64,000 nucleotides of DNA from Marinobacterium stanieri (GTDB taxonomy: Bacteria; Pseudomonadota; Gammaproteobacteria; Pseudomonadales; Balneatricaceae): positions 124,001 through 188,000 of the forward strand of contig NZ_FTMN01000001.1 of the NCBI RefSeq assembly GCF_900155945.1. Reading direction: 5' to 3'. The translations under genes and the position numbers were made by a program. The notes under the pieces were generated by a model that had not been told where the DNA came from, did no database searches, and was given only the letters and a program-made list of their open reading frames with translations. Positions 1 through 64,000 of this stretch are shown in pieces. Positions within the stretch are counted from its first letter, which is position 1, and each line of letters begins with the position of its first letter.

Positions 1-596
1 TTGATCATGATGTCTTCGGCAGCCACCCCTTTGTCTTTCAGGTAGGCTTCGAGGATCTTGTTGGTGGTACGCGGATACACGTAGTCAGTGCCCGCCAGTA
101 CCCAACGCTCCACTTCAAGCTCGTTCATCAGGTAATCCACGGCCGGGATTGCCTGCTGGTTGGGTGCCGCACCGGTGTAGAAAACGTTTTTGGAGGACTC
201 TTCGCCTTCATACTGGACCGGGTAGAACATCAGGCCGTTCAACTCTTCCAGTACCGGCAGTACGGATTTGCGAGATACAGAAGTCCAGCAGCCGAAGATC
301 ACGTCGACTTCTTCCTGAGTCAGCAGCTCACGGGTCTTCTCGGCAAACAGCGGCCAGTTGGATGCCGGGTCAACAACGACCGGCTCCAGCTGTTTGCCCA
401 GCAGACCGCCCTTCTTGTTCTGTTCTTCGATCATCATCAGCACGGTGTCTTTCAGCGTGGTTTCGCTGATCGCCATGGTGCCGGACAGCGAGTGCAGCAC
501 ACCAACCTTGATGGTATCGGCAGCCAGAACGCTGAATGAGAGAGTGGATGCGCCTACAGCCATGGCAACGCCGGCAGCCAGTGATTTGATCTTCAT
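1..596 (-). CDS. urtA: Urea-type ABC transporter substrate-binding protein, N-terminal part (cut by window edge)
   Basis: Reverse-strand frame starting with ATG at 596 and running off the left end of the window; about 198 residues are visible. It opens with a signal peptide (MKIKSLAAG...VLAA), followed by a mature start of the type [16 protein letters not shown] and a later [14 protein letters not shown] segment, which are typical of the UrtA/FmdD/AmiC-like periplasmic binding proteins of urea ABC importers. A Shine-Dalgarno AAGGGGG lies just upstream. The role is high-affinity urea (possibly short-chain amide) capture in the periplasm; the permease and ATPase genes would lie to the left, outside the window. 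A sigma54-like promoter and a palindrome lie upstream. Amide-binding paralogues cannot be excluded from the N-terminal part alone. Confidence 0.85.
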
Positions 597-655
597 TGCA
601 GTACCCCCTTCGGTTCCAAGTCGCTCAGTGCGGGTGGAACCCTCGTTATCGATCG

Positions 656-673
656 GGCCTCAGTCGTGCCCAG
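656..673 (-). promoter_or_regulatory. Candidate sigma54 promoter of urtA
   Basis: Read on the minus strand from 673, the sequence GGGCACG-ACTG-AGGC keeps the GG-N10-GC (-24/-12) spacing of sigma54 promoters and matches the TGGCACG part well; the TTGC part is poor (AGGC). The predicted start near 645 gives a leader of about 50 nt to the urtA ATG. Nitrogen control of urea transporters by sigma54/NtrC is common, so the match is plausible but not proven. Confidence 0.35.
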
Positions 674-747
674 GAAAACAACTCAATGCCTGATCGATTA
701 TTCAGAAGGGGGGTAAATCGAGGTATGCGCGTAATGACGCAGAGGTA

Positions 748-763
748 TACGTCAAATGACGTA
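748..763. promoter_or_regulatory. Perfect palindrome upstream of urtA (operator candidate)
   Basis: TACGTCA-AA-TGACGTA is a perfect 7-bp inverted repeat with a 2-nt spacer, about 100 bp upstream of the predicted urtA transcription start. A further TGACG half-site lies at 735-739, 22 bp (about two turns) away. The position suits an enhancer-type activator site. The protein that binds it is not known; it does not resemble the NtrC consensus. Confidence 0.4.
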
Positions 764-893
764 GTGTACGGTTTACAGGGGATGCAACACCGCAGGCAGA
801 GGCCCTGTATACCCGGCTTATGGACCAGCGCTATAATCACGGCCTCACTCGATACCACTCACCGATTGAAGCCTGAACTTCGGATATACTGCC

Positions 894-1847
894 GTGCGCC
901 CACGTCGTCCTACAAAAAAAAGCCCTGCCCAATCTGATCGCAAAGGCCTGCACCCAAGAAATCTGCACAAGCACGGCTATGACTTTCCCGCGCTGCTCAA
1001 AAGCTCCCCCCCGCTGGCCCAATATGTCAGCAAGAATGCGTACGGCAACCTGTCTATCGACTTCGCCGACCCGCTGGCGGTGAAAGCCCTGAATGCCGCG
1101 CTGTTAAAGCTGCATTACAGCATTGATGACTGGGATATTCCCGAAGGCGCGTTGTGCCCGCCCATTCCCGGACGAGCCGACTACATCCATTACATTGCAG
1201 ACCTGCTTGGGCTTGGCGCGCCTGATGCCAATCAAGCTGATACTTCGCCCGGCATCACCCTGCTGGACATCGGCACGGGCGCCAATGGCATCTACCCGCT
1301 ACTCGCCTGCCAGCTATACGGCTGGCAGTGCGTGGGCTCTGATATCAACCCACAATCACTGGACAACGTCGCCGCGATTATCGCCAAAAATCCCGGTCTA
1401 CAAGAGCGCTTCACCCTGCGTACGCAGCACGACAAGCATCACATCTTTGAGGGGATTATTCAGCCCGGCGAGTTTTTTGATGTGAGCGTGTGCAACCCGC
1501 CCTTCCATGCCTCCCAGGAAGAAGCACTCAAAGGCACGCGGCGTAAACTCAACAACCTGGCACGTAACCGCGGTGATAAAACGGCCACTTCGGCCAGGCT
1601 GAACTTCGGCGGCCAGGCAGCGGAACTCTGGTGCAAGGGCGGCGAACAGGCTTTCCTTAAAAAAATTATTAAAGAAAGCCTCGCCTTTTCAACACAATGC
1701 CGCTGGTTTACCAGCCTGGTATCGAAAGCCGAAAACCTGAAGCCTGCCACCAAGCTGATCCGCAAACTTGGCGCCGTTGAAGTGCGGGAAATCGAGATGA
1801 AACAGGGTAATAAAATCACCCGCATACTGGCATGGACGTTTATCTGA
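894..1847 (+). CDS. rlmF: 23S rRNA (adenine(1618)-N6)-methyltransferase RlmF
   Basis: A 317-residue protein matching the RlmF (YbiN) family, which uses S-adenosylmethionine to methylate N6 of A1618 in 23S rRNA. The family signature KGLHPRNLHKHGYDF sits near residues 17-31. The SAM-binding motif LDIGTGANGIYPLL is at about 124-137 and the adenine-N6 methylase motif NPPF at 201-204. The lysine/arginine-rich N-terminus (residues 1-18) is usual for the family. The listed ATG gives the expected length, although a slightly later start is possible because the first 15 residues are poorly conserved. Stand-alone gene, facing ygjP. Confidence 0.93.
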   Translation: MRPRRPTKKSPAQSDRKGLHPRNLHKHGYDFPALLKSSPPLAQYVSKNAYGNLSIDFADPLAVKALNAALLKLHYSIDDWDIPEGALCPPIPGRADYIHYIADLLGLGAPDANQADTSPGITLLDIGTGANGIYPLLACQLYGWQCVGSDINPQSLDNVAAIIAKNPGLQERFTLRTQHDKHHIFEGIIQPGEFFDVSVCNPPFHASQEEALKGTRRKLNNLARNRGDKTATSARLNFGGQAAELWCKGGEQAFLKKIIKESLAFSTQCRWFTSLVSKAENLKPATKLIRKLGAVEVREIEMKQGNKITRILAWTFI

Positions 1848-1879
1848 CTGATCCTGTACGCGCCGCCATCCCTTAAATT

Positions 1880-2392
1880 TCACCAGAGATCGCCAAAGCG
1901 ATCGCGATGACACAGGTACAGGCGCAATTCAAACTCCAGCTGATGGTAGTCCGGCTCCATATGGCAGCAGAGTTTATAGAACGCCTTGCCATGCTCTTTT
2001 TCCCTCAGGTGCGCCAGCTCATGCACAAGGATCATACGCAGAAAGGGCTCGGGCACCTTGCGAAACAGGGATGACACCCGGATCTCGTTTTTGGACTTCA
2101 GCTTCTTGCCCTGTACCCGCGAAGCATAGGTATGCAGGCCCAGCGCATTATTGATGATGTGAATCTTGTCGTCGTAGATCACCTTGCTGATCGGCGATGA
2201 ACTGCGCATATATTCATTCTTGATCGCCTGGGCATAGTCATACAACGCACGCTCAGAACCAAGACCATGCGCCTGCGGGTACTTCCTCAACAGCCAATCG
2301 CCAGAACGCTGGTTGTCCAGCAGCGCCTGCACCTGTTGCTGAACGTCCGGGCTGTAGCCGCCGAGATATTTGGATACCATGGGTTTACTCAT
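1880..2392 (-). CDS. ygjP: YgjP-like zinc metallohydrolase
   Basis: This 170-residue protein closely follows E. coli YgjP in pattern: NALGLHT (about 82-88), SRVQG, EIRVSSLFR, EPFLRM and then the zinc site HELAH (124-128), with a further histidine in EKEHGKAF (H134) and the cysteine/histidine segment LCCHMEPDYHQLE. The family (DUF45/M48-related fold) was long called a predicted metallopeptidase; the E. coli protein has been reported to act as a nucleotide (UTP) pyrophosphatase, so the substrate here is uncertain. It is convergent with rlmF and marks the left border of the AT-rich island. Its Shine-Dalgarno is weak. Confidence 0.85.
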   Translation of the reverse strand: MSKPMVSKYLGGYSPDVQQQVQALLDNQRSGDWLLRKYPQAHGLGSERALYDYAQAIKNEYMRSSSPISKVIYDDKIHIINNALGLHTYASRVQGKKLKSKNEIRVSSLFRKVPEPFLRMILVHELAHLREKEHGKAFYKLCCHMEPDYHQLEFELRLYLCHRDRFGDLW

Positions 2393-2655
2393 TCAATACT
2401 CAGACACGCAAACGCTCACACTCAGCGGATGACACAGAGATCAATCGTGAGCCGCATAAGCGCCCCCTGTTGGAAAGGGTTATTGACAGGCATTTTACCT
2501 GTGTGGCCGGCAAACGGAACAAGGGGCTGTACTCACTAGGGACTGGCAACAGGCTCAAAAATCGTTCACTATCAGGAACACTATGGATCGGCCGCTGCAG
2601 GATACTGCACACGGCAAAGCTGCAAAACGCGCAAGCTCGTTTTCACCGGAAGAGA

Positions 2656-2775
2656 ATGGCTGTGATATCTCGACTTATCCTTTCTCTTCTTATGCTTACA
2701 TCAGCTCTTAGCCTTTGGCTTGGAGCAAAAGCACGCATGCGCAGTATTAAAAATGTTAAAAATTTTCGGATCTAA
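2656..2775 (+). CDS. Small membrane peptide (39 aa) upstream of AAA-HEPN ATPase
   Basis: An ATG at 2656, preceded by GGAAGAG, opens a 39-codon frame. It encodes one hydrophobic helix (residues 3-24, rich in Leu/Ile/Met/Ser) followed by a strongly basic tail (KARMR, then KNVKNF). Its TAA (2773-2775) overlaps the AAGGAGA Shine-Dalgarno of the following ATPase gene, the arrangement expected for translational coupling. No family is recognised. Type I toxin-like or effector-like membrane peptides have this size and layout, but that is only resemblance. The same frame is open further upstream to 2470, but that extension is low-complexity and not protein-like. Confidence 0.4.
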   Translation: MAVISRLILSLLMLTSALSLWLGAKARMRSIKNVKNFRI

Positions 2776-2780
2776 GGAGA
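2774..2780 (+). promoter_or_regulatory. Shine-Dalgarno that fixes a TTG start
   Basis: AAGGAGA, ending 7 nt before the TTG at 2788. It decides the start of the ATPase gene, which has no ATG for its first 74 codons. It overlaps the stop codon of the small upstream frame (TAAGGAG). Confidence 0.7.
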
Positions 2781-2787
2781 AATAGTA

Positions 2788-4866
2788 TTGGGACAGGTAA
2801 GAGCGGAAGTTAATGATGGTTTGCTTTTCGACCACCCCGAACATAGAGATTTCTTAATTCCTTTCTTAAATGGATTTTTTGTTACATGGGGACGCCGGCG
2901 AAGAGAGTATAATACGGAGCTGTTCGTCTATTTCCTTTCTCCTGAGGATCACTTCAAAGAGTCATATGGATTTGAAAATGAGGTTCTATTGGTCTATGCC
3001 CCGTATGATCGTATGGAGCCTAGAACCTTTCAGGCGGTGGAACAAATTCTTGCAACATCGCCAGCCAAAGGAAGGGTAGAAACCCTAAGCTATTTTCTTG
3101 TTACCGACGCCGAAGATATAGAGGAATGGATGGATTCGTATATATCTTCGCGGCAAGAATCACGGGTAGTTATCCCGTTTTACAAAGAATTGTTGGTTCA
3201 CGCAAAGCAAAGCGGTGACGATTGGTTTGTAAGGAACTCCCTCGACAAACATTTCTTTGGAAGAGATCTTTTTAATTATTCATTGCCTCTTATAGACGAT
3301 GCCTACTTTTTTGGCCGTCAAAGCCTATTAATGGATTATTATGACTCAATAAAACAAAGTGAAAACCGGGCTATTTTTGGGTTAAGAAAAACTGGTAAGA
3401 CCTCATTTTTATATAAGCTAAAAAGGCTATGTGAGAGTGAAAGATCAGCTATTGTATTTTACTATGACTGCAAGGTTCCACATATACGAAAGTCAAAATG
3501 GAATGAGTTGTTGTGCGATATAGCCAATGACATTGCCAAAAAATATGGAATAACGATTAAAGGCGAGTACAGTGAGCGTAGCGCATCAAAGGATTTTGAA
3601 GAATTAGTTAGAAACATCTATGAGGACGGAGAAAAAATCGTCTTAATGCTTGACGAGATAGAGTATGTATCATTTGTCTCGCCGAAAAACAGGCATTGGG
3701 CTGATGACTACATAGACTTCTGGCAAACAATGTGGTCCTGTCAGAGTCAATTCAAGTGCATTTCATTTATACTTGCTGGCGTAAATCCAACTGTAGTAGA
3801 GAAAGATTCTGTTGATGGTGTACAAAACCCATTATTTGGCATCGTTCCTCATAAATATTTGACAGGACTTAGTCAAGACGAAGTCAAAGTAATGCTCAAA
3901 AAACTCGGGAAACGTATGGGCATGAGGTTTGACTCCGGTGCATGCAATGAAATTTCAAAGTGGTATGGCGGACATCCTCTATTAACCAGACAAGCTTGTA
4001 GCAGTCTTAACTCATTTCTGTCGGAGGAAAACAGTAAGCCGCTGGAAATATCTAAGGAAGTTTTCTTAAGATACAAGCCGCAAGTTGATCGGGAGTTGGT
4101 GTTTTACAGTGACCATGCAATTTCCGAAATCCGTCAATTTTATCCTGATGAATACTTCTTGTTTGAACTTCTTTCTATAGGCCAAGAATTAGAGTTCAAG
4201 GAGCTTTCGCAGGAGTCAGCGGAGATAAAGCATCTGTTGGGGTATCAGCTTATTAAGCGATGCAGAACAGGCTATGAGGTTAATATACCTGTTATCGCAA
4301 GTCGGGTTGCTCTTGAGTCAAAAAGGAAAAGTGATAGGGAACTTATATATCCAATTGTGGAAAGTAGTAATAGGGAAAGTTGGCTGAAGAGAAGGGTGCA
4401 AGAAATCTGTTCGGAGATAAGGCTTCTAGAGAAGCTTATAAAAAGGAACGGAAAGCCACTACTATTTGGTGCGAATTCCTTTCCTGAAGCGGAGCAGTTG
4501 CAGAATATAGAAGTTTCTTATAATGAATCTCAGTTCTCGTTCTTTATAAATGTCCTAAATAGATGCTTTGTTGAATCTATCGAACATTATGGAAAGGACA
4601 AGGGGGACTCATCTTACTTCTGGGGTGCTATCAAACATGAGTATCAGTTTTTATGGTCGTCTTTGAGAAGAATAAAGGTTTATCGAAATGAAAGAGATCA
4701 TTTACATTTGAATGATAATGTGTCCTCTCAGCTTTTCGAATTCCTAGAAGAAGATTTGGAAGGAAAACGGTTTTCTCAAGTTTCCGAGGCATATTTTGTC
4801 CTTCAACAGCGGGTTCTAGATAGATTTTTACTGTCAATACTTCGGGAGATTGATCGTTTCAACTGA
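2788..4866 (+). CDS. AAA/STAND-like ATPase with C-terminal HEPN-like domain, putative defence effector
   Basis: A 692-residue protein starting at TTG. Residues 1-165 form a domain I do not recognise. An ATPase domain begins at FFGR (174-177), with Walker A GLRKTGKTS (198-206), Walker B IVLMLDE (284-290), a sensor-like stretch FILAGVNPT (328-336) and GGHPLLTRQ (394-402). This layout is that of archaeal-type/nSTAND ATPases. The helical C-terminus (about 530-692) carries RNERDH (633-638), which fits the R-N-x3-H motif of HEPN ribonucleases, followed by LQQRVLDRFL. I infer an NTP-gated sensor with an RNase effector, the architecture of several abortive-infection systems. The gene is markedly AT-rich compared with its neighbours, suggesting horizontal transfer. 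The HEPN assignment rests on one motif and helix pattern. Confidence 0.75.
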   Translation: MGQVRAEVNDGLLFDHPEHRDFLIPFLNGFFVTWGRRRREYNTELFVYFLSPEDHFKESYGFENEVLLVYAPYDRMEPRTFQAVEQILATSPAKGRVETLSYFLVTDAEDIEEWMDSYISSRQESRVVIPFYKELLVHAKQSGDDWFVRNSLDKHFFGRDLFNYSLPLIDDAYFFGRQSLLMDYYDSIKQSENRAIFGLRKTGKTSFLYKLKRLCESERSAIVFYYDCKVPHIRKSKWNELLCDIANDIAKKYGITIKGEYSERSASKDFEELVRNIYEDGEKIVLMLDEIEYVSFVSPKNRHWADDYIDFWQTMWSCQSQFKCISFILAGVNPTVVEKDSVDGVQNPLFGIVPHKYLTGLSQDEVKVMLKKLGKRMGMRFDSGACNEISKWYGGHPLLTRQACSSLNSFLSEENSKPLEISKEVFLRYKPQVDRELVFYSDHAISEIRQFYPDEYFLFELLSIGQELEFKELSQESAEIKHLLGYQLIKRCRTGYEVNIPVIASRVALESKRKSDRELIYPIVESSNRESWLKRRVQEICSEIRLLEKLIKRNGKPLLFGANSFPEAEQLQNIEVSYNESQFSFFINVLNRCFVESIEHYGKDKGDSSYFWGAIKHEYQFLWSSLRRIKVYRNERDHLHLNDNVSSQLFEFLEEDLEGKRFSQVSEAYFVLQQRVLDRFLLSILREIDRFN

Positions 4867-4980
4867 GTGATTTTTAAAGACAGAAATACAACTTCTGAAT
4901 TACTTGTCTATGTTTAAATGATCATTGGCTTTCATAAATTTCGTTATAGCCTTGTCCTTATTATTAAATAAAAGGAATAT

Positions 4981-5220
4981 ATGATGAGACCGGTTGATCA
5001 AAGTTTTACCTTTTCATGGCGCTCTGAAATTGAAAAAGCAATTAACGCTGAATCCTCAATTCCTTCGGATGCAAAACAGGCAATTAAGGATTTTATTATT
5101 GAGAAACTAGATGATATAAAGAGCTTTTCTGAGAACCTTCTAGACTTTCCAGTAACCGATATAGTTGAAACGTATTGGCCAGTAGTGGTTGAAATTATAA
5201 AAGGTTTGGGAATCAGCTAA
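4981..5220 (+). CDS. Small hypothetical protein (79 aa)
   Basis: A 79-residue acidic, mostly helical protein starting at ATG 4981 with AAAGGA about 5 nt upstream; a second ATG follows directly. The middle (SDAKQAIKDFIIEKLDDIKSF) looks amphipathic, and the C-terminus (VVVEIIKGLG) is hydrophobic but too short for a firm membrane span. I recognise no family. It lies 114 bp downstream of the AAA-HEPN gene on the same strand, in equally AT-rich DNA, so it may belong to the same island or be a partner of the ATPase; the gap leaves room for its own promoter. Confidence 0.5.
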   Translation: MMRPVDQSFTFSWRSEIEKAINAESSIPSDAKQAIKDFIIEKLDDIKSFSENLLDFPVTDIVETYWPVVVEIIKGLGIS

Positions 5221-5247
5221 TCAGCAGTTGGCCGCCCCTCTCAGAAA

Positions 5248-5278
5248 TTGGGGTCAGAGTAACATTTCCCCTAATTGG
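5248..5278. repeat. Imperfect palindrome containing GGGGTCAGAGTAA
   Basis: AATTGGGG-(14 nt)-CCCC(T)AATT forms an 8-bp stem with one bulged base. The GGGGTCAGAGTAACATTT core resembles, from memory, the intergenic motif often seen around REP-associated transposases in gammaproteobacteria. No transposase gene is present here. It may be a footprint of past mobile activity at the island edge. Confidence 0.3.
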
Positions 5279-5350
5279 CTCTTATCGGTCGCACCTATAC
5301 TGGCGCTCCGGTGCGCCGCAAAGTCATGGTGTTAAATATCCGAGGAAATC

Positions 5351-5773
5351 ATGTACTACCAAATTGAGCCAGAAGTTGCAGGAGGATGGGGGGAAGGTAC
5401 GCAAGCAAACACGACTATTCATCCCCCAGAGGTTAAAAAGCTCGTCTATGAATTTGAAGGGTGGTCTGGTGACTCGATAGTGACTTCGTTTCCATGCTAT
5501 CTAATTACCGAGGAGCTGGCTCAATCTCTTACGCAAACGAAACTGTCAGGGTATAAATTAGCGCGCTGCGAAGTCACGAAATCTGAAGTTTTCAATGAGC
5601 TATACCCAAACATAACTCTCCCGTTATTCCTGTGGCTTAAAGTTGTCGGTGAGTCAGGGATAGATGATTTTGGGATAGGTAATGATCTAAGATTGGTCGT
5701 TTCGGATGTTGCACTATCAGTTTTAAAAGAACATTCGTTACATGAATGCGAAATTGAAGAAGTCGAATTTTAA
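5351..5773 (+). CDS. Hypothetical protein (140 aa), immunity-protein-like
   Basis: A 140-residue acidic protein with a clear Shine-Dalgarno (CGAGGAAATC) before ATG 5351. Features are HPPEVKKLVYEFEGWSGDSIVTSFPCYLIT (about 24-53), an LYPNITLPLFLWLKV segment (about 86-100) and DDFGIGNDLRLVVSDVAL (about 107-124). This pattern is like a family of small cytoplasmic proteins found near polymorphic toxins and in cassette-type islands, and I suspect an immunity-like role, but I cannot name the family. No toxin gene is next to it. It is AT-rich like the preceding genes. A 9-bp inverted repeat (ATGGTGTTA at 5326, TAACACCAT at 5800) brackets the gene. Confidence 0.6.
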   Translation: MYYQIEPEVAGGWGEGTQANTTIHPPEVKKLVYEFEGWSGDSIVTSFPCYLITEELAQSLTQTKLSGYKLARCEVTKSEVFNELYPNITLPLFLWLKVVGESGIDDFGIGNDLRLVVSDVALSVLKEHSLHECEIEEVEF

Positions 5774-5878
5774 TAAAAATGTTAGTGTTTCCTTTGGACT
5801 AACACCATATAAAAAGCCTATTCAAAATCAACCCTCTGTCCGAGAGGATTTCCTCAAATCAAGCCTTATTAAAGGCAC

Positions 5879-5907
5879 AAAAAACGGGCCACTAGGGCCC
5901 GTTTTTA
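5879..5907. terminator. Bidirectional intrinsic terminator (cold-shock gene)
   Basis: AAAAACGGGCC-actag-GGCCCGTTTTT: an 8-bp GC-rich stem with T-runs on both sides, 20 nt past the stop codon of the minus-strand cold-shock gene. It can also stop plus-strand transcription leaving the island. Confidence 0.85.
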
Positions 5908-5927
5908 TCGCTTACTGAACTCGAGGT

Positions 5928-6137
5928 TCAGATCGCGGAGATGTTTTCAGCCTGAGGGCCTTTCTGGCCCTGAGTAACAGTGAACTGAACTTCCTGGCCT
6001 TCAGTCAGGTTTTTAAATCCGGAGCCAGTAATCGCACTGAAATGGGCGAAAACATCCGGACCACCGCCCTTCTGCTCGATGAAGCCAAAGCCTTTAGTTT
6101 CGTTGAACCATTTAACGGTGCCAGTAGTAGTAGACAT
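5928..6137 (-). CDS. Cold-shock protein, CspA family
   Basis: A 69-residue single cold-shock domain (OB fold) that binds single-stranded RNA/DNA as a chaperone. RNP1 KGFGFI is at residues 15-20, RNP2-type VFAHF at 29-33, and the C-terminal [11 protein letters not shown] is typical. The start at 6137 ([11 protein letters not shown]) is chosen over an in-frame upstream ATG at 6179 because family members begin here and GAGAA lies just upstream. The gene has a long AT-rich leader region, as expected for cold-shock mRNAs. Which Csp paralogue it is cannot be decided from this copy. Confidence 0.93.
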
Positions 6138-6456
6138 AATAATATTCTCGTTCAAAAATTGTTTGAACGCTTCAGCCAAAATACTGAAGCTGTTCGATTA
6201 ATGCTTTAAATAATACAAGTACTTATGAAAAAAGAACGAGGAACATACTGTTTAGGCAGGACATCGAAAATGTGCATAAATGCAGGTCTTACTCTCAAGC
6301 AAAATCATCGTACGCTTATTTTCGTCCCGGTGACAGCTTTATTTAACTTATTTTAAAATAATACCGGAATAATAAATAAAACGCCGCCTTTTCAACATGT
6401 TAGACGTCCTGTCAAGAAGGCCTCCTTGTGCAGCTTCACATCCGAAGGCATGCCTA
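6138..6456. other. AT-rich non-coding stretch upstream of the cold-shock gene
   Basis: About 320 bp with no credible gene. It probably contains the cold-shock promoter and a long 5' untranslated region on the minus strand. I could not place a confident -35/-10 pair. The left half is visibly AT-rich (for example around 6200-6240 and 6340-6380). Confidence 0.4.
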
Positions 6457-6798
6457 CTACAGGGTTTCCAACGCATCCGGATAGTGCTGCTCAAGCAACT
6501 CGTTAACAACCGCCAGGTTTTGACCGAGCATTTTAAGCCCAAGCAGGCGTGTTCGACTGAACTTGGCGTCCTTGGGTACGAGGCGCAGAATATAGGCCGT
6601 GCGTTTACCTTGGTGCACATTCTCGGACTTGTGAAAGAAGGCATTGCAGAAAAGCAGCGCATCACCGGCACCGAGTGAAGGCGTTACTTTCGTCCGCTTC
6701 AGGTAGTCGGATCCCTGCAAATAAGGATGCTGGACTTGCACTCGCCCTCTACCTTTAAGCGATGGCCTGAGAACCGGCGGCTTCCTGACGCTGCACAT
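6457..6798 (-). pseudogene. C-terminal remnant of a phytanoyl-CoA dioxygenase-like gene
   Basis: An open frame of 113 codons whose last 75 residues look like the end of a PhyH-type Fe(II)/2-oxoglutarate dioxygenase: GAGDALLFCNAFFHKSENVH supplies the distal iron-binding histidine, and KRTAYILRLVP the arginine that would bind 2-oxoglutarate. The N-terminal two thirds, including the HxD half of the metal site, are missing. The first 15 codons overlap the 3' end of the MFS gene in another frame. I read it as a deletion remnant joined to the end of the transporter gene, not as a functional enzyme. Confidence 0.5.
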
Positions 6799-7939
6799 GC
6801 CAGGCCCCTATCAACAGAACACAACCAGTGCTGATCACTCCGAGCGTTATCAGCAGGCCACTGAAATAGTGCCCCTGAGACTCAGCAAGATAACCGACGA
6901 CCATGGGGGCCAGCATCTGGGCGATACCATAGCCGAAGGTCAGCCGCCCCATGGGTCGGGACGGATTCTCCGGGTACAAGCGCCCCACCATGGCCAGGGT
7001 CATACTGACGATACCGATAAAACTGGCCCCGTATATCACTGCACTCAGCAGCACACCCGCCAGGCCGTCCATCAGCAACAGCAGCAGTACGCTCAACGCA
7101 TTCAACAGGTAAGCCAGCAGCAGCGCCAGCCAGTCGCCCTGCCGTCTGACCATAAGATCCCACAACCAGCACCCCTGTGCAGCCGCAAGGCCCGCGACCA
7201 GCCAGATCATCCATCCCTGCCCGATCAGCAGCGGTGAGGCCTCAGCGATGGCCACCAGAAACGTCGCCGTCACTACATAACCAACACCGGCGCAGAAATA
7301 GGCCAGCTGTAGTAACAGCATAAACAGGCTCAGGGACGAAGAACCCTGTGCCTTGGGCACAGCAGAAGGCACTGAGAGCCGATAATCCGGGCTCCAGCGC
7401 CATATAGGAAGGAGCAGCACACAGGCAGCCCCCGCATACAGGACCCACTGCTGATCCCAACTGAAGCGGGATCTGATCAGCTCCGCCAGAATTGCGGTCA
7501 GTACAATGCCAATCCCCAGGCCCGAAAAGAAAATACCCAGCTCGGGCTTGTGCCCCTGCCGTAGCAGCCAGCTCATCAACAGCCCTGCGCCAATAAGTAC
7601 GCCAGCTGAACTGCATAGCCCCGACACAAACCTCAGCAGATACCAGACCCAGGTCTGCTCGGTATAGCCCATCAACCCCGTTGTCAGTACAGCCCCCAGT
7701 AACCCCAGTTGGTAAAGCCGAATTTTCAACCCTGATGCCTGCAGGAAAGAGATCAACAATGCGCCACTCAGGTACCCCGCATAGTTGGCCGTTGCCAGCA
7801 GTCCAGCCAGGGTATTATTCATCCCGGCGCCAGCCATCATTTCCGGAATCATGGGTGTGTAGGCAAAACGCGCAATGCCCACCGTGATCACCACCGCTGA
7901 AACACTGGCAATCAGTACACGCACCTTCTCAGTCAGCAT
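6755..7939 (-). CDS. MFS transporter, YbfB/YjiJ family
   Basis: A 394-residue, highly hydrophobic protein with about 12 predicted membrane spans in two halves, opening with VITVGIARFAYTPMIPEMM, a motif characteristic of the YbfB/YjiJ (MFS_4) group of major facilitator permeases. GLLATANYAGYLSGALL follows in TM2. Substrates in this group are mostly unknown. The gene is divergent from an AraC-type regulator 120 bp away, which probably controls it. Its 3' end abuts the dioxygenase remnant. Confidence 0.85.
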   Translation of the reverse strand: MLTEKVRVLIASVSAVVITVGIARFAYTPMIPEMMAGAGMNNTLAGLLATANYAGYLSGALLISFLQASGLKIRLYQLGLLGAVLTTGLMGYTEQTWVWYLLRFVSGLCSSAGVLIGAGLLMSWLLRQGHKPELGIFFSGLGIGIVLTAILAELIRSRFSWDQQWVLYAGAACVLLLPIWRWSPDYRLSVPSAVPKAQGSSSLSLFMLLLQLAYFCAGVGYVVTATFLVAIAEASPLLIGQGWMIWLVAGLAAAQGCWLWDLMVRRQGDWLALLLAYLLNALSVLLLLLMDGLAGVLLSAVIYGASFIGIVSMTLAMVGRLYPENPSRPMGRLTFGYGIAQMLAPMVVGYLAESQGHYFSGLLITLGVISTGCVLLIGAWHVQRQEAAGSQAIA

Positions 7940-7998
7940 TGTTCATCCTCCCCCTTAGCCTGACAGATACCAGACTAGGGTGTTAGCTGACCAAGTTC

Positions 7999-8023
7999 TG
8001 TATATATAATGACAATATATATA
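7999..8023. promoter_or_regulatory. AT-rich palindrome between MFS and AraC genes
   Basis: In the 123-bp divergent intergenic region, TATATAT-(aatgaca)-ATATATA forms a 7-bp inverted repeat. It could be an operator shared by the two divergent genes or simply promoter -10-type DNA. No regulator is assigned. Confidence 0.3.
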
Positions 8024-8062
8024 TGAAAGACGACAAGCATTCACGACACCCCAGGCCCGCTT

Positions 8063-8854
8063 ATGCAAGACGCTGTCGCCACACTCTCCCCGCCTCAGAT
8101 GCACGCCTTACCGCGACAGGTTTTTGTGCGCCAGCAAGAGATGCCCCCAAGGCACCTGTTTGCCTCACATACACACCCCTGGCATCAATTGCTCTATGCA
8201 ACCTCAGGCACGCTGGTGGCCAGCCTGAAAGATCAGCGCCTGTTTGTACCCTCTGGCTCTGCCGTCTGGCTTCCGGCAGGCGTAGAACACAGTACCTATA
8301 CGGAGTTCGGTGCCGAGCTCAAAAGCCTCTACATCGACAGCGCATTTGATACCTTGGAAAACAGACGCCCACTGGTGCTATCGGTTTCACCCTTGATGCG
8401 CGAGCTGATTCTGACCGCAGCCAACTTTGACAGCGAATACCCAGTGCACGGATATGAAAACGATCTGGTTCAGGTATTGCTGCAAACACTGGAGCGGCTG
8501 CCACAGCGAGGTCACACACTGCCCTGGCCCAGCGAGCCGAGGCTGGCCAACCTCTGTACCGAGCTCTTTGCCAACCCGTCTCACCGGCCGGTACTGAGTG
8601 AGGCCGCCCAGACACTGGCCATGTCAGCACGTACCCTGGAACGGCATTTCCGGCAGCAAACCGGCATAACGCTCCAGGCCTGGTATTCACGCATGCGTTT
8701 GATGAAAGCGATAGAGATGCTGAGCACGCCCATGAGCGTGACTCAAATAGCGCTGGAACTGGGCTACAGTGCGCCCGCGCCTTTCATTCAGATGTTTCGG
8801 GAAAAGATGGGAGTCAGCCCCAACCAATACCGTTCCAGAGGTCCGCTTGGCTGA
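8063..8854 (+). CDS. AraC-family transcriptional regulator with cupin sensor
   Basis: 263 residues. The N-terminal cupin-type domain (about 20-120) has SHTHPWHQLLYATSG and the VPSGSAVWLPAGVEHS turn typical of AraC_binding domains. The C-terminal AraC DNA-binding domain (about 165-260) carries two helix-turn-helices, with AQTLAMSARTLERHFRQQTG and the signature ALELGYSAPAPFIQMFREKMGVSPNQYR. It is divergent from the MFS permease and probably regulates it. The small-molecule inducer is unknown. Confidence 0.9.
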   Translation: MQDAVATLSPPQMHALPRQVFVRQQEMPPRHLFASHTHPWHQLLYATSGTLVASLKDQRLFVPSGSAVWLPAGVEHSTYTEFGAELKSLYIDSAFDTLENRRPLVLSVSPLMRELILTAANFDSEYPVHGYENDLVQVLLQTLERLPQRGHTLPWPSEPRLANLCTELFANPSHRPVLSEAAQTLAMSARTLERHFRQQTGITLQAWYSRMRLMKAIEMLSTPMSVTQIALELGYSAPAPFIQMFREKMGVSPNQYRSRGPLG

Positions 8855-8908
8855 GGCATTGATAACAAGAGTTGAGTCAGGAGTGGCACACCTTCACGGG
8901 ATGCCTGA

Positions 8909-9136
8909 TTAACCCGCAATACCGCACAGACGTTGGCCTGCCAAACGGGCCGCATCATGCAGATCATCACAGCCATGCTGAATCAGCTCATGCAGCTGTT
9001 CCTTCATGCGGCGCGACCAGAATTTCTGCACATGCCCTTCAATCACCTGGGCGACGGTATGTTGATCACCGACGCTGGCGTTATTGATGGCGATGTGATT
9101 CAGCATTTTGATCAGGGAAGCTTTCTCATGCGACAT
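8909..9136 (-). CDS. fdsD: Formate dehydrogenase delta subunit
   Basis: A 75-residue protein of the FdsD family, a small accessory subunit of soluble NAD-dependent molybdenum formate dehydrogenases. Family features include KMLNHIAINN near the start and FWSRRMKEQLHELI in the middle. The ATG lies within the last 11 nt of fdhD, so the two are probably translationally coupled. It is the last gene of the fds operon. FdsD is needed for full activity in related bacteria, probably in assembly, though its exact role is not settled. Confidence 0.88.
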   Translation of the reverse strand: MSHEKASLIKMLNHIAINNASVGDQHTVAQVIEGHVQKFWSRRMKEQLHELIQHGCDDLHDAARLAGQRLCGIAG

Positions 9137-9962
9137 GGCTGTTCTCTTTATTCTTAAGGGGGTGGGGATCGGTTTCAGTGTAGATCACATGGCGACCGGG
9201 GCGGGCAAAGCCCACCAACTGCATACCGGCCTTGTTGGCCTGCTCGATCGCCAATGCGGTGGGCGCCGAGACGGCAACCAGTGCCCCCAGATTGGCGGCA
9301 GCACACTTATGTACCATCTCGAAACTGGCGCGGCTGGTAATCAGCACAAAAACATCTACTTGCTGAAGGGCAGATTCGGCATCGGCGATGGCGCCGATCA
9401 GCTTATCCAGGGCGTTATGACGGCCCACGTCTTCACGCACAAGCAACACGTCACCCCTAGCATCACAGAGGGCCGCACCATGCACCGCCCCCGTGCTGAC
9501 CTGCAGCGGCTGATGCAGTCGCAGTTGTGTGAGTGCATGCTCTATGGCCTTGGCTGAGGGCATGGGCGCCGGAACAACTTTTTGCGGCGTCCCTATGGCC
9601 TGCGCCAGTGATTCCGCACCACAAAGACCGCAGCCGGTCCGTCCTGCCAGGTTGCGACGACGGTGCTTGAGGCTTTCAAAACGCTCGGTTGCCAGCTCTA
9701 TCTGAACTTCCAGCCCCAGTGGGTGCTGAACGACATCCATGCCATACACCTGTTGCGGCCGCTCGATAATGCCTTCGCTCAGGCTGAAGCCCAGCGCGAA
9801 GTCCTCAAGATTATCGGGCGTCGCCATCATCACCACATGGGACAGACCGTTATAGACCAGCGCGACGGCCACTTCGTCCGCCACCTGGTCTTCGGCAGGT
9901 TCAAGCCCTGCACCCTGACGGCGCAGCACTTGAACCTGCTGTTCTCCCTTCAGCCCGGCCAT
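9126..9962 (-). CDS. fdhD: Formate dehydrogenase sulfurtransferase FdhD
   Basis: 278 residues from ATG 9962, which overlaps the TGA of fdsA by one base (TGATG). A longer upstream frame exists but would overlap fdsA by 144 nt. FdhD passes sulfur from a cysteine desulfurase to the molybdenum cofactor to form the essential Mo=S ligand of formate dehydrogenase. The sulfur-carrying pair is seen in CGLCGAESLAQA; NLEDFALGFSLSEGII and EDVGRHNALDKLIG are conserved family blocks. Its place inside the operon between fdsA and fdsD (the C position of fdsGBACD) is typical. Confidence 0.95.
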   Translation of the reverse strand: MAGLKGEQQVQVLRRQGAGLEPAEDQVADEVAVALVYNGLSHVVMMATPDNLEDFALGFSLSEGIIERPQQVYGMDVVQHPLGLEVQIELATERFESLKHRRRNLAGRTGCGLCGAESLAQAIGTPQKVVPAPMPSAKAIEHALTQLRLHQPLQVSTGAVHGAALCDARGDVLLVREDVGRHNALDKLIGAIADAESALQQVDVFVLITSRASFEMVHKCAAANLGALVAVSAPTALAIEQANKAGMQLVGFARPGRHVIYTETDPHPLKNKENSHVA

Positions 9963-12829
9963 CAGGACACTTCCGTGCGTGCCTCGCGCAGGAAACCCTG
10001 CTGACGATGGTGGTTGTCGTGGAAGTTCTTCTGCCACTCGGACGGCTGTGTCACCTTCTCCACCTGTACCGCCGTCACCTTGTACTCGGGGCAGTTGGTT
10101 GCCCAATCCGAGTTATCGGTAGTGATGACATTGGCGCCACTGTGCGGATGGTGGAAGGTGGTGTACACCACACCCGGCTGCATGCGCTCGCTGATTCGCG
10201 CGCGCAGCACGGTATGACCGGCACGACTGCTGATACCCAACCAGTCACCATCATTAATGCCGCGTTCCTCGGCATCATGCGGATGCACTTCCAGCACATC
10301 TTCGTTGTGCCAGACCTGGTTCTCGGTACGGCGAGTCTGGGCACCTACGTTGTACTGACTGAGGATACGGCCAGTGGTCAGCAACAGCGGGAAGCGACGG
10401 TTGGCGCGCTCGGTGGTCGGTACAAACTCGGTGATGGCAAACTTGGCCTTGCCAATCGGGAAGTCGTCAACGTGCATGATGGGCGAGCCTTCCGGATGCA
10501 CATCATTACAGGGCCACTGCAGGCTGCCGTACTGCTCCAGCTTGTCGTAGTTCACACCAGCAAAGCTCGGCGTCAGACTGGCGATCTCGTCCATGATTTC
10601 AGACGGATGGCTGTAGTTCATCGGGTAACCCAGAGCGTTGGACAGCTCCTGCGTCACTTCCCAGTCTTCCTTGCCTGCCAGTGCCGGCATCACTTTGCGT
10701 ACGCGGTTGATACGACGCTCGGCGTTGGTAAAGGTGCCGTTCTTCTCAAGGAAGGTGGAGCCCGGCAGCAGGACATGGGCGAACTTGGCGGTTTCGTTAA
10801 GGAAGATATCCTGCACGATCAGGCAGTCCAGCGAGCGCAAGGCCTGCTCAACATGCTGGGTGTTGGGGTCTGACTGGGCAATATCCTCACCCTGCACATA
10901 CATGGCGCGGAAGGCACCGGCGATGGCTGCATCGAACATGTTGGGAATGCGCAGACCCGGTTCCGGATCGATCTCGACACCCCAGGCCGCTTCGAAGTGG
11001 CCACGGGCAACGGAATCGGATACATGCTGGTAGCCCGGCAGTTCATGGGGGAAAGACCCCATGTCACAGGAGCCCTGGACATTGTTCTGACCACGCAACG
11101 GGTTAACACCCACGCCTTCACGGCCGATGTTACCGGTCGCCAGCGCCAGGTTGGCGATGCCCATCACGGTGGTAGAGCCCTGACTGTGCTCGGTCACACC
11201 CAGGCCGTAATAGATCGCCGCGTTGGGTGCCTTGGCAAAGGCACGCGCCGCTGCACGGACCTTATCGCCCGGCACGCCGGTGATCTCTTCCACGTTTTCC
11301 GGTGCATGGCGCTCATCAGCAATAAAATCGCGCCATTGATTGTAGCCGTCGGTATCACAGCGGCTGGCAATAAAGTCGCTGTCTTCCAGACCTTCGTTGA
11401 TCACCACGTGCGCCAGTGCATTGACCATGGCCACGTTAGAGCCCGGACGCAACGGCAAATGCATGGAGTCATTCAGGTGTGGTGTATCCAGCAGATCGAT
11501 GTGACGCGGGTCCGCCACGAGCAGGCTGGCACCTTCACGCAGACGACGGCGCAGCAGTGAGCCGAACACCGGGTGCGCATCCGTGGGGTTGGCACCAATC
11601 ACCAGCACACAGTCGGCCTTCAAAACGGAGTCAAAGGTCTGGGTACCGGCAGACTCGCCCAGCGTTTGTTTCAGGCCATAACCGGTCGGGCTGTGGCAGA
11701 CTCGGGCACAGGTATCGGTGTTGTTGTTACCGAAGGCGGTACGGATCAGCTTCTGCACCAGATAAGCTTCTTCATTGGTGCAGCGTGAGGACGTGATACC
11801 ACCGACACTTTCACGGCCATGCTCGGCCTGAATCGCTTTCAAACGACCGGCAGCGAAACCGATCGCTCCTTCCCAACTCACTTCACGCCAGGGCTGATCG
11901 ATGCTGTCACGAATCATCGGCGCACGGATACGATCCTTGTGCGTGGCGTAACCGAAGGCAAAACGGCCTTTGACACAAGAGTGACCATGGTTCGCTTCAC
12001 CACCCTTATAAGGCAGCATACGTACCAGTTTATCGCCTTTCATCTCGGCCTCGAACGAGCAACCCACACCACAGTAGGCACAGGTGGTCACCACCGAGTG
12101 TTCCGGCTGTCCCATCTCGATGACGGAGTTTTCCGTCAGAGTAGCGGTCGGGCATGCCTGCACACAGGCACCACAGGAGACACATTCGGAGTCGAGGAAG
12201 TTCTCATCCTGACCGGCCGCGACGCGGGAATCGAAGCCACGACCATCAATCGTCAGGGCAAAGGTACCCTGGACTTCGGAGCAGGCGCGGACGCAGCGGG
12301 AGCAGACGATGCACTTGCTGGGGTCATAGGTGAAATAGGGGTTGGACGTATCCTTCTCCGCCTGCAGATGGTTCTCGCCATCAAAGCCATAACGGACTTC
12401 GCGCAGCCCCACGGCACCGGCCATATCCTGCAATTCGCAGTTGCCGTTGGTCGGGCAGGTCAGGCAGTCCAGCGGATGGTCGGAGATGTAGAGCTCCATG
12501 ATATTGCGGCGCAGCTTGGCCAGCTTGTCGGTCTGGGTAGAGACCTTCATGCCCTCTTCCACCGGCGTGGTGCAGGAGGCCGGCATGCCGCGACGGCCTT
12601 CGATCTGAACCGCACAGAGGCGGCAGGACCCAAAGGCCTCCAGGTTATCGCTCGCACAGAGCTTGGGAATGTTGATGTCGGCCAGGGCCGCCGCACGCAT
12701 GACGGAGGTGCCTTCAGGGACACGGATTTCGACGCCATCGACTTCCAGCGTGATCTGCTTTTCACTCAGGGATGCCGGCGTGCCGTAGTCACGGCTATAG
12801 TCCAGCTTGGGATCAAAATGCTGCAACAT
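9962..12829 (-). CDS. fdsA: NAD-dependent formate dehydrogenase alpha subunit (Mo/Fe-S)
   Basis: A 955-residue catalytic subunit oxidising formate to CO2 at a bis-MGD molybdenum centre. The start at ATG 12829 is 1 nt past the fdsB stop; an earlier in-frame start would overlap fdsB. N-terminal [2Fe-2S] ferredoxin cysteines are at 58, 69, 72 and 86, followed by CLTCPTNGNC, two ferredoxin-like 4Fe-4S clusters (CIVCSRCVRAC; CVSCGACVQAC), and CAYCGVGC opening the molybdopterin domain. The molybdenum ligand is cysteine (C378 in RVCHSPTGYG), not selenocysteine. The C-terminal molybdopterin-dinucleotide-binding domain (FPLLLTTGRILSQYN) is complete. Cytoplasmic; no Tat signal. Confidence 0.96.
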   Translation of the reverse strand: MLQHFDPKLDYSRDYGTPASLSEKQITLEVDGVEIRVPEGTSVMRAAALADINIPKLCASDNLEAFGSCRLCAVQIEGRRGMPASCTTPVEEGMKVSTQTDKLAKLRRNIMELYISDHPLDCLTCPTNGNCELQDMAGAVGLREVRYGFDGENHLQAEKDTSNPYFTYDPSKCIVCSRCVRACSEVQGTFALTIDGRGFDSRVAAGQDENFLDSECVSCGACVQACPTATLTENSVIEMGQPEHSVVTTCAYCGVGCSFEAEMKGDKLVRMLPYKGGEANHGHSCVKGRFAFGYATHKDRIRAPMIRDSIDQPWREVSWEGAIGFAAGRLKAIQAEHGRESVGGITSSRCTNEEAYLVQKLIRTAFGNNNTDTCARVCHSPTGYGLKQTLGESAGTQTFDSVLKADCVLVIGANPTDAHPVFGSLLRRRLREGASLLVADPRHIDLLDTPHLNDSMHLPLRPGSNVAMVNALAHVVINEGLEDSDFIASRCDTDGYNQWRDFIADERHAPENVEEITGVPGDKVRAAARAFAKAPNAAIYYGLGVTEHSQGSTTVMGIANLALATGNIGREGVGVNPLRGQNNVQGSCDMGSFPHELPGYQHVSDSVARGHFEAAWGVEIDPEPGLRIPNMFDAAIAGAFRAMYVQGEDIAQSDPNTQHVEQALRSLDCLIVQDIFLNETAKFAHVLLPGSTFLEKNGTFTNAERRINRVRKVMPALAGKEDWEVTQELSNALGYPMNYSHPSEIMDEIASLTPSFAGVNYDKLEQYGSLQWPCNDVHPEGSPIMHVDDFPIGKAKFAITEFVPTTERANRRFPLLLTTGRILSQYNVGAQTRRTENQVWHNEDVLEVHPHDAEERGINDGDWLGISSRAGHTVLRARISERMQPGVVYTTFHHPHSGANVITTDNSDWATNCPEYKVTAVQVEKVTQPSEWQKNFHDNHHRQQGFLREARTEVS

Positions 12830-12830
12830 A

Positions 12831-14393
12831 TCAGGCCACCTCCATCTCGGTTTTGGCGGGTTGAGCGAAATCTTCACCAAAGTGCTTCATGGCACTTTGC
12901 ACCGGGAACGGCGTCATGCCGCCCATGGCACAGAGCGAACCATCCACCATGGTTTCACAAAGATCACTCAACAATTCCAGATTAGCCTCTCTGTTCTCAC
13001 CTGCACGAATACGGTCGATCACTTCGACACCGCGCGTGGAACCGATACGACAGGGGGTGCACTTGCCACAGGATTCAGCGACACAGAACTCCATGGAGAA
13101 GCGGGCCTGCTCACTCATGTCGACGCTATCGTCAAACATCACCACACCGCCATGGCCCAGTACGGCACCTTCACCGGCAAAGGCTTCATAATCCAGCGCG
13201 GTATCCCACTGGCTTTCCGGCAGATAAGCCCCCAACGGGCCACCCACCTGAACCGCCCGCAGCGGTCGGCCATTGCGCGTACCGCCACCAAAATCAAACA
13301 TCAGCTCACGCAGGCTGGGGCCAAAGGCCAGTTCAACCAGACCGCCCTGCTTCACGTTGCCGGCCAGCTGGAACGGCAGCGTGCCACGGGAACGTCCCAT
13401 GCCACAGTAGGCATAGGCCTGAGCGCCCTGGTCGAGAATGAAAGGTACCGCCGCCAACGAGAGCACGTTGTTGACCACGGTGGGCTTGCCGAACAGACCA
13501 ACAATCGCAGGCAGCGGCGGTTTGGCACGCACCAGACCGCGTTTGCCTTCAAGACTTTCCAGCAGGGAGGTTTCTTCACCGCAGATGTAGGCACCCGCGC
13601 CCATGCGCACTTCCAGATCAAAACGACGCCCGCTGCCCAGAATATTCTCGCCCAGCAGGTTGTTGTCATAGGCGGTAGCAATGGCATTGTTCAGCGTCTC
13701 AAACGCCAGCGGATATTCGGAGCGCAGGTAGATGTAACCCTGGGTTGCCCCAACCCCGAGACCGGAGATGGTCATACCTTCAATCAGCATGAAGGGATCA
13801 CACTCCATCACCAGACGGTCAGCGAAGGTGCCGGAGTCACCCTCGTCAGCATTGCAGACGATGTATTTCTGCTCGGCAGGCGCATCCAGCACGGTCTGCC
13901 ATTTGATACCGGTCGGGAAGGCAGCACCACCACGGCCACGCAGGCCGGAGGCTTTGACTTCATCGATAATGCCCTGAGCGCTCATTTCCAGCGCTTTGGC
14001 CAGCCCCTGATAACCGGAATGGGCGCGGTAATCGTCCAGCGAAAGCGGATCAATGACACCGGCACGGGAGAAGGTCAGGCGCTGCTGACGCTTGAGGTAG
14101 GGAATTTCTTCAACCAGCCCCAGTGCCAACGGATGTTCCTGTTTGCCCTGCCAGAATTCGGCATCGAACAGGGTATCCAGATCTTTCGACTTGACCGGGC
14201 CAAAGCCGATACGTCCCTCAGCGGTGTCCACCTCGATCAGGGGCTCCAGCCAGTAGAGGCCGCGCGTACCGTTACGCACGATTTCGATATCGACACCGCG
14301 CTCGGCAGCGACTACTGCCATCTGCATGGCCAGACGGTCGGCGCCCAGTGACTTGGCGGTGGTGTCGGACGGAATATAAATTCGGGTGCTCAT
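12831..14393 (-). CDS. fdsB: NAD-dependent formate dehydrogenase beta subunit (FMN, NAD)
   Basis: 520 residues, homologous to NuoF. It takes electrons from FdsA/FdsG and reduces NAD+. An N-terminal thioredoxin-like stretch (about 1-85) precedes the FMN/NADH-binding domain with SGLRGRGGAAFPTGIKW and GAGAYICGEETSLLESLEG; near the C-terminus ESCGKCTPCRIGS holds a 4Fe-4S cluster. The start at ATG 14393 overlaps the fdsG stop by one base (TGATG), the same junction style as fdsA-fdhD; a GTG one codon earlier is the alternative. Confidence 0.95.
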   Translation of the reverse strand: MSTRIYIPSDTTAKSLGADRLAMQMAVVAAERGVDIEIVRNGTRGLYWLEPLIEVDTAEGRIGFGPVKSKDLDTLFDAEFWQGKQEHPLALGLVEEIPYLKRQQRLTFSRAGVIDPLSLDDYRAHSGYQGLAKALEMSAQGIIDEVKASGLRGRGGAAFPTGIKWQTVLDAPAEQKYIVCNADEGDSGTFADRLVMECDPFMLIEGMTISGLGVGATQGYIYLRSEYPLAFETLNNAIATAYDNNLLGENILGSGRRFDLEVRMGAGAYICGEETSLLESLEGKRGLVRAKPPLPAIVGLFGKPTVVNNVLSLAAVPFILDQGAQAYAYCGMGRSRGTLPFQLAGNVKQGGLVELAFGPSLRELMFDFGGGTRNGRPLRAVQVGGPLGAYLPESQWDTALDYEAFAGEGAVLGHGGVVMFDDSVDMSEQARFSMEFCVAESCGKCTPCRIGSTRGVEVIDRIRAGENREANLELLSDLCETMVDGSLCAMGGMTPFPVQSAMKHFGEDFAQPAKTEMEVA

Positions 14394-14890
14394 CACTTCA
14401 GCTCCAGTTGTTCAGTCTTGAGGTCATCGATCAACTCATCGAATGACTCAGGGGTGACGAACGCGTGGATGTCATCGCCGACACGCACTGAAGGGCCGCA
14501 GGCACAGTTGCCAAGGCAATACACCGGCTCAAGGGTTACGGTGCGGTCATCGCTGGTTTGGGCGTAATCGATGCCCAACGCTGACTTGGCATGAGCCTCC
14601 AGCGCACGTGCACCCTGGGCCTGGCAGGCTTCTGCCCGGCAGATTTCCACCACATGGCGCCCCGGTTGCTCGGTGCGGAAGTGATGGTAGAAACTGATCA
14701 CACCATGCACTTCGGCACGGGTGGTTTGCAGCGCACGTGCGATCAACGCCACTGCATCTGAATGGATATGGCCGAAGCGATCCTGCAACGCATGCAGAAT
14801 CGGCAAAAGTGCGCCCGGTTTGGTTTTCAGTTCATCGATGATCGCGCTTGCGATCTCCGGGTGCCAGGGTGTGGTGCCGGTAGTGCTCAT
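14393..14890 (-). CDS. fdsG: NAD-dependent formate dehydrogenase gamma subunit (2Fe-2S)
   Basis: A 165-residue NuoE-like thioredoxin-fold subunit with one [2Fe-2S] cluster: CRAEACQ near residue 85 and CLGNCACGP near 125 supply the four ligands. The HGVISFYHHFRT block is conserved in NuoE/FdsG. It is the first gene of the operon, with a near-perfect Shine-Dalgarno (AAGGAGGT) 7 nt before the ATG. A palindrome 24-43 bp upstream of the start codon may be the operator of the operon. Confidence 0.95.
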   Translation of the reverse strand: MSTTGTTPWHPEIASAIIDELKTKPGALLPILHALQDRFGHIHSDAVALIARALQTTRAEVHGVISFYHHFRTEQPGRHVVEICRAEACQAQGARALEAHAKSALGIDYAQTSDDRTVTLEPVYCLGNCACGPSVRVGDDIHAFVTPESFDELIDDLKTEQLELK

Positions 14891-14913
14891 GGTCTGACCT
14901 CCTTGCCGTCAGC

Positions 14914-14933
14914 ATATGAAGTAAAGTTCATAT
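14914..14933. promoter_or_regulatory. Inverted repeat between fds operon and its divergent regulator
   Basis: ATATGAA-gtaaag-TTCATAT: a perfect 7-bp inverted repeat with a 6-nt spacer in the 115-bp region between fdsG and the ModE/PBP-type regulator gene. Size, symmetry and position fit an operator for that regulator controlling both directions. The link is inferred. Confidence 0.5.
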
Positions 14934-15005
14934 CTGAATGGAGTATTGCTCTTATTATCCGGGCCAAACTACCATTAGGCATCCAACTACAAAATATGAA
15001 AAAAA

Positions 15006-16082
15006 GTGCCTATTCATAAAATCAACATCGTCCCGACCTGGTCTTTCCGCGATGACAGCGGCCGCGAGCTGGATCCTCAGCTGTTTTCACTGCTGCGCCA
15101 TATCGAAACGGATGGCAAGCTGACCACCGCCGCCAAAGCCGTGGGAATTTCCTACCGCCACGCCTGGAACCAGCTCAACAAGTGGGCTGATTTCTTCGGC
15201 ACCCCGTTGGCAGAGTTGCAAAAAGGCCGGGGCGCCCGGTTAACGGAGCTGGGTGCCAAGCTGGTGTGGGCAGAAAAACGTGTGATCGCCAGGCTGGAAC
15301 CCCAGCTGGATAACATCACCTCGGACCTGAACCTTGAGCTGTCACGTCTGCTGGAAGGCACCCGACCACGCCTGCGCCTTCAGGCCAGCCATGGCTATGC
15401 GGTGGAACTCTTGCCCCGCTTTGCCCAGGCGTTCGAGCTGGACCTGCAGTACCGCAACGCGCGCGAAGCTCTGGCATCGCTGGGCCGCGAACAATGTGAC
15501 CTGGCCGGTTTTCACCTGCCGGTCAGCATGCTCAGTGAGGAGATGAAATCCCTGCCCACACGCCTGCTGAAGCCCCGCGCCCACCGCATTATCCGCTTTA
15601 TCATTCGCCAGCAGGGGTTGATGATCGCCGCCGGCAACCCGCTCGGGATTGAGGGGCTGGCAGACCTGTGTCGCGAGGATATCCGGTTTATCAACCGCGA
15701 GAAGGACTCAGGCACCCGCCTGCTGCTGGATGAGATGCTCCAGCGCAGCGGTCGCGGCAGCAGCGATGTCCTGCCCAGTGCCGGCACCGAGTTTACCCAC
15801 TCGGCCATTGCTGCCCATGTGGCCGCGGGGATGGCCGATGTGGGCTTTGGCGTTCAGGCGGCTGCGGCACAGTTCGGGCTGGACTTTATTCCGCTGGCCA
15901 AGGAGCAATACCTGATGGCCTGCCATCAGCGTACGCTGGAGCAGCCGGCCTGCCAGCTTCTGCTGCAACAGCTGCGAGGTGATGCCTTCCGTGAAGCCGT
16001 TTCCGGGCTACCGGGCTATGATGCTCGCCTGAGTGGCGAGGTGCTGGCACCGGATGAACTCTTTGCCGAGATGGAAAATTAA
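15006..16082 (+). CDS. ModE-like HTH / periplasmic-binding-domain transcriptional regulator
   Basis: 358 residues, GTG start with no strong Shine-Dalgarno. Residues about 15-90 form a ModE/LysR-like winged helix (LLRHIETDGKLTTAAKAVGISYRHAWNQL, then LTELGAKLVWAEKRV). From about 115 on there is a PBP-like type II solute-binding domain (LRLQASHGYAVELLP; FINREKDSGTRLLLDEML; HSAIAAHVAAGMADVGFGVQAAA), the arrangement of one-component regulators that sense molybdate or related anions. It is divergent from the fds operon and followed by mobA, so control of formate dehydrogenase in response to molybdate or formate is a reasonable inference. The effector is not known. Confidence 0.85.
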   Translation: MPIHKINIVPTWSFRDDSGRELDPQLFSLLRHIETDGKLTTAAKAVGISYRHAWNQLNKWADFFGTPLAELQKGRGARLTELGAKLVWAEKRVIARLEPQLDNITSDLNLELSRLLEGTRPRLRLQASHGYAVELLPRFAQAFELDLQYRNAREALASLGREQCDLAGFHLPVSMLSEEMKSLPTRLLKPRAHRIIRFIIRQQGLMIAAGNPLGIEGLADLCREDIRFINREKDSGTRLLLDEMLQRSGRGSSDVLPSAGTEFTHSAIAAHVAAGMADVGFGVQAAAAQFGLDFIPLAKEQYLMACHQRTLEQPACQLLLQQLRGDAFREAVSGLPGYDARLSGEVLAPDELFAEMEN

Positions 16083-16090
16083 CAGGGCGC

Positions 16091-16711
16091 TCAGAGCCGT
16101 CTCGCTGCCGCCTGCACCAGCTCTTCGTGGCTGTTCAGATTGGCAAAAGCGGCGGTTTGGTCACCGAAGTCGGCTTTGGCAACATCCAACGGTGATAGCC
16201 AGCCCTTGATACTGCGAATATCACCGACAAGGGCTTCGGCAACGCCGGATTGCAGGTCCTTGTGCACCAGACAGCTGAGCCACTGCATGCGTTCGCCATC
16301 ATGAGCTACGGCAATCCCGTCACGGCTGCTGCTTACCGCCTCTACAAGACGCTCAGCCAGATCCGCCGGAATCCAGGGGGTATCACAGGCACTGAACAAC
16401 ACCCAATCTGTGGAAGCAGAGTTCAACCCCGTCAGGATACCCGCCAGGGGACCTTCAAACCCTTCAACCAGATCAGACACCACCTCGAAACCCAGTTCGG
16501 AATAGGCCTGAATCGAGCGGTTGGCATTGAGTAACAACGGCCCGACCTGAGGCGCCAGCCGGTCGCGCACATGCACGGCCAAGGGCTTGCCCTGCAGTGA
16601 TACCAGGCCCTTGTCCTGCCCTCCCATTCTCAAGCCTCGGCCACCGGCCAGAATAACGCCGGTCATCTGTTCACGGCCCGGCCCTGCTGTTTGCATTCCC
16701 TGTTGCTTCAC
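16091..16711 (-). CDS. mobA: Molybdenum cofactor guanylyltransferase
   Basis: About 206 residues. MobA links GMP to molybdopterin to make the MGD form of the cofactor used by FdsA. The nucleotide-binding signature ILAGGRGLRMGGQDKGL is followed by GPLAGILTGL and the magnesium-site motif SACDTPWIP. I place the start at GTG 16711 because AGGAG lies 6 nt upstream; an ATG at 16738 extends the frame but has no ribosome site, and later ATGs at 16696 and 16666 are alternatives. Convergent with the regulator gene, 8 bp away. Confidence 0.92.
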   Translation of the reverse strand: MKQQGMQTAGPGREQMTGVILAGGRGLRMGGQDKGLVSLQGKPLAVHVRDRLAPQVGPLLLNANRSIQAYSELGFEVVSDLVEGFEGPLAGILTGLNSASTDWVLFSACDTPWIPADLAERLVEAVSSSRDGIAVAHDGERMQWLSCLVHKDLQSGVAEALVGDIRSIKGWLSPLDVAKADFGDQTAAFANLNSHEELVQAAARRL

Positions 16712-17009
16712 CGTCTTCTCCTGTTTTTTTACCCGCATCCCGGTTGACCAAACCCTCTCGAAAGCCCGAAAACTGGTGCCTCTGGCTCGTTTTACAGCAG
16801 GTTAAACGCGACATGATTGATACCGAGTTTGATCATCAAATCCTGACCTCAGGTTCAGATTACGCTGGACTTCAAACCGGAACCTCGGCACAGTGCGCAA
16901 ATGTCTCACCCGAGTGAGGCAAGGAAAATACCGCTTATTCCGGGAATCAACCAGCGGATTTTCGGTCCATTGGTAACCAACGAAATAACTATAAACCGGG
17001 GAGATTACG

Positions 17010-17996
17010 ATGCCCTCCCAGCTTGTCGACGGTTTTGGTCGACGCATCAATTACGTGCGCCTGTCAGTCACCGACCGCTGCGATTTTCGTTGCGTCTACT
17101 GCATGGCTGAAAACATGCAGTTTCTGCCCCACAGCCAGGTCCTGACGCTGGAAGAGATCCACGACGTGGCCGCAGCGTTTACTGAACTGGGCGTGGAACG
17201 CATCCGACTCACCGGTGGCGAGCCCCTGGTGCGACGCAATGTACTGAGTCTGATTGAGCGGCTTGGACAGCTTCCGGCAGAATTGAGCCTGACGACTAAC
17301 GGCTCCCAACTGCACAAAATGGCAGGCGATCTTGCAGCCTTTGGCGTCGATCGTCTGAATATAAGCCTGGACTCACTACAGCAGGATCGCTTCCGCGAAC
17401 TCACCCGAACCGACCGTTTGCAGCAGGTGCTGGATGGTATTGAAGCGGCACGCTCAGCCGGTTTTAAACGCATTAAACTGAACACGGTGGTGCTGAAAGG
17501 ACGCAATGATGATGAGGTTATTGACCTGATTGAATTTGCCCGCCGCTCAGAGCTGGATATCAGTTTTATCGAGGAGATGCCGCTGGGCCAGATTACCGAA
17601 CATGGCCGCGCGGAAAGCTTCTGCTCCAGTGATGAACTGCGTGAGCGCATCAGCGATCATTTTGAACTCAGCCCCTCAACCGAGCGCACCGGTGGCCCCT
17701 CGCGCTATTACCGCCTTGCCGACAGCCAAACCCGAGTCGGCTTTATATCACCGCACAGTCATAACTTCTGCGGTGACTGCAACCGTGTCCGTGTAACCGT
17801 TGAAGGCCGCTTACTGCTGTGCCTGGGCAACGAGCACTCGGTCGACCTGCGCGAGGTCATTCGCACCTATCCGGATGATCCCGAGCGTTTGCAGCAGGCT
17901 ATTATCGACTCCATGGCAATCAAGCCCGAGAAACACGAATTCAACCTTGAAGAAGAACCGCAAATTCTGCGCTTCATGAATATGACCGGTGGTTAA
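17010..17996 (+). CDS. moaA: GTP 3',8-cyclase MoaA
   Basis: A 328-residue radical-SAM enzyme for the first step of molybdenum cofactor synthesis, turning GTP into the 3',8-cyclo product. The N-terminal cluster motif CDFRCVYC has cysteines at 24, 28 and 31; the second cluster is in [19 protein letters not shown]. The LTGGEPL motif and the conserved C-terminal GG end (MTGG) are present. GGGGAGA precedes ATG 17010. First gene of moaA-moaB-moeA. The 270 bp upstream contains several short hairpins but I cannot fit it to the molybdenum-cofactor riboswitch model by eye. Confidence 0.96.
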
Positions 17997-18021
17997 CACC
18001 GCCATTCTGCAGGAACTCAAT

Positions 18022-18567
18022 ATGTCACATACCCCCGAAAAAGCCTTTGTCCCTCTTAATATTGCCGTTCTTACAGTTTCCGATACGCGCACCCCCGAAA
18101 CGGACACCTCCGGCGACACTCTGGTGGAACGCCTGACCGAAGCCGGCCACACACTGGCAGATCGGGATATCGTCCGTGACGATATCTATGCACTGCGCGC
18201 CCGTGTGTCTCAATGGATTGCCGATGTTGATACCCAGGTCGTTATTCTGACCGGCGGCACCGGCTTTTCCCATCGCGACTCCACCCCTGAAGCCATTGCA
18301 CCGCTGCTGGACAAGCAGATCGAAGGCTTTGGCGAGCTGTTCCGCCAGATTTCCTATGAGGAAATTGGCACTTCCACTATCCAGTCCCGCGCACTGGGCG
18401 GCCTGGCGAACGGCACCCTGATTTTCTGCTTGCCCGGCTCAACCGGCGCCTGCCGTACCGGCTGGGACCGCATCATCAAGGAGCAGCTGGATGCGCGTCA
18501 TCGCCCCTGTAATTTTGTTGGTACGCTGCAGCGTGCACTGGAAGTACGTCAGGCAGAACAGGGATAA
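18022..18567 (+). CDS. moaB: Molybdenum cofactor biosynthesis protein MoaB
   Basis: 181 residues. MoaB/MogA-fold protein that, in bacteria lacking a separate MogA, adenylates molybdopterin before metal insertion. Motifs are [34 protein letters not shown] and [16 protein letters not shown]. The start at ATG 18022 is chosen because AGGAA lies 6 nt upstream and family members begin near here; the upstream ATG at 17989 would overlap moaA. Followed 5 nt later by moeA. Confidence 0.95.
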
Positions 18568-18572
18568 GCACC

Positions 18573-19805
18573 GTGACAGCAAGCAAAGACCCCTGCTCTC
18601 AGCCTGGTCTGATTCCCCTGCAGCAAGCACGTGAACACCTGCTTGAGCAGGTTAGCTGCCGCCTGGAATCCGAACTCTGTGACCTGCTGAACGCCAATAA
18701 CCGCATTTTGGCCAGTGACCATATCGCCGCTGTCAACGTACCGCCCACGGACAACAGCGCCATGGATGGCTACGCCCTGCGTACCGCCGATACCGCTGCC
18801 GACGCGCCCACCGAGATGCCGGTCAGCCAGCGTATTCCGGCTGGACAGGCGCCAGCGCCCCTACAGCCGGGTACCGCTGCACGCATTTTCACCGGCGCGT
18901 CCATTCCGCCGGGCGCTGATGCAGTTGTGATGCAGGAGCAGGTAGAGCTCAAAGGTGACAATGTCGAACTGCCCGCCGGTATCAAACCGGGCCAGAATAT
19001 CCGTGCCTGCGGCCAGGACATCACTCAGGGTGAAGCTCTGCTGAGCGCAGGTGTTCGGCTAGACCCGCGCTCTATCGGAGTGTTGGCGTCTGTCGGTGCA
19101 GAGTCAGTCAACGTCTACCGCCCGCTGCGCGTCGGTGTAATGTCGACAGGTGATGAATTGGTCGAGCCCGGCACCCCGCTGCAACCGGGACAGATTTACA
19201 ACTCCAACCGCTTCCTGCTGCTGACGTTGATTCGTCAACTGGGCATGGAACCGGTTGACCTGGGCACCATTCCGGACGAGCCCGCCGCGACGCATGCGGC
19301 CTTGAAACAGGCTTCCGAAACTGCCGACGTTATTCTCACCACCGGTGGGGTTTCGGTGGGTGAAGAGGACCATGTAAAGAATGCTATCGATGCACTCGGG
19401 CACCTGGATATGTGGCGTTTGAACCTGAAACCCGGCAAGCCCTTTGCGGCCGGTCAGGTACAATCCACACCGCTGTATGGCCTGCCCGGGAACCCGGGTG
19501 CCGTGGTGGTAACCTTTGCCCTGCTGGTTCGCTCCTGCCTGATGAAAGCTCAGGGCGCAGCCGAGTATGAAGTCAAAACACGTAAGGTCCGTGCCGGTTT
19601 TGACCGCACACGCACGAACAGCCGCGAAGAATATCTACGTGTATCGGTGGGCGACAATGGCGATGTGCTGCTGAGTGAAAACCAGAGTTCAGGCGTGTTG
19701 TCAGCCTTCATGCGTACCGACGGCCTGCTGCGTGTCCCGTCCAACACAGCCATTTCACAGGGCGACCTGATGGAATTTATCGACTTCAAGGACGTAATCT
19801 ATTAA
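18573..19805 (+). CDS. moeA: Molybdopterin molybdenumtransferase MoeA
   Basis: 410 residues. MoeA inserts molybdate into adenylated molybdopterin. Conserved blocks are PPTDNSAMDGYALR near residue 50, IFTGASIPPGADAVVMQE, GVMSTGDELVEPG, the catalytic TTGGVSVGEEDHVK and GLPGNPGAVVV. GTG start, with AGGGATAAG upstream, 5 nt after moaB, so it is the last gene of the moa operon. Full length. Confidence 0.95.
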   Translation: MTASKDPCSQPGLIPLQQAREHLLEQVSCRLESELCDLLNANNRILASDHIAAVNVPPTDNSAMDGYALRTADTAADAPTEMPVSQRIPAGQAPAPLQPGTAARIFTGASIPPGADAVVMQEQVELKGDNVELPAGIKPGQNIRACGQDITQGEALLSAGVRLDPRSIGVLASVGAESVNVYRPLRVGVMSTGDELVEPGTPLQPGQIYNSNRFLLLTLIRQLGMEPVDLGTIPDEPAATHAALKQASETADVILTTGGVSVGEEDHVKNAIDALGHLDMWRLNLKPGKPFAAGQVQSTPLYGLPGNPGAVVVTFALLVRSCLMKAQGAAEYEVKTRKVRAGFDRTRTNSREEYLRVSVGDNGDVLLSENQSSGVLSAFMRTDGLLRVPSNTAISQGDLMEFIDFKDVIY

Positions 19806-19840
19806 GTCGACTCGACACTAAATTGGTGTCGGCTCAGATG

Positions 19841-19870
19841 AGCCTGTCAGGAGGCCAATTCCTGCAGGCT
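19841..19870. terminator. Strong hairpin after moeA (possible terminator)
   Basis: AGCCTG(t)CAGGA-ggccaat-TCCTGCAGGCT gives an 11-bp stem with one bulge; a smaller CGACAC/GTGTCG hairpin precedes it at 19813-19831. No T-run follows on either strand, so it may act as an attenuating or RNA-stabilising structure between the convergent moeA and AraC-type genes. Confidence 0.4.
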
Positions 19871-19899
19871 TATCGCCTTTCAATCAATATCCGCTCACT

Positions 19900-20712
19900 T
19901 CACACCTTTACGAATCTTGCCCTGAACTCACTGGGTGAACAGCCACTGTGACGTCGAAATGCACGGGTAAAGCTGGCCGTATCGGCAAAACCAAGGTCGA
20001 GCGCCACCGCCCCGATCAGTTTACTTCCCTGCGACAACCAGTACTCCGCCCACTTCATGCGCCTGTCCATCAGGTACTGCTGCGGGGTTTTGGCAAACTC
20101 GCGACGACACCACTCATGAAAACAGCTGCGGCTCATGTTAAAGACAACAGCCAACTCATCATTGGATGGCGGTGAGGCAAGCCGGCTATCAATGAAACGG
20201 TCCAGGCTGGCTGGTCCGGCTGAACCGATGGGGCTGCTGACCGGCTCCTGGTCCGGGCGGGCCTGACACATGCTGCGAATCTGCGCCAGCAGCATCATGG
20301 CCCACTGTCGGGACAAAAGATCGTACTGGGGGCTGGTACTCGGCAAGGCGGAAAGTTGGCCGGCAGCATACTCGGTCAGGGCACGCACATCCGGCGACAG
20401 CGACAGAAAACCGGGCTGATGAAACATCTGCTCGCACAGCGACTCGCTCCCCTGAGGGCACAACAGGTCCAGCCCGGGGTCCTCCAGGTTAAGATCGATC
20501 ACCAGCATCTCGCTGAAATCCTGCCGTCCGGCAAAGTAATGCGCCTCATCCCCCGGCACCACTGCCACATCCCCCGGGCCAACGCCCAGGCCACCCGACT
20601 GGAATTCACAATGCGTCTCGCCCCGCCAGCCCAATAACAGCTGGGGAAAGGAATGGGAATGCTCTCCTGATGAACGGGCTATCAGGTTTCGCCTTAAGTG
20701 TGTTGCGTGCAT
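19900..20712 (-). CDS. AraC-family transcriptional regulator
   Basis: 270 residues from ATG 20712. The N-terminal cupin-like ligand domain includes SGEHSHSFPQLLLGWRGE and VGPGDVAVVPGDEAHYFAG (about 15-65); the C-terminal AraC domain includes ELAVVFNMSRSCFHEWCRREFAKTPQQY and the signature ALDLGFADTASFTRAFRRHSGCSPSEFR. A longer upstream frame to 20829 lacks domain similarity. It is divergent from the cyclodeaminase-antiporter-oxidase operon, which it probably controls, with an amino acid or its derivative as likely inducer. Confidence 0.88.
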   Translation of the reverse strand: MHATHLRRNLIARSSGEHSHSFPQLLLGWRGETHCEFQSGGLGVGPGDVAVVPGDEAHYFAGRQDFSEMLVIDLNLEDPGLDLLCPQGSESLCEQMFHQPGFLSLSPDVRALTEYAAGQLSALPSTSPQYDLLSRQWAMMLLAQIRSMCQARPDQEPVSSPIGSAGPASLDRFIDSRLASPPSNDELAVVFNMSRSCFHEWCRREFAKTPQQYLMDRRMKWAEYWLSQGSKLIGAVALDLGFADTASFTRAFRRHSGCSPSEFRARFVKV

Positions 20713-20873
20713 GGGTCTGACCCTGTGCCGGTTTAAGGGCTCCTTTTTGATGGTAGCCGGAGTCTCAAACAACAACGCTGGAGGCTGGAACAATGCCAAC
20801 CGGGAGCAGCTGCTTACACTGACCAACACGGATCAGATCTTGATTACAAAAACTACCTTTCCTGGAGCGAAGA

Positions 20874-21833
20874 ATGTATCTCACCGCCGAACAAGTCAAT
20901 CAGTGTCTGCCCTGGCCCAGTCTCATCGACGCGCTGGATGCAGCCTTCACTCAAGCCATCGAAGTGCCGCCACGCCACCACCACCACATGCCGGTAGCAG
21001 GCGACCCTGAAGCGACGCTGCTGCTGATGCCTGCCTGGATTGAAAACCAGTATCTGGGCGTTAAACAGGTCAACGTATTTCCCGGCAATAACGCCCGCAA
21101 AATGCCGGGCCTGACCAGTCACTACCTGCTCAGCTGCGGCCAAACCGGTCGTCATCTGGCACAAATGGAAGGCAACTCCCTCACGGCCCGACGTACTGCC
21201 GCAGCATCGGCTCTGGCATCCCGCTACCTGTCTCGCCCGGATGCCGAAACGCTGTTGATGGTCGGTTCAGGTCGCATGGCCCGCAGCCTGATTCCGGCTC
21301 ATCTTGCGGTCAGGGATATCAAGCGCATCCGTATGTGGGGCGTAGACCAGAACTCGGTCGCGGCCTGCATCGAAGAGTTTGCTCAGGAAGATATTCAGGT
21401 TGAAGCCGTTCCCTTTGAACAGTTACGGGATGCTGTTGCCACGGCCGATATTGTCAGCTGCGCCACGCTGTCGCCGGAGCCGCTGATTCGCGGCGAATGG
21501 CTCACACCGGGCACTCACCTCGATTTTGTCGGCAGCTTCACGCCCCACATGCGCGAAGCGGATGACGAGGTCATGCGACGCGGCGAGGTCTTTATCGACA
21601 CACCCGCAGCCCTTCACGAAACCGGCGATTTGATCGATCCGATTCAATCCGGTGCACTCCAGGCCAGCGATATCCAGGCGGACTTTCAGGATCTCTGCAA
21701 CGGCCGTCACTCAGGCCGTCGCGCTCTGGATAACGCCGAAGCTGCCATTACGGTGTTCAAGTCTGTGGGGACCTCACAGGAAGACCTGGCGGCAGCCATC
21801 CTGGCCTACCAGCAGGCCAGCCAGCAAAGCTGA
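20874..21833 (+). CDS. Ornithine cyclodeaminase / mu-crystallin family protein
   Basis: A 319-residue NAD(P)-binding enzyme of the OCD/mu-crystallin family. Conserved pieces are LGVKQVNVFPGN (about 61-72), LTARRTAAASALASRYL (about 102-118), the dinucleotide-binding VGSGRMARSLIPA (about 130-142) and FVGSFTPHMREADDEV. Members act as ornithine cyclodeaminase, ketimine reductase or delta1-pyrroline-2-carboxylate/L-alanine-type dehydrogenases. Because it shares an operon with an FAD amino-acid oxidase, reduction of a cyclic imino acid such as pyrroline-2-carboxylate is the more attractive guess. GGAG precedes the ATG. Confidence 0.85.
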   Translation: MYLTAEQVNQCLPWPSLIDALDAAFTQAIEVPPRHHHHMPVAGDPEATLLLMPAWIENQYLGVKQVNVFPGNNARKMPGLTSHYLLSCGQTGRHLAQMEGNSLTARRTAAASALASRYLSRPDAETLLMVGSGRMARSLIPAHLAVRDIKRIRMWGVDQNSVAACIEEFAQEDIQVEAVPFEQLRDAVATADIVSCATLSPEPLIRGEWLTPGTHLDFVGSFTPHMREADDEVMRRGEVFIDTPAALHETGDLIDPIQSGALQASDIQADFQDLCNGRHSGRRALDNAEAAITVFKSVGTSQEDLAAAILAYQQASQQS

Positions 21834-21926
21834 TACACCGATCACCGCCCCCAACGATGCTCTAGAGCCGCCTAAAGGGTCAGGCTTCAGATCACTAAAA
21901 TAACAAGGCACCCTGAGGGTTTTCCC

Positions 21927-23426
21927 ATGTACGATGACACTCCCCGCATCCCCATGCCCAGCCTTCCCATCGCGCTGACACCGGTCATTCTCACGATCGC
22001 TCTGCTGGCTCTGCAGATTTTCTACTATGACGATTTCACGCCACATATTCCTCTGGCCATAGGCTTTGGTATCACCGCACTGGTCGGCTGGGCACAGGGG
22101 TATCGCTGGTCTGACATTGAAAAAGGCGCCTTCCATGTTCTGCACGTGGCCATGCCATCCATCGCCACTTTGATCATTGTTGGCATGCTGGTGGGTACCT
22201 GGCTTGCCAGCGGTACTGTGCCCTTGCTGATCTACCTCGGACTGGAGCTGATTAACCCCACCTGGTTCCTGGCCGCCTCCATGCTGATGTGTTCTCTGGT
22301 GTCACTGTCTATCGGTTCTTCCTGGACAACCGTCGGCACCGTCGGCCTGGCCCTGGTCGGGATTGGCAATGCTTTTGATGTACCCATCTACTGGACCGCA
22401 GGAGCCGTGGCCTCCGGCGCCTTTTTTGGCGACAAGATTTCGCCACTGTCCGACACCACCAACCTGGCCCCTGCTGTCACTGAAACCAATATTTTCGAAC
22501 ATATCCGCAACATGATGCCGACCACTATCCCGGCCATGTTGATTGCACTGGCGGTGTATTTTTTCTTCGGCAGTGCCGGGGACAGCTCGGCCGAGTCCCT
22601 GCAACGCATTGACATGATCAAGGAAGGCTTGTCCGCCAACTTCAATTTCGGCTTCTGGCAGGCCTTCCCCTTGCTGGTTGTCATTTTGATGGCATTCAAG
22701 CGCATCGCTCCCATACCCGCTCTCTTTACCGGCACCGTTATCGGTGCGCTCGTCGCCATTTTCACTCAGGGCGCCAGCGTCCATGATGTCCTGACCTTTG
22801 CCCACGCCGGCTACAGCATCGAAACCGGCGGCGAAGCACTGGACAGCCTGCTGAACCGGGGTGGTGTATCGTCCATGACCTGGGTTGTTACCCTGATGAT
22901 GTTTGCCCTGGCCTTTGGCGGTGCGCTGGAGCGTACCCGCTGCCTGGAGTCCATCGTGGCTGCGATCATGAAGCGCCTGTCCGGTTTTCGCGGACTGCAG
23001 ACCAGCGCCATTCTGACCTCGATAGCGACCAATGTGGTGTCCGGCGATGTTTACCTGTCGATCGCCCTGCCCGGTCGCATGTACAAACCCGCCTACGACC
23101 GTCTGGGCTACTCCCGCCTGAACCTGTCACGCGCCATTGAGGAAGGCGGTACTCTGGTGTCTCCCCTCGTACCCTGGAATGCCGGTGGTGCCTTTGTCAT
23201 GGGTGCGCTGGGCCTGAGTGTAACCAGCACAGACATGTCGGCACTGCTCTACATTCCGCTGGCCTTTGCCTGCTGGCTGTCACCCCTGTTTGGTATTCTC
23301 TATGCACAGCTGGGCTGGTTTTCCAAACGCGCCGAAACAAACGCCCAGGCACCCGAAAACACCTCTTCCGGTTCGTTCGGCCATACTGCAGGCATGACGG
23401 GCACGCCATTGGAGGCTGAAAAATGA
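21927..23426 (+). CDS. Na+/H+ antiporter, NhaC family
   Basis: A 499-residue polytopic protein, about 11-12 spans. Typical NhaC blocks are IGSSWTTVGTVGLALVGIG, FFGDKISPLSDTTNLAP (about 169-185, with membrane-embedded charged residues) and the late GTLVSPLVPWNAGGAF segment. NhaC-type proteins exchange Na+ for protons, and several relatives couple ion movement to uptake of organic acids or amino acids. Its place between two amino-acid enzymes suggests a substrate-linked transporter rather than general pH homeostasis. The stop overlaps the next gene by 4 nt (ATGA). Confidence 0.88.
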   Translation: MYDDTPRIPMPSLPIALTPVILTIALLALQIFYYDDFTPHIPLAIGFGITALVGWAQGYRWSDIEKGAFHVLHVAMPSIATLIIVGMLVGTWLASGTVPLLIYLGLELINPTWFLAASMLMCSLVSLSIGSSWTTVGTVGLALVGIGNAFDVPIYWTAGAVASGAFFGDKISPLSDTTNLAPAVTETNIFEHIRNMMPTTIPAMLIALAVYFFFGSAGDSSAESLQRIDMIKEGLSANFNFGFWQAFPLLVVILMAFKRIAPIPALFTGTVIGALVAIFTQGASVHDVLTFAHAGYSIETGGEALDSLLNRGGVSSMTWVVTLMMFALAFGGALERTRCLESIVAAIMKRLSGFRGLQTSAILTSIATNVVSGDVYLSIALPGRMYKPAYDRLGYSRLNLSRAIEEGGTLVSPLVPWNAGGAFVMGALGLSVTSTDMSALLYIPLAFACWLSPLFGILYAQLGWFSKRAETNAQAPENTSSGSFGHTAGMTGTPLEAEK

Positions 23427-24667
23427 AAGAGTACGGCCGACAAAGCGCTATCGTGATCGGTGCGGGTGTGGTGGGTGTCACCACCGCCCTGGCACTGCAG
23501 GACAAGGGGTTTGCCGTCACCTTGCTGGACCGTCAGCCCCCGGGTGAAGGGGCTTCGTTTGGCAATGCTGGCTTCCTCGCCACCGAGTTGAACGATCCTC
23601 TTTCAACACCTGAAAACCTGAAGAATGCTCCCCGACTTTGGCTGGACCCACATGGCCCCGTTGCCCTGCCTCCCAGTTACTGGCACCGCAGCCTGCCCTG
23701 GCTGATGCGGTTCATGAAAGCGGCCAAACCTGAGCAGGTTGAACGCAGCCAACAGGGGCTGAACGCTCTTAACCGCGCCGCCGTGGGCGCATGGCGCAGG
23801 TTGATAGAAGGGACAGAACTACATTCGATGCTGCGTGCGGCCGGATACCTGTTGGTATGGGAATCAAATGACCTGACGGCTGCAAAGCAGCATGCAGAAC
23901 AACTGGAACACTGGCAGATAGAAACCCGGCTGTTACAGGGTGATGCCGTACAGGCACATGAGCCGGGACTGAGTAGCGCGGTTCACCATGCGCTGCTGTT
24001 CCCCGATTCCTGGCAGGTCAGCGACCCTTATGAGTTGGTAATGGGCCTGTTCCAGCGGTTCTGTCGCCAGGGAGGAGTATTCACTCAAGCCTCTGTACAA
24101 CGCATTGACCCTGCCGCTGGCACGGTGGTCACGGCTACCGGCACTCTGGAAGCTGACCATCTTGTTTTGTGTGCAGGTGCCTGGAGCCACAAGTTGCTGG
24201 CCCAGACCGGCATCCACATCCCGCTGGAAGCCGAACGTGGTTACCACCTCACGCTGCCAAATGCAGGCGAGGCGCTACGTCAGCCAGTTGGCTCCGCCGA
24301 GCGCCGCTTTGTAATGACACCCATGAGCTGCGGCCTGCGCATTGTCGGCTTCACCGAGTTGGGAGGGCTCAACAAGGCACCTCTGCCTCAGCGGTTTGAT
24401 TCTCTGCATCACCACACCGGCGCTCTGCTCAGGGATACATCGCCGCTTGAATCCCCCCACGAAACCTGGATGGGACACCGGCCAACGCTGCCAGACTCCC
24501 TGCCCGTTATTGGTCGCCACCCCGCTTATCCCCGGCTGTTTGCCGCCTTCGGCCATCAGCACCTGGGACTCACTCAGGCAGCCATTACCGCGGAAGTGGT
24601 GGCGGCCAATCTGTCAGGTGAAAGCTGTGGCATTGCCCTGGACCCATATCGAATGGAACGCTTCTGA
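23423..24667 (+). CDS. FAD-dependent amino-acid oxidoreductase (DadA-like)
   Basis: 414 residues. The N-terminal FAD-binding Rossmann motif GAGVVGVTTALALQDKGFAVTLLD (about 13-36) is followed by GASFGNAGFL, typical of D-amino-acid dehydrogenase DadA and related enzymes, and by the C-terminal GHRPTLPDSLPVIG and FGHQHLGLTQA blocks. It oxidises an amine or D-amino acid and probably passes electrons to the respiratory chain. GGAGG lies before the overlapping ATG. With the cyclodeaminase-like enzyme upstream, the pair could convert a D-amino acid or hydroxyproline-type substrate through a cyclic imine. Confidence 0.85.
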   Translation: MKEYGRQSAIVIGAGVVGVTTALALQDKGFAVTLLDRQPPGEGASFGNAGFLATELNDPLSTPENLKNAPRLWLDPHGPVALPPSYWHRSLPWLMRFMKAAKPEQVERSQQGLNALNRAAVGAWRRLIEGTELHSMLRAAGYLLVWESNDLTAAKQHAEQLEHWQIETRLLQGDAVQAHEPGLSSAVHHALLFPDSWQVSDPYELVMGLFQRFCRQGGVFTQASVQRIDPAAGTVVTATGTLEADHLVLCAGAWSHKLLAQTGIHIPLEAERGYHLTLPNAGEALRQPVGSAERRFVMTPMSCGLRIVGFTELGGLNKAPLPQRFDSLHHHTGALLRDTSPLESPHETWMGHRPTLPDSLPVIGRHPAYPRLFAAFGHQHLGLTQAAITAEVVAANLSGESCGIALDPYRMERF

Positions 24668-24689
24668 GTAAGCACACTGCTCAAAACGA

Positions 24690-24715
24690 AAAAGCCTGGC
24701 AAACACCAGGCTTTT
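24690..24715. terminator. Intrinsic terminator after the amino-acid oxidase operon
   Basis: AAAAGCCTGG-caaaca-CCAGGCTTTT, a 10-bp stem with T-rich ends on both strands, between the convergent oxidase and alcohol-dehydrogenase-like genes. It probably serves both. Confidence 0.85.
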
Positions 24716-24754
24716 CCATTGTCAGCGAGTTAATGCGCCTCAGGGAGGTACCGG

Positions 24755-25783
24755 TTACTCAAACCCCTCCAGCACAATCTTGCCAATCGTGCTACCCGTC
24801 TCCAACTGCTCATGCGCCTGTCTCAGGTTAGCCGCATTGATAGCGCCAGCATGCAGACCCAGCGTGCTCTTCAAAACGCCTTGATCGATGAGCTGCGCTA
24901 CCTGATTCAGCAAAGCTTGCTGGGCACTCATATCATCCGTCTCGTACATGGAACGGGTAAACATAAACTCCCAGTGTAGGGACAGGCATTTGCTTTTCAG
25001 GGCCCGCACATTCAATGCTTCAGGGTCATCAATCAGACCGAACTGCCCCTGGGGCTTAAGGGCCTTCACTATCTCATCCAGATGCGCTTCGGTTTGATTC
25101 AGACTGACAACATGATCGACTTCACCCAGCCCAAACGCCTGAACCTGCTCACTCAAGGACTCTTTGTGACTGATAACATGATGTGCTCCCAGCTCTTCCA
25201 GCCAGGCTTTGCTTTCGGGCCGAGACGCCGTCGCGATCACCGTCAGGTTTGTCAGCTGACGGGCCAACTGAACCAGAATGGAGCCCACGCCACCGGCAGC
25301 GCCGATCACCAGCAGTTTTTCGCCTTCGTGGGCTGATCCTTGCTGGATATTCAATCGGTCAAACAGCATCTCCCATGCGGTAATGGCCGTGAGAGGCAGC
25401 GCAGCGGCAGCTGCAAAATCCAATGACTCCGGTTTACGCCCCACAATACGTTCGTCAACCAGCTGATATTCGGCATTGCTGCCCTGACGTGTCAGATCGC
25501 CGGCATACCAGACCTTATCACCGGGTTTGTAATCCGTGACATCTTCCCCCACCGCCTTGACGATACCGGCTGCATCCCAGCCCAGTACTTTCCATGCATT
25601 TGCCTCAGGCTCAACATTCGCGCGGATCTTGGTGTCCACCGGGTTAACGGCGATAGCCTTCACTTCGACCAACAGATCCTGCCCTTTGGGTTCCGGAGTC
25701 GGCAGTTCAATATCGTTAAGCGCTGCCATGTCCTGAGCCGGGAGCGACTTTTGGTACCCGATCGCTTTCATTGTCTGTGTCAT
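24755..25783 (-). CDS. Zinc-type alcohol dehydrogenase-like / quinone reductase-type oxidoreductase
   Basis: A 342-residue medium-chain dehydrogenase/reductase. Features are AVNPVDTKIRANVEP and GWDAAGIVKAVGEDV (about 48-80), LTAITAWEMLFDRL and the NADPH-binding VIGAAGGVGSILVQLARQ (about 160-177). The catalytic-zinc cysteine/histidine set of true alcohol dehydrogenases is absent, so it belongs with NADPH quinone or enone reductases. It is the last gene of an operon with old yellow enzyme and a VOC protein, which points to handling of reactive carbonyl or enone compounds. Confidence 0.85.
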   Translation of the reverse strand: MTQTMKAIGYQKSLPAQDMAALNDIELPTPEPKGQDLLVEVKAIAVNPVDTKIRANVEPEANAWKVLGWDAAGIVKAVGEDVTDYKPGDKVWYAGDLTRQGSNAEYQLVDERIVGRKPESLDFAAAAALPLTAITAWEMLFDRLNIQQGSAHEGEKLLVIGAAGGVGSILVQLARQLTNLTVIATASRPESKAWLEELGAHHVISHKESLSEQVQAFGLGEVDHVVSLNQTEAHLDEIVKALKPQGQFGLIDDPEALNVRALKSKCLSLHWEFMFTRSMYETDDMSAQQALLNQVAQLIDQGVLKSTLGLHAGAINAANLRQAHEQLETGSTIGKIVLEGFE

Positions 25784-25809
25784 CGTTTACTCCTGTTTAG
25801 TCTCGTGAT

Positions 25810-26901
25810 TCAAAGCGCAGGGTGTGCGGGATAAGTGGTGTAGCCTTGTGCATCACCACCAAAAAGGGTTTCAGCGGAAAAGCTGGCCAGAGGCAGTGAC
25901 TGGCTCAGACGCTCGGGCAAATCAGGGTTCGCAATGAAAGGACGGCCAAAGGCCACCAGATCAGCCAGACCTTCATTTATGATCTGGTTCGCACGCTCCT
26001 TGTTATATTTGCCAGCCACAATCAGGGTGCCTTGATACACCTGACGCAGCGCCTGCCGGAAATCTGCGGGTATTTCCGGGGCATCGTCCCAGTCAGCTTC
26101 AGCCAGATGCAGATAGCCGATACCCATTGCTTCCATCTGCTTTGCCGCATGCAAAATTGTGGGAATGATGTCCGGGCAATTCATGCCACGGGCCGTAATG
26201 TAAGGCGCCAGACGCACACCGGTTTTGGCGGCACCCACTTCATTTGCCACAGCAGTAGCAACCTCAATCAGAAAGCGAATCCGGTTGTCACGATTACCGC
26301 CATAAGCATCTGTGCGTGTATTGGAGGTGGTGCGCAGGAACTGATCAATCAGGTAGCCATTGGCAGCATGGATCTCGACGCCATCAAAACCGGCTTCCAC
26401 TGCATTGCGCGCGGCCAGACGATAATCCTCGATCACTCCCTGAATTTCGCCGGTTTCCAGGGCACGGGGAGTGGGACAAGCCACCATGCTCCCAACGCCC
26501 TGCTCATCGGCCATCCAGATACTGGCTTCAGGGTTGATGGCTGACGGCGCCACCGGCAAGGCACCTTGATGAAAATCAGGATGTGACATGCGCCCTACAT
26601 GCCAGAGCTGCAGGTAGATCGTTCCTCCTTTGGCATGGACGGCATCTGTAACTTCACGCCAGCCTGCAACCTGCTCGGCACTGTGGATTCCGGGTGTAAA
26701 GCTGTACCCCTGCCCTTGAGGTGATATCTGGGTTGCTTCAGCAATGATCAGGCCGGCACTGGCGCGCTGGGCGTAATACCCCGCCATGAGTGCATTGGGA
26801 ATGTTGCCTGGTTGAGTACTGCGGGCACGTGTCATCGGTGCCATGACAATTCGGTTTTGCAGATCCTTACCTGACAACGCGTATTGTGAAAAAAGGCTCA
26901 T
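25810..26901 (-). CDS. nemA: Old yellow enzyme-family alkene reductase (NemA-like)
   Basis: A 363-residue FMN-dependent TIM-barrel NADPH oxidoreductase. NRIVMAPMTRARS near residue 17, QLWHVGRMSHP near 98-108, the catalytic-site FDGVEIHAANGYLIDQFLR (H and N bind the substrate oxygen) and a C-terminal FGRPFIANPDL are all present. The family reduces activated C=C bonds of enones, maleimides and nitro compounds. Upstream partner is a VOC protein (3-nt gap) and downstream an MDR reductase; a divergent LysR gene is the likely regulator, comparable to NemR/LysR-controlled electrophile responses. Confidence 0.92.
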   Translation of the reverse strand: MSLFSQYALSGKDLQNRIVMAPMTRARSTQPGNIPNALMAGYYAQRASAGLIIAEATQISPQGQGYSFTPGIHSAEQVAGWREVTDAVHAKGGTIYLQLWHVGRMSHPDFHQGALPVAPSAINPEASIWMADEQGVGSMVACPTPRALETGEIQGVIEDYRLAARNAVEAGFDGVEIHAANGYLIDQFLRTTSNTRTDAYGGNRDNRIRFLIEVATAVANEVGAAKTGVRLAPYITARGMNCPDIIPTILHAAKQMEAMGIGYLHLAEADWDDAPEIPADFRQALRQVYQGTLIVAGKYNKERANQIINEGLADLVAFGRPFIANPDLPERLSQSLPLASFSAETLFGGDAQGYTTYPAHPAL

Positions 26902-26904
26902 GGA

Positions 26905-27321
26905 TTACTCCTTGATTAAATCTGTGGTGTCGATGGCACGCCCTTCCCGGCTATCCGGCACATCCAGCTCGAGTAACAGAGAGTCCGAGAAGCGGATAAA
27001 AACCTGGGCTATTGCCTGTTCGGGCACGCGCGCCAGCTGATAGGGCAATTGCAACGTCTGGATATGCTGCAACAGAACTCGCAGCGGCATTTCGGAGCGA
27101 AACGCAATGTGATTCAGCTCAACCTCTTCGCCGTCGGGACGATGAATGGCATGCAGTACGGGGCTATCTTCCTGATAAAACCAGTTACCGGAGAAAGCAA
27201 AGGGTGGCCGGTAGCCATCAAACAGACCTAAAAGCCTGGCGAGTGCAGCCAGTGCCGGCGCACGGGTGTTACTGACGACACTGATATGGTCGAAATGCCA
27301 TTTCGAGACTGAAAGAGACAT
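26905..27321 (-). CDS. VOC-family (glyoxalase-like) protein
   Basis: 138 residues with the beta-alpha-beta-beta-beta layout of the vicinal-oxygen-chelate superfamily: FDHISVVSNTRAPALAALARLLGL at the start, HAIHRPDGEEVELNHIAFRSE in the middle, and a C-terminal LLLELDVPDS that would give the last metal-binding glutamate. It may isomerise, cleave or bind an aldehyde or conjugate. First gene of the VOC-OYE-MDR operon, divergent from a LysR gene. The exact substrate cannot be read from sequence. Confidence 0.8.
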   Translation of the reverse strand: MSLSVSKWHFDHISVVSNTRAPALAALARLLGLFDGYRPPFAFSGNWFYQEDSPVLHAIHRPDGEEVELNHIAFRSEMPLRVLLQHIQTLQLPYQLARVPEQAIAQVFIRFSDSLLLELDVPDSREGRAIDTTDLIKE

Positions 27322-27378
27322 ACCTGCTCCTGATCCACGTGGGCGTGTAAAAGACAGGAGCAGCTTATTTGACCTTTT

Positions 27379-27428
27379 AAATTTGAAAAACTAGCCTTAC
27401 AAACAAACTCTTTCAAAATAAATTTGAA
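27379..27428. promoter_or_regulatory. Repeated AAATTTGAA boxes between VOC operon and LysR gene
   Basis: AAATTTGAA occurs at 27379-27387 and again at 27420-27428, and TTCAAA at 27412-27417 pairs with the second copy to form a LysR-type dyad (TTCAAA-N5-TTTGAA). The spacing between the two sites is 41 bp, about four turns. Probable binding region of the divergent LysR regulator, overlapping its own start. Confidence 0.45.
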
Positions 27429-27429
27429 T

Positions 27430-28335
27430 ATGCGTTCGCTTCAGGATCTGAGAATATTTATCGAAACTGCCCGTCAGGGCAGCCTGTCGGGCGCTGCCAG
27501 ACAGATGGACTTATCACCCGCCGCCGCCAGTGCCGCCATCAAGCGACTGGAAGCCGAGATAGGCGTGCCACTGTTTATCCGTTCCACCCGCCACTTGCGT
27601 ATGACTCATCAGGGCGAAACCTTTCTTGGCCATTGCCAACAGGCACTGCAATTGCTCGAAGATGGCTGCCAGGCGGTACAGACAGGCCAAACGGTGATTC
27701 AGGATGTACTGCAGCTCTCAATGCCGTCTGATGTAGGGCGCAACCTGTTATTGGACTGGCTGGATGAGTTTCTCGACAAGCACCCGCGCATCGATCTGCG
27801 CATTCAACTCTCGGACCGTTTGGCCAATGTGTACCGCCAGCCGGTCGATATCGCCCTGCGGTACGGCGAGCCACCAGACTCCAGCCTCATCGCTGTTCCA
27901 CTGCTGCCGGATAACAGGCGTGTTCTCTGTGCCTCACCTGAGTATGTGCAAGCGTTTGGCGTCCCCCTGAATCCCTATGAGCTGGAACAACACAACTGCC
28001 TGTGTTTCATGCTTGGCGAAGACGTACATGGCCGCTGGCACTTTTGGCAGAGCGGACAGGAGATATCCGTGAAAGTCAGGGGAAATCGTGTCGCCGATGA
28101 CGGCGAGGCGGTGAAACGTTGGGCGCTTGCCGGAAAAGGCATTGCCTACAAATCCAGGCTCGATGTGATTGAAGAGCTGCGTGATGGGCGCCTGGTGCCC
28201 TTGTGCGAAGACTGGGAAACCGAACGGACACCATTCAACCTGATCTGTGCCGACCGGCGCCAGTTCAGCCCGGCGGTTCAGGCACTGAGGGAGTTCTTAT
28301 TCTCCCGGCTCGATCAGTATCTTCATGAGGCTTGA
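27430..28335 (+). CDS. LysR-family transcriptional regulator
   Basis: 301 residues from ATG 27430 (a TTG two codons earlier is also possible; neither has a clear ribosome site). The N-terminal winged helix-turn-helix is LRIFIETARQGSLSGAARQMDLSPAAASAAIKRLEAEIGVPLF (described as residues about 6-48), followed by a LysR substrate-binding domain with VDIALRYGEPPDSSL and VADDGEAVKRWALAGKGIAYKS. This is the CrgA-type branch of LysR proteins. It is divergent from the electrophile-reductase operon and is likely its regulator. Confidence 0.9.
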   Translation: MRSLQDLRIFIETARQGSLSGAARQMDLSPAAASAAIKRLEAEIGVPLFIRSTRHLRMTHQGETFLGHCQQALQLLEDGCQAVQTGQTVIQDVLQLSMPSDVGRNLLLDWLDEFLDKHPRIDLRIQLSDRLANVYRQPVDIALRYGEPPDSSLIAVPLLPDNRRVLCASPEYVQAFGVPLNPYELEQHNCLCFMLGEDVHGRWHFWQSGQEISVKVRGNRVADDGEAVKRWALAGKGIAYKSRLDVIEELRDGRLVPLCEDWETERTPFNLICADRRQFSPAVQALREFLFSRLDQYLHEA

Positions 28336-28336
28336 G

Positions 28337-28816
28337 CTAATGCTCGGAAGGACTCGAGCGCCGGCTTTCAGCCAACACCATGAAACCATAACTGAGTCCC
28401 ACAGCGAGCACTACAGCGGCTAGCGAGAAAACTTCTGAGGCATCCAGCTTGCCAAAGTCCAGCACGATCACTTTTCGCGCCACCGCCATCAAAGCCGTTG
28501 CGAGCACCAATTTGACCGGTATTTCTGCGCTGCTGAGATATATTCGGATATTGACGAAGATCTCAATCGCCACCAATACGGCGAGAAAAGCTGCAAAGGT
28601 CTCAAAAATATCGCTGATGTTTAGCAAAAACACAGGCGGCGCAGTCAGGCGCTGGTAAAGCACATACAACACATCCCCTATCCCCAGAAAAATCACGATC
28701 ACCATCAAAATGGCCAGCAGCTTTACCGCAAAGCGAATCGCATAGTGACTGGCTCGAATGATCGGATCCGGCTCGTTCAGTGGCAGCTCGATATGTGAAT
28801 GTGAGTCCCGCTTCAT
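28337..28816 (-). CDS. psiE: PsiE-family (phosphate-starvation-inducible) membrane protein
   Basis: 159 residues with four predicted membrane helices (about 28-53, 65-90, 100-120, 125-148). The pattern DIFETFAAFLAVLVAIEIFVNIRIYL and VKLVLATALMAVARKVIVLDF matches the PsiE family. E. coli psiE is induced by phosphate starvation, but its molecular function is unknown. The gene is convergent with the LysR regulator (1-bp gap) and monocistronic. Confidence 0.85.
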   Translation of the reverse strand: MKRDSHSHIELPLNEPDPIIRASHYAIRFAVKLLAILMVIVIFLGIGDVLYVLYQRLTAPPVFLLNISDIFETFAAFLAVLVAIEIFVNIRIYLSSAEIPVKLVLATALMAVARKVIVLDFGKLDASEVFSLAAVVLAVGLSYGFMVLAESRRSSPSEH

Positions 28817-29081
28817 ACATCAACCCTCAGGTTAAGCACCGGGTAGCCAATCCAACGTCTGAATTTGCTGTTGGCACCTGTAAGTGAAAGAGCCGTTCCA
28901 ACACGCTCTGATTAACTAAAGCACAAATATGGAAAATATGTTCTGAGCACCTGCCAGCGGATGAAAACATAGACTGCTGAGGGGTCAAAAGGCGGTTACA
29001 TATTCTGTGTACGTGAAATATGAATGAGCAGACCGATCAATACCTCTGCCTTTCCTCTCGTGGGTTGGTTCCTGAAAAGAA
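28817..29081. other. Intergenic stretch, no gene seen
   Basis: Region between psiE (whose promoter must lie at its left side) and the gdhA terminator. No protein-like frame on either strand and no recognisable RNA. AT-rich between 28910 and 29020. Confidence 0.4.
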
Positions 29082-29104
29082 AAGACCCGCAAACAGCGGG
29101 TCTT
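29082..29104 (-). terminator. Intrinsic terminator of gdhA
   Basis: AAGACCCGC-aaaca-GCGGGTCTT: a 9-bp stem; on the minus strand it is followed by TTTCTTTTC. Located 32 nt past the gdhA stop. Confidence 0.85.
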
Positions 29105-29136
29105 GGATGATTGCGTATTGCAGAAACCAGCCGGGG

Positions 29137-30516
<1,380 letters not shown>

Positions 30517-30628
30517 TTAGCCAGAGCACTAGAGTGCAGGCGGATCTGAGCCGCTGCATTCAGGTTGGAGTCAGGATAGTTGGTAACTCTGGGGTGCTCT
30601 GACGGGATAAAGCGGCGGTAATAATAAA

Positions 30629-30643
30629 GCACTAAATTAGTGC
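30629..30643. promoter_or_regulatory. Perfect palindrome upstream of gdhA
   Basis: GCACTAA-A-TTAGTGC, a perfect 7-bp inverted repeat with a single central base, 140 bp upstream of the gdhA start in an AT-rich 318-bp intergenic region. Probably a regulator-binding site for gdhA; no protein is assigned. The rest of the region (30490-30807) has no gene. Confidence 0.4.
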
Positions 30644-30763
30644 ACACAATGCAGCTAAAGGCATAAATATTTGCGACTGATGGCTATCGGTGCGCGATTG
30701 AGAGCCCCCGTAACACCCGTGTCAGGCTGAAAAACACGGCTTCTTCTGTCCTGTTTTTCCAGA

Positions 30764-30789
30764 GATACAGGGCATGACAGCCCTGTATC
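30764..30789. terminator. Hairpin after the carboxymuconolactone decarboxylase-family gene
   Basis: GATACAGGGC-atgaca-GCCCTGTATC, a 10-bp perfect stem 19 nt beyond the stop of the minus-strand gene. No immediate T-run follows (TCTGGAAAAAC), so termination efficiency is uncertain. Confidence 0.55.
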
Positions 30790-30807
30790 CACTGTAACTC
30801 AGGCACG

Positions 30808-31299
30808 TTAGCCCAGATCTATGTCTTCAAGACCAAACAAGGCATCCAATGCCCCAGGAGTAGTTCTGAACGCAACATTGGCCCGATTCCAGGCATTGAT
30901 GCTCATGATATGGAACGTCAGAGCCGCCAATTCCTGTTCAGCGAATTGCTCCCTCACTTTATGATAAACCGCATCCGGCACGCCTTCCGGGGCAAGGCAG
31001 GTCAACGCCTCCGTCCAGGCCAGTGCGGCACGCTCCTGTGCCGAGAACAACTGTGATTCTCGCCAGCCCGCCAGATGGTGGAGGCGTAATTCCCTTTCAC
31101 CTCTAAGGCGGGCCTGCTTTACATGCATATCGATACAGAAGGTACAGCCGTTCAGCTGGGAAGCGCGCAGGTCCACAAGAACCGCCAATGCAGGCCGAAT
31201 ATGATGGCTGTCGGATACCGCCAGGCTGAATGCCATTAACTTCTCGGTCAGTGCCGGTAGCTGATCCATAAAGTTCAGTCGAGGTTGTGTATGTGACAT
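30808..31299 (-). CDS. Carboxymuconolactone decarboxylase / AhpD-like family protein
   Basis: A 163-residue AhpD-fold protein. The redox site CTFCIDMH puts cysteines at 52 and 55 with H59, the arrangement of alkylhydroperoxidase-type members; SAQERAALAWTEALT and TFHIMSINAWNR follow. It is the kind of gene (COE group: carboxymuconolactone decarboxylase, oxidoreductase, epimerase) that accompanies ECF41 sigma factors, and such a sigma gene lies directly upstream. An exact ECF41-type promoter precedes it and AAGGAAG is the ribosome site. Probable role is peroxide or thiol redox protection; substrate unknown. Confidence 0.9.
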   Translation of the reverse strand: MSHTQPRLNFMDQLPALTEKLMAFSLAVSDSHHIRPALAVLVDLRASQLNGCTFCIDMHVKQARLRGERELRLHHLAGWRESQLFSAQERAALAWTEALTCLAPEGVPDAVYHKVREQFAEQELAALTFHIMSINAWNRANVAFRTTPGALDALFGLEDIDLG

Positions 31300-31342
31300 T
31301 TTTCTTCCTTTAGACAGGTTTGATAAAAGTACCTGCCTAAAA

Positions 31343-31369
31343 GACGAATCGACTGAGCGGTGTGTGACA
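31343..31369 (-). promoter_or_regulatory. ECF41-type promoter for the CMD-family gene
   Basis: On the minus strand TGTCACA (31369-31363), 16 nt, then CGTC (31346-31343): exactly the TGTCACA-N16-CGTC promoter known for ECF41 sigma factors, 44 bp upstream of the gene start. Confidence 0.85.
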
Positions 31370-31412
31370 TGAGAAACGCATATTTAATATATGCGGAGGT
31401 ACTCGGCATGCT

Positions 31413-32321
31413 TCATTCTCCTGAAAGGTGTCTGAGTTTTTCAGGATTGCGCTGAATGTAGAGCGTACCTATGCGGCCAGGATCGACTGGAGAAGGCATT
31501 AGTATGATCGCCTGAACCAGCTCACCACCGGGGCCGTCAAATACCAGACAACCGGGTAGCCCATTGATACTCGCCTGCTGCAAATGCCAGTTTTGACTGC
31601 TTGGCAATCTAACAAACCCCATGAAGGTTCTGGCAATTTTACTCCCTCCCTGCAGCGGGCGCGGTATGGTGGTGACTTTGCCACCGCCGTCAGCCACAAG
31701 CACCGCATCTTCGCTTAAAAGACTCGCCAGCGCATCGGTATCCTGGCTCTGCACGGCCCGATTGAATGCATTGAACAACCGCTCGTGTTCATCCGCCTCA
31801 ACCTCACAGCGTACATACTCGGCTTTTACATGCGTGCGTGCCCGGCTAGCCAACTGGCGACAGGCCGCAGGCGAGCGCTCAAGCCGGGTAGCCACCTCGT
31901 CAAACTCAAGATCAAACACATCGTGTAATAGAAAACTGGCACGCTCCAAAGGGGTTAAGCGTTCCAGTGCCAGCATGAAAGCAACTGATACATCCTGCGC
32001 GAACTCTGTTTGACGCTCAGGCCCATGACACATGGCATCGTCATCCTCCAGCAGCGGCTCAGGTAACCAGATACCCACATATTGCTCACGTTTAACAGCC
32101 GCGGACCTGAGGCGGTCCAGACAAAGATTGGTCGCAAGGCGAGACAGGTATGCTCTGGGGCTATCAATGCTGCTTTCATCGATTTCGGCCCAGCGCAGCC
32201 ATACCTCTTGCATCACATCTTCGGCATCGCTGCGCGAGCCCAGCATGCGATAGGCAAGCGCCCGCAGATGCCGGACGTGATCAGTTTCATATCGATGAGC
32301 GCGTTGGGAAAGTGCTGTCAT
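31413..32321 (-). CDS. ECF41-family RNA polymerase sigma factor
   Basis: 302 residues. Sigma region 2 (LRALAYRMLGSRSDAEDVMQEVWLRW, about 20-45) and region 4 (LTPLERASFLLHDVFDLEFDEVATRLERSPAACRQLASRA, about 122-161) are followed by a SnoaL-like C-terminal extension with the ECF41 signature DGGGKV near residue 210. In ECF41 proteins that extension replaces a separate anti-sigma factor and tunes activity. Target and autoregulation are visible here: the CMD gene downstream and this gene itself both carry TGTCACA-N16-CGTC promoters. Confidence 0.92.
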   Translation of the reverse strand: MTALSQRAHRYETDHVRHLRALAYRMLGSRSDAEDVMQEVWLRWAEIDESSIDSPRAYLSRLATNLCLDRLRSAAVKREQYVGIWLPEPLLEDDDAMCHGPERQTEFAQDVSVAFMLALERLTPLERASFLLHDVFDLEFDEVATRLERSPAACRQLASRARTHVKAEYVRCEVEADEHERLFNAFNRAVQSQDTDALASLLSEDAVLVADGGGKVTTIPRPLQGGSKIARTFMGFVRLPSSQNWHLQQASINGLPGCLVFDGPGGELVQAIILMPSPVDPGRIGTLYIQRNPEKLRHLSGE

Positions 32322-32355
32322 TGTTCATTCTCTTGAAGCCAGGGGTCCTGAACAG

Positions 32356-32382
32356 GACGGAACAACAAGATGAAGTGTGACA
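32356..32382 (-). promoter_or_regulatory. ECF41-type promoter of the sigma gene (autoregulation)
   Basis: Minus-strand TGTCACA (32382-32376), a 16-nt spacer, CGTC (32359-32356), 35 bp upstream of the sigma factor ATG. Same motif and spacing as at the CMD gene. Confidence 0.85.
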
Positions 32383-32406
32383 TGGAACGGCAAAAAAGTG
32401 CTTTCA

Positions 32407-32817
32407 CTAACGGCACCGAGTCTTTCCTTCAGCAGAACTGGAGCAGCGCCTAACCTTGCCGTCCTGATCTCGCCAGGTCGTATTCCCGAACCTGTCACGG
32501 CTGCCATGAGCGCTTTTCCCGTCTATCCCGCGAAGGGTCGTATTGCCGAATTGGTCGGTAACACTTCTATAGAGCAGTCCATCGAGGCTCCTGTAGACTC
32601 GGTTGCCGAAAGCATCGGTCGTAACCCTCAACAGGTTGCCGTGCATATCGCGCCAGACAGTATTGCCCGCTGCATCCGTCCGGCTTCTGAACATGTTGCC
32701 CTGACTGTCACGACAGACGGCATTACCAAATGTATCGGTGTTGCAATGCGTTTGGGATAAAGCCGGTGTCGACAAGACACAAAGCAGCAGCGCGGAGAGC
32801 AAACTGGTGAATTTCAT
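32407..32817 (-). CDS. Secreted protein of five 20-residue repeats
   Basis: 136 residues: a signal peptide (about 1-21, ALSQ cleavage region) and then five tandem repeats of about 20 residues with consensus TDxFGNxxxRDxxGxxxRS, for example at residues about 27-46, 47-66, 67-86, 87-106 and 107-126, ending in a basic, cysteine-containing tail. At DNA level the period is about 60 bp. The repeat style resembles short periplasmic or surface repeat proteins (WD/YD-like beta-hairpins), but no named family is recognised. Monocistronic, between the GNAT gene and the ECF41 locus. Confidence 0.7.
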   Translation of the reverse strand: MKFTSLLSALLLCVLSTPALSQTHCNTDTFGNAVCRDSQGNMFRSRTDAAGNTVWRDMHGNLLRVTTDAFGNRVYRSLDGLLYRSVTDQFGNTTLRGIDGKSAHGSRDRFGNTTWRDQDGKVRRCSSSAEGKTRCR

Positions 32818-32857
32818 ATCTCACTCCTTGAGACTGTATGAAAAGGTGAAAAGGCCC

Positions 32858-33346
32858 TTATCTGACTGTCAAAGCAGCCGCTTTTTGCAACTGAAAGTGA
32901 ACCAGTGCCACTCGCTCGCCGTTATAGTCAGTGCGCTGCTCAATTGCACAAGGTTGAAAGCCAAGCTTTGCATATAGCAACAAACCGGCTGCGTTCCGGT
33001 TAAAGCAGGACACTTTGATAGCGTTTGTACCATGCTTATCGAATCCCAGCTCAATCATGTGCCTGATCAACAAACGGGCTATACCACAACCTCTATGGGA
33101 CGCTTTGACTACGACATTACCGATGGCACAAACTTCGCTTCCCCAGTGGTAGAAATTGGCAAATGCGACTATGCGCCCCTCAGCTTCAATAACGGTGGAG
33201 TCCGTCCGTGTCAGAATAGACTCACGCACAGTCTCTTCAGCAAGAGGGAAAACAGACTTGGGGAAGCAATAGAACAGCTCTTCCTGTGCTGTTGGCAGTT
33301 TGCAAATTTCAGGGACATCCTCTTCCCTTACTTCTCGAATAAGCAC
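32858..33346 (-). CDS. GNAT-family N-acetyltransferase
   Basis: 162 residues, GTG start with a strong Shine-Dalgarno AAGGAGG 5 nt upstream. GNAT motif A is visible as GNVVVKASHRGCGIARLLIRHMIELG (acetyl-CoA pyrophosphate loop RGCGIA), then NRNAAGLLLYAKLGFQ of motif B. IVAFANFYHWG supplies the beta-4 strand. The acceptor substrate cannot be inferred; no functional partner is adjacent. Confidence 0.88.
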   Translation of the reverse strand: MLIREVREEDVPEICKLPTAQEELFYCFPKSVFPLAEETVRESILTRTDSTVIEAEGRIVAFANFYHWGSEVCAIGNVVVKASHRGCGIARLLIRHMIELGFDKHGTNAIKVSCFNRNAAGLLLYAKLGFQPCAIEQRTDYNGERVALVHFQLQKAAALTVR

Positions 33347-33418
33347 CTTTTCCTCCTTGTAGTGCCATTTTTTGCATGCTGTGAAATATGACCCATCAGC
33401 CGTATACAGTCCAGAACC

Positions 33419-34330
33419 TCACTCCCGTACCAGAATCCTCAGTGCGACCCCTGCCGCAGCGGTGCGGTTTTCAACGCCCAGCGCCGGGTATACCTGCTCC
33501 AGGTGCTTGTTGACTGTACGCGGACTCATACTCAGGATTTCGCCAATCTCCTTATTGGTCTTGCCGTTGGCTACCCAATAGAGCACTTCAGCGGCACGGG
33601 TGGTCAGATCCAGCTGATTTTGCAGCAGGACCGGGCCTGTACCCCGCTGCTCATCAACCAGTTTGAACAGGAAGTCGCCGTTACTTTGGTGGCTGAGCAA
33701 GCGCACGGACAGCGCGTAATCCAGACCTTTAAGCGCCAGCTGATCGTTAACCGCCGGGCTGCGCCTCAGCCAATCAGCCAGCTGCGGGCGCAGGGATGTT
33801 TCTATCCAGAGTTCGCTGACGTTGGCTCTTGCCAGAAGCGCATGGGCCTGGGGTGTAGCCCAGTGGACCAGGCCATCCGGTGAGACGGTCATCAAGTGCT
33901 GGCCGGTGGTATCCAGCGCCGACTGGGCACTTTGGGTCAGGCGCGCATTATTGAGATGAACGCGCATGCGCGCCAGCAGTTCGTCTGGGTTAATCGGTTT
34001 GGTCAGATAGTCCACGCCCCCCACATCCAGCCCACGCACAACATTTTCGGTTTCGGTGAGACCAGTCATGAAGATGACGGGAATGGCACAGAGTGCCGGA
34101 TCCTGCTTCAGCGCTTCACAGGTCGCAAAACCATCCAGGTGAGGCATCACGGCGTCCAGCAGGATAATGTCAGGCTGCATGCGCGCGGCGATATTCAGTG
34201 CCTGCCGCCCCTCCAGGGCAACCAGTACATCCATGCCCGCCGCTTCCAGCGCATCATTGATCAGGCTGAGCGCATCCGGTGAATCATCCACCACCAGCAC
34301 CAGGTCTCGCTTCACTGCATCCTGTTTCAT
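33419..34330 (-). CDS. Response regulator with LuxR-type HTH
   Basis: 303 residues. The receiver domain (about 9-125) has acidic pair DD15-16, phospho-acceptor D59 (ILLDAVMPH), MTGLTE and K in YLTKPINP. A middle segment of about 90 residues resembles a degenerate PAS/sensor linker. The C-terminal LuxR/NarL-type helix-turn-helix (about 238-300) contains LTTRAAEVLYWVANGKTNKEIGEIL and MSPRTVNKHLEQVYPALGVENR. Its ATG overlaps the stop of the hybrid kinase by 4 nt, so the two proteins almost certainly form one two-component system. Confidence 0.92.
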   Translation of the reverse strand: MKQDAVKRDLVLVVDDSPDALSLINDALEAAGMDVLVALEGRQALNIAARMQPDIILLDAVMPHLDGFATCEALKQDPALCAIPVIFMTGLTETENVVRGLDVGGVDYLTKPINPDELLARMRVHLNNARLTQSAQSALDTTGQHLMTVSPDGLVHWATPQAHALLARANVSELWIETSLRPQLADWLRRSPAVNDQLALKGLDYALSVRLLSHQSNGDFLFKLVDEQRGTGPVLLQNQLDLTTRAAEVLYWVANGKTNKEIGEILSMSPRTVNKHLEQVYPALGVENRTAAAGVALRILVRE

Positions 34331-37300
34331 TGTTTTTGCTCCAGATAGTCCGCCAGCTGGCTGAACTGCATGCTTTCCGTGAGTTGGTGTATATGGGCCA
34401 TCACCTCTGCCCCCAACAAGTCGGTATTTTCCAACTGTTCCAGTACGCTGCGTACCCCGCTGCGATAGCCGATTTCAGCGCAGCCTTTCAGCTCTCGCAG
34501 CAACGGATGGTCGGGCAGCGTTTGTGCCGGGGCTTGAGCAGGAGCCACTGCGGACTCAGTCACAGGTGTACCGGCTGTATTTGCCGTGTTATCGGCAATG
34601 GCAGCAACCTCACTGGTTTTTTCCCGCGTCCATTCCAGCTTCAGGTAGTAGCCGACTCGCTCAAGCAGCAGCTGGTTGCTGATCGGTTTCACCAGGTAGT
34701 CATCGTAAACGGCTTCACCTGCAGGCTGACGCCGCTGTTCCTGCACATCGGCTGACAACATGAGAATCGGAACCTGGTGGCCCGTACTGCGTAACTCGGA
34801 CGCCAGCGTCAGGCCATCCATACCGGGCATGGAGATATCCAGCAGGAACAGATCAGGCTGCGCCTGCTCCACCAATGCCAGGCAGGACTCGCCATCATGA
34901 GCCTCCAGCACCCGAAACCCCAGAGGCATCAGCAAATCGGACAAAAGCCCGCGCAGTACCGGATCATCATCTACGATGCAGATCTGACGCTGCGCTCCAC
35001 AATAGCCACTGATGGGCTGTTGCTGCTCAACCCGTTCCTGTACACCATCGACCCAGGGCAGCATCAGCGATACGCGAAAACGACTGCCCTGCCCCGGTGT
35101 ACTTTCGACCTGAAGATCGCCCCCCATGATATCGGTCAGCAGCTTGACGATGGTCAGACCCAAACCGGTGCCCGGCAGGTTGGGAGTATCGGCATTACGC
35201 ACCCGCTCGAAGGGGTCAAAGATGCGCTCCAGATGGCGGGCATCGATGCCAATACCGGTATCTTCAATACAGAATTCTGCCACCTGATTGCGATAGCGAA
35301 TACGAAAATGCACCTCGCCTTCAGGTGTGTATTTAACCGCATTTGATAGCAGGTTAATCAGAATCTGGCGCAGCCGTTTTTCATCGGTCATCACGATTGC
35401 AGGCAGGCGTTCCGGCAGCTCACAAATGAAACGTACCCGCTTTTGTGCTGCCTGGAAGCTGAACATCTGCTCCAGCTGACTGATCAATTCCGGTAGCGCC
35501 ACTGCGCTTCGGTGCAGCTCCAACCGGCCCGCTTCGATGCGGGAAATGTCCAGCAGCCCTTCGATCAAATCAGCCAGGTACTGACCACTGCGGTGAATAA
35601 TCTTGACCCCTTCCCGATCACTTCGCGCCAGGGTATCGCGCCCCTGCATCAACTGGGCGTAGCCGATTATGGATTGCAGTGGTGTGCGCAGCTCGTGACT
35701 GATACCGGTCATGTAACGGCTTTTGGCTTCACTGGCACGCTCGGCCAGCTCCTTCGCTGCCTGAAGCTCGCGGTCGGTCTCCTCGTGGGCTTCAATTTCC
35801 TGCAATAGTTTTCGGGTCTGACGATTGGACTCCTGCTGCGCCACCACACGGCTTTCGTGTGCCAGCAGAAAGAGCCAGGCCACCACACCCGACACGATCA
35901 AGAGAATGAAAAACAGCGCCCACAACGCCTGCCCCAGCAAGGCAGAACCTTCGGGCGTACCCGGATCCATCTGTCGATACACAACCGCGAGCAGCCCCGC
36001 CAGCAACAGGTTTATACTGAGCAGCAAGCCAATAAAACGCCCGAGGCGTGAATTGACACTGCGTACCAAACGCTGAGGCAGAAACAGGTAGAGGAAATCT
36101 ACCACCTGCTGGGAGAAGCGCGCATGGGGCTTACAGCTGTCCAGACAACGGGCATCAAGGGAACAGCACAACGAACAGATCGGCAGGTCGTATGCCGGGC
36201 AGTAACTCAGATCTTCATGCTCGAACTGGTTTTCACATACGCCGCAACGCTGCTGCTCCTGCTGTGAGCCGACTTCCAGCAACTTCAATTCGTCACTTTC
36301 ACGCGCCAGATAGAAACGGCCGCCCGTGAGCCAGGCCAGCAAGGGCACCATTACAAAGCAGCAGCCCAGACTGATGAAGTGGCTCAGTGTACGCGCCTCC
36401 TCACCAAACACGCCCAGATAGGCCAGCAACCCAGCCAGTACAGCGATGGCCATGGAGCCAATACCGACTGGATTGACGTCATAGAGGTGAGCACGCTTGA
36501 ATTCGATACCCGGCGGGCTCAGGCCAAGCGGTTTGTTGATCATCAACTCTGCTGACAGGGAACCCAGCCAGCTCACCGCCACGATGGCGAACACGCCCAG
36601 AATCGCTTCCAGCGCTTCGTAGATGCCCAGCTCCATCAAAATAAGTGCAATGGTCACATTAAACACCAGCCAGACCACGCGACCGGGGTGGCTATGGGTC
36701 AGGCGGGAGAAGAAATTCGACCAGGCGATGGAGCCGGCGTAGGCATTGGTCACGTTGATCTTCATCTGCGAGATGATCACCATCACCCCCGCCAGCAGCA
36801 GTGCCAGGCCCTCCGAGTGGGTCAGATAGCCGAATACCCGCTGGTACATCAGCGTAGGATCAGTGGCGACAGCAAACGCCGCTCCCTCGGTAATGGCGAT
36901 ATACGCCAGGAAAGAGCCCAGCAGCATTTTGATCAGGCCAATAAACACCCAGCCGGGTCCGGCCAGCACCAGCCAGAACCACCAGCGCCGACGGTTTTGA
37001 GGTGTTTTTTCCGGCATGAAGCGCAGGTAGTCCACCTGCTCGCCAATCTGGGCCACCATGGCAAAGAGTACCGATGCGGCAGCACCAAACAGAACAAGAT
37101 CAAACTGCCCCGCTGCTGCCATGCCTTCCGGGCTGAAACCGGTCCAGCCTTCATATTGTTCGGCTTCATGCACGATCACCACGCCCAGCGCGCTCACCTG
37201 AAGCACCAGCCAGAGTGGCTGTGTGCCCAGCTGAAACCGGCTGATTGCGGTGATGCCATGGGTCACTATCGGAATAACCGCCAGGGCACTGATCAGATAA

Positions 37301-37755
37301 CCCAGTGCCAGGGGGATACTGAACAGTGCGCGTAGTGCAGCTGCCAGAATCGCGGCCTCAATGGCAAAGAAGATAAAGGTAAAGCTGGCGTAGATGAGCG
37401 AGGTGATGGTGGACCCCAGATAGCCGAACCCGGCTCCACGGGTAAGCAGATCGATATCCAGACCATTGCGCGCCGCGTGATACACGATTGGCAGCCCCGT
37501 CACGAAGAACAGCGAGCAGACTACCAGCATGGCAATCAGGGTATTGGTAAAGCCATAAGTGAGGGTAACAGCAGCCGCAATGCTCTCCAGCGCCAGAAAC
37601 GCGGTAGCACCCAGCGCGGTCATGGCCACACGCTCTATACTCATCCGCCGCCCCTGACGGGCGGTGAACCTCAGCGCATAATCTTCCAGTGTCTGGTCAG
37701 CGACCCACTTGTTGTAGCGACGACGGACCTTATAGATCCGTTGCGATGCCCCCAT
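34327..37755 (-). CDS. Transporter-fused hybrid sensor histidine kinase (NCS1-like membrane domain)
   Basis: 1142 residues. Residues about 40-480 form a 12-span membrane domain resembling NCS1 purine/cytosine permeases (LESIAAAVTLTYGFTNT; NVTNAYAGSIAWSNFFSR). About 505-545 is a cluster of nine cysteines plus histidines (CGVC...CPAY...CSLCC...CLDSC) that looks like a zinc-binding module. Two further spans (about 568-640) lead to HisKA with H686 (GISHELRTPLQS), the ATPase N-box NLLSNAVKYTPE (about 803) and GTGLGLTIV (about 866), a receiver with D973 (LLDISMPGMDG), and a C-terminal tail of about 120 residues. I infer that the transporter domain is the ligand sensor, by analogy to the SSS domain of CbrA. 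Partner regulator is coupled downstream. Confidence 0.88.
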   Translation of the reverse strand: MGASQRIYKVRRRYNKWVADQTLEDYALRFTARQGRRMSIERVAMTALGATAFLALESIAAAVTLTYGFTNTLIAMLVVCSLFFVTGLPIVYHAARNGLDIDLLTRGAGFGYLGSTITSLIYASFTFIFFAIEAAILAAALRALFSIPLALGYLISALAVIPIVTHGITAISRFQLGTQPLWLVLQVSALGVVIVHEAEQYEGWTGFSPEGMAAAGQFDLVLFGAAASVLFAMVAQIGEQVDYLRFMPEKTPQNRRRWWFWLVLAGPGWVFIGLIKMLLGSFLAYIAITEGAAFAVATDPTLMYQRVFGYLTHSEGLALLLAGVMVIISQMKINVTNAYAGSIAWSNFFSRLTHSHPGRVVWLVFNVTIALILMELGIYEALEAILGVFAIVAVSWLGSLSAELMINKPLGLSPPGIEFKRAHLYDVNPVGIGSMAIAVLAGLLAYLGVFGEEARTLSHFISLGCCFVMVPLLAWLTGGRFYLARESDELKLLEVGSQQEQQRCGVCENQFEHEDLSYCPAYDLPICSLCCSLDARCLDSCKPHARFSQQVVDFLYLFLPQRLVRSVNSRLGRFIGLLLSINLLLAGLLAVVYRQMDPGTPEGSALLGQALWALFFILLIVSGVVAWLFLLAHESRVVAQQESNRQTRKLLQEIEAHEETDRELQAAKELAERASEAKSRYMTGISHELRTPLQSIIGYAQLMQGRDTLARSDREGVKIIHRSGQYLADLIEGLLDISRIEAGRLELHRSAVALPELISQLEQMFSFQAAQKRVRFICELPERLPAIVMTDEKRLRQILINLLSNAVKYTPEGEVHFRIRYRNQVAEFCIEDTGIGIDARHLERIFDPFERVRNADTPNLPGTGLGLTIVKLLTDIMGGDLQVESTPGQGSRFRVSLMLPWVDGVQERVEQQQPISGYCGAQRQICIVDDDPVLRGLLSDLLMPLGFRVLEAHDGESCLALVEQAQPDLFLLDISMPGMDGLTLASELRSTGHQVPILMLSADVQEQRRQPAGEAVYDDYLVKPISNQLLLERVGYYLKLEWTREKTSEVAAIADNTANTAGTPVTESAVAPAQAPAQTLPDHPLLRELKGCAEIGYRSGVRSVLEQLENTDLLGAEVMAHIHQLTESMQFSQLADYLEQKQ

Positions 37756-37937
37756 AATGACGTTCCTGCCAGCCGCAACGCACTACTTTCGTGCGCGCAG
37801 GATAAATTCCGAAGCAATCGCACCATCCAGGTGCAGCCTCGTCCCTCAATTTGACCCTTTTCAGGTCATGGGCTGGTTGTTTGCAGAATATATGCCAAAA
37901 GGTTGTGCACCGATGGGTGGCACCGGTGGCGGCTGAA

Positions 37938-39002
37938 TCAACCGTGTTGATTAACCGGACAGCTGGAAAAAACGATCGGGCGATGCGCGGTCACATGTAC
38001 CGCTACCTGCTCCCCTTTGGGATAACGGCGCAGGCCTTGTTCCAGTACTTCAACTTCACGTCCATTGTCCAGGCGGACTCGGTAGGCAGTCAGGTTACCC
38101 TGAAACTCGGAGCTGACGATTTCCCCTGAAACGCCACCTTCATGGCTCAGGTAAAGATCACCCGGACGCAGGAAGAGTTGCGCATCACACCCCGGCTCAA
38201 CACCCAGGGGCTCGGCAAACTCCAGCAGACCCAATTCGGTATCCACGGCGCAGGTTTCAGTGATGCGGCCCAGAAACAGTTCGCCCTTGCCTACAAAAGC
38301 CGCCACTTCAGGCGAAGCGGGACGGTAGTAGAGATCTTCAGGTGTGCCCCACTGCTGTACACGGCCAGCAGACAGAATGCCGATGCTGTCACTAATGGTG
38401 AAGGCTTCCTGCTGGTCATGGGTCACCATGATGGCGGCAATACCACGACGCTTGAGAATATCGCGAACTTCCTGAGACAGCTGGCGGCGCAGGTCGGTAT
38501 CCAGGTTGGAAAAAGGCTCGTCCATCAACAGCAGACGGGGGTTCGGGGCCAGTGCACGGGCCAGTGCCACACGCTGCTGCTGACCACCGGACAGCTCATG
38601 CGGGTAACGATCACTGAGATCCGGCAGCTCTACCAGATCAAGCACTTCCTGCACTCGTTCACGCTTTTCGGCACGGCTGAGCCCATTGAGACCAAAGGCA
38701 ATGTTGTCGGCAATGCTCAAATGCGGAAACAGGGCGTAATCCTGGAACACCATACCCATGCCGCGCTTTTCCGGCGGCACCATCTGCTCTCGGCTGCTGA
38801 CAACCTGATCACCCAGACGCACCTCGCCTTCCTGCGGCGTAATAAAACCGGCGATGGCACGCAGCACCGTTGTCTTGCCACAGCCACTGGGGCCCAGCAG
38901 GCAGGCTATCTCGCCCTCGGCGATGCTCAGGCCTACGCCTGACAGAACCGTCTGGGTTTGATAAGCACACTTGAGACCTTCAATGCTGAGCAGAGCTGAC
39001 AT
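37938..39002 (-). CDS. ABC transporter ATP-binding protein, FbpC/PotA type
   Basis: 354 residues. Walker A LLGPSGCGKTT, Q-loop FQDYALF, signature LSGGQQQRVALARAL, Walker B LLLMDEPFSNLD and switch THDQQEA are intact; the C-terminal TOBE-like domain (about 265-345) is typical of iron(III), spermidine or thiosulfate importers. The start at ATG 39002 (GAGGA 5 nt upstream) is preferred to GTG 39035. A Fur-box-like site lies 35-56 bp upstream, favouring a ferric iron (FbpC) role. No permease or binding-protein gene is adjacent, so it is an orphan ATPase in this window. Confidence 0.88.
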   Translation of the reverse strand: MSALLSIEGLKCAYQTQTVLSGVGLSIAEGEIACLLGPSGCGKTTVLRAIAGFITPQEGEVRLGDQVVSSREQMVPPEKRGMGMVFQDYALFPHLSIADNIAFGLNGLSRAEKRERVQEVLDLVELPDLSDRYPHELSGGQQQRVALARALAPNPRLLLMDEPFSNLDTDLRRQLSQEVRDILKRRGIAAIMVTHDQQEAFTISDSIGILSAGRVQQWGTPEDLYYRPASPEVAAFVGKGELFLGRITETCAVDTELGLLEFAEPLGVEPGCDAQLFLRPGDLYLSHEGGVSGEIVSSEFQGNLTAYRVRLDNGREVEVLEQGLRRYPKGEQVAVHVTAHRPIVFSSCPVNQHG

Positions 39003-39036
39003 GCTGTCCTCGGGACGAAAGAGTTGCGGGGGCACA

Positions 39037-39058
39037 TAATAATTGAAAACGATTATCA
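39037..39058 (-). promoter_or_regulatory. Fur-box-like site upstream of the ABC ATPase
   Basis: Minus-strand TGATAATCGTTTTCAATTATTA: GATAAT followed by an imperfect inverted ATTATTA half, resembling Fur sites. It lies between the ampD stop and the ATPase start. By-eye match only. Confidence 0.5.
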
Positions 39059-39060
39059 GA

Positions 39061-39633
39061 TCATCCCAGGGATGCCCGATAGCGCAACCAGTCGAAGGCA
39101 GGCCCCGGATCGGTCTTGCGACCGGGCGCTATATCGCTATGGCCGGTTATACGCTCAGGCGTCAGCTCAGGATATTCGCTAAGCAGTGCACGGGTCACCG
39201 CAGCCAGCTGGCTGTATTGAGCATCCGTGTAGGGCTGGTCATCGGTACCTTCAAGCTCAATACCGATGGAAAAGTCATTACAGGCTTCACGCCCGTCGAA
39301 GCAGGATTGGCCGGCATGCCAGGCTCGACGATCAAAGGGCACAAATTGAGTCATGCCGCCATCGCGCTCGATCAGCATATGCGCAGACACCTCCAGTCCT
39401 TCAATCTCTTTGAAGAAAGGATGCGCTGACGGGTCCAGCCGATTCGTGAACAACTCGGTAACATGGCCACCGCCAAACTGCCCCGGCGGCAGACTGATGT
39501 TATGGATGACCAGCAACGAGATTTCACCATCCGGCCGCTCATTGGCGTTGGGCGACGGCAGATACTCGGCTTCACAAATAAGGTGCTGTTCGATGTGCAG
39601 GGACTGTTCGGGCGGCATACTATCCAGGGGCAA
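39061..39633 (-). CDS. ampD: 1,6-anhydro-N-acetylmuramyl-L-alanine amidase
   Basis: 190 residues, cytoplasmic zinc amidase that splits the anhydromuropeptide bond during cell-wall recycling. Zinc ligands are in LLVIHN and GHSDIAPGRKTDPG, with the WHAG(QS) and GIELEGTDDQPYT blocks typical of AmpD rather than of secreted amidases. No signal peptide. Divergent from nadC, the classical neighbour arrangement in gammaproteobacteria. The start may be the internal ATG at 39618, since the first residues are not conserved. Confidence 0.95.
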   Translation of the reverse strand: MPLDSMPPEQSLHIEQHLICEAEYLPSPNANERPDGEISLLVIHNISLPPGQFGGGHVTELFTNRLDPSAHPFFKEIEGLEVSAHMLIERDGGMTQFVPFDRRAWHAGQSCFDGREACNDFSIGIELEGTDDQPYTDAQYSQLAAVTRALLSEYPELTPERITGHSDIAPGRKTDPGPAFDWLRYRASLG

Positions 39634-39685
39634 TTTCCGTTAAAATGCGCGCTCCATAGTACACCATAGGGATAGACCCGCCATC

Positions 39686-40531
39686 ATGCTGACGCTGACC
39701 GAGCTCAAACCTGTCGTCGAAGAAAACGTGCGCACCGCTCTCCTTGAAGATGTGGGCCAGGGTGATATCACTGCTGAACTGATCCCGGCCAGTGACCACA
39801 AGCGCGCCCGAGTCATCTCCCGCCAAGCCGCTGTTGTCTGCGGACGGGCCTGGGTCGATGAAGTGTTCCGTCAGGTGGACCCCGAGGTGAAAGTGGAATG
39901 GCTGGTCGAAGATGGTGAACGGGTTGAACGTGATCAGGTGCTGTTCCGTCTGGAAGGCTCGGCCCGCTCCCTGCTGACCGGCGAACGCGCGGCGTTGAAC
40001 TTCCTGCAAACCCTGTCCGGCACCGCCACCCTGAGTTACGAATACGCCCAGCGCGTGGCTGATACCCCGGTTACCCTGCTGGATACCCGCAAGACCATTC
40101 CCGGCCTGCGCATGGGCCAGAAATACGCGGTGAGCTGTGGCGGCTGCTCCAACCACCGTATCGGCCTGTACGATGCCTTCCTGATCAAGGAAAACCATAT
40201 CATGGCCTGCGGCGGCATCGAGCAGGCGATCCAGACCGCTCGCACCAACCACCCCGGCAAGCCGGTAGAAATTGAAGTGGAAACCGAAGAGCAGCTGGAG
40301 CGCGCGCTGGCAGCAGGTGCCGATATCGTCATGCTGGATAACTTCAGCCCGGAACGCATGATCGCCGCTGTCGCCCAGACGGCTGGCCGTGCCAAGCTGG
40401 AAGCCTCCGGCAACATTACCGATGAAACCCTGCTCGACTATGCCAGCACCGGAGTCGATTACATCTCCATCGGCGCGCTGACCAAGCACTGCCGCGCGGT
40501 AGATCTGTCCATGCGCATCATCGAAGACTGA
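39686..40531 (+). CDS. nadC: Quinolinate phosphoribosyltransferase (decarboxylating)
   Basis: 281 residues. NadC converts quinolinate and PRPP to nicotinate mononucleotide in NAD synthesis. [15 protein letters not shown] near the start, [19 protein letters not shown], the substrate-binding [22 protein letters not shown] (about 133-154) and [13 protein letters not shown] near the C-terminus are all conserved. Complete; single gene followed by a terminator. Confidence 0.96.
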
Positions 40532-40557
40532 GCCTGTATTCGGCTAACGCCAAAACT

Positions 40558-40595
40558 AAAAAGGCCGGCACCTGAAACTCAGGGCCGGCCTTTTT
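40558..40595. terminator. Bidirectional terminator nadC / mutT
   Basis: AAAAAGGCCGGC-acctgaaactcagg-GCCGGCCTTTTT, a 12-bp stem with flanking A/T runs, ending both the plus-strand nadC and the minus-strand secA-argJ-mutT run. Confidence 0.88.
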
Positions 40596-40616
40596 AATAT
40601 TTGCTTCGTTGGCTAT

Positions 40617-41552
40617 CTACCACCAGGCAGAGATAGCCGCGACGCCCTGGGCACCACGTTCTCGCGCCTGCTTCACATCAGCATCCGTCATGCCGCCAAG
40701 CGCATATACCGGCAGCACCGACTCGGCAACGAGATCGGTAAATGCATCCCAGCCCAGCACTGGCTCACCGGGATGCGAGGCCGTAGGGTTAACTGGCGAT
40801 AGGGTAATGAAATCCAGCCCCTTCTGTTCGGCCATCCGAATCTGTTCGGCGTTGTGGCAAGACGCACTCAACCAGCGGCCCTTGAACTCACTGCGCCCTT
40901 CGAGCTGCTCAAGGCGCTCCGAGGTCAGGTGCAGGTGTTCGGCTCCCAGTGCGTTCGCCTGCTTCACAGACGCATTCACGCCCAGTGTCGCCCGCGACTG
41001 ATCACAGAGTGGCTTGAGCTGAGCGTAGGCAGCCGCAAACTCATCTTCACTCAACGTCTTGGCTCGCAATATTGCCTGAGTAATGCCGTTGGCCAGTGCA
41101 GAAGCCAGGTGTTGAGCATAGCTCTCCGCAGAATCGGCATCGCCGGTGATGAGAAGGCGCTCGGGAAGACGTGCTGCATTCAGAATGGGCACGTTGGCGG
41201 CCGGAAATTCGAAGTCATCCAGCGCTTCAGGACACACCCACTCTATCGGCTGACCTTCGGCACCATGCGCCTCCCCTTCAAACCCATCCACATCCCAGAC
41301 ATCCAGCAAAACGGATTTATCGGGATAATGATGGGGAATCAGAATCAGAGGACGGGCAGAGGTTACCCGAATGCCCAACTCCTCTTCCAGCTCACGGGAC
41401 AAGGCATCGGCTACGGGCTCACCAGGCTCCACCTTGCCGCCGGGAAACTCCCAGAGGCCTCCCTGGTGCTTATCATCGGGACGACGGGCGATAAGAATAC
41501 GACCGCGGCGGTCACGAATGACGGCCGCGGCGACATGGATCAGTTTGGACAT
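40617..41552 (-). CDS. mutT: Nudix hydrolase fused to thiamine-phosphate-synthase-like domain
   Basis: 311 residues. Residues 1-130 are a MutT-type Nudix domain with the full Nudix box GKVEPGEPVADALSRELEEELGI (G38-x5-E...REx2EEx), expected to hydrolyse 8-oxo-dGTP. Residues about 135-311 are a ThiE/TenI-like TIM barrel (AILRAKTLSEDEF; LGVNASVKQANALGAEHLHL; LDFITLSPVNPTASHPG; PVYALGGMT). This Nudix-ThiE-like fusion is a known arrangement in gammaproteobacteria; the function of the second half is not established. It starts 3 nt after argJ ends. Confidence 0.92.
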   Translation of the reverse strand: MSKLIHVAAAVIRDRRGRILIARRPDDKHQGGLWEFPGGKVEPGEPVADALSRELEEELGIRVTSARPLILIPHHYPDKSVLLDVWDVDGFEGEAHGAEGQPIEWVCPEALDDFEFPAANVPILNAARLPERLLITGDADSAESYAQHLASALANGITQAILRAKTLSEDEFAAAYAQLKPLCDQSRATLGVNASVKQANALGAEHLHLTSERLEQLEGRSEFKGRWLSASCHNAEQIRMAEQKGLDFITLSPVNPTASHPGEPVLGWDAFTDLVAESVLPVYALGGMTDADVKQARERGAQGVAAISAWW

Positions 41553-41555
41553 GGA

Positions 41556-42773
41556 TCAGCTGCGGTAATCGGCGTTGATACTGACGTAATCGTGGGACAG
41601 GTCAGTGGTCCAGACACGCTCGGTTACCTGACCGCGGTTCAGTACGACACGTATCAGGATCTCTTCACCATCCATCACCGCCTGACCGGCTTCTTCGGTG
41701 TAGCTGGCAGCACGACCGCCGTTCTCAACGATGCAAACGTCATTGAGATAGATCTGCAGGGCATCCAGATCCAGATTGTCGATGCCGGCACGACCAACGC
41801 AGGCCAGGATACGGCCCCAGTTGGGATCGCTGGCAAACAGCGCGGTTTTCACCAGCGGCGAGTGAGCAATGGTGTAGGCCACATCCAGCGCTTCCGGGCT
41901 GGTACCTGCAGACTCGACGCAGATTTCAACAAACTTGGTCGCCCCTTCACCATCACGGACAATCGCATGTGCCAGTTCCAGCATCACGCGCTCCAGCGCT
42001 TCGGTAAACAGCGCCGCCAGCTCGTAGTCAGAGCCATCGATGCGAACGCCGCTGGCGCCTGTTGCTGCCAACATGCACGAGTCGTTGGTGGAGGTATCAC
42101 CATCCACGGTAATGCGGTTAAAGGAGCGGTCTGCCACATTGGTCAGCCATTGCTGCAGCAGCTCTTGAGGTACTTCGGCATCAGTGGCCACATACCCCAG
42201 CATGGTCGCCATGTTGGGCATGATCATGCCAGAGCCTTTGGAGATGCCAGTCAGGGTAATGGTCTTGCCCTGGTACTGGATCTGCTCGCTGGCAGCCTTG
42301 GGGCGGGTATCCGTGGTCATGATGCCACTGGCAGCCGCTTCCCAGTTATCTTCTGACAGATCAGCCTTGGCGGCATCCAGCGCGGCAATGATCTTGTCGA
42401 CCGGCAGCGGCTCACCAATAACACCCGTGGAGTACGGCAGCACCGCTTCCACCGGGACAGCACAACGTTCGGCTACCGCCTCACAACAGGCCATGGCATC
42501 GGCCATGCCCTGCTCACCGGTACCGGCGTTGGCATTACCGGTGTTCACCAGCATGTAGCGCGAAGGCGAAGCCGCCTGGTGCTGCTTGCAGATGCGAACA
42601 GGCGCGGCACAAAAAGCGTTAAGCGTGTACACCCCTGCCAGGGTGCTGCCCTCGGCCAGCTCCATCAGCACCACATCACGTCGGCCCGGCTTCTTGATCC
42701 CCGCCGATGCAATACCAAGCCGAAAACCTGAAACCGGATGTAACTGGGGTAAAGTACCCGGACCTACTGCCAT
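41556..42773 (-). CDS. argJ: Bifunctional glutamate N-acetyltransferase / amino-acid acetyltransferase
   Basis: 405 residues. ArgJ transfers acetyl from N-acetylornithine to glutamate (and may use acetyl-CoA) in arginine synthesis. The self-cleavage site is in ITLTGISKGSGMIMPNMATMLGYVATDA (Thr at the MATML junction becomes the nucleophile). NTGNANAGTGEQG and DGDTSTNDSCMLAATG are conserved. Second gene of the secA-argJ-mutT run, 36 nt after secA. Confidence 0.95.
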   Translation of the reverse strand: MAVGPGTLPQLHPVSGFRLGIASAGIKKPGRRDVVLMELAEGSTLAGVYTLNAFCAAPVRICKQHQAASPSRYMLVNTGNANAGTGEQGMADAMACCEAVAERCAVPVEAVLPYSTGVIGEPLPVDKIIAALDAAKADLSEDNWEAAASGIMTTDTRPKAASEQIQYQGKTITLTGISKGSGMIMPNMATMLGYVATDAEVPQELLQQWLTNVADRSFNRITVDGDTSTNDSCMLAATGASGVRIDGSDYELAALFTEALERVMLELAHAIVRDGEGATKFVEICVESAGTSPEALDVAYTIAHSPLVKTALFASDPNWGRILACVGRAGIDNLDLDALQIYLNDVCIVENGGRAASYTEEAGQAVMDGEEILIRVVLNRGQVTERVWTTDLSHDYVSINADYRS

Positions 42774-42809
42774 GATGCTGTTTTCCTTCGTTCTAGTGGC
42801 TAATCGAAA

Positions 42810-45557
<2,748 letters not shown>

Positions 45558-45726
45558 AATTCGACTTTTAACCGTTTGAATGCAAAGACCTGTATCTGCA
45601 ACGCAGCGGCCCTTGCCAGAAAAATGGATACGACATTCTACCTGTATTGGGGCGAATAGTTGAATGTCAACGCGGCAGAAATTTGATCTGTGCAGACCAA
45701 AGGAGGATAGAGGCCCAAATAACGTA

Positions 45727-45752
45727 AAAAGCCAGCTAAAAAGCTGGCTTTT
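45727..45752. terminator. Terminator after lpxC
   Basis: AAAAGCCAGCT-aaaa-AGCTGGCTTTT, an 11-bp stem with a short loop, 15 nt beyond the lpxC stop. It separates the dcw/lpxC transcript from secA. Confidence 0.85.
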
Positions 45753-45766
45753 CGGAGCATTTCGAC

Positions 45767-46681
45767 TCAAACAGCCGCAAGGGGCTGATAGTAGGAAATC
45801 GGCGAAGTTTGCACCTGATCTTCAAATGTCACCACTTCCCAGGCATCCGTTTCCTGCATCAGCTGGCGGACCAGTCGGTTGTTGAGGTAATGACCGGACT
45901 TGTAACCGTAGTATTCACCGATCAGGCTATTGCCCATCAGGTAAAGGTCACCCACGGCATCAAGAATCTTGTGCTTCACGAATTCATCGTCGTAACGCAA
46001 GCCATCATCGTTGAGGATCTTGTAGTCATCCACCACGATAGCGTTCTCGAAACTGCCACCCAAGGCCAGGTTCTGCGAACGCAGGTATTCGATATCACGC
46101 ATGAAACCGAAGGTACGGGCACGGCTTACTTCACGCACGAATGACGTGGTGGAGAAATCCAGCTCGGCTTCCATGTTACGGCCATCAAAAGCCGGGTGAT
46201 CAAACTCGATGCAAAAGCCTACCTTGAAACCGTTGAACGGTTTGAAAGAGGCGGTTTTGCCTTCGTGTGTCACCGAGACTTCACGCTTGATACGGATGAA
46301 CTTCTTGGGCGCGTCCTGCTCGGCAATACCGGCAGACTGAACCAGAAATACGAATGGCGCAGCGCTGCCGTCCATGATCGGTACTTCTTCAGAGCTCAGC
46401 TCAACGTAGGCGTTGTCGATGCCCAGACCCGCCAGGGCAGACATCAAGTGCTCAACGGTGGCTACCCGTACACCATCAACGGTCAGATTGGTCGACAAGG
46501 TCGTATCCGATACCAGATCAGCGCGGCCCTGGATTTCCACTACCGGATCAAGATCCACACGTCGGAACACAATACCGGTATCCACCGGTGCAGGCTTGAG
46601 CGTCAGGTACACCTTCTGACCGGTGTGCAGGCCGATGCCCGTTGCCTTGATGCTGTTCTTGAGTGTGCGCTGTTTGATCAT
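45767..46681 (-). CDS. lpxC: UDP-3-O-acyl-N-acetylglucosamine deacetylase
   Basis: 304 residues from ATG 46681 ([21 protein letters not shown]), the family start; an ATG four codons earlier is also in frame. LpxC is the committed zinc-dependent deacetylase of lipid A synthesis. Zinc ligands are the histidine of [12 protein letters not shown] and those of [25 protein letters not shown] and [14 protein letters not shown] are family blocks. This placement, next to ftsZ, is standard for gammaproteobacteria and confirms an LPS-bearing outer membrane. Confidence 0.96.
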
Positions 46682-46778
46682 CCGCTGTGCCAACCTGAAT
46701 CGTGCAAAATAATTTGATATTGTAACAATGTTTTGATAACCGCTTCAATCTGAGGCAGGGAGCACCTGCCTCCGAGGG

Positions 46779-47963
46779 TTAATCAGCCTGACGGCGCAGG
46801 AACGTCGGGATATCCAGGCTGCCGTAATCGTCGCCCTTCTTGCCCTGTTCACCACTGTTATCCTGCTGCGGCTTGTCGACCAGTGCTTCTTCACGCTGAC
46901 GACGCAGGATTGTCGGCAGTTCAATATCATCCAGATCCAGTCGGCCATTGGCCTTCTGAGCCTCAGCAGAGGTTCCCTTGCCCTGCACGACAGACATCTG
47001 GTTACGCGCACGGTCCAGACCGGTCGCGACAACGGTGACTTTCAGCTCTTCACCCAGCGACGGATCAATAACGGTGCCCACAACGATGGTGGCATCTTCA
47101 TCGGCATACTGCTCGACGATGTTACCCACTTCGGAGAATTCACCCAGGCTCAGGTCTTCACCGGCTGCGATATTCACCAGAATACCGCTGGCACCGCGCA
47201 GATCGATATCTTCCAGCAGCGGGCTCTTGATGGCCGCTTCAGCTGCTTCTTCGGCACGGTTGTCACCCTTGGCCAGCGCGCTACCCATCATCGCCATGCC
47301 CATTTCGGACATCACGGTACGCACGTCGGCAAAGTCGACGTTGATCATGCCCGGACGGGTAATCAAGTCAGCAATACCCTGTACAGCGCCCTTGAGCACA
47401 TCATTGGCTGCACTGAAAGCGTTGACCAGCGTGCAGTTCTTGCCCAGCACCTGCATCAGCTTTTCATTCGGGATGATAATCAGTGAGTCCACCGCATCAC
47501 GCAGATCAGCGATGCCTTCCTCGGCGATTTTCATTCGCTTGCGCCCCTCGAACGGGAACGGACGGGTCACCACAGCCACGGTCAGAATACCCAGCTCACG
47601 TGCCACTTCTGCCACGATCGGTGCGGCACCAGTACCGGTACCACCACCCATGCCTGCGGTGATGAACACCATGTCGGCACCGGCCAGGCTTTCAGCAATG
47701 CGTTCACGGTCTTCAATCGCTGCCTGACGACCGATGGACGGGTTGGCACCTGCCCCCAGCCCCTTGGTGAGATCACCACCGATGTGCAACGCCGTACGTG
47801 CAGCATTCCGGCTCAGGGCTTGAGCGTCCGTGTTGGCGCAGATAAATTCCACACCTTCCACTTCACGATCAACCATGTATTGCACGGCGTTACCGCCGCC
47901 GCCACCTACACCAATCACTTTGATCAATGCGCTTTGAGTTACGCTTTCTACCAGTTCAAACAT
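46779..47963 (-). CDS. ftsZ: Cell division protein FtsZ
   Basis: A 394-residue tubulin-like GTPase forming the division ring. The GTP-binding signature GGGTGTG is at 106-112, the T7 loop lies in GMINVDFADVRTVM, and the C-terminal conserved peptide LDIPTFLRRQAD, which binds FtsA and ZipA, ends the protein after a variable linker. Follows ftsA by 70 bp. Confidence 0.97.
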   Translation of the reverse strand: MFELVESVTQSALIKVIGVGGGGGNAVQYMVDREVEGVEFICANTDAQALSRNAARTALHIGGDLTKGLGAGANPSIGRQAAIEDRERIAESLAGADMVFITAGMGGGTGTGAAPIVAEVARELGILTVAVVTRPFPFEGRKRMKIAEEGIADLRDAVDSLIIIPNEKLMQVLGKNCTLVNAFSAANDVLKGAVQGIADLITRPGMINVDFADVRTVMSEMGMAMMGSALAKGDNRAEEAAEAAIKSPLLEDIDLRGASGILVNIAAGEDLSLGEFSEVGNIVEQYADEDATIVVGTVIDPSLGEELKVTVVATGLDRARNQMSVVQGKGTSAEAQKANGRLDLDDIELPTILRRQREEALVDKPQQDNSGEQGKKGDDYGSLDIPTFLRRQAD

Positions 47964-48033
47964 AGTTTCCTCCTCTCCGGACGCCTGCCATTACCTTCCG
48001 GCGTACCGGCGACTTGCGGTCATTAAAAGTGTG

Positions 48034-49335
48034 TCAAAAGTTGCCTTGCAACCATTCTTTAAATCGTTTCAGGTATTCAGCCGGGCTAACGCGCTCGCGA
48101 CGGGGCTCATCCAGCACCACCAGTTCATTGCTCTTGTTGCCTCCTGTCCCCTCGGTGGCAATGGGTGCCATGGGAACTTCGTGATCCTGACGTGCGTAAT
48201 GCAACAGGCCTATGCTGGTGGCATAGATCGGGTTGCTCAGCTGGGCTTCCAGGCCGCGAATACCCTGAGGCTTGGCGAGGCGCACCGGCATATGGAAAAT
48301 TTCTTCCGCCAGCTCCACTGCACCTTCCATCTTGGATGTGCCGCCGGTCAGGACGATACCGGCAGCCACCAGGTCCTCAAATCCGCTTCGGCGCAGTTCA
48401 GACTGCACCAGGGTAAACAGCTCTTCGTAACGCGGCTCCACCACTTCCGCCAGTGCCTGGCGGGAAAGGTCGCGCGCGGGACGGTCGCCCACACTGGGCA
48501 CTTTGATCATTTCATTCGCCTGCGCCAGCTGGGCCAGTGCACAGGCATATTTGATCTTGATCTGCTCGGCATGCTGACTCGGTGTACGCAGTGCCATGGC
48601 GATATCATTGGTCACCTGATCACCGGCAATAGGGATAACCGCGGTATGGCGGATGGACCCTGCAGTGAACACGGCAATATCCGTGGTGCCGCCACCGATA
48701 TCGACAATGCAGACCCCAAGGTCTTTTTCATCGTCGGTCAGTACCGAGTAGCTTGACGCCAGCTGTTCCAGCACCACCGCATCCACTTCCAGGCCGCAGC
48801 GGCGAATACATTTCTCGATGTTCTGGATCGCATTGGTAGCACCGGTGACCAGATGAACCTTGGCCTCCAGGCGCACGCCGGACATGCCGAGCGGCTCCTT
48901 GATGCCTTCCTGGTTATCGATCAGGTATTCCTGCGGCAGAATATGAAGGATCTTCTGATCCGCCGGGATCGCCACAGCACGTGCGGCATCAATCACCCGT
49001 TCCAGGTCATACTCGGAGACCTCACGGTCACGTACCGCCACAATCCCGTGGGAGTTAAGGCTGCTGATATGGCTACCCGCGATGCCCACAGTGACACCGT
49101 GCACCTTGCACCCGGCCATCAGCTCGGCTTCCTCCACCGCGCGCTGAATCGAGCTCACCGTCGATTCAATGTTGACCACTACGCCTCGCTTGAGGCCCCT
49201 TGACGGGTGTGATCCCACGCCTACGATCTCGATAGTGCCCTGCGGTGTCAGCTCACCGACGAGGCACACGACCTTGGAGGTACCGATATCGAGCGCAACA
49301 ATCATGTTGCCTGCCATATCGTCATTAACCTGCAT
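48034..49335 (-). CDS. ftsA: Cell division protein FtsA
   Basis: 433 residues, actin-like ATPase that tethers FtsZ to the membrane. IVALDIGTSKVVCLVGE at the start, VCIVDIGGGTTDIAVF and AAGIVLTGGTSKMEG are the phosphate and adenosine motifs. The C-terminal amphipathic membrane-targeting helix is visible as LKRFKEWLQGNF. The ATG overlaps the ftsQ end by 11 nt; AGGACA is upstream. Confidence 0.96.
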   Translation of the reverse strand: MQVNDDMAGNMIVALDIGTSKVVCLVGELTPQGTIEIVGVGSHPSRGLKRGVVVNIESTVSSIQRAVEEAELMAGCKVHGVTVGIAGSHISSLNSHGIVAVRDREVSEYDLERVIDAARAVAIPADQKILHILPQEYLIDNQEGIKEPLGMSGVRLEAKVHLVTGATNAIQNIEKCIRRCGLEVDAVVLEQLASSYSVLTDDEKDLGVCIVDIGGGTTDIAVFTAGSIRHTAVIPIAGDQVTNDIAMALRTPSQHAEQIKIKYACALAQLAQANEMIKVPSVGDRPARDLSRQALAEVVEPRYEELFTLVQSELRRSGFEDLVAAGIVLTGGTSKMEGAVELAEEIFHMPVRLAKPQGIRGLEAQLSNPIYATSIGLLHYARQDHEVPMAPIATEGTGGNKSNELVVLDEPRRERVSPAEYLKRFKEWLQGNF

Positions 49336-50077
49336 TTTCTTGTCCTGTTTCTGCGCGCCAGCTAACGGCTACGCCATTGGTATATCGAATATCCACTTGT
49401 TGAATCCGGGCAGCATCCGCCACCAGGCGTTCACGGTAAATCTGTAAAAAGCGCTTCAGGCGCGGTACCAGCTCTTCACGACCGGCGACCACTCGAATGC
49501 CATTGTCCAGCTCAAGTGTCCAGGCACCGCGGGTTTCCAGCATCAACCCGGTCAGGCGCAGGCCTGCGGCGGAGAACATGCGGTTCAGGTCATGGTATTG
49601 CTGCATGATCCGCACGGTCTCATGGGCCGGGCCACTCAGACGCGGCAGGCTGGCATACTCGGGCTTGAGGCTGGGCCAGAAAATATCGCCCTGGTGGTTC
49701 AACAGCCCCTTGTCGCCCCAACGCGCAACGGGTACTTCCTCTTCCAGTACCACCTCCAGCGCGGGCGGCCATTCCCGCTTCAACTGTGCACTGTGAATCC
49801 AGGGATCTTCCACCAGGCGCTGTTGCAGAACCGTCAAATCGAGCTGCAACAGGGGCTTGTCCAGACCGGCCGCCAGGCGCTCGGCCACGGCCACCTTGTC
49901 CAAGTGTCGTGTCGGCCCTGCCACCCTGACCTCTTCCACCGGGCGGTTCAGCCAACGCCAGAACTCGCCTGCCACAGAGCTGCCGATACCCAGAAACACA
50001 ACCAGCAGCGTCAACACCACTACCGTGCTCCAGTATCGATCCAACCCTTGCGTTTCGGCTGCCTGGCTCTGACTCAT
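49325..50077 (-). CDS. ftsQ: Cell division protein FtsQ
   Basis: A 250-residue bitopic inner-membrane protein. One membrane span (about 16-38, TVVVLTLLVVFLGIGSSV) is followed by a POTRA domain (about 45-115, starting EEVRVAGPTRHLDK and containing PWIHSAQLKREWPPALEVVLEE) and the beta domain. It links FtsA/FtsZ with FtsB and FtsL at the septum. Located between ddlB (2-nt gap) and ftsA (overlap). Confidence 0.94.
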   Translation of the reverse strand: MSQSQAAETQGLDRYWSTVVVLTLLVVFLGIGSSVAGEFWRWLNRPVEEVRVAGPTRHLDKVAVAERLAAGLDKPLLQLDLTVLQQRLVEDPWIHSAQLKREWPPALEVVLEEEVPVARWGDKGLLNHQGDIFWPSLKPEYASLPRLSGPAHETVRIMQQYHDLNRMFSAAGLRLTGLMLETRGAWTLELDNGIRVVAGREELVPRLKRFLQIYRERLVADAARIQQVDIRYTNGVAVSWRAETGQENAG

Positions 50078-50079
50078 GT

Positions 50080-52470
<2,391 letters not shown>

Positions 52471-52474
<4 letters not shown>

Positions 52475-53550
52475 TTCATTACCTCCAGGCAGACCTGCGC
52501 CACCCTGTCACCAGCATCCGGCCGTGCCTGCTCGCGGGCACGCTCGGCCATGCTCAATAATTCCTGTCGATCGCTCAACTCAGCCAGCAACTTGGCCAGT
52601 GAGGGCGCATCCAATTCTTTCTGCTGTACCAGACGGGCAGCACCCTGCTGCTCCAGATGACGCGCATTCGCCGTCTGGTGGTCGTCTACCGCGTGGGGAA
52701 AAGGCACGAAAATAGCCGCCAGGCCCGCGATCTCAATCTCACTGACCGTCAATGCGCCGGCACGGCACAGGACAAGATCGGCCCATTCATAAGCGCGATC
52801 CATGCGGTCAATAAAGGGCACCACACTGGCCTCGACACCGGCACCGGTATAGGCCTGCTGAGTCACGTCCAGATGATTTTTCCCTGTCTGGTGCCACACC
52901 TGAGGTCGCGCTTCTGCAGGCAAACGCGCGAGGGCTTCAGGCAGAATCTTGTTAATCGCCAGAGCGCCCAGACTGCCACCGACCACCAGCAGGCGTATCG
53001 GGCCTTCACGCGTCTGCAAACGCTCAGCCGGTGCCGGCAAGTCCAGAATCGGGCCACGTACCGGGTTACCTGTGGTTTCCACCTTGCTTCCCTTGAAGGC
53101 CTGAGGAAACGCCTGCAATACGCGTTTCGCCAGTTTGGCCAGGGTGCGGTTCGTCATGCCGGGTATGGCATTCTGTTCGTGCACCACTACCGGTACACGG
53201 CACAGCCAGGCGGCTAGCCCGCCCGGGCCGGAAGCAAACCCGCCCATGCCCAGCACGGCATCGGGCTTGGCCCGGTGAATAACACCCAACGCCTGCCCCA
53301 CGGCACGAGCGATACGGAAGGGTGCCAGCAACAGGCTTAACCGCCCCTTGCCACGCAGGCCGGTAACGGAAATTCGGTACAAAGGTATGCCGTTTTTAGG
53401 CACGACTTCATTCTCGATACCCTTGAGGCTGCCCAGCCATTCAACATCCACACCCTGCTGCTGCAACTTCTCAGCCGTTGCCAGCGCAGGAAAAACATGC
53501 CCGCCGGTACCACCTGCCATGATCAGTACTTTGCGCTTGCGGTCCGTCAT
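52471..53550 (-). CDS. murG: Lipid II synthase MurG
   Basis: A 359-residue GT-B glycosyltransferase that adds GlcNAc to lipid I at the inner face of the membrane. The N-terminal [32 protein letters not shown] and the C-terminal donor-binding [31 protein letters not shown] are the family G-loops and UDP-sugar site. Overlaps ftsW and murC at both ends. Confidence 0.96.
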
Positions 53551-54779
53551 GCGGCTTTCTCCTCCAGTCTGAGCAGGCGTCTAAGCCAGGGGATTTCCCG
53601 TGGCGGTTGTTTGAGCTGCAGGCACTTGAGTTCATAGTCCACACGCAGAACAATGGCGATCATGCAGGCACAGACCAACAGGCTGGAGCCACCGTAGCTC
53701 AACAGCGGCAAGGTCAGGCCTTTGGTCGGCAGTGCCCCCACATTAACGCCGATATTGATCAGCGCCTGGCCGGCGATGATGAAACCGAAGCCGTAGGTCA
53801 GATAACCCATAAAGAACTGACGTGCCTTTTCCGCCTTGCGGCCAATAATGAAAATACGTGCCACCAGAAGCACATAAAGCGCCACTACCAGCAGCGCACC
53901 AATCAAACCCAACTCTTCAGCCAGTACCGAGTAGACGAAGTCGGTATGGGCCTCGGGCAGGTAAAACAGCTTTTGGACACTGTTACCCAGCCCGGTTCCC
54001 AGCCAGTCACCGCGGCCAAAAGCAATCTGCGCCTGCGACAACTGGTAGCCGGCACCATAGGGGTCGGCCCAGGGGTCGGTGAAGCTTTTCAAACGTTCCA
54101 TTCGATAGGGCTGGGCAAATGCCAGCAGGCCGATGAGGCCACCACCACCCAGCACTACAACAACCAGCTGGGCAAAGCGCATGCCGCCCAGGAACACCAT
54201 GCCGGCGACGGTGCCGACCATGACGACCAGCGCACCGTAGTCAGGTTCGAACAGCAGCAGCACGCCATAGGCGCCCATGGGCAGAATCGGCTTGATCACA
54301 CCCCACCAGCTGTTGCGCACCTCATCCAGACGACGCACCAGATAACCGCTGATAAAGATCACCATGCAGGCCTTGGCAATCTCCGAAGCCTGCAGGTTTA
54401 CCGGCCCCAGCCCGATCCAGCGACGGGAACCATTCACTTCACGTCCGATCCCCGGCACCAGAACCAGCGCCAGCAGCACCACACCGAAAATCAGCAAGGG
54501 AACGCTGTACTTTTCCCAGGCCCTAATCGGAATCATCACCGACAGGGTGCCCGCGATCATGGCCAATACAAAAAAGCTGCCATGGCGCACGATAAAGTGC
54601 ACCGGCGAGCCAAAATCCCGCGCCGCCACATCCATGGACGCCGAAGTGATCATCACCAGACCGGTCAGCATCAACGCGAACGCACTGACCAACAGCAGAG
54701 GATCAACCGGCGCCGTGCCCTGCGGTGCCTGCAGCGCCGGGGGCAAAGTGGGTATGGGCAGTCGCAGGGCCAGCTTCAT
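53547..54779 (-). CDS. ftsW: Septal peptidoglycan polymerase FtsW
   Basis: A 410-residue SEDS-family membrane protein, about 10 spans. The conserved NGSRRWIGLGPVNLQASEIAK, the large-loop region DPWADPYGAGYQLSQAQIAFG and LPEAHTDFVYSVLAEELGLIGALLVV, with a late PTKGLTLPLLSYGGSSLL, mark FtsW/RodA; the dcw position makes it FtsW. Works with FtsI. Overlaps murD and murG by 4 nt each. Confidence 0.96.
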   Translation of the reverse strand: MKLALRLPIPTLPPALQAPQGTAPVDPLLLVSAFALMLTGLVMITSASMDVAARDFGSPVHFIVRHGSFFVLAMIAGTLSVMIPIRAWEKYSVPLLIFGVVLLALVLVPGIGREVNGSRRWIGLGPVNLQASEIAKACMVIFISGYLVRRLDEVRNSWWGVIKPILPMGAYGVLLLFEPDYGALVVMVGTVAGMVFLGGMRFAQLVVVVLGGGGLIGLLAFAQPYRMERLKSFTDPWADPYGAGYQLSQAQIAFGRGDWLGTGLGNSVQKLFYLPEAHTDFVYSVLAEELGLIGALLVVALYVLLVARIFIIGRKAEKARQFFMGYLTYGFGFIIAGQALINIGVNVGALPTKGLTLPLLSYGGSSLLVCACMIAIVLRVDYELKCLQLKQPPREIPWLRRLLRLEEKAA

Positions 54780-56125
54780 GACAGGGCCTCCACCGCCGTG
54801 ACGAAGGCGCGACCGCGCTCCGGATAACCGGAGAACATGTCAAAGCTGGCACAGGCCGGCGACAGCAATACCAGATCCCCGGGCTGCGCCAGCTGAGCCG
54901 CAGCTTTCACGGCGGTTTCCAGGCTGTCGGCAAAGTGGGTTTCAATACCGCTGACTTCGGTAGCTATCTGCTGAGCATCGCGACCGAACAGCACCAGGGC
55001 ACGTCCATAGCGCTGCAGAGGGGCGGACAGGTCACCAAAGGCCTGGTCCTTGCCAACGCCGCCGGCCAGCAGAATCAGGCGATTTCCTTCGCCCAAAGTG
55101 GCACCCAGCCCTTCCAGAGCCGCCAGTGTCGCCCCGACGTTGGTGCCTTTGGAGTCATTGAAGTAACCAACGCCCTGGTGTTCCGCGACCCACTGACAGC
55201 GATGTTCCAGCCCGGCAAATTCACGTAGCGCACTCAAGGCTGGTTCACGCGGAATATCGACCGCATCGGCAAGTGCCAGCGCTGCCAACGCATTGGCGTA
55301 GTTATGCTGCCCCCGTATTTTCATGGCCGAAACCGGCAACAGCGGCGTCAGCCCCTGGCACAGCCAGGTTTCGCCTTCATGCTCGCAGAGACCATAATCC
55401 TTGAGATCGGGCGCTCCCAAACCGAAACGTTTGAGCTCAACACCCTGTGCCATCAACGGCTGAGTCAGCTGATCGTCACGATTCGCCAGTACTTTTGCGG
55501 CGCCTCGGTAGATACGCTGCTTGGTCAGCACGTAATCCTGCATGCCGTTATAGCGATCCAGATGATCCGGGCTGATATTCAGCACCGTGGCCACTGCTGC
55601 TTTCAGTTCATTGGCCGTTTCCAGCTGGAAGCTGGACAATTCCAGCACATACAGATCACAGGCCTGCTCCAGCAGATCCAGCATGGGCGTGCCGATGTTG
55701 CCGCCGACGCCGACTGCGAGCCCCGCCTGCTCAGCCATCTGACCAACCAGCGTTGTCACAGTGCTTTTGGCATTGGAGCCGGTGATGGCCACGATAGGCG
55801 CTGTTGCTTCACGGCAGAACAGGTCAACGTCTCCTAGCAGCGGGACCCCACCAGCGACAGCCTGCTGGATTACCGAGTGACGCTTGTCCACACCGGGGCT
55901 GATAATCAGCTCATCGGCCTGGCTCAACCACGCCAGGTCCAGATCGCCCAGACGCAGCTCCACACCCGGGAATTCAGCTCTGAAGGCATCCGCAGACGCA
56001 GGCGCTTCACGTGTATCGCAGACAGCAAAAGCCTGCCCGCGCCGTTTGAGATAACGGGCACAGGAGAGCCCGGTCTGTCCCAGACCGATGATAATGCGCC
56101 GCTTGTCAGTGGCTATCAGGCTCAC
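54776..56125 (-). CDS. murD: UDP-N-acetylmuramoylalanine-D-glutamate ligase
   Basis: 449 residues. The Mur-ligase P-loop AITGSNAKSTVTTLVGQMA (N in place of the more usual T before AKST is normal for some MurD), VLELSSFQLET and FNDSKGTNVGATLAAL identify MurD, which adds D-glutamate. The C-terminal LLSPACASFDMFSGYPERG is its signature end. Follows mraY by 9 nt. Confidence 0.96.
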   Translation of the reverse strand: MSLIATDKRRIIIGLGQTGLSCARYLKRRGQAFAVCDTREAPASADAFRAEFPGVELRLGDLDLAWLSQADELIISPGVDKRHSVIQQAVAGGVPLLGDVDLFCREATAPIVAITGSNAKSTVTTLVGQMAEQAGLAVGVGGNIGTPMLDLLEQACDLYVLELSSFQLETANELKAAVATVLNISPDHLDRYNGMQDYVLTKQRIYRGAAKVLANRDDQLTQPLMAQGVELKRFGLGAPDLKDYGLCEHEGETWLCQGLTPLLPVSAMKIRGQHNYANALAALALADAVDIPREPALSALREFAGLEHRCQWVAEHQGVGYFNDSKGTNVGATLAALEGLGATLGEGNRLILLAGGVGKDQAFGDLSAPLQRYGRALVLFGRDAQQIATEVSGIETHFADSLETAVKAAAQLAQPGDLVLLSPACASFDMFSGYPERGRAFVTAVEALS

Positions 56126-56134
56126 AGCTGTCTC

Positions 56135-57217
56135 CTATCGAATCTTCAATGAGGCCAGGCCAATCAGCACCAGTACAACGGTGATAATCCAGAAACGCAC
56201 AATCACGCGCGGCTCCGGCCAGCCCTTGAGCTCAAAGTGGTGATGAATCGGTGCCATGCGGAAAATACGGCGACCGGTCAGTTTAAAAGACGCCACCTGC
56301 AGAATGACCGACACGGTTTCCATCACGAAAACGCCACCCATAATCACCAGCACCAGCTCCTGGCGCACAATTACGGCAATCACCCCCAGGGCTGCACCCA
56401 ATGAGAGCGCGCCCACGTCGCCCATGAACACCTGAGCCGGGTAGGTGTTGAACCAGAGGAAACCAAGGCCGGCACCGACAATGGCGCCACAAAAGATAAT
56501 CAATTCGCCGGAACCGGCGACATAAGGAATATGCAGGTAGTTGGCAAATTCAACGTGGCCGCTCAGATAGGCAAACACGGCCAGCGCAGCCGATACCATC
56601 ACCGTTGGCATAATGGCCAGGCCATCGAGGCCATCGGTCAGGTTGACAGCGTTGGAGCTGCCTACGATCACGAAATAGGTAAAGACAATGAAGAAAATGC
56701 CCATATCGATCGCCACGTCCTTGAAGAACGGCAGAATCAACTGGGTTTCAATCGGGGACTGGGCGGTCATGTAAAGCACCACAGCCGCACCAATGCCGCC
56801 GATGGATTGCCAGAAATACTTCCAGCGTGCAGGCAGGCCACGCGGGTTTTTCTCGACAACCTTGCGCCAGTCATCGACCCAGCCTACGGCACCAAAAATC
56901 AGGGTAACAATCAGCGTAACCCAGACATAGCGGCTACTCAGGTCACTCCACAACAGGGTGCTGATGGCAATCGACAGCAAAATCAAGGCGCCACCCATGG
57001 TTGGCGTACCGGCCTTGCTCAGGTGAGACTGAGGACCATCATCCCGAACGGCCTGGCCGATCTGCTTTTCTTTCAGGCGCGTAATGAGCCATGGACCCAA
57101 AAACAGTGACAGGCCAAGCGCCGTCAGGATGCCCATAATCCCCCGCAGGGTTATGTAGCGAAATACCCCGAAGCCACTGTTAAATTGAGCCAGATAATCG
57201 GCCAGCAACAAAAGCAT
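56135..57217 (-). CDS. mraY: Phospho-N-acetylmuramoyl-pentapeptide transferase
   Basis: A 360-residue, 10-span membrane enzyme making lipid I. The motifs [57 protein letters not shown] and the [14 protein letters not shown] histidine segment near the C-terminus (cytoplasmic loop E) are complete. Located 4 nt after murF. Confidence 0.97.
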
Positions 57218-57221
57218 GGTG

Positions 57222-58595
57222 TCAGTCTTCCCCTTTCAACAGAGCGTTTACCACTCTGTCCATCGCCGCACTTCGCGAGCCTTTCACCAGAATGCGGGTC
57301 TCCGGTGTCAGCATCGGACGCAGGCGTTCGATCAATTGTGTCTGCGCAGCAAAATGCTCCGCCCCCGTTTTCACGGCATTAAATGCCTTAACTGCTTCCT
57401 GCATTTGTGGCCCTGTTGCCAACAGGTGTTCCAGACCGCGTTCAGCCGCATAGCGCCCCACATCAGCGTGCAGCTGCAGGGACTCGTCCCCCAGCTCGGC
57501 CATATCCCCCAACACCAGAATGCGCTGCCCCGGCAGTTGAGCCAGCAGGTCGGTCGCGGCCATGATCGCATCGGCATTGGCGTTATAACTGTCATCAATG
57601 ACCAGTGCACCCTGCTCCAGCGCATGTGGGCTTAAACGCCCCGGCACCGGCGTAAACTGATCCAGCACGCCGGCAATATCCGTCAATGGCTGGCCCGCCG
57701 CGACCCAGGCCGCAGCGGCTGCCGCTGCGTTCGACACGTTGTGCCGGCCCAGAATCTGTAGCGAGACGGGCAAGCGGGTAGTGCCATCATCCAGCACAAA
57801 GCGCCAGCTGCCATCCGCATTCATCTCCAGCTCGTGCGCACTGAGGTCGGCGGCGCCATTTTCCACACCAAAGCTGAATATCCGACGTTTCAGCCGTGTC
57901 AGCGTATCCATCCAAACCGATGCATGGGGCGAATCCAGGTTCACGACACCCACACCGCCTTCTTTCAAACCGCCAAAAATCTCGGCTTTGGCCTTAACAA
58001 CCCCTTCAATACCACCGAACCCCTCAAGGTGGGCCCCCATGGCATTATTCAGAATGGCCACATCCGGGCGGGTGTAAGACACCGTGCGGGCAATTTCACC
58101 GCGCGCATTGGCACCCAGCTCAATCACGGCCGCCCGATGCTCCGGAGCCATTTGCAGCAGGGTTAACGGGGCGCCGACCTCATTATTGAGGTTGCCCTGT
58201 GTCGCCAGCACCTCGCCACGCGTAGCCAGCAGCCCGGCCAGCATCTCCTTGACCGTGGTTTTGCCGCCACTGCCAGTGACGGCAAACACGGGCGCACGGA
58301 ACAGCGAGCGGTTATAGCCGCCCAGCTGTCCCAGCGCTGTTAAGGTGTCGGTGACAACCAACTGCGGCAGCCTGGTCTCGACCTGGTGGTCGACCAGAAC
58401 CGCGGCAGCCCCCTTCAACTCGGCAGCACCGACAAAATCGTGCCCGTCAAAATTCGGGCCTTTCAGAGCAACAAACAGATCACCCTCTGCCAGCTGACGA
58501 CTATCCGTCACCACGCGGGTGATCTGGCAATCAGCGCCCAGCCGTTGCGCGTCCAGTGGACGTTCAAGCTCACTCAATTCGAGGGCGCGCATCAT
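57222..58595 (-). CDS. murF: UDP-N-acetylmuramoyl-tripeptide-D-alanyl-D-alanine ligase
   Basis: 457 residues. MurF adds the D-Ala-D-Ala dipeptide. [18 protein letters not shown] is the P-loop, followed by the [13 protein letters not shown] substrate segment and [21 protein letters not shown] lies 7 nt before the first of two adjacent ATG codons, supporting the start at 58595; the gene overlaps murE by 4 nt. Confidence 0.96.
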
Positions 58596-60106
58596 ACATC
58601 AGCTCCTTCATTCAATACATGCCAGGCGTAATCAAAATCACTGAAAGGATGCCGCACTCCGGCGACTTCCTGATATTGCTCATGCCCCTTGCCGGCCAAC
58701 AGCACCAGATCGCCTGCAGCGGCCATTTCGATGGCCTGCCGTATCGCCTGATCCCGTTCAACACAGACAATGACATTTTCCGGCTTTGCAAAGCCGGCCA
58801 ACACGTCCTCCACAATGGCACGCGGGTCTTCCGAACGCGGGTTATCGCTGGTCACAACCACCCGGTCAGCATGACGCTCGGCCACTGCGGCCATTTCAGC
58901 GCGCTTGCCACGATCCCGGTCGCCACCGCAACCAAACACACAGATCAACTCACCCTGACTGCCGCTGTGAAGCCTCAATGCCTGCAGCGCCTGGGCCAGA
59001 GCATCCGGCGTATGAGCAAAATCCACTACCACGGAAGGTTTGCTGGTATCGGCAGGTATCGGCTGCATGCGCCCCGGGACGGGCTCCAGGTTAGACAGCA
59101 CCTTGCCAATGGCCGGCAGATCAAACCCAAGCGCCTCCAGCAAACCGGTACAAAGCAACAGGTTGCTGGCATTGAAGCTGCCCATCATAGGCGCATCGAC
59201 CTGAACTTCACCCTGCACTCCCAGATAGCGGAACCCCTGGCCTGCAGGCGTGAAGGTCAAATCAGCAAGCGTCAGATCAGCATTCGGGTCGGACAGCGCG
59301 AAACCCAGCACACGACCTGGCGCCGGTTCCAGCCGCTCCCAAAGCGTGCGGCCGAACACATCATCAAGATTAAGCAGCTGGATAGACGGCTGATAATCGG
59401 CAAACAGGCGAGCCTTGGCATCGCCATAGGCTTCCATATCACCGTGGTAGTCAAGGTGATCACGGGTCAGATTGGTAAAGGCCCCGGCCTCGAAACGCAC
59501 GCCGGCGACTCTCTGCTGGTCAAGTGCATGACTGGAGACTTCCATAACGATGTATTCAGCGCCGGCCTCGACCAACTCAGCCATGAGCGCCTGCAGTGAA
59601 ATGGGATCGGGGGTTGTGTGACTGGCCGTATCCAGCTGTCCCCAGAAACCGTTTCCGAGGGTGCCTATCAGAGCTGCCTTATGACCCAATTGATTCAGCG
59701 CCTGCACCATAAAGCTGGCACAGGACGTTTTGCCATTAGTGCCGGTAATGCCGATGACCTTGCAACGCTGACTCGGCTCGCCATAAAAACGGCTGGAGAC
59801 CTCTCCAATGCAGCGGTCAAGATCATCCACTTCAATGATCGGCAATGTTAGCCCCTGGCGTTCGTCATCGCTCAACTCCCCTCTGGGGACCAGCGCTGCA
59901 CAAGCACCTTTGGTTTGGGCACCTGACAGGAAGTCCGCCCCCCTCAGCTGAGCGCCGTTGCGGGCGAAAAACAGATCGCCAGCTTGCACGCGACGACTGT
60001 CCAGGGCCAATCCGCTGACGTTCACATTCGCCAGATGTGCCTGTGCCGCAGATGCTTCAAACACCTGCGGCAGCAATTTCATAAGTGAGTGGGTGAGAGT
60101 GCTCAT
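58592..60106 (-). CDS. murE: UDP-N-acetylmuramoyl-tripeptide synthetase (meso-diaminopimelate-adding)
   Basis: 504 residues from ATG 60106, which overlaps the ftsI stop (ATGA). The P-loop ITGTNGKTSCASFMVQAL, MEVSSHALDQQRV, NLTRDHLDYHG and the diaminopimelate-selecting DNPRSEDPRAI are present, the last indicating meso-diaminopimelate rather than lysine as substrate. An upstream in-frame ATG at 60142 would extend into ftsI. Confidence 0.96.
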   Translation of the reverse strand: MSTLTHSLMKLLPQVFEASAAQAHLANVNVSGLALDSRRVQAGDLFFARNGAQLRGADFLSGAQTKGACAALVPRGELSDDERQGLTLPIIEVDDLDRCIGEVSSRFYGEPSQRCKVIGITGTNGKTSCASFMVQALNQLGHKAALIGTLGNGFWGQLDTASHTTPDPISLQALMAELVEAGAEYIVMEVSSHALDQQRVAGVRFEAGAFTNLTRDHLDYHGDMEAYGDAKARLFADYQPSIQLLNLDDVFGRTLWERLEPAPGRVLGFALSDPNADLTLADLTFTPAGQGFRYLGVQGEVQVDAPMMGSFNASNLLLCTGLLEALGFDLPAIGKVLSNLEPVPGRMQPIPADTSKPSVVVDFAHTPDALAQALQALRLHSGSQGELICVFGCGGDRDRGKRAEMAAVAERHADRVVVTSDNPRSEDPRAIVEDVLAGFAKPENVIVCVERDQAIRQAIEMAAAGDLVLLAGKGHEQYQEVAGVRHPFSDFDYAWHVLNEGADV

Positions 60107-61821
60107 TGCATTGCCACCTGATCTTTTGCCGGCTCGGGCCACTTATCCGGCGGAACATTTAACAAGCGCAGCGCCCCGGCGGCGATACGGGAGAAAATAG
60201 GCGCGGCAACCACGCCACCGCCGTACTCCTGCCCTTTGGGGTTATCGATCATGATCGCAACCGCCAGGCGCGGGTTACTGACCGGTGCGATGCCGGAAAA
60301 CACCGCCACATACCGGTCTTCCGCATAACCACCACCGCTGGCCTTGTGCACAGTACCGGTCTTGCCAGCCACGCGATAACCATCAACGGCGGCACGACGA
60401 CCGGTACCACGCGGCCCGATCACGGTTTCCATCATTTCCAGTACCTGAGGCGCAATGCCGGGCGGAATCACACGTTTGCCGGTAGGCGGCTGCTCCTGCT
60501 TCAGTAACGTGGCCTGATGCATGATGCCATCCGAGGCCAGCGGCACATAAGCCTGCGCCAGCTGCAGCAAAGTTGTGGAGAGGCCGTAGCCATAGGACAT
60601 GGTGGCTCTTTCCACGCGCTGACGCTCATTCAAAAACGGCAGGACACCGGTACGTTCACCCGGGAATCCGGTTCCGGTATCGCGCCCCAGCCCCACGTTT
60701 TGCAGCAGGTTACGGACAGCATCGGGCTCCATGGACAGGGCCAGCTTGGTCACACCCACGTTACTGGACTTGGTAATAATGGTGGTCAAATCCAGCTCAC
60801 CGTAGTTGCGAAAATCCTTGATGGTGGCACCGGATACCCGGATATAACCAGGCGAGGTATCCACAATCGAATCACGGGTGTACTGCCCACTCATCATGGC
60901 TGCCGCAACGGTGAAGGGCTTGATCGTGGAGCCGGGCTCAAAAAGGTCAGTCATGGCGCGGTTGCGCAATGCAGAGGTGTTCAAGTTGGAGCGGTCATTG
61001 GGGTTGTAGGACAGCTGATTGACCAGTGCGAGGACCTCTCCGGTACGTGTATCCAGGACCACCACCGAGCCGGAGTCAGCCTGATGTACTTCGACCGCTG
61101 CCTTGAGCTCACGGTAGGCCATATATTGCACGCGCAGGTCGATACTCAGCTGCAGATCTTCACCCGGATCTGCCGCCTGGATAGAACGGATGTGCTTGAT
61201 GGTACGACCGACGCGATCCTTGAGTACCAGCTTGCGCCCAGGTTCGCCACGAAGGCTCTGGTTATAAGCCAGTTCCAGCCCTTCCTGCCCTTCACCGTCC
61301 ACATTGGTAAAACCAACCAGATGAGTGGTGACTTCACCGGCCGGATAATAACGCTTGTACTCGCGATCCACGTGAATACCGGGGATATCGAGCTCATCCA
61401 CCGCCTCGGCCAACTCGGGAGTGACCTGGCGCTTGAGGTACATGAAACGGCGCTCGCGATTATCCCTCAAGTCCGCCATCAGAGACTGGCTGGGAATTTC
61501 CAGCAGATGAGATAACCGGCTCAAGCCGGTATGTTGCAAATCTGTGCGCAAAGGATCGGCCCAGATGGTGGCCACCGGCGCACTCACTGCCAAAGGTTCA
61601 CCGTTGCGATCCGTAATCAGGCCACGGTGGGCCGGGATCAGCATAGTCCTGACGGTACGCGCATCACCCTGACTGCGCAGAAACGCCTGATCATCGCCGT
61701 AGAGCGACAACAGCTTTGATGTAATGCCCGCGACAATCAGCACCAACAAGACCACAACCAGCCAGATGCGCCAGCTGCGTGCGGCATGCGTCTGTACTGT
61801 CGGATCTTCAGCGTTGCTCAT
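60103..61821 (-). CDS. ftsI: Septal transpeptidase FtsI (penicillin-binding protein 3)
   Basis: 572 residues from ATG 61821. One N-terminal membrane span (about 18-40, IWLVVVLLVLIVAGITSKLL) is followed by the PBP dimerisation domain with RGLITDRNGEPLAVS and the transpeptidase domain: active-site SxxK in EPGSTIKPFTV, SxN in KSSNVGVTKLA, and KTGT in VAGKTGTVHKASGGGY. It crosslinks septal peptidoglycan with FtsW. The start overlaps ftsL by 14 nt; the earlier ATG at 61857 lies deeper inside ftsL. Confidence 0.96.
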   Translation of the reverse strand: MSNAEDPTVQTHAARSWRIWLVVVLLVLIVAGITSKLLSLYGDDQAFLRSQGDARTVRTMLIPAHRGLITDRNGEPLAVSAPVATIWADPLRTDLQHTGLSRLSHLLEIPSQSLMADLRDNRERRFMYLKRQVTPELAEAVDELDIPGIHVDREYKRYYPAGEVTTHLVGFTNVDGEGQEGLELAYNQSLRGEPGRKLVLKDRVGRTIKHIRSIQAADPGEDLQLSIDLRVQYMAYRELKAAVEVHQADSGSVVVLDTRTGEVLALVNQLSYNPNDRSNLNTSALRNRAMTDLFEPGSTIKPFTVAAAMMSGQYTRDSIVDTSPGYIRVSGATIKDFRNYGELDLTTIITKSSNVGVTKLALSMEPDAVRNLLQNVGLGRDTGTGFPGERTGVLPFLNERQRVERATMSYGYGLSTTLLQLAQAYVPLASDGIMHQATLLKQEQPPTGKRVIPPGIAPQVLEMMETVIGPRGTGRRAAVDGYRVAGKTGTVHKASGGGYAEDRYVAVFSGIAPVSNPRLAVAIMIDNPKGQEYGGGVVAAPIFSRIAAGALRLLNVPPDKWPEPAKDQVAMQ

Positions 61822-62239
61822 GGCGTACGATCTCGATGGTTTCGGTATCTGGCACAACCATTTCCAGCTGGTCGGCGGCCAGGGTTTCTACACGGTTATG
61901 GGACGACCAGACACTCTGCTCCAGCAGGTACTGCCCCCATTCCACCTGTAATTCATCCCATTGACTGACCAGCACCTGATGCTGGTTAAACAGTCGACGG
62001 TATTCATAGGCTGAGAAGATCACCATCATGGCACTGATCATCACCAGCAACGTCAGCCCTGATACGACCGACACCGGCAGCAGCAGCTCGCCTCCCGACA
62101 ACATGGGGGCGGGCTTGGATTCAGCTTTAGCCGCCGGTTTGGGTGACCACTTTTCACTCAGCGCCGCCCAACGCTCCACAAGTGGGCGAAACATCACCCC
62201 GGGAGCCAGACGCGCCTTGAGCGCATCCAGTTTTTTCAT
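61808..62239 (-). CDS. ftsL: Cell division protein FtsL
   Basis: A 143-residue bitopic protein, somewhat longer than E. coli FtsL. A basic cytoplasmic region with a proline/alanine-rich part (KPAAKAESKPAP) precedes a membrane span (about 55-76, VVSGLTLLVMISAMMVIFSAY) and a periplasmic coiled-coil segment (RRLFNQHQVLVSQWDELQVEW) for pairing with FtsB. Assigned by shape and by position between rsmH and ftsI, since FtsL proteins are poorly conserved. Confidence 0.92.
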   Translation of the reverse strand: MKKLDALKARLAPGVMFRPLVERWAALSEKWSPKPAAKAESKPAPMLSGGELLLPVSVVSGLTLLVMISAMMVIFSAYEYRRLFNQHQVLVSQWDELQVEWGQYLLEQSVWSSHNRVETLAADQLEMVVPDTETIEIVRHEQR

Positions 62240-63174
62240 GCCAGCTTGATAGCCGCGCGCATCACAGCACTGCGCGCTCTGGGGTTTCGGTTCAACTCAT
62301 CCTTGCCTGCACGCATGGCCTTCCCGACCGATTTCAAACGACGCTTGAGCATGTCATCCGTAAACGGCACACCCGGCGGTAGGTGCTCATCACCTTTGAC
62401 ATGACGACGAATGAAGCGTTTTACCAGACGGTCTTCCAGCGAGTGGAAACTGATAACTACCAGACGACCGCCCGGCTCCAGCACTTCCAGTGCCTGATCC
62501 AGACAAGCTTCGACATCAGCCAGCTCGCGGTTGATATGAATGCGAATCCCCTGAAAGGCCCGTGTGGCGGGATGCTTCCCCTTCTCCCAGCGCGGGTTGG
62601 CTTCAGAGATGATTTTGGCCAGGCGTGCTGTGGTCGTGATCGGCTCTTCAGCGCGCTGCTCGACAATTGCACGCGCCATGCGGCGGGAGAAACGCTCCTC
62701 ACCGTATTGGTACATGACATCGGCAATCTCGGTCTCGGAGGCACGATTGATCCAGTCCGCAGCACTTTCACCGCTGCTGGTATCCATGCGCATATCGAGA
62801 GGACCGTCATTGATAAAGCTGAAGCCGCGATCAGGATCATCCAGCTGGGGAGAGCTGACACCCAGATCCAGCAGTACGCCGCTGACTTTGCCCATCAGGC
62901 CGCGCTTTTCTACAAAGGATTGAAGCTCGGCAAAGGAGCCATGCTCAATACTGAAGCGCTCGTCATCCGCAAAGCGCTTATGAGCATGGGCAATCGCTTC
63001 AGGGTCCTTGTCGATTGCCATCAGCTGCCCCTGCTCGGAGAGCTGTTCCAGCACCAGCGCACTGTGCCCACCGCGACCAAAGGTGCCGTCGATATAAAAT
63101 CCATCCGGGTCGTGCACCAACTCGCGCACAGCCTCGTCCAACAGCACTGTTATGTGGCTGAATGTCTGACTCAT
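62236..63174 (-). CDS. rsmH: 16S rRNA (cytosine(1402)-N4)-methyltransferase
   Basis: 312 residues, formerly MraW. HITVLLDEAVREL at the start, the SAM-binding YIDGTFGRGGHSALVLEQL (about 27-45), LLDLGVSSPQLDDPDRGFSF, and FQGIRIHINRELADVEACL with ISFHSLEDRLVKRFIR are diagnostic. It methylates C1402 in the ribosomal P site. Located 19 nt downstream of mraZ. Confidence 0.97.
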   Translation of the reverse strand: MSQTFSHITVLLDEAVRELVHDPDGFYIDGTFGRGGHSALVLEQLSEQGQLMAIDKDPEAIAHAHKRFADDERFSIEHGSFAELQSFVEKRGLMGKVSGVLLDLGVSSPQLDDPDRGFSFINDGPLDMRMDTSSGESAADWINRASETEIADVMYQYGEERFSRRMARAIVEQRAEEPITTTARLAKIISEANPRWEKGKHPATRAFQGIRIHINRELADVEACLDQALEVLEPGGRLVVISFHSLEDRLVKRFIRRHVKGDEHLPPGVPFTDDMLKRRLKSVGKAMRAGKDELNRNPRARSAVMRAAIKLA

Positions 63175-63193
63175 CGTGTCCCCAGTCCGTCAG

Positions 63194-63646
63194 TTAAAGC
63201 GACAGAGCCTGCAATTCAGCCGGAATTTCTTCGTCGTTTTCCGCCTGCAGATACTCGTCCCGAGTGCTGTTCCAGAGCGTCTCGCTCCAGATTTCAAACT
63301 TGTTACCCTGCCCAAGCAGGATGATTTTTTTATCCAGTTCGGCATAATCGCGCAGCGGCGCCGGCAGCAGCATACGCCCGTTGGCGTCCAGCTCCAGATC
63401 CGTTGCATGACCGATCAGCAAACGCTGAATACGTCGCACTGACTTGTTAAACCCTGACAGCGCGATGATCTTTGCCTGAATCTCATCCCATTCGGGCTGT
63501 GGATAGAGCAATAAACATGAGTCTTCAGGGTCAATCGTGACCACCATTCGGCCCTCGCAATGGCTTTTCACCGTCTCGCGATAGCGAGCCGGAAGCGCCA
63601 TACGACCCTTGGCATCAAGATTGATCGGATTCACTCCGCGGAACAT
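63194..63646 (-). CDS. mraZ: Transcriptional regulator MraZ
   Basis: 150 residues from ATG 63646 (MFRGVNPINLDAKGRMALPARYR), with GGTGGA just upstream; an earlier in-frame start at 63679 would put coding sequence through the operator. Two SpoVT/AbrB-like half-domains are seen, each with the DxKGR/DANGR-type motif (DAKGRMALPARYR near residue 11, DANGRMLLPAPLR near 88). MraZ represses the dcw operon by binding TGGGN repeats, which lie directly upstream. Confidence 0.96.
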   Translation of the reverse strand: MFRGVNPINLDAKGRMALPARYRETVKSHCEGRMVVTIDPEDSCLLLYPQPEWDEIQAKIIALSGFNKSVRRIQRLLIGHATDLELDANGRMLLPAPLRDYAELDKKIILLGQGNKFEIWSETLWNSTRDEYLQAENDEEIPAELQALSL

Positions 63647-63662
63647 TATTTCCACCGCAGCA

Positions 63663-63696
63663 CCCAAAATTCCCCACATTCATCCACAATTTCCCA
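63663..63696 (-). promoter_or_regulatory. MraZ operator: four TGG(G/A) repeats at 10-bp spacing
   Basis: On the plus strand CCCA, CCCA, TCCA and CCCA begin at 63663, 63673, 63683 and 63693; on the minus strand this is TGGG/TGGA repeated exactly every 10 bp between the promoter and the mraZ start codon. The third element (TGGA) departs by one base. This is the known layout of MraZ binding boxes. Confidence 0.85.
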
Positions 63697-63705
63697 CTAG
63701 GCGAC

Positions 63706-63734
63706 ACTATAGGTAGTAAGCACAGCGGATGCAA
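63706..63734 (-). promoter_or_regulatory. Promoter of the dcw cluster (Pmra)
   Basis: Minus-strand TTGCAT (63734-63729), 17-nt spacer, TATAGT (63711-63706). The start would be near 63699, just before the MraZ repeats, so that MraZ bound there blocks it. The -35 matches only in part. Confidence 0.55.
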
Positions 63735-64000
63735 GGTGACATGTACAGTTCTGGAGGCTTCACAAGGGCTGGAGTACACACGCCAAAACCCGTAATAACA
63801 CTCTACATATCAAAGACTTGTATATTGATCATAAAACAGACACCTCTTTTACATGGCAAAGTGGTGGACAGTGGGAGGCTCTTGATTTTCTTGATGGAAA
63901 TAGTGGTTTTTCATGAATGAAACAGATTTGGCCAAATGATTCTGCTTTGGAACACTCCCTTCGAGCACAAGGCACTCTCCACAAGTGCTTTTTTTGTTCG
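63735..64000. other. AT-rich intergenic end of window, no protein gene seen
   Basis: No convincing frame on either strand. Some relatives have the RNase P RNA gene beside mraZ, but I see none of its conserved core (no GAGGAAAGTC-like segment). The stretch ends with a terminator-like hairpin facing right. Confidence 0.4.
63971..63990 (+). terminator. Orphan intrinsic terminator at right edge
   Basis: GCACT-ctccaca-AGTGC followed by seven T on the plus strand. No plus-strand gene precedes it within 20 kb, so it either ends an unrecognised small RNA starting in the mraZ upstream region or belongs to readthrough control of that region. Confidence 0.45.

Follow-up and report, generated by a model that had tools for sequence, protein, structure and literature searches.

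A putative anti-phage ATPase gene behind an integrase-less attI-type integron site in Marinobacterium stanieri

In a stretch of 64,000 nucleotides from Marinobacterium stanieri (hereafter the window), a 39-codon frame (2656-2775, plus strand) is followed by a gene for a protein of 692 amino acids (2788-4866, plus strand), and the question arises whether the two form an operon and what such a pair might do. A preliminary description had read the short frame as a transmembrane peptide, serving as membrane partner or translational regulator of a defence ATPase. Judging from the sequence, we consider it reasonably probable that the locus instead consists of an integron head lacking its integrase and, behind it, a cassette with an NTPase-effector protein, most likely an anti-phage one. 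The puzzling 'peptide plus ATPase' operon would thereby be accounted for as an integron cassette.

The short frame and the repeated element around it

The arrangement that had suggested an operon does exist. The 692-residue ORF starts with TTG as described, its Shine-Dalgarno sequence AAGGAG lies 8 nt ahead of this start, and the TAA of the 39-codon frame overlaps it. However, the frame lies within a repeated non-coding element that stands ahead of unrelated genes. Among 35 copies of this element with an ATG, the frame from that ATG spans anything from 5 to 104 codons, 39 codons being found only in the window, and the alignment of the copies shows indels through it. In tblastn searches the best match of the 39-residue peptide to the 600 nt ahead of the genes of 15 family members had an E of 2.2, and 72,556 plasmid records yielded no match at E 10. 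The peptide can thus not be upheld as a gene, and since the upstream frame is not conserved, the terms 'operon', 'membrane partner' and 'translational regulator' have to be given up. A two-gene operon, in which the peptide partners or translationally controls an ATPase-HEPN protein, is highly improbable. By comparison of the copies, the 39-codon frame is not a gene at all, but part of an attI-type integron site misread as one.

This assignment of the element (2525-2764, plus strand, approximately 240 nt) is based on repeat comparison, on copies collected with an HMM and on the profile of its 3' end. It recurs at unrelated sites, with 71-87% identity in the 14 copies first compared. We read it as an attI-type site because an intact, divergent integrase frame adjoins it elsewhere and because the copies become much less alike past a GTT, at which unrelated genes start. 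Such an intact IntI frame directly adjoins the element in three other genomes (L102, L106 and L107), and remnants of IntI do so at L110, L112 and L115; they were recognised as integrases because they are 46-48% identical to L117, a protein that itself passes the TIGR02249 cut-off. At the 3' end, conservation over 40 rows amounts to 0.82 for G, 0.90 and 0.93 for the two T and 0.78 for the following A, and then falls to 0.25-0.55 per column. The window copy has this GTT at 2755-2757, with the crossover expected after G2755. One mark of an integron platform is an attI-type site that has a homolog next to an integron integrase, and the window element is such a site.

No IntI match was found at the window locus, within the 2,524 nt upstream of the element. 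The genome does encode an IntI above the cut-off (C8:3964-4911), and no copy of the element lies within its 1.5 kb flanks. At least seven integrase-less copies are scattered in this genome, and the six examined lead different genes. These scattered copies are the most unusual part of the system. They also invite another explanation, namely that the element is a mobile promoter or a MITE-like leader whose place ahead of cassettes is fortuitous. It is multi-copy and mostly integrase-less, 15 other copies share a sharp 5' boundary approximately 130-140 nt further upstream (the window copy lacks this extension), and the part of PMC3607928 available to us states that there is only one attI per integron. 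Against this stand the intact or decayed IntI divergently adjoining six copies, the 3' boundary at GTT and the attC-like sites downstream; moreover, no sigma-70-like promoter was found inside the element. We therefore regard a mobile promoter or leader as rather unlikely and retain the attI-type reading. Rfam searches over 2300-6400 and over eight element loci assigned no family to the element, a cspA thermoregulator on the minus strand scoring under its cut-off, and the one exact pattern searched in viral contigs gave no match.

The putative cassette and its siblings

The gene for the 692-amino acid protein starts 23 nt past the end of the element and, with an attI-type site directly ahead, would be the first cassette behind it. 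The site ends at the conserved GTT, and the putative cassette would span 2756-5331 (approximately 2.6 kb) and end in a damaged attC. Next to the large gene it holds an ORF of 79 amino acids (4981-5220, plus strand) of unassigned function, for which there was no Pfam family above cut-off and none in PADLOC or NCBIfam. The attC remnant (about 5260-5337, plus strand) has an intact 3' half, ending with GTTAAAT at 5331-5337, and an interrupted 5' half. Over 63 nt (5273-5335) it is 83% identical to an attC-like site (C8:2643-2705, minus strand) in the array of the intact integron of this genome. It is the single attC remnant between 4866 and 6000; two further regex candidates fall inside the coding sequence. 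The next gene is an ORF of 140 amino acids (5351-5773, plus strand), likewise of unassigned function, with no family from Pfam, PADLOC or NCBIfam searches.

That the 692-amino acid gene is real, far beyond chance, follows from relatives whose identities to it are 67%, 48%, 44% and 32%, of which three (L007, L002 and L009) match over nearly the whole length, and from the G+C contrast between 38-43% over 3001-6000 and 51-62% from 7001 onward. Convincing inverted or direct repeats flanking the gene were not found. The relatives lie next to phage integrases, on phage-type contigs and on plasmids; homologs mainly in housekeeping contexts, which would have spoken against a defence role, are thus not what we see, the contexts read being those of mobile elements. 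A tRNA upstream of the gene at L007, suspected by eye, was not found on search.

The other copies of the element show what may follow it. An ORF of at least 80 amino acids starts between -12 and +60 nt from the element end in 36 of 41 copies (median 14), compared to 43% near random flank positions, so that chance alone often places an ORF of this size there. Directly past these first ORFs, attC-like folds occur in 10 of 36 copies, compared to 2 of 75 and 1 of 116 ORFs taken as controls, the controls being at least 150 and the tested ORFs at least 80 amino acids long. The window copy belongs to the 26 copies without a called attC in this position. The regex-plus-fold detector was used only with this position rule, because by itself it is just about twofold enriched (70 downstream plus-strand and 30 reverse-strand matches in 198 kb, 20 in 116 kb upstream). 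The cargo was annotated for 34 of the 36 first ORFs, those of L110 and L115 being dropped as IS transposases; an earlier set had comprised ten proteins picked by eye. Some sibling cassette products match defence models. An RNxxxH motif is present in 5 of 34 first-cassette products, a number reached by none of 2000 shuffles, in a test that was done after such motifs had been noticed and that leaves 4 of 33 without the window protein.

Domains of the 692-amino acid protein

For the N-terminal domain (residues 1-165; 2788-3282, plus strand) no family had been recognised, which is still the case. It is modelled as an alpha/beta domain (pLDDT 86) and resembles restriction endonucleases by a weak Foldseek match (best E 0.03), with other folds interspersed among the endonuclease matches. 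Glu65 is invariant, with no Lys at +2 in ten of ten sequences, and the catalytic (D/E)xK of PD-(D/E)xK nucleases is absent from all ten. On the basis of the model and the alignment, the domain is probably restriction-endonuclease-like and non-catalytic.

The ATPase core, from before Walker A to Walker B (3358-3657, plus strand; Pfam search and alignment), contains both motifs intact, as had been described, with one correction: Walker A reads G198-L-R-K-T-G203-K204-T205-S206, which puts its lysine at position 204 (K204) instead of 203. The last two residues of Walker B are D289-E290. STAND/ATPase_2 NTPases have a GxP-type motif beyond Walker A and B. All three features are present in the 692-amino acid protein, and G203, K204, T205, S206, D289, E290, G394 and P397 are invariant in five of five aligned sequences. 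The Pfam ATPase_2 score is 31.1 bits, under the cut-off of 33.2. STAND immune proteins of the Avs/NLR type carry a C-terminal repeat sensor. None is seen in the window protein, where Pfam gave no repeat family and the C-terminus is modelled as a helical domain of 169 residues.

This C-terminal domain (residues 524-692; 4357-4863, plus strand; pLDDT 88) is a putative HEPN-type RNase effector. The RNERDH motif at residues 633-638 (4684-4701, plus strand) is where it had been described, in an all-helical C-terminus. Its R and H are invariant in six of six aligned sequences, L140 being a seventh that was read separately, and R-[N/H]-x3-H is thus conserved in all seven sequences with this C-terminus, window included, the most distant being 23% identical to the window protein; a lack of such conservation had been named beforehand as an argument against the HEPN reading. 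All seven also have the HEPN pattern Rx4-6H with a polar residue after R. In the model, with helices assigned by hand, R633 ends the third core helix and H638 lies in the loop. The HEPN superfamily has a second acidic residue, typically within Ex3[KR]; Glu580, an invariant residue with which helix 2 begins, is followed at +4 by neither K nor R in the window protein and hence falls outside this motif. For HEPN RNases, the motif is placed where helix 3 ends and the loop leading to helix 4 begins, with an insert between helices 2 and 3, and the model matches this description in helix order, motif position and insert, as far as given in the available part of PMC3710099.

The N-terminal/ATPase part is also found joined to another C-terminus, and the window-type C-terminus occurs alone on a plasmid of E. 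faecium, which gives the C-terminus the look of an exchangeable effector. Taken with the conserved motif and its place in the model, such swapping suggests that the C-terminus may be a metal-independent HEPN-type RNase acting via R633 and H638. Alternatively, it might be a helical adaptor without catalytic activity or a nuclease that has a different fold, the conserved R and H serving to bind a partner or nucleic acid, still within an NTPase-gated conflict protein. The searches made fit this alternative, as neither Pfam nor Foldseek against PDB (best E 1.1) or BFVD (best E 0.88) matched the domain to a HEPN family or fold. An hhalign profile comparison showed no relation between the two types of C-terminus, and another RNxxxH cassette protein did not match the C-terminal profile. 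An adaptor or other fold is at odds, however, with an R-[N/H]-x3-H invariant across such distant sequences, with the HEPN-like helix order and motif position and with RNxxxH among the sibling cassettes; we consider it possible, if doubtful. The best PDB sequence match, 7cfi 'Hemolysin' (E 0.0017), a CBS protein, is probably due to chance and was rejected because the C-terminal model is all-helical. It is also conceivable that the ATPase serves DNA metabolism or plasmid or prophage maintenance and not defence, given its similarity to ORC1/Cdc6-like proteins and the position of the gene near integrases. An exchangeable C-terminus and the defence-model matches of sibling cassettes argue against such a role, to which we assign a low probability.

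In the most likely reading, an ATPase directed against phages is linked in this protein to a domain that cuts RNA, and defence would proceed by RNA cleavage. The N-terminal domain and/or the ATPase module would sense an infection signal; nucleotide binding or hydrolysis at K204, D289 and E290 might, as the Walker motifs suggest, switch the protein; and the C-terminal helical domain would then cut host or phage RNA via R633 and H638, whereupon growth would stop.

Relation to known systems

The earlier statement that the protein belongs to no named system still applies. PADLOC and NCBIfam searches gave only ATPase-level similarity to named anti-phage systems, with PDC-S60 as best PADLOC match (E 1.8e-4, ATPase part only) and DS41_1 at E 0.0063. 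Anti-phage cassettes in chromosomal and mobile integrons have been described by Darracq/Littner et al., Getz et al. and Kieffer et al. (PMC12409362, PMC13092281). As far as these sources were available, the present family resembles them in having defence-like genes as cassettes as well as attI, attC and IntI, but differs in that its attI-type site exists in many copies, most of which have no IntI beside them. The available part of PMC12409362 describes cassette defence genes as reduced in size, whereas the putative cassette presented here is large. In CALIN, i.e. attC clusters without integron integrases, there is likewise no integrase beside the cassettes. However, an attI-type head is kept here at each copy, and the window has a single damaged attC and not the at least two attC sites of a CALIN. 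The Delta-attI-type gene cassettes of PMC12901181 share an attI sequence displaced from its integrase, yet according to the accessible part of that paper they are resistance cassettes of mobile integrons carrying delta-attI, whereas here attI-like sites lead genes at numerous genomic positions.

With HEPN RNases, including ApeA and an integron-cassette HEPN family (PDB 3jrt; PMC3710099, as far as available), the C-terminal domain shares R-[N/H]-x3-H, helix order and integron association. It differs from them in having no detectable sequence or fold match and in being fused to a STAND-type ATPase with a restriction-endonuclease-like N-terminus. The nSTAND2-type systems, whose effectors are GT4 or HEPN, also combine a STAND-like module with variable effectors; in the available part of PMC8195603, their STAND modules are eroded and the systems consist of two genes, whereas a single protein here carries intact Walker A and B motifs. 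With one NTPase body and interchangeable C-terminal effectors, this protein family is compact and well suited to testing ideas on NTPase-gated RNases.

The attI-type element may serve as a DNA tag pointing at one-gene defence candidates. Should the integrase-less copies prove live, a genome could capture cassettes at more sites than one array, which would change how defence genes spread and where to search for them. It is conceivable, though less likely than not, that the genus uses the integrase-less attI module as a dispersed, multi-copy landing pad, each copy collecting cassettes via an integrase elsewhere in the genome. One genome might then hold many small integron-derived defence loci in place of a single array, a good share of the captured genes would code for HEPN-type RNases, and the window fusion would be a new, NTPase-gated member. 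As a minor observation on the element, the module formed by the 240-nt site and the approximately 135 nt upstream often carries a LexA-like box.

The element upstream of the ATPase gene

The 692-residue STAND/AAA-type ATPase is encoded by a TTG-started ORF (window 2788-4866, + strand) with AAGGAG 8 nt before the start, and an open frame of 39 codons is found upstream at 2656-2775, both as in the preliminary description, which had proposed a two-gene defence operon of a membrane peptide and an ATPase with a HEPN-type RNxxxH motif. However, the locus is one gene and not an operon. Positions 2527-2758 recur elsewhere in a DNA search of the family, and the small frame lies inside this repeated element of about 240 nt (2525-2764). 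Indels disrupt the frame, and its length varies from 5 to 104 codons over 35 element copies; the "peptide" is part of an attI-type site.

In the own genome, a search with the element alone detected six copies (C8:126527, which is the window copy, C8:93230, C17:161379, C18:175351, C3:105337 and C18:230035) and an HMM search a seventh inside locus L083. A strict pattern recovers four of these and its reversed control none. When the element was searched alone, with at most six candidates scored per genome, 34 of 116 family genomes matched at E 0.001, some across 30-50 nt only; by our own count from the match table, matches of at least 180 nt occur in 16 genomes of four genera.

The 3' end profile of the element (40 rows) reads GCGCATGCGCAGTATTAAAA..TGTTA and beyond it reaches only 0.25-0.55 per column, the drop to be expected if the cassettes linked to an attI site at G^TT vary from copy to copy. 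The genes downstream of the copies are unrelated to each other. In 36 of 41 copies, an ORF of 80 aa or longer begins between -12 and +60 nt from the element end (median 14 nt), compared to a chance level of 43% at random flank positions (3377/7800; binomial p 4e-9). The copies devoid of such an ORF are L081, L091, L105, L106 and L108, the last with just 8 nt of downstream sequence.

Most element copies have no integrase beside them. Six of eight genus genomes score above the TIGR02249 cut-off, the own genome among them (C8:3964-4911), and at these six loci no element was detected within flanks of up to 1.5 kb. In L102, L106 and L107 an uninterrupted, divergently oriented frame of another IntI class, which shares 46-48% identity with the integrase of L117, immediately precedes the element, and IntI remnants occupy this position in L110, L112 and L115. 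Up to 3 kb upstream of the other 33 of the 39 copies with upstream sequence, no IntI was seen; in L080 this stretch gave just a recombinase match of 25% identity. The seventh own copy also has no real IntI match upstream (43 aa at 30%, E 0.29). IntI pseudogenes are common (PMC2426708). We did not recognise a description of scattered integrase-less attI copies in the literature searched, where subscription journals were poorly covered, and their novelty is unproven.

Fifteen integrase-less copies (L077-L089, L096 and L098; 13 from the genus and two from genome G623) have a common extra 130-140 nt upstream, whose 5' boundary is sharp and falls at or near GCGCAC. The window copy does not possess this extension; the copy in genome G238 keeps part of it and adjoins the same ygjP gene as the window copy. 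Of 39 copies, 15 are preceded by CTGT-N8-ACAG, a LexA-like box, at a distance of up to 200 nt; this set differs from the 15 with the extension.

A near copy (L143:7001-7300; 91.6% over 227/244 nt) resides on the P. aeruginosa plasmid pF076; it is cut at GCGCAGTATT by a transposase gene named IS5-like by eye, and on its 5' side the flanking sequence is similar to the one in L079. One transposase, by eye IS110/IS1111-like, is found 60 nt past the element in two genomes (L110:3255-3554, +; L115:248-1270, -), which suggests insertion at the attI end. A cspA-type gene (window 5928-6179, -) lies near the window copy. One is also close to the copy on G278:C24 (89% over 507 nt), and the copy on G623:C35 has one on the opposite side; the loci of the two non-window cases are L081 and L088.

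Putative cassette limits and sibling cassettes

Repeats between the downstream genes look attC-like (TAACAA...GCGTTA). In 10 of 36 copies the first ORF, the one directly behind the element, has an attC-like fold at its end, versus 2/75 and 1/116 control ORFs; these ten do not include the window copy. Since window 5273-5335 is 83% identical to an attC-like site in the intact array of the own genome (C8:2643-2705; E 5e-11), a putative cassette can be delimited at 2756-5331, which would contain the 692-aa and a 79-aa ORF. The 5' half of this attC is broken by a GGGGTCAGAGTAACATTTCCCC stretch (5240-5280). The G+C content is 38-43% at 3001-6000 versus 51-62% from 7001 on. Positions 5217-5242 match C3:31163-31188 over 26 nt. 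Behind the attC remnant follows a 140-aa ORF (5351-5773), possibly immunity-like by eye, for which no family was found in Pfam, PADLOC or NCBIfam.

After exclusion of two IS transposases, the sibling set comprised 34 first ORFs. At least five of them match PADLOC at E 1e-5 (ApeA/PDC-S58, PDC-S34, PDC-S66, NsnA and PD-Lambda-1). Pfam assigns TIR plus SLOG, ApeA HEPN, PIN, GmrSD and Schlafen AlbA_2 domains, but also families with no link to phage defence (Imm70, acetyltransferase, hydrolase, DUF2846), and many first ORFs match no model. RNxxxH occurs in five of the 34, an enrichment tested post hoc (shuffle mean 0.38, with 0/2000 shuffles reaching five), compared to 1/100 upstream-flank ORFs and 0/43 other window ORFs. 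With D or H also allowed after R, the count is six (shuffle mean 1.18, reached by 2/2000), against 5/100 and 1/43 in the controls. It has already been published that integron cassettes are a reservoir of phage defence (PMC12409362), and HEPN proteins of cassettes were previously noted (PMC3710099).

Three small first-cassette proteins carry RNRVAH (L078:3244-3783, +), RNWLAH (L107:1588-2094, -) and RNSFLH (L109:3230-3883, +); they have no Pfam match at E 0.001 and are HEPN candidates. The first cassette of L080 (3878-5962, -) encodes 695 aa with a TIR and a SLOG cluster 2 domain and is a defence candidate.

The ATPase and its domains

The gene is single-copy in the own genome. Pfam returned AAA, ATPase_2 and STAND-type models only, all below cut-off (ATPase_2: 31.1 bits versus 33.2), and neither PADLOC nor NCBIfam gave a named defence system for the protein. 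The Walker A lysine, previously numbered K203, is K204. The gene is probably a defence cassette of an integrase-less integron locus, and its product would act as an NTPase-gated RNase; the sequence shows how the locus is built, and the mechanism is an inference from it.

Relatives are rare. The order search detected the protein in 1 of 293 genomes, the own one, and the class and phylum searches, the own genome counted, in 4/321 (E 1e-10) and 4/398 (E 1e-15). A genome-contig scan, which detects close relatives only, added one locus in Cohnella fermenti (48% over residues 1-689). Matches were present in 21 of 72,556 plasmid records, in none of 50,697 phage records and at 12 IMG/VR loci, the best being L007 (67% identical, full length).

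The N-terminal and ATPase parts are common to the relatives read full-length; L008 is ended by its contig edge, L018 has a different N-terminus, and matches such as those of two Nostoc plasmids span only 34-36%, around the ATPase. The C-termini are of two types. Type A is shared by the studied protein, L007, L008, L009, L002 and L140; an E. faecium plasmid encodes it as a stand-alone protein of 208 aa (L005:4728-5354, +), beside AbrB/MazE-type and Doc-type genes. Type B is marked by R-x-[DE]-A-H and occurs in L003, L004, L006, L010-L017, L020, L021, L141 and L142, and L018 has neither type. Because a fixed body carries exchanged ends, one of which also stands alone, this arrangement suggests that the C-terminus may be the effector. 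Profile comparison gave no link between the types, and the type B C-terminus of L004, the sole one scanned alone, had no Pfam match above cut-off; type B is a candidate second effector type.

The proposed RNxxxH motif (RNERDH, 633-638) was borne out by conservation: all six type A sequences in the alignment, and L140 as well, have the R and the H of R-[N/H]-x3-H (7/7 with the window), and the residue following R is N in five and H in two. An AlphaFold2 model of residues 524-692, from five input sequences, is all-helical (mean pLDDT 88), with helices at 3-30, 45-48, 57-81, 88-95, 97-111, 120-133 and 145-168 of the domain. R633 lies at the end of helix 97-111 and H638 in a loop, of which a ten-residue block has pLDDT 59. 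The predicted layout and motif position fit the description of HEPN domains in PMC3710099. Yet Foldseek gave no match, its best E values being 1.1 for the PDB and 0.88 for BFVD; Pfam gave no family, and a PDB sequence search only 'Hemolysin' (E 0.0017) and other weak matches. We grade this modelled domain as HEPN-like, unproven.

The N-terminal model (pLDDT 86; residues 159-178 unreliable) gave only weak Foldseek matches, among them EndoMS (E 0.03), Cap4 (0.041), BspD6I, 2vld, FokI and RPB5, which have a restriction-endonuclease-like fold, with acetyl-CoA carboxylase and retroviral integrases interspersed. Glu65 is invariant in 10/10 aligned sequences. Since no lysine follows at +2, catalysis by this domain seems unlikely, and we infer a role in sensing or DNA contact.

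According to PHROGs, applied to ten chosen proteins from the neighbourhoods of the homologues, integrases adjoin L007, L008, L010, L011 and L017, and tail genes adjoin L009 and L013. The Deinococcus and Klebsiella relatives are plasmid-borne.
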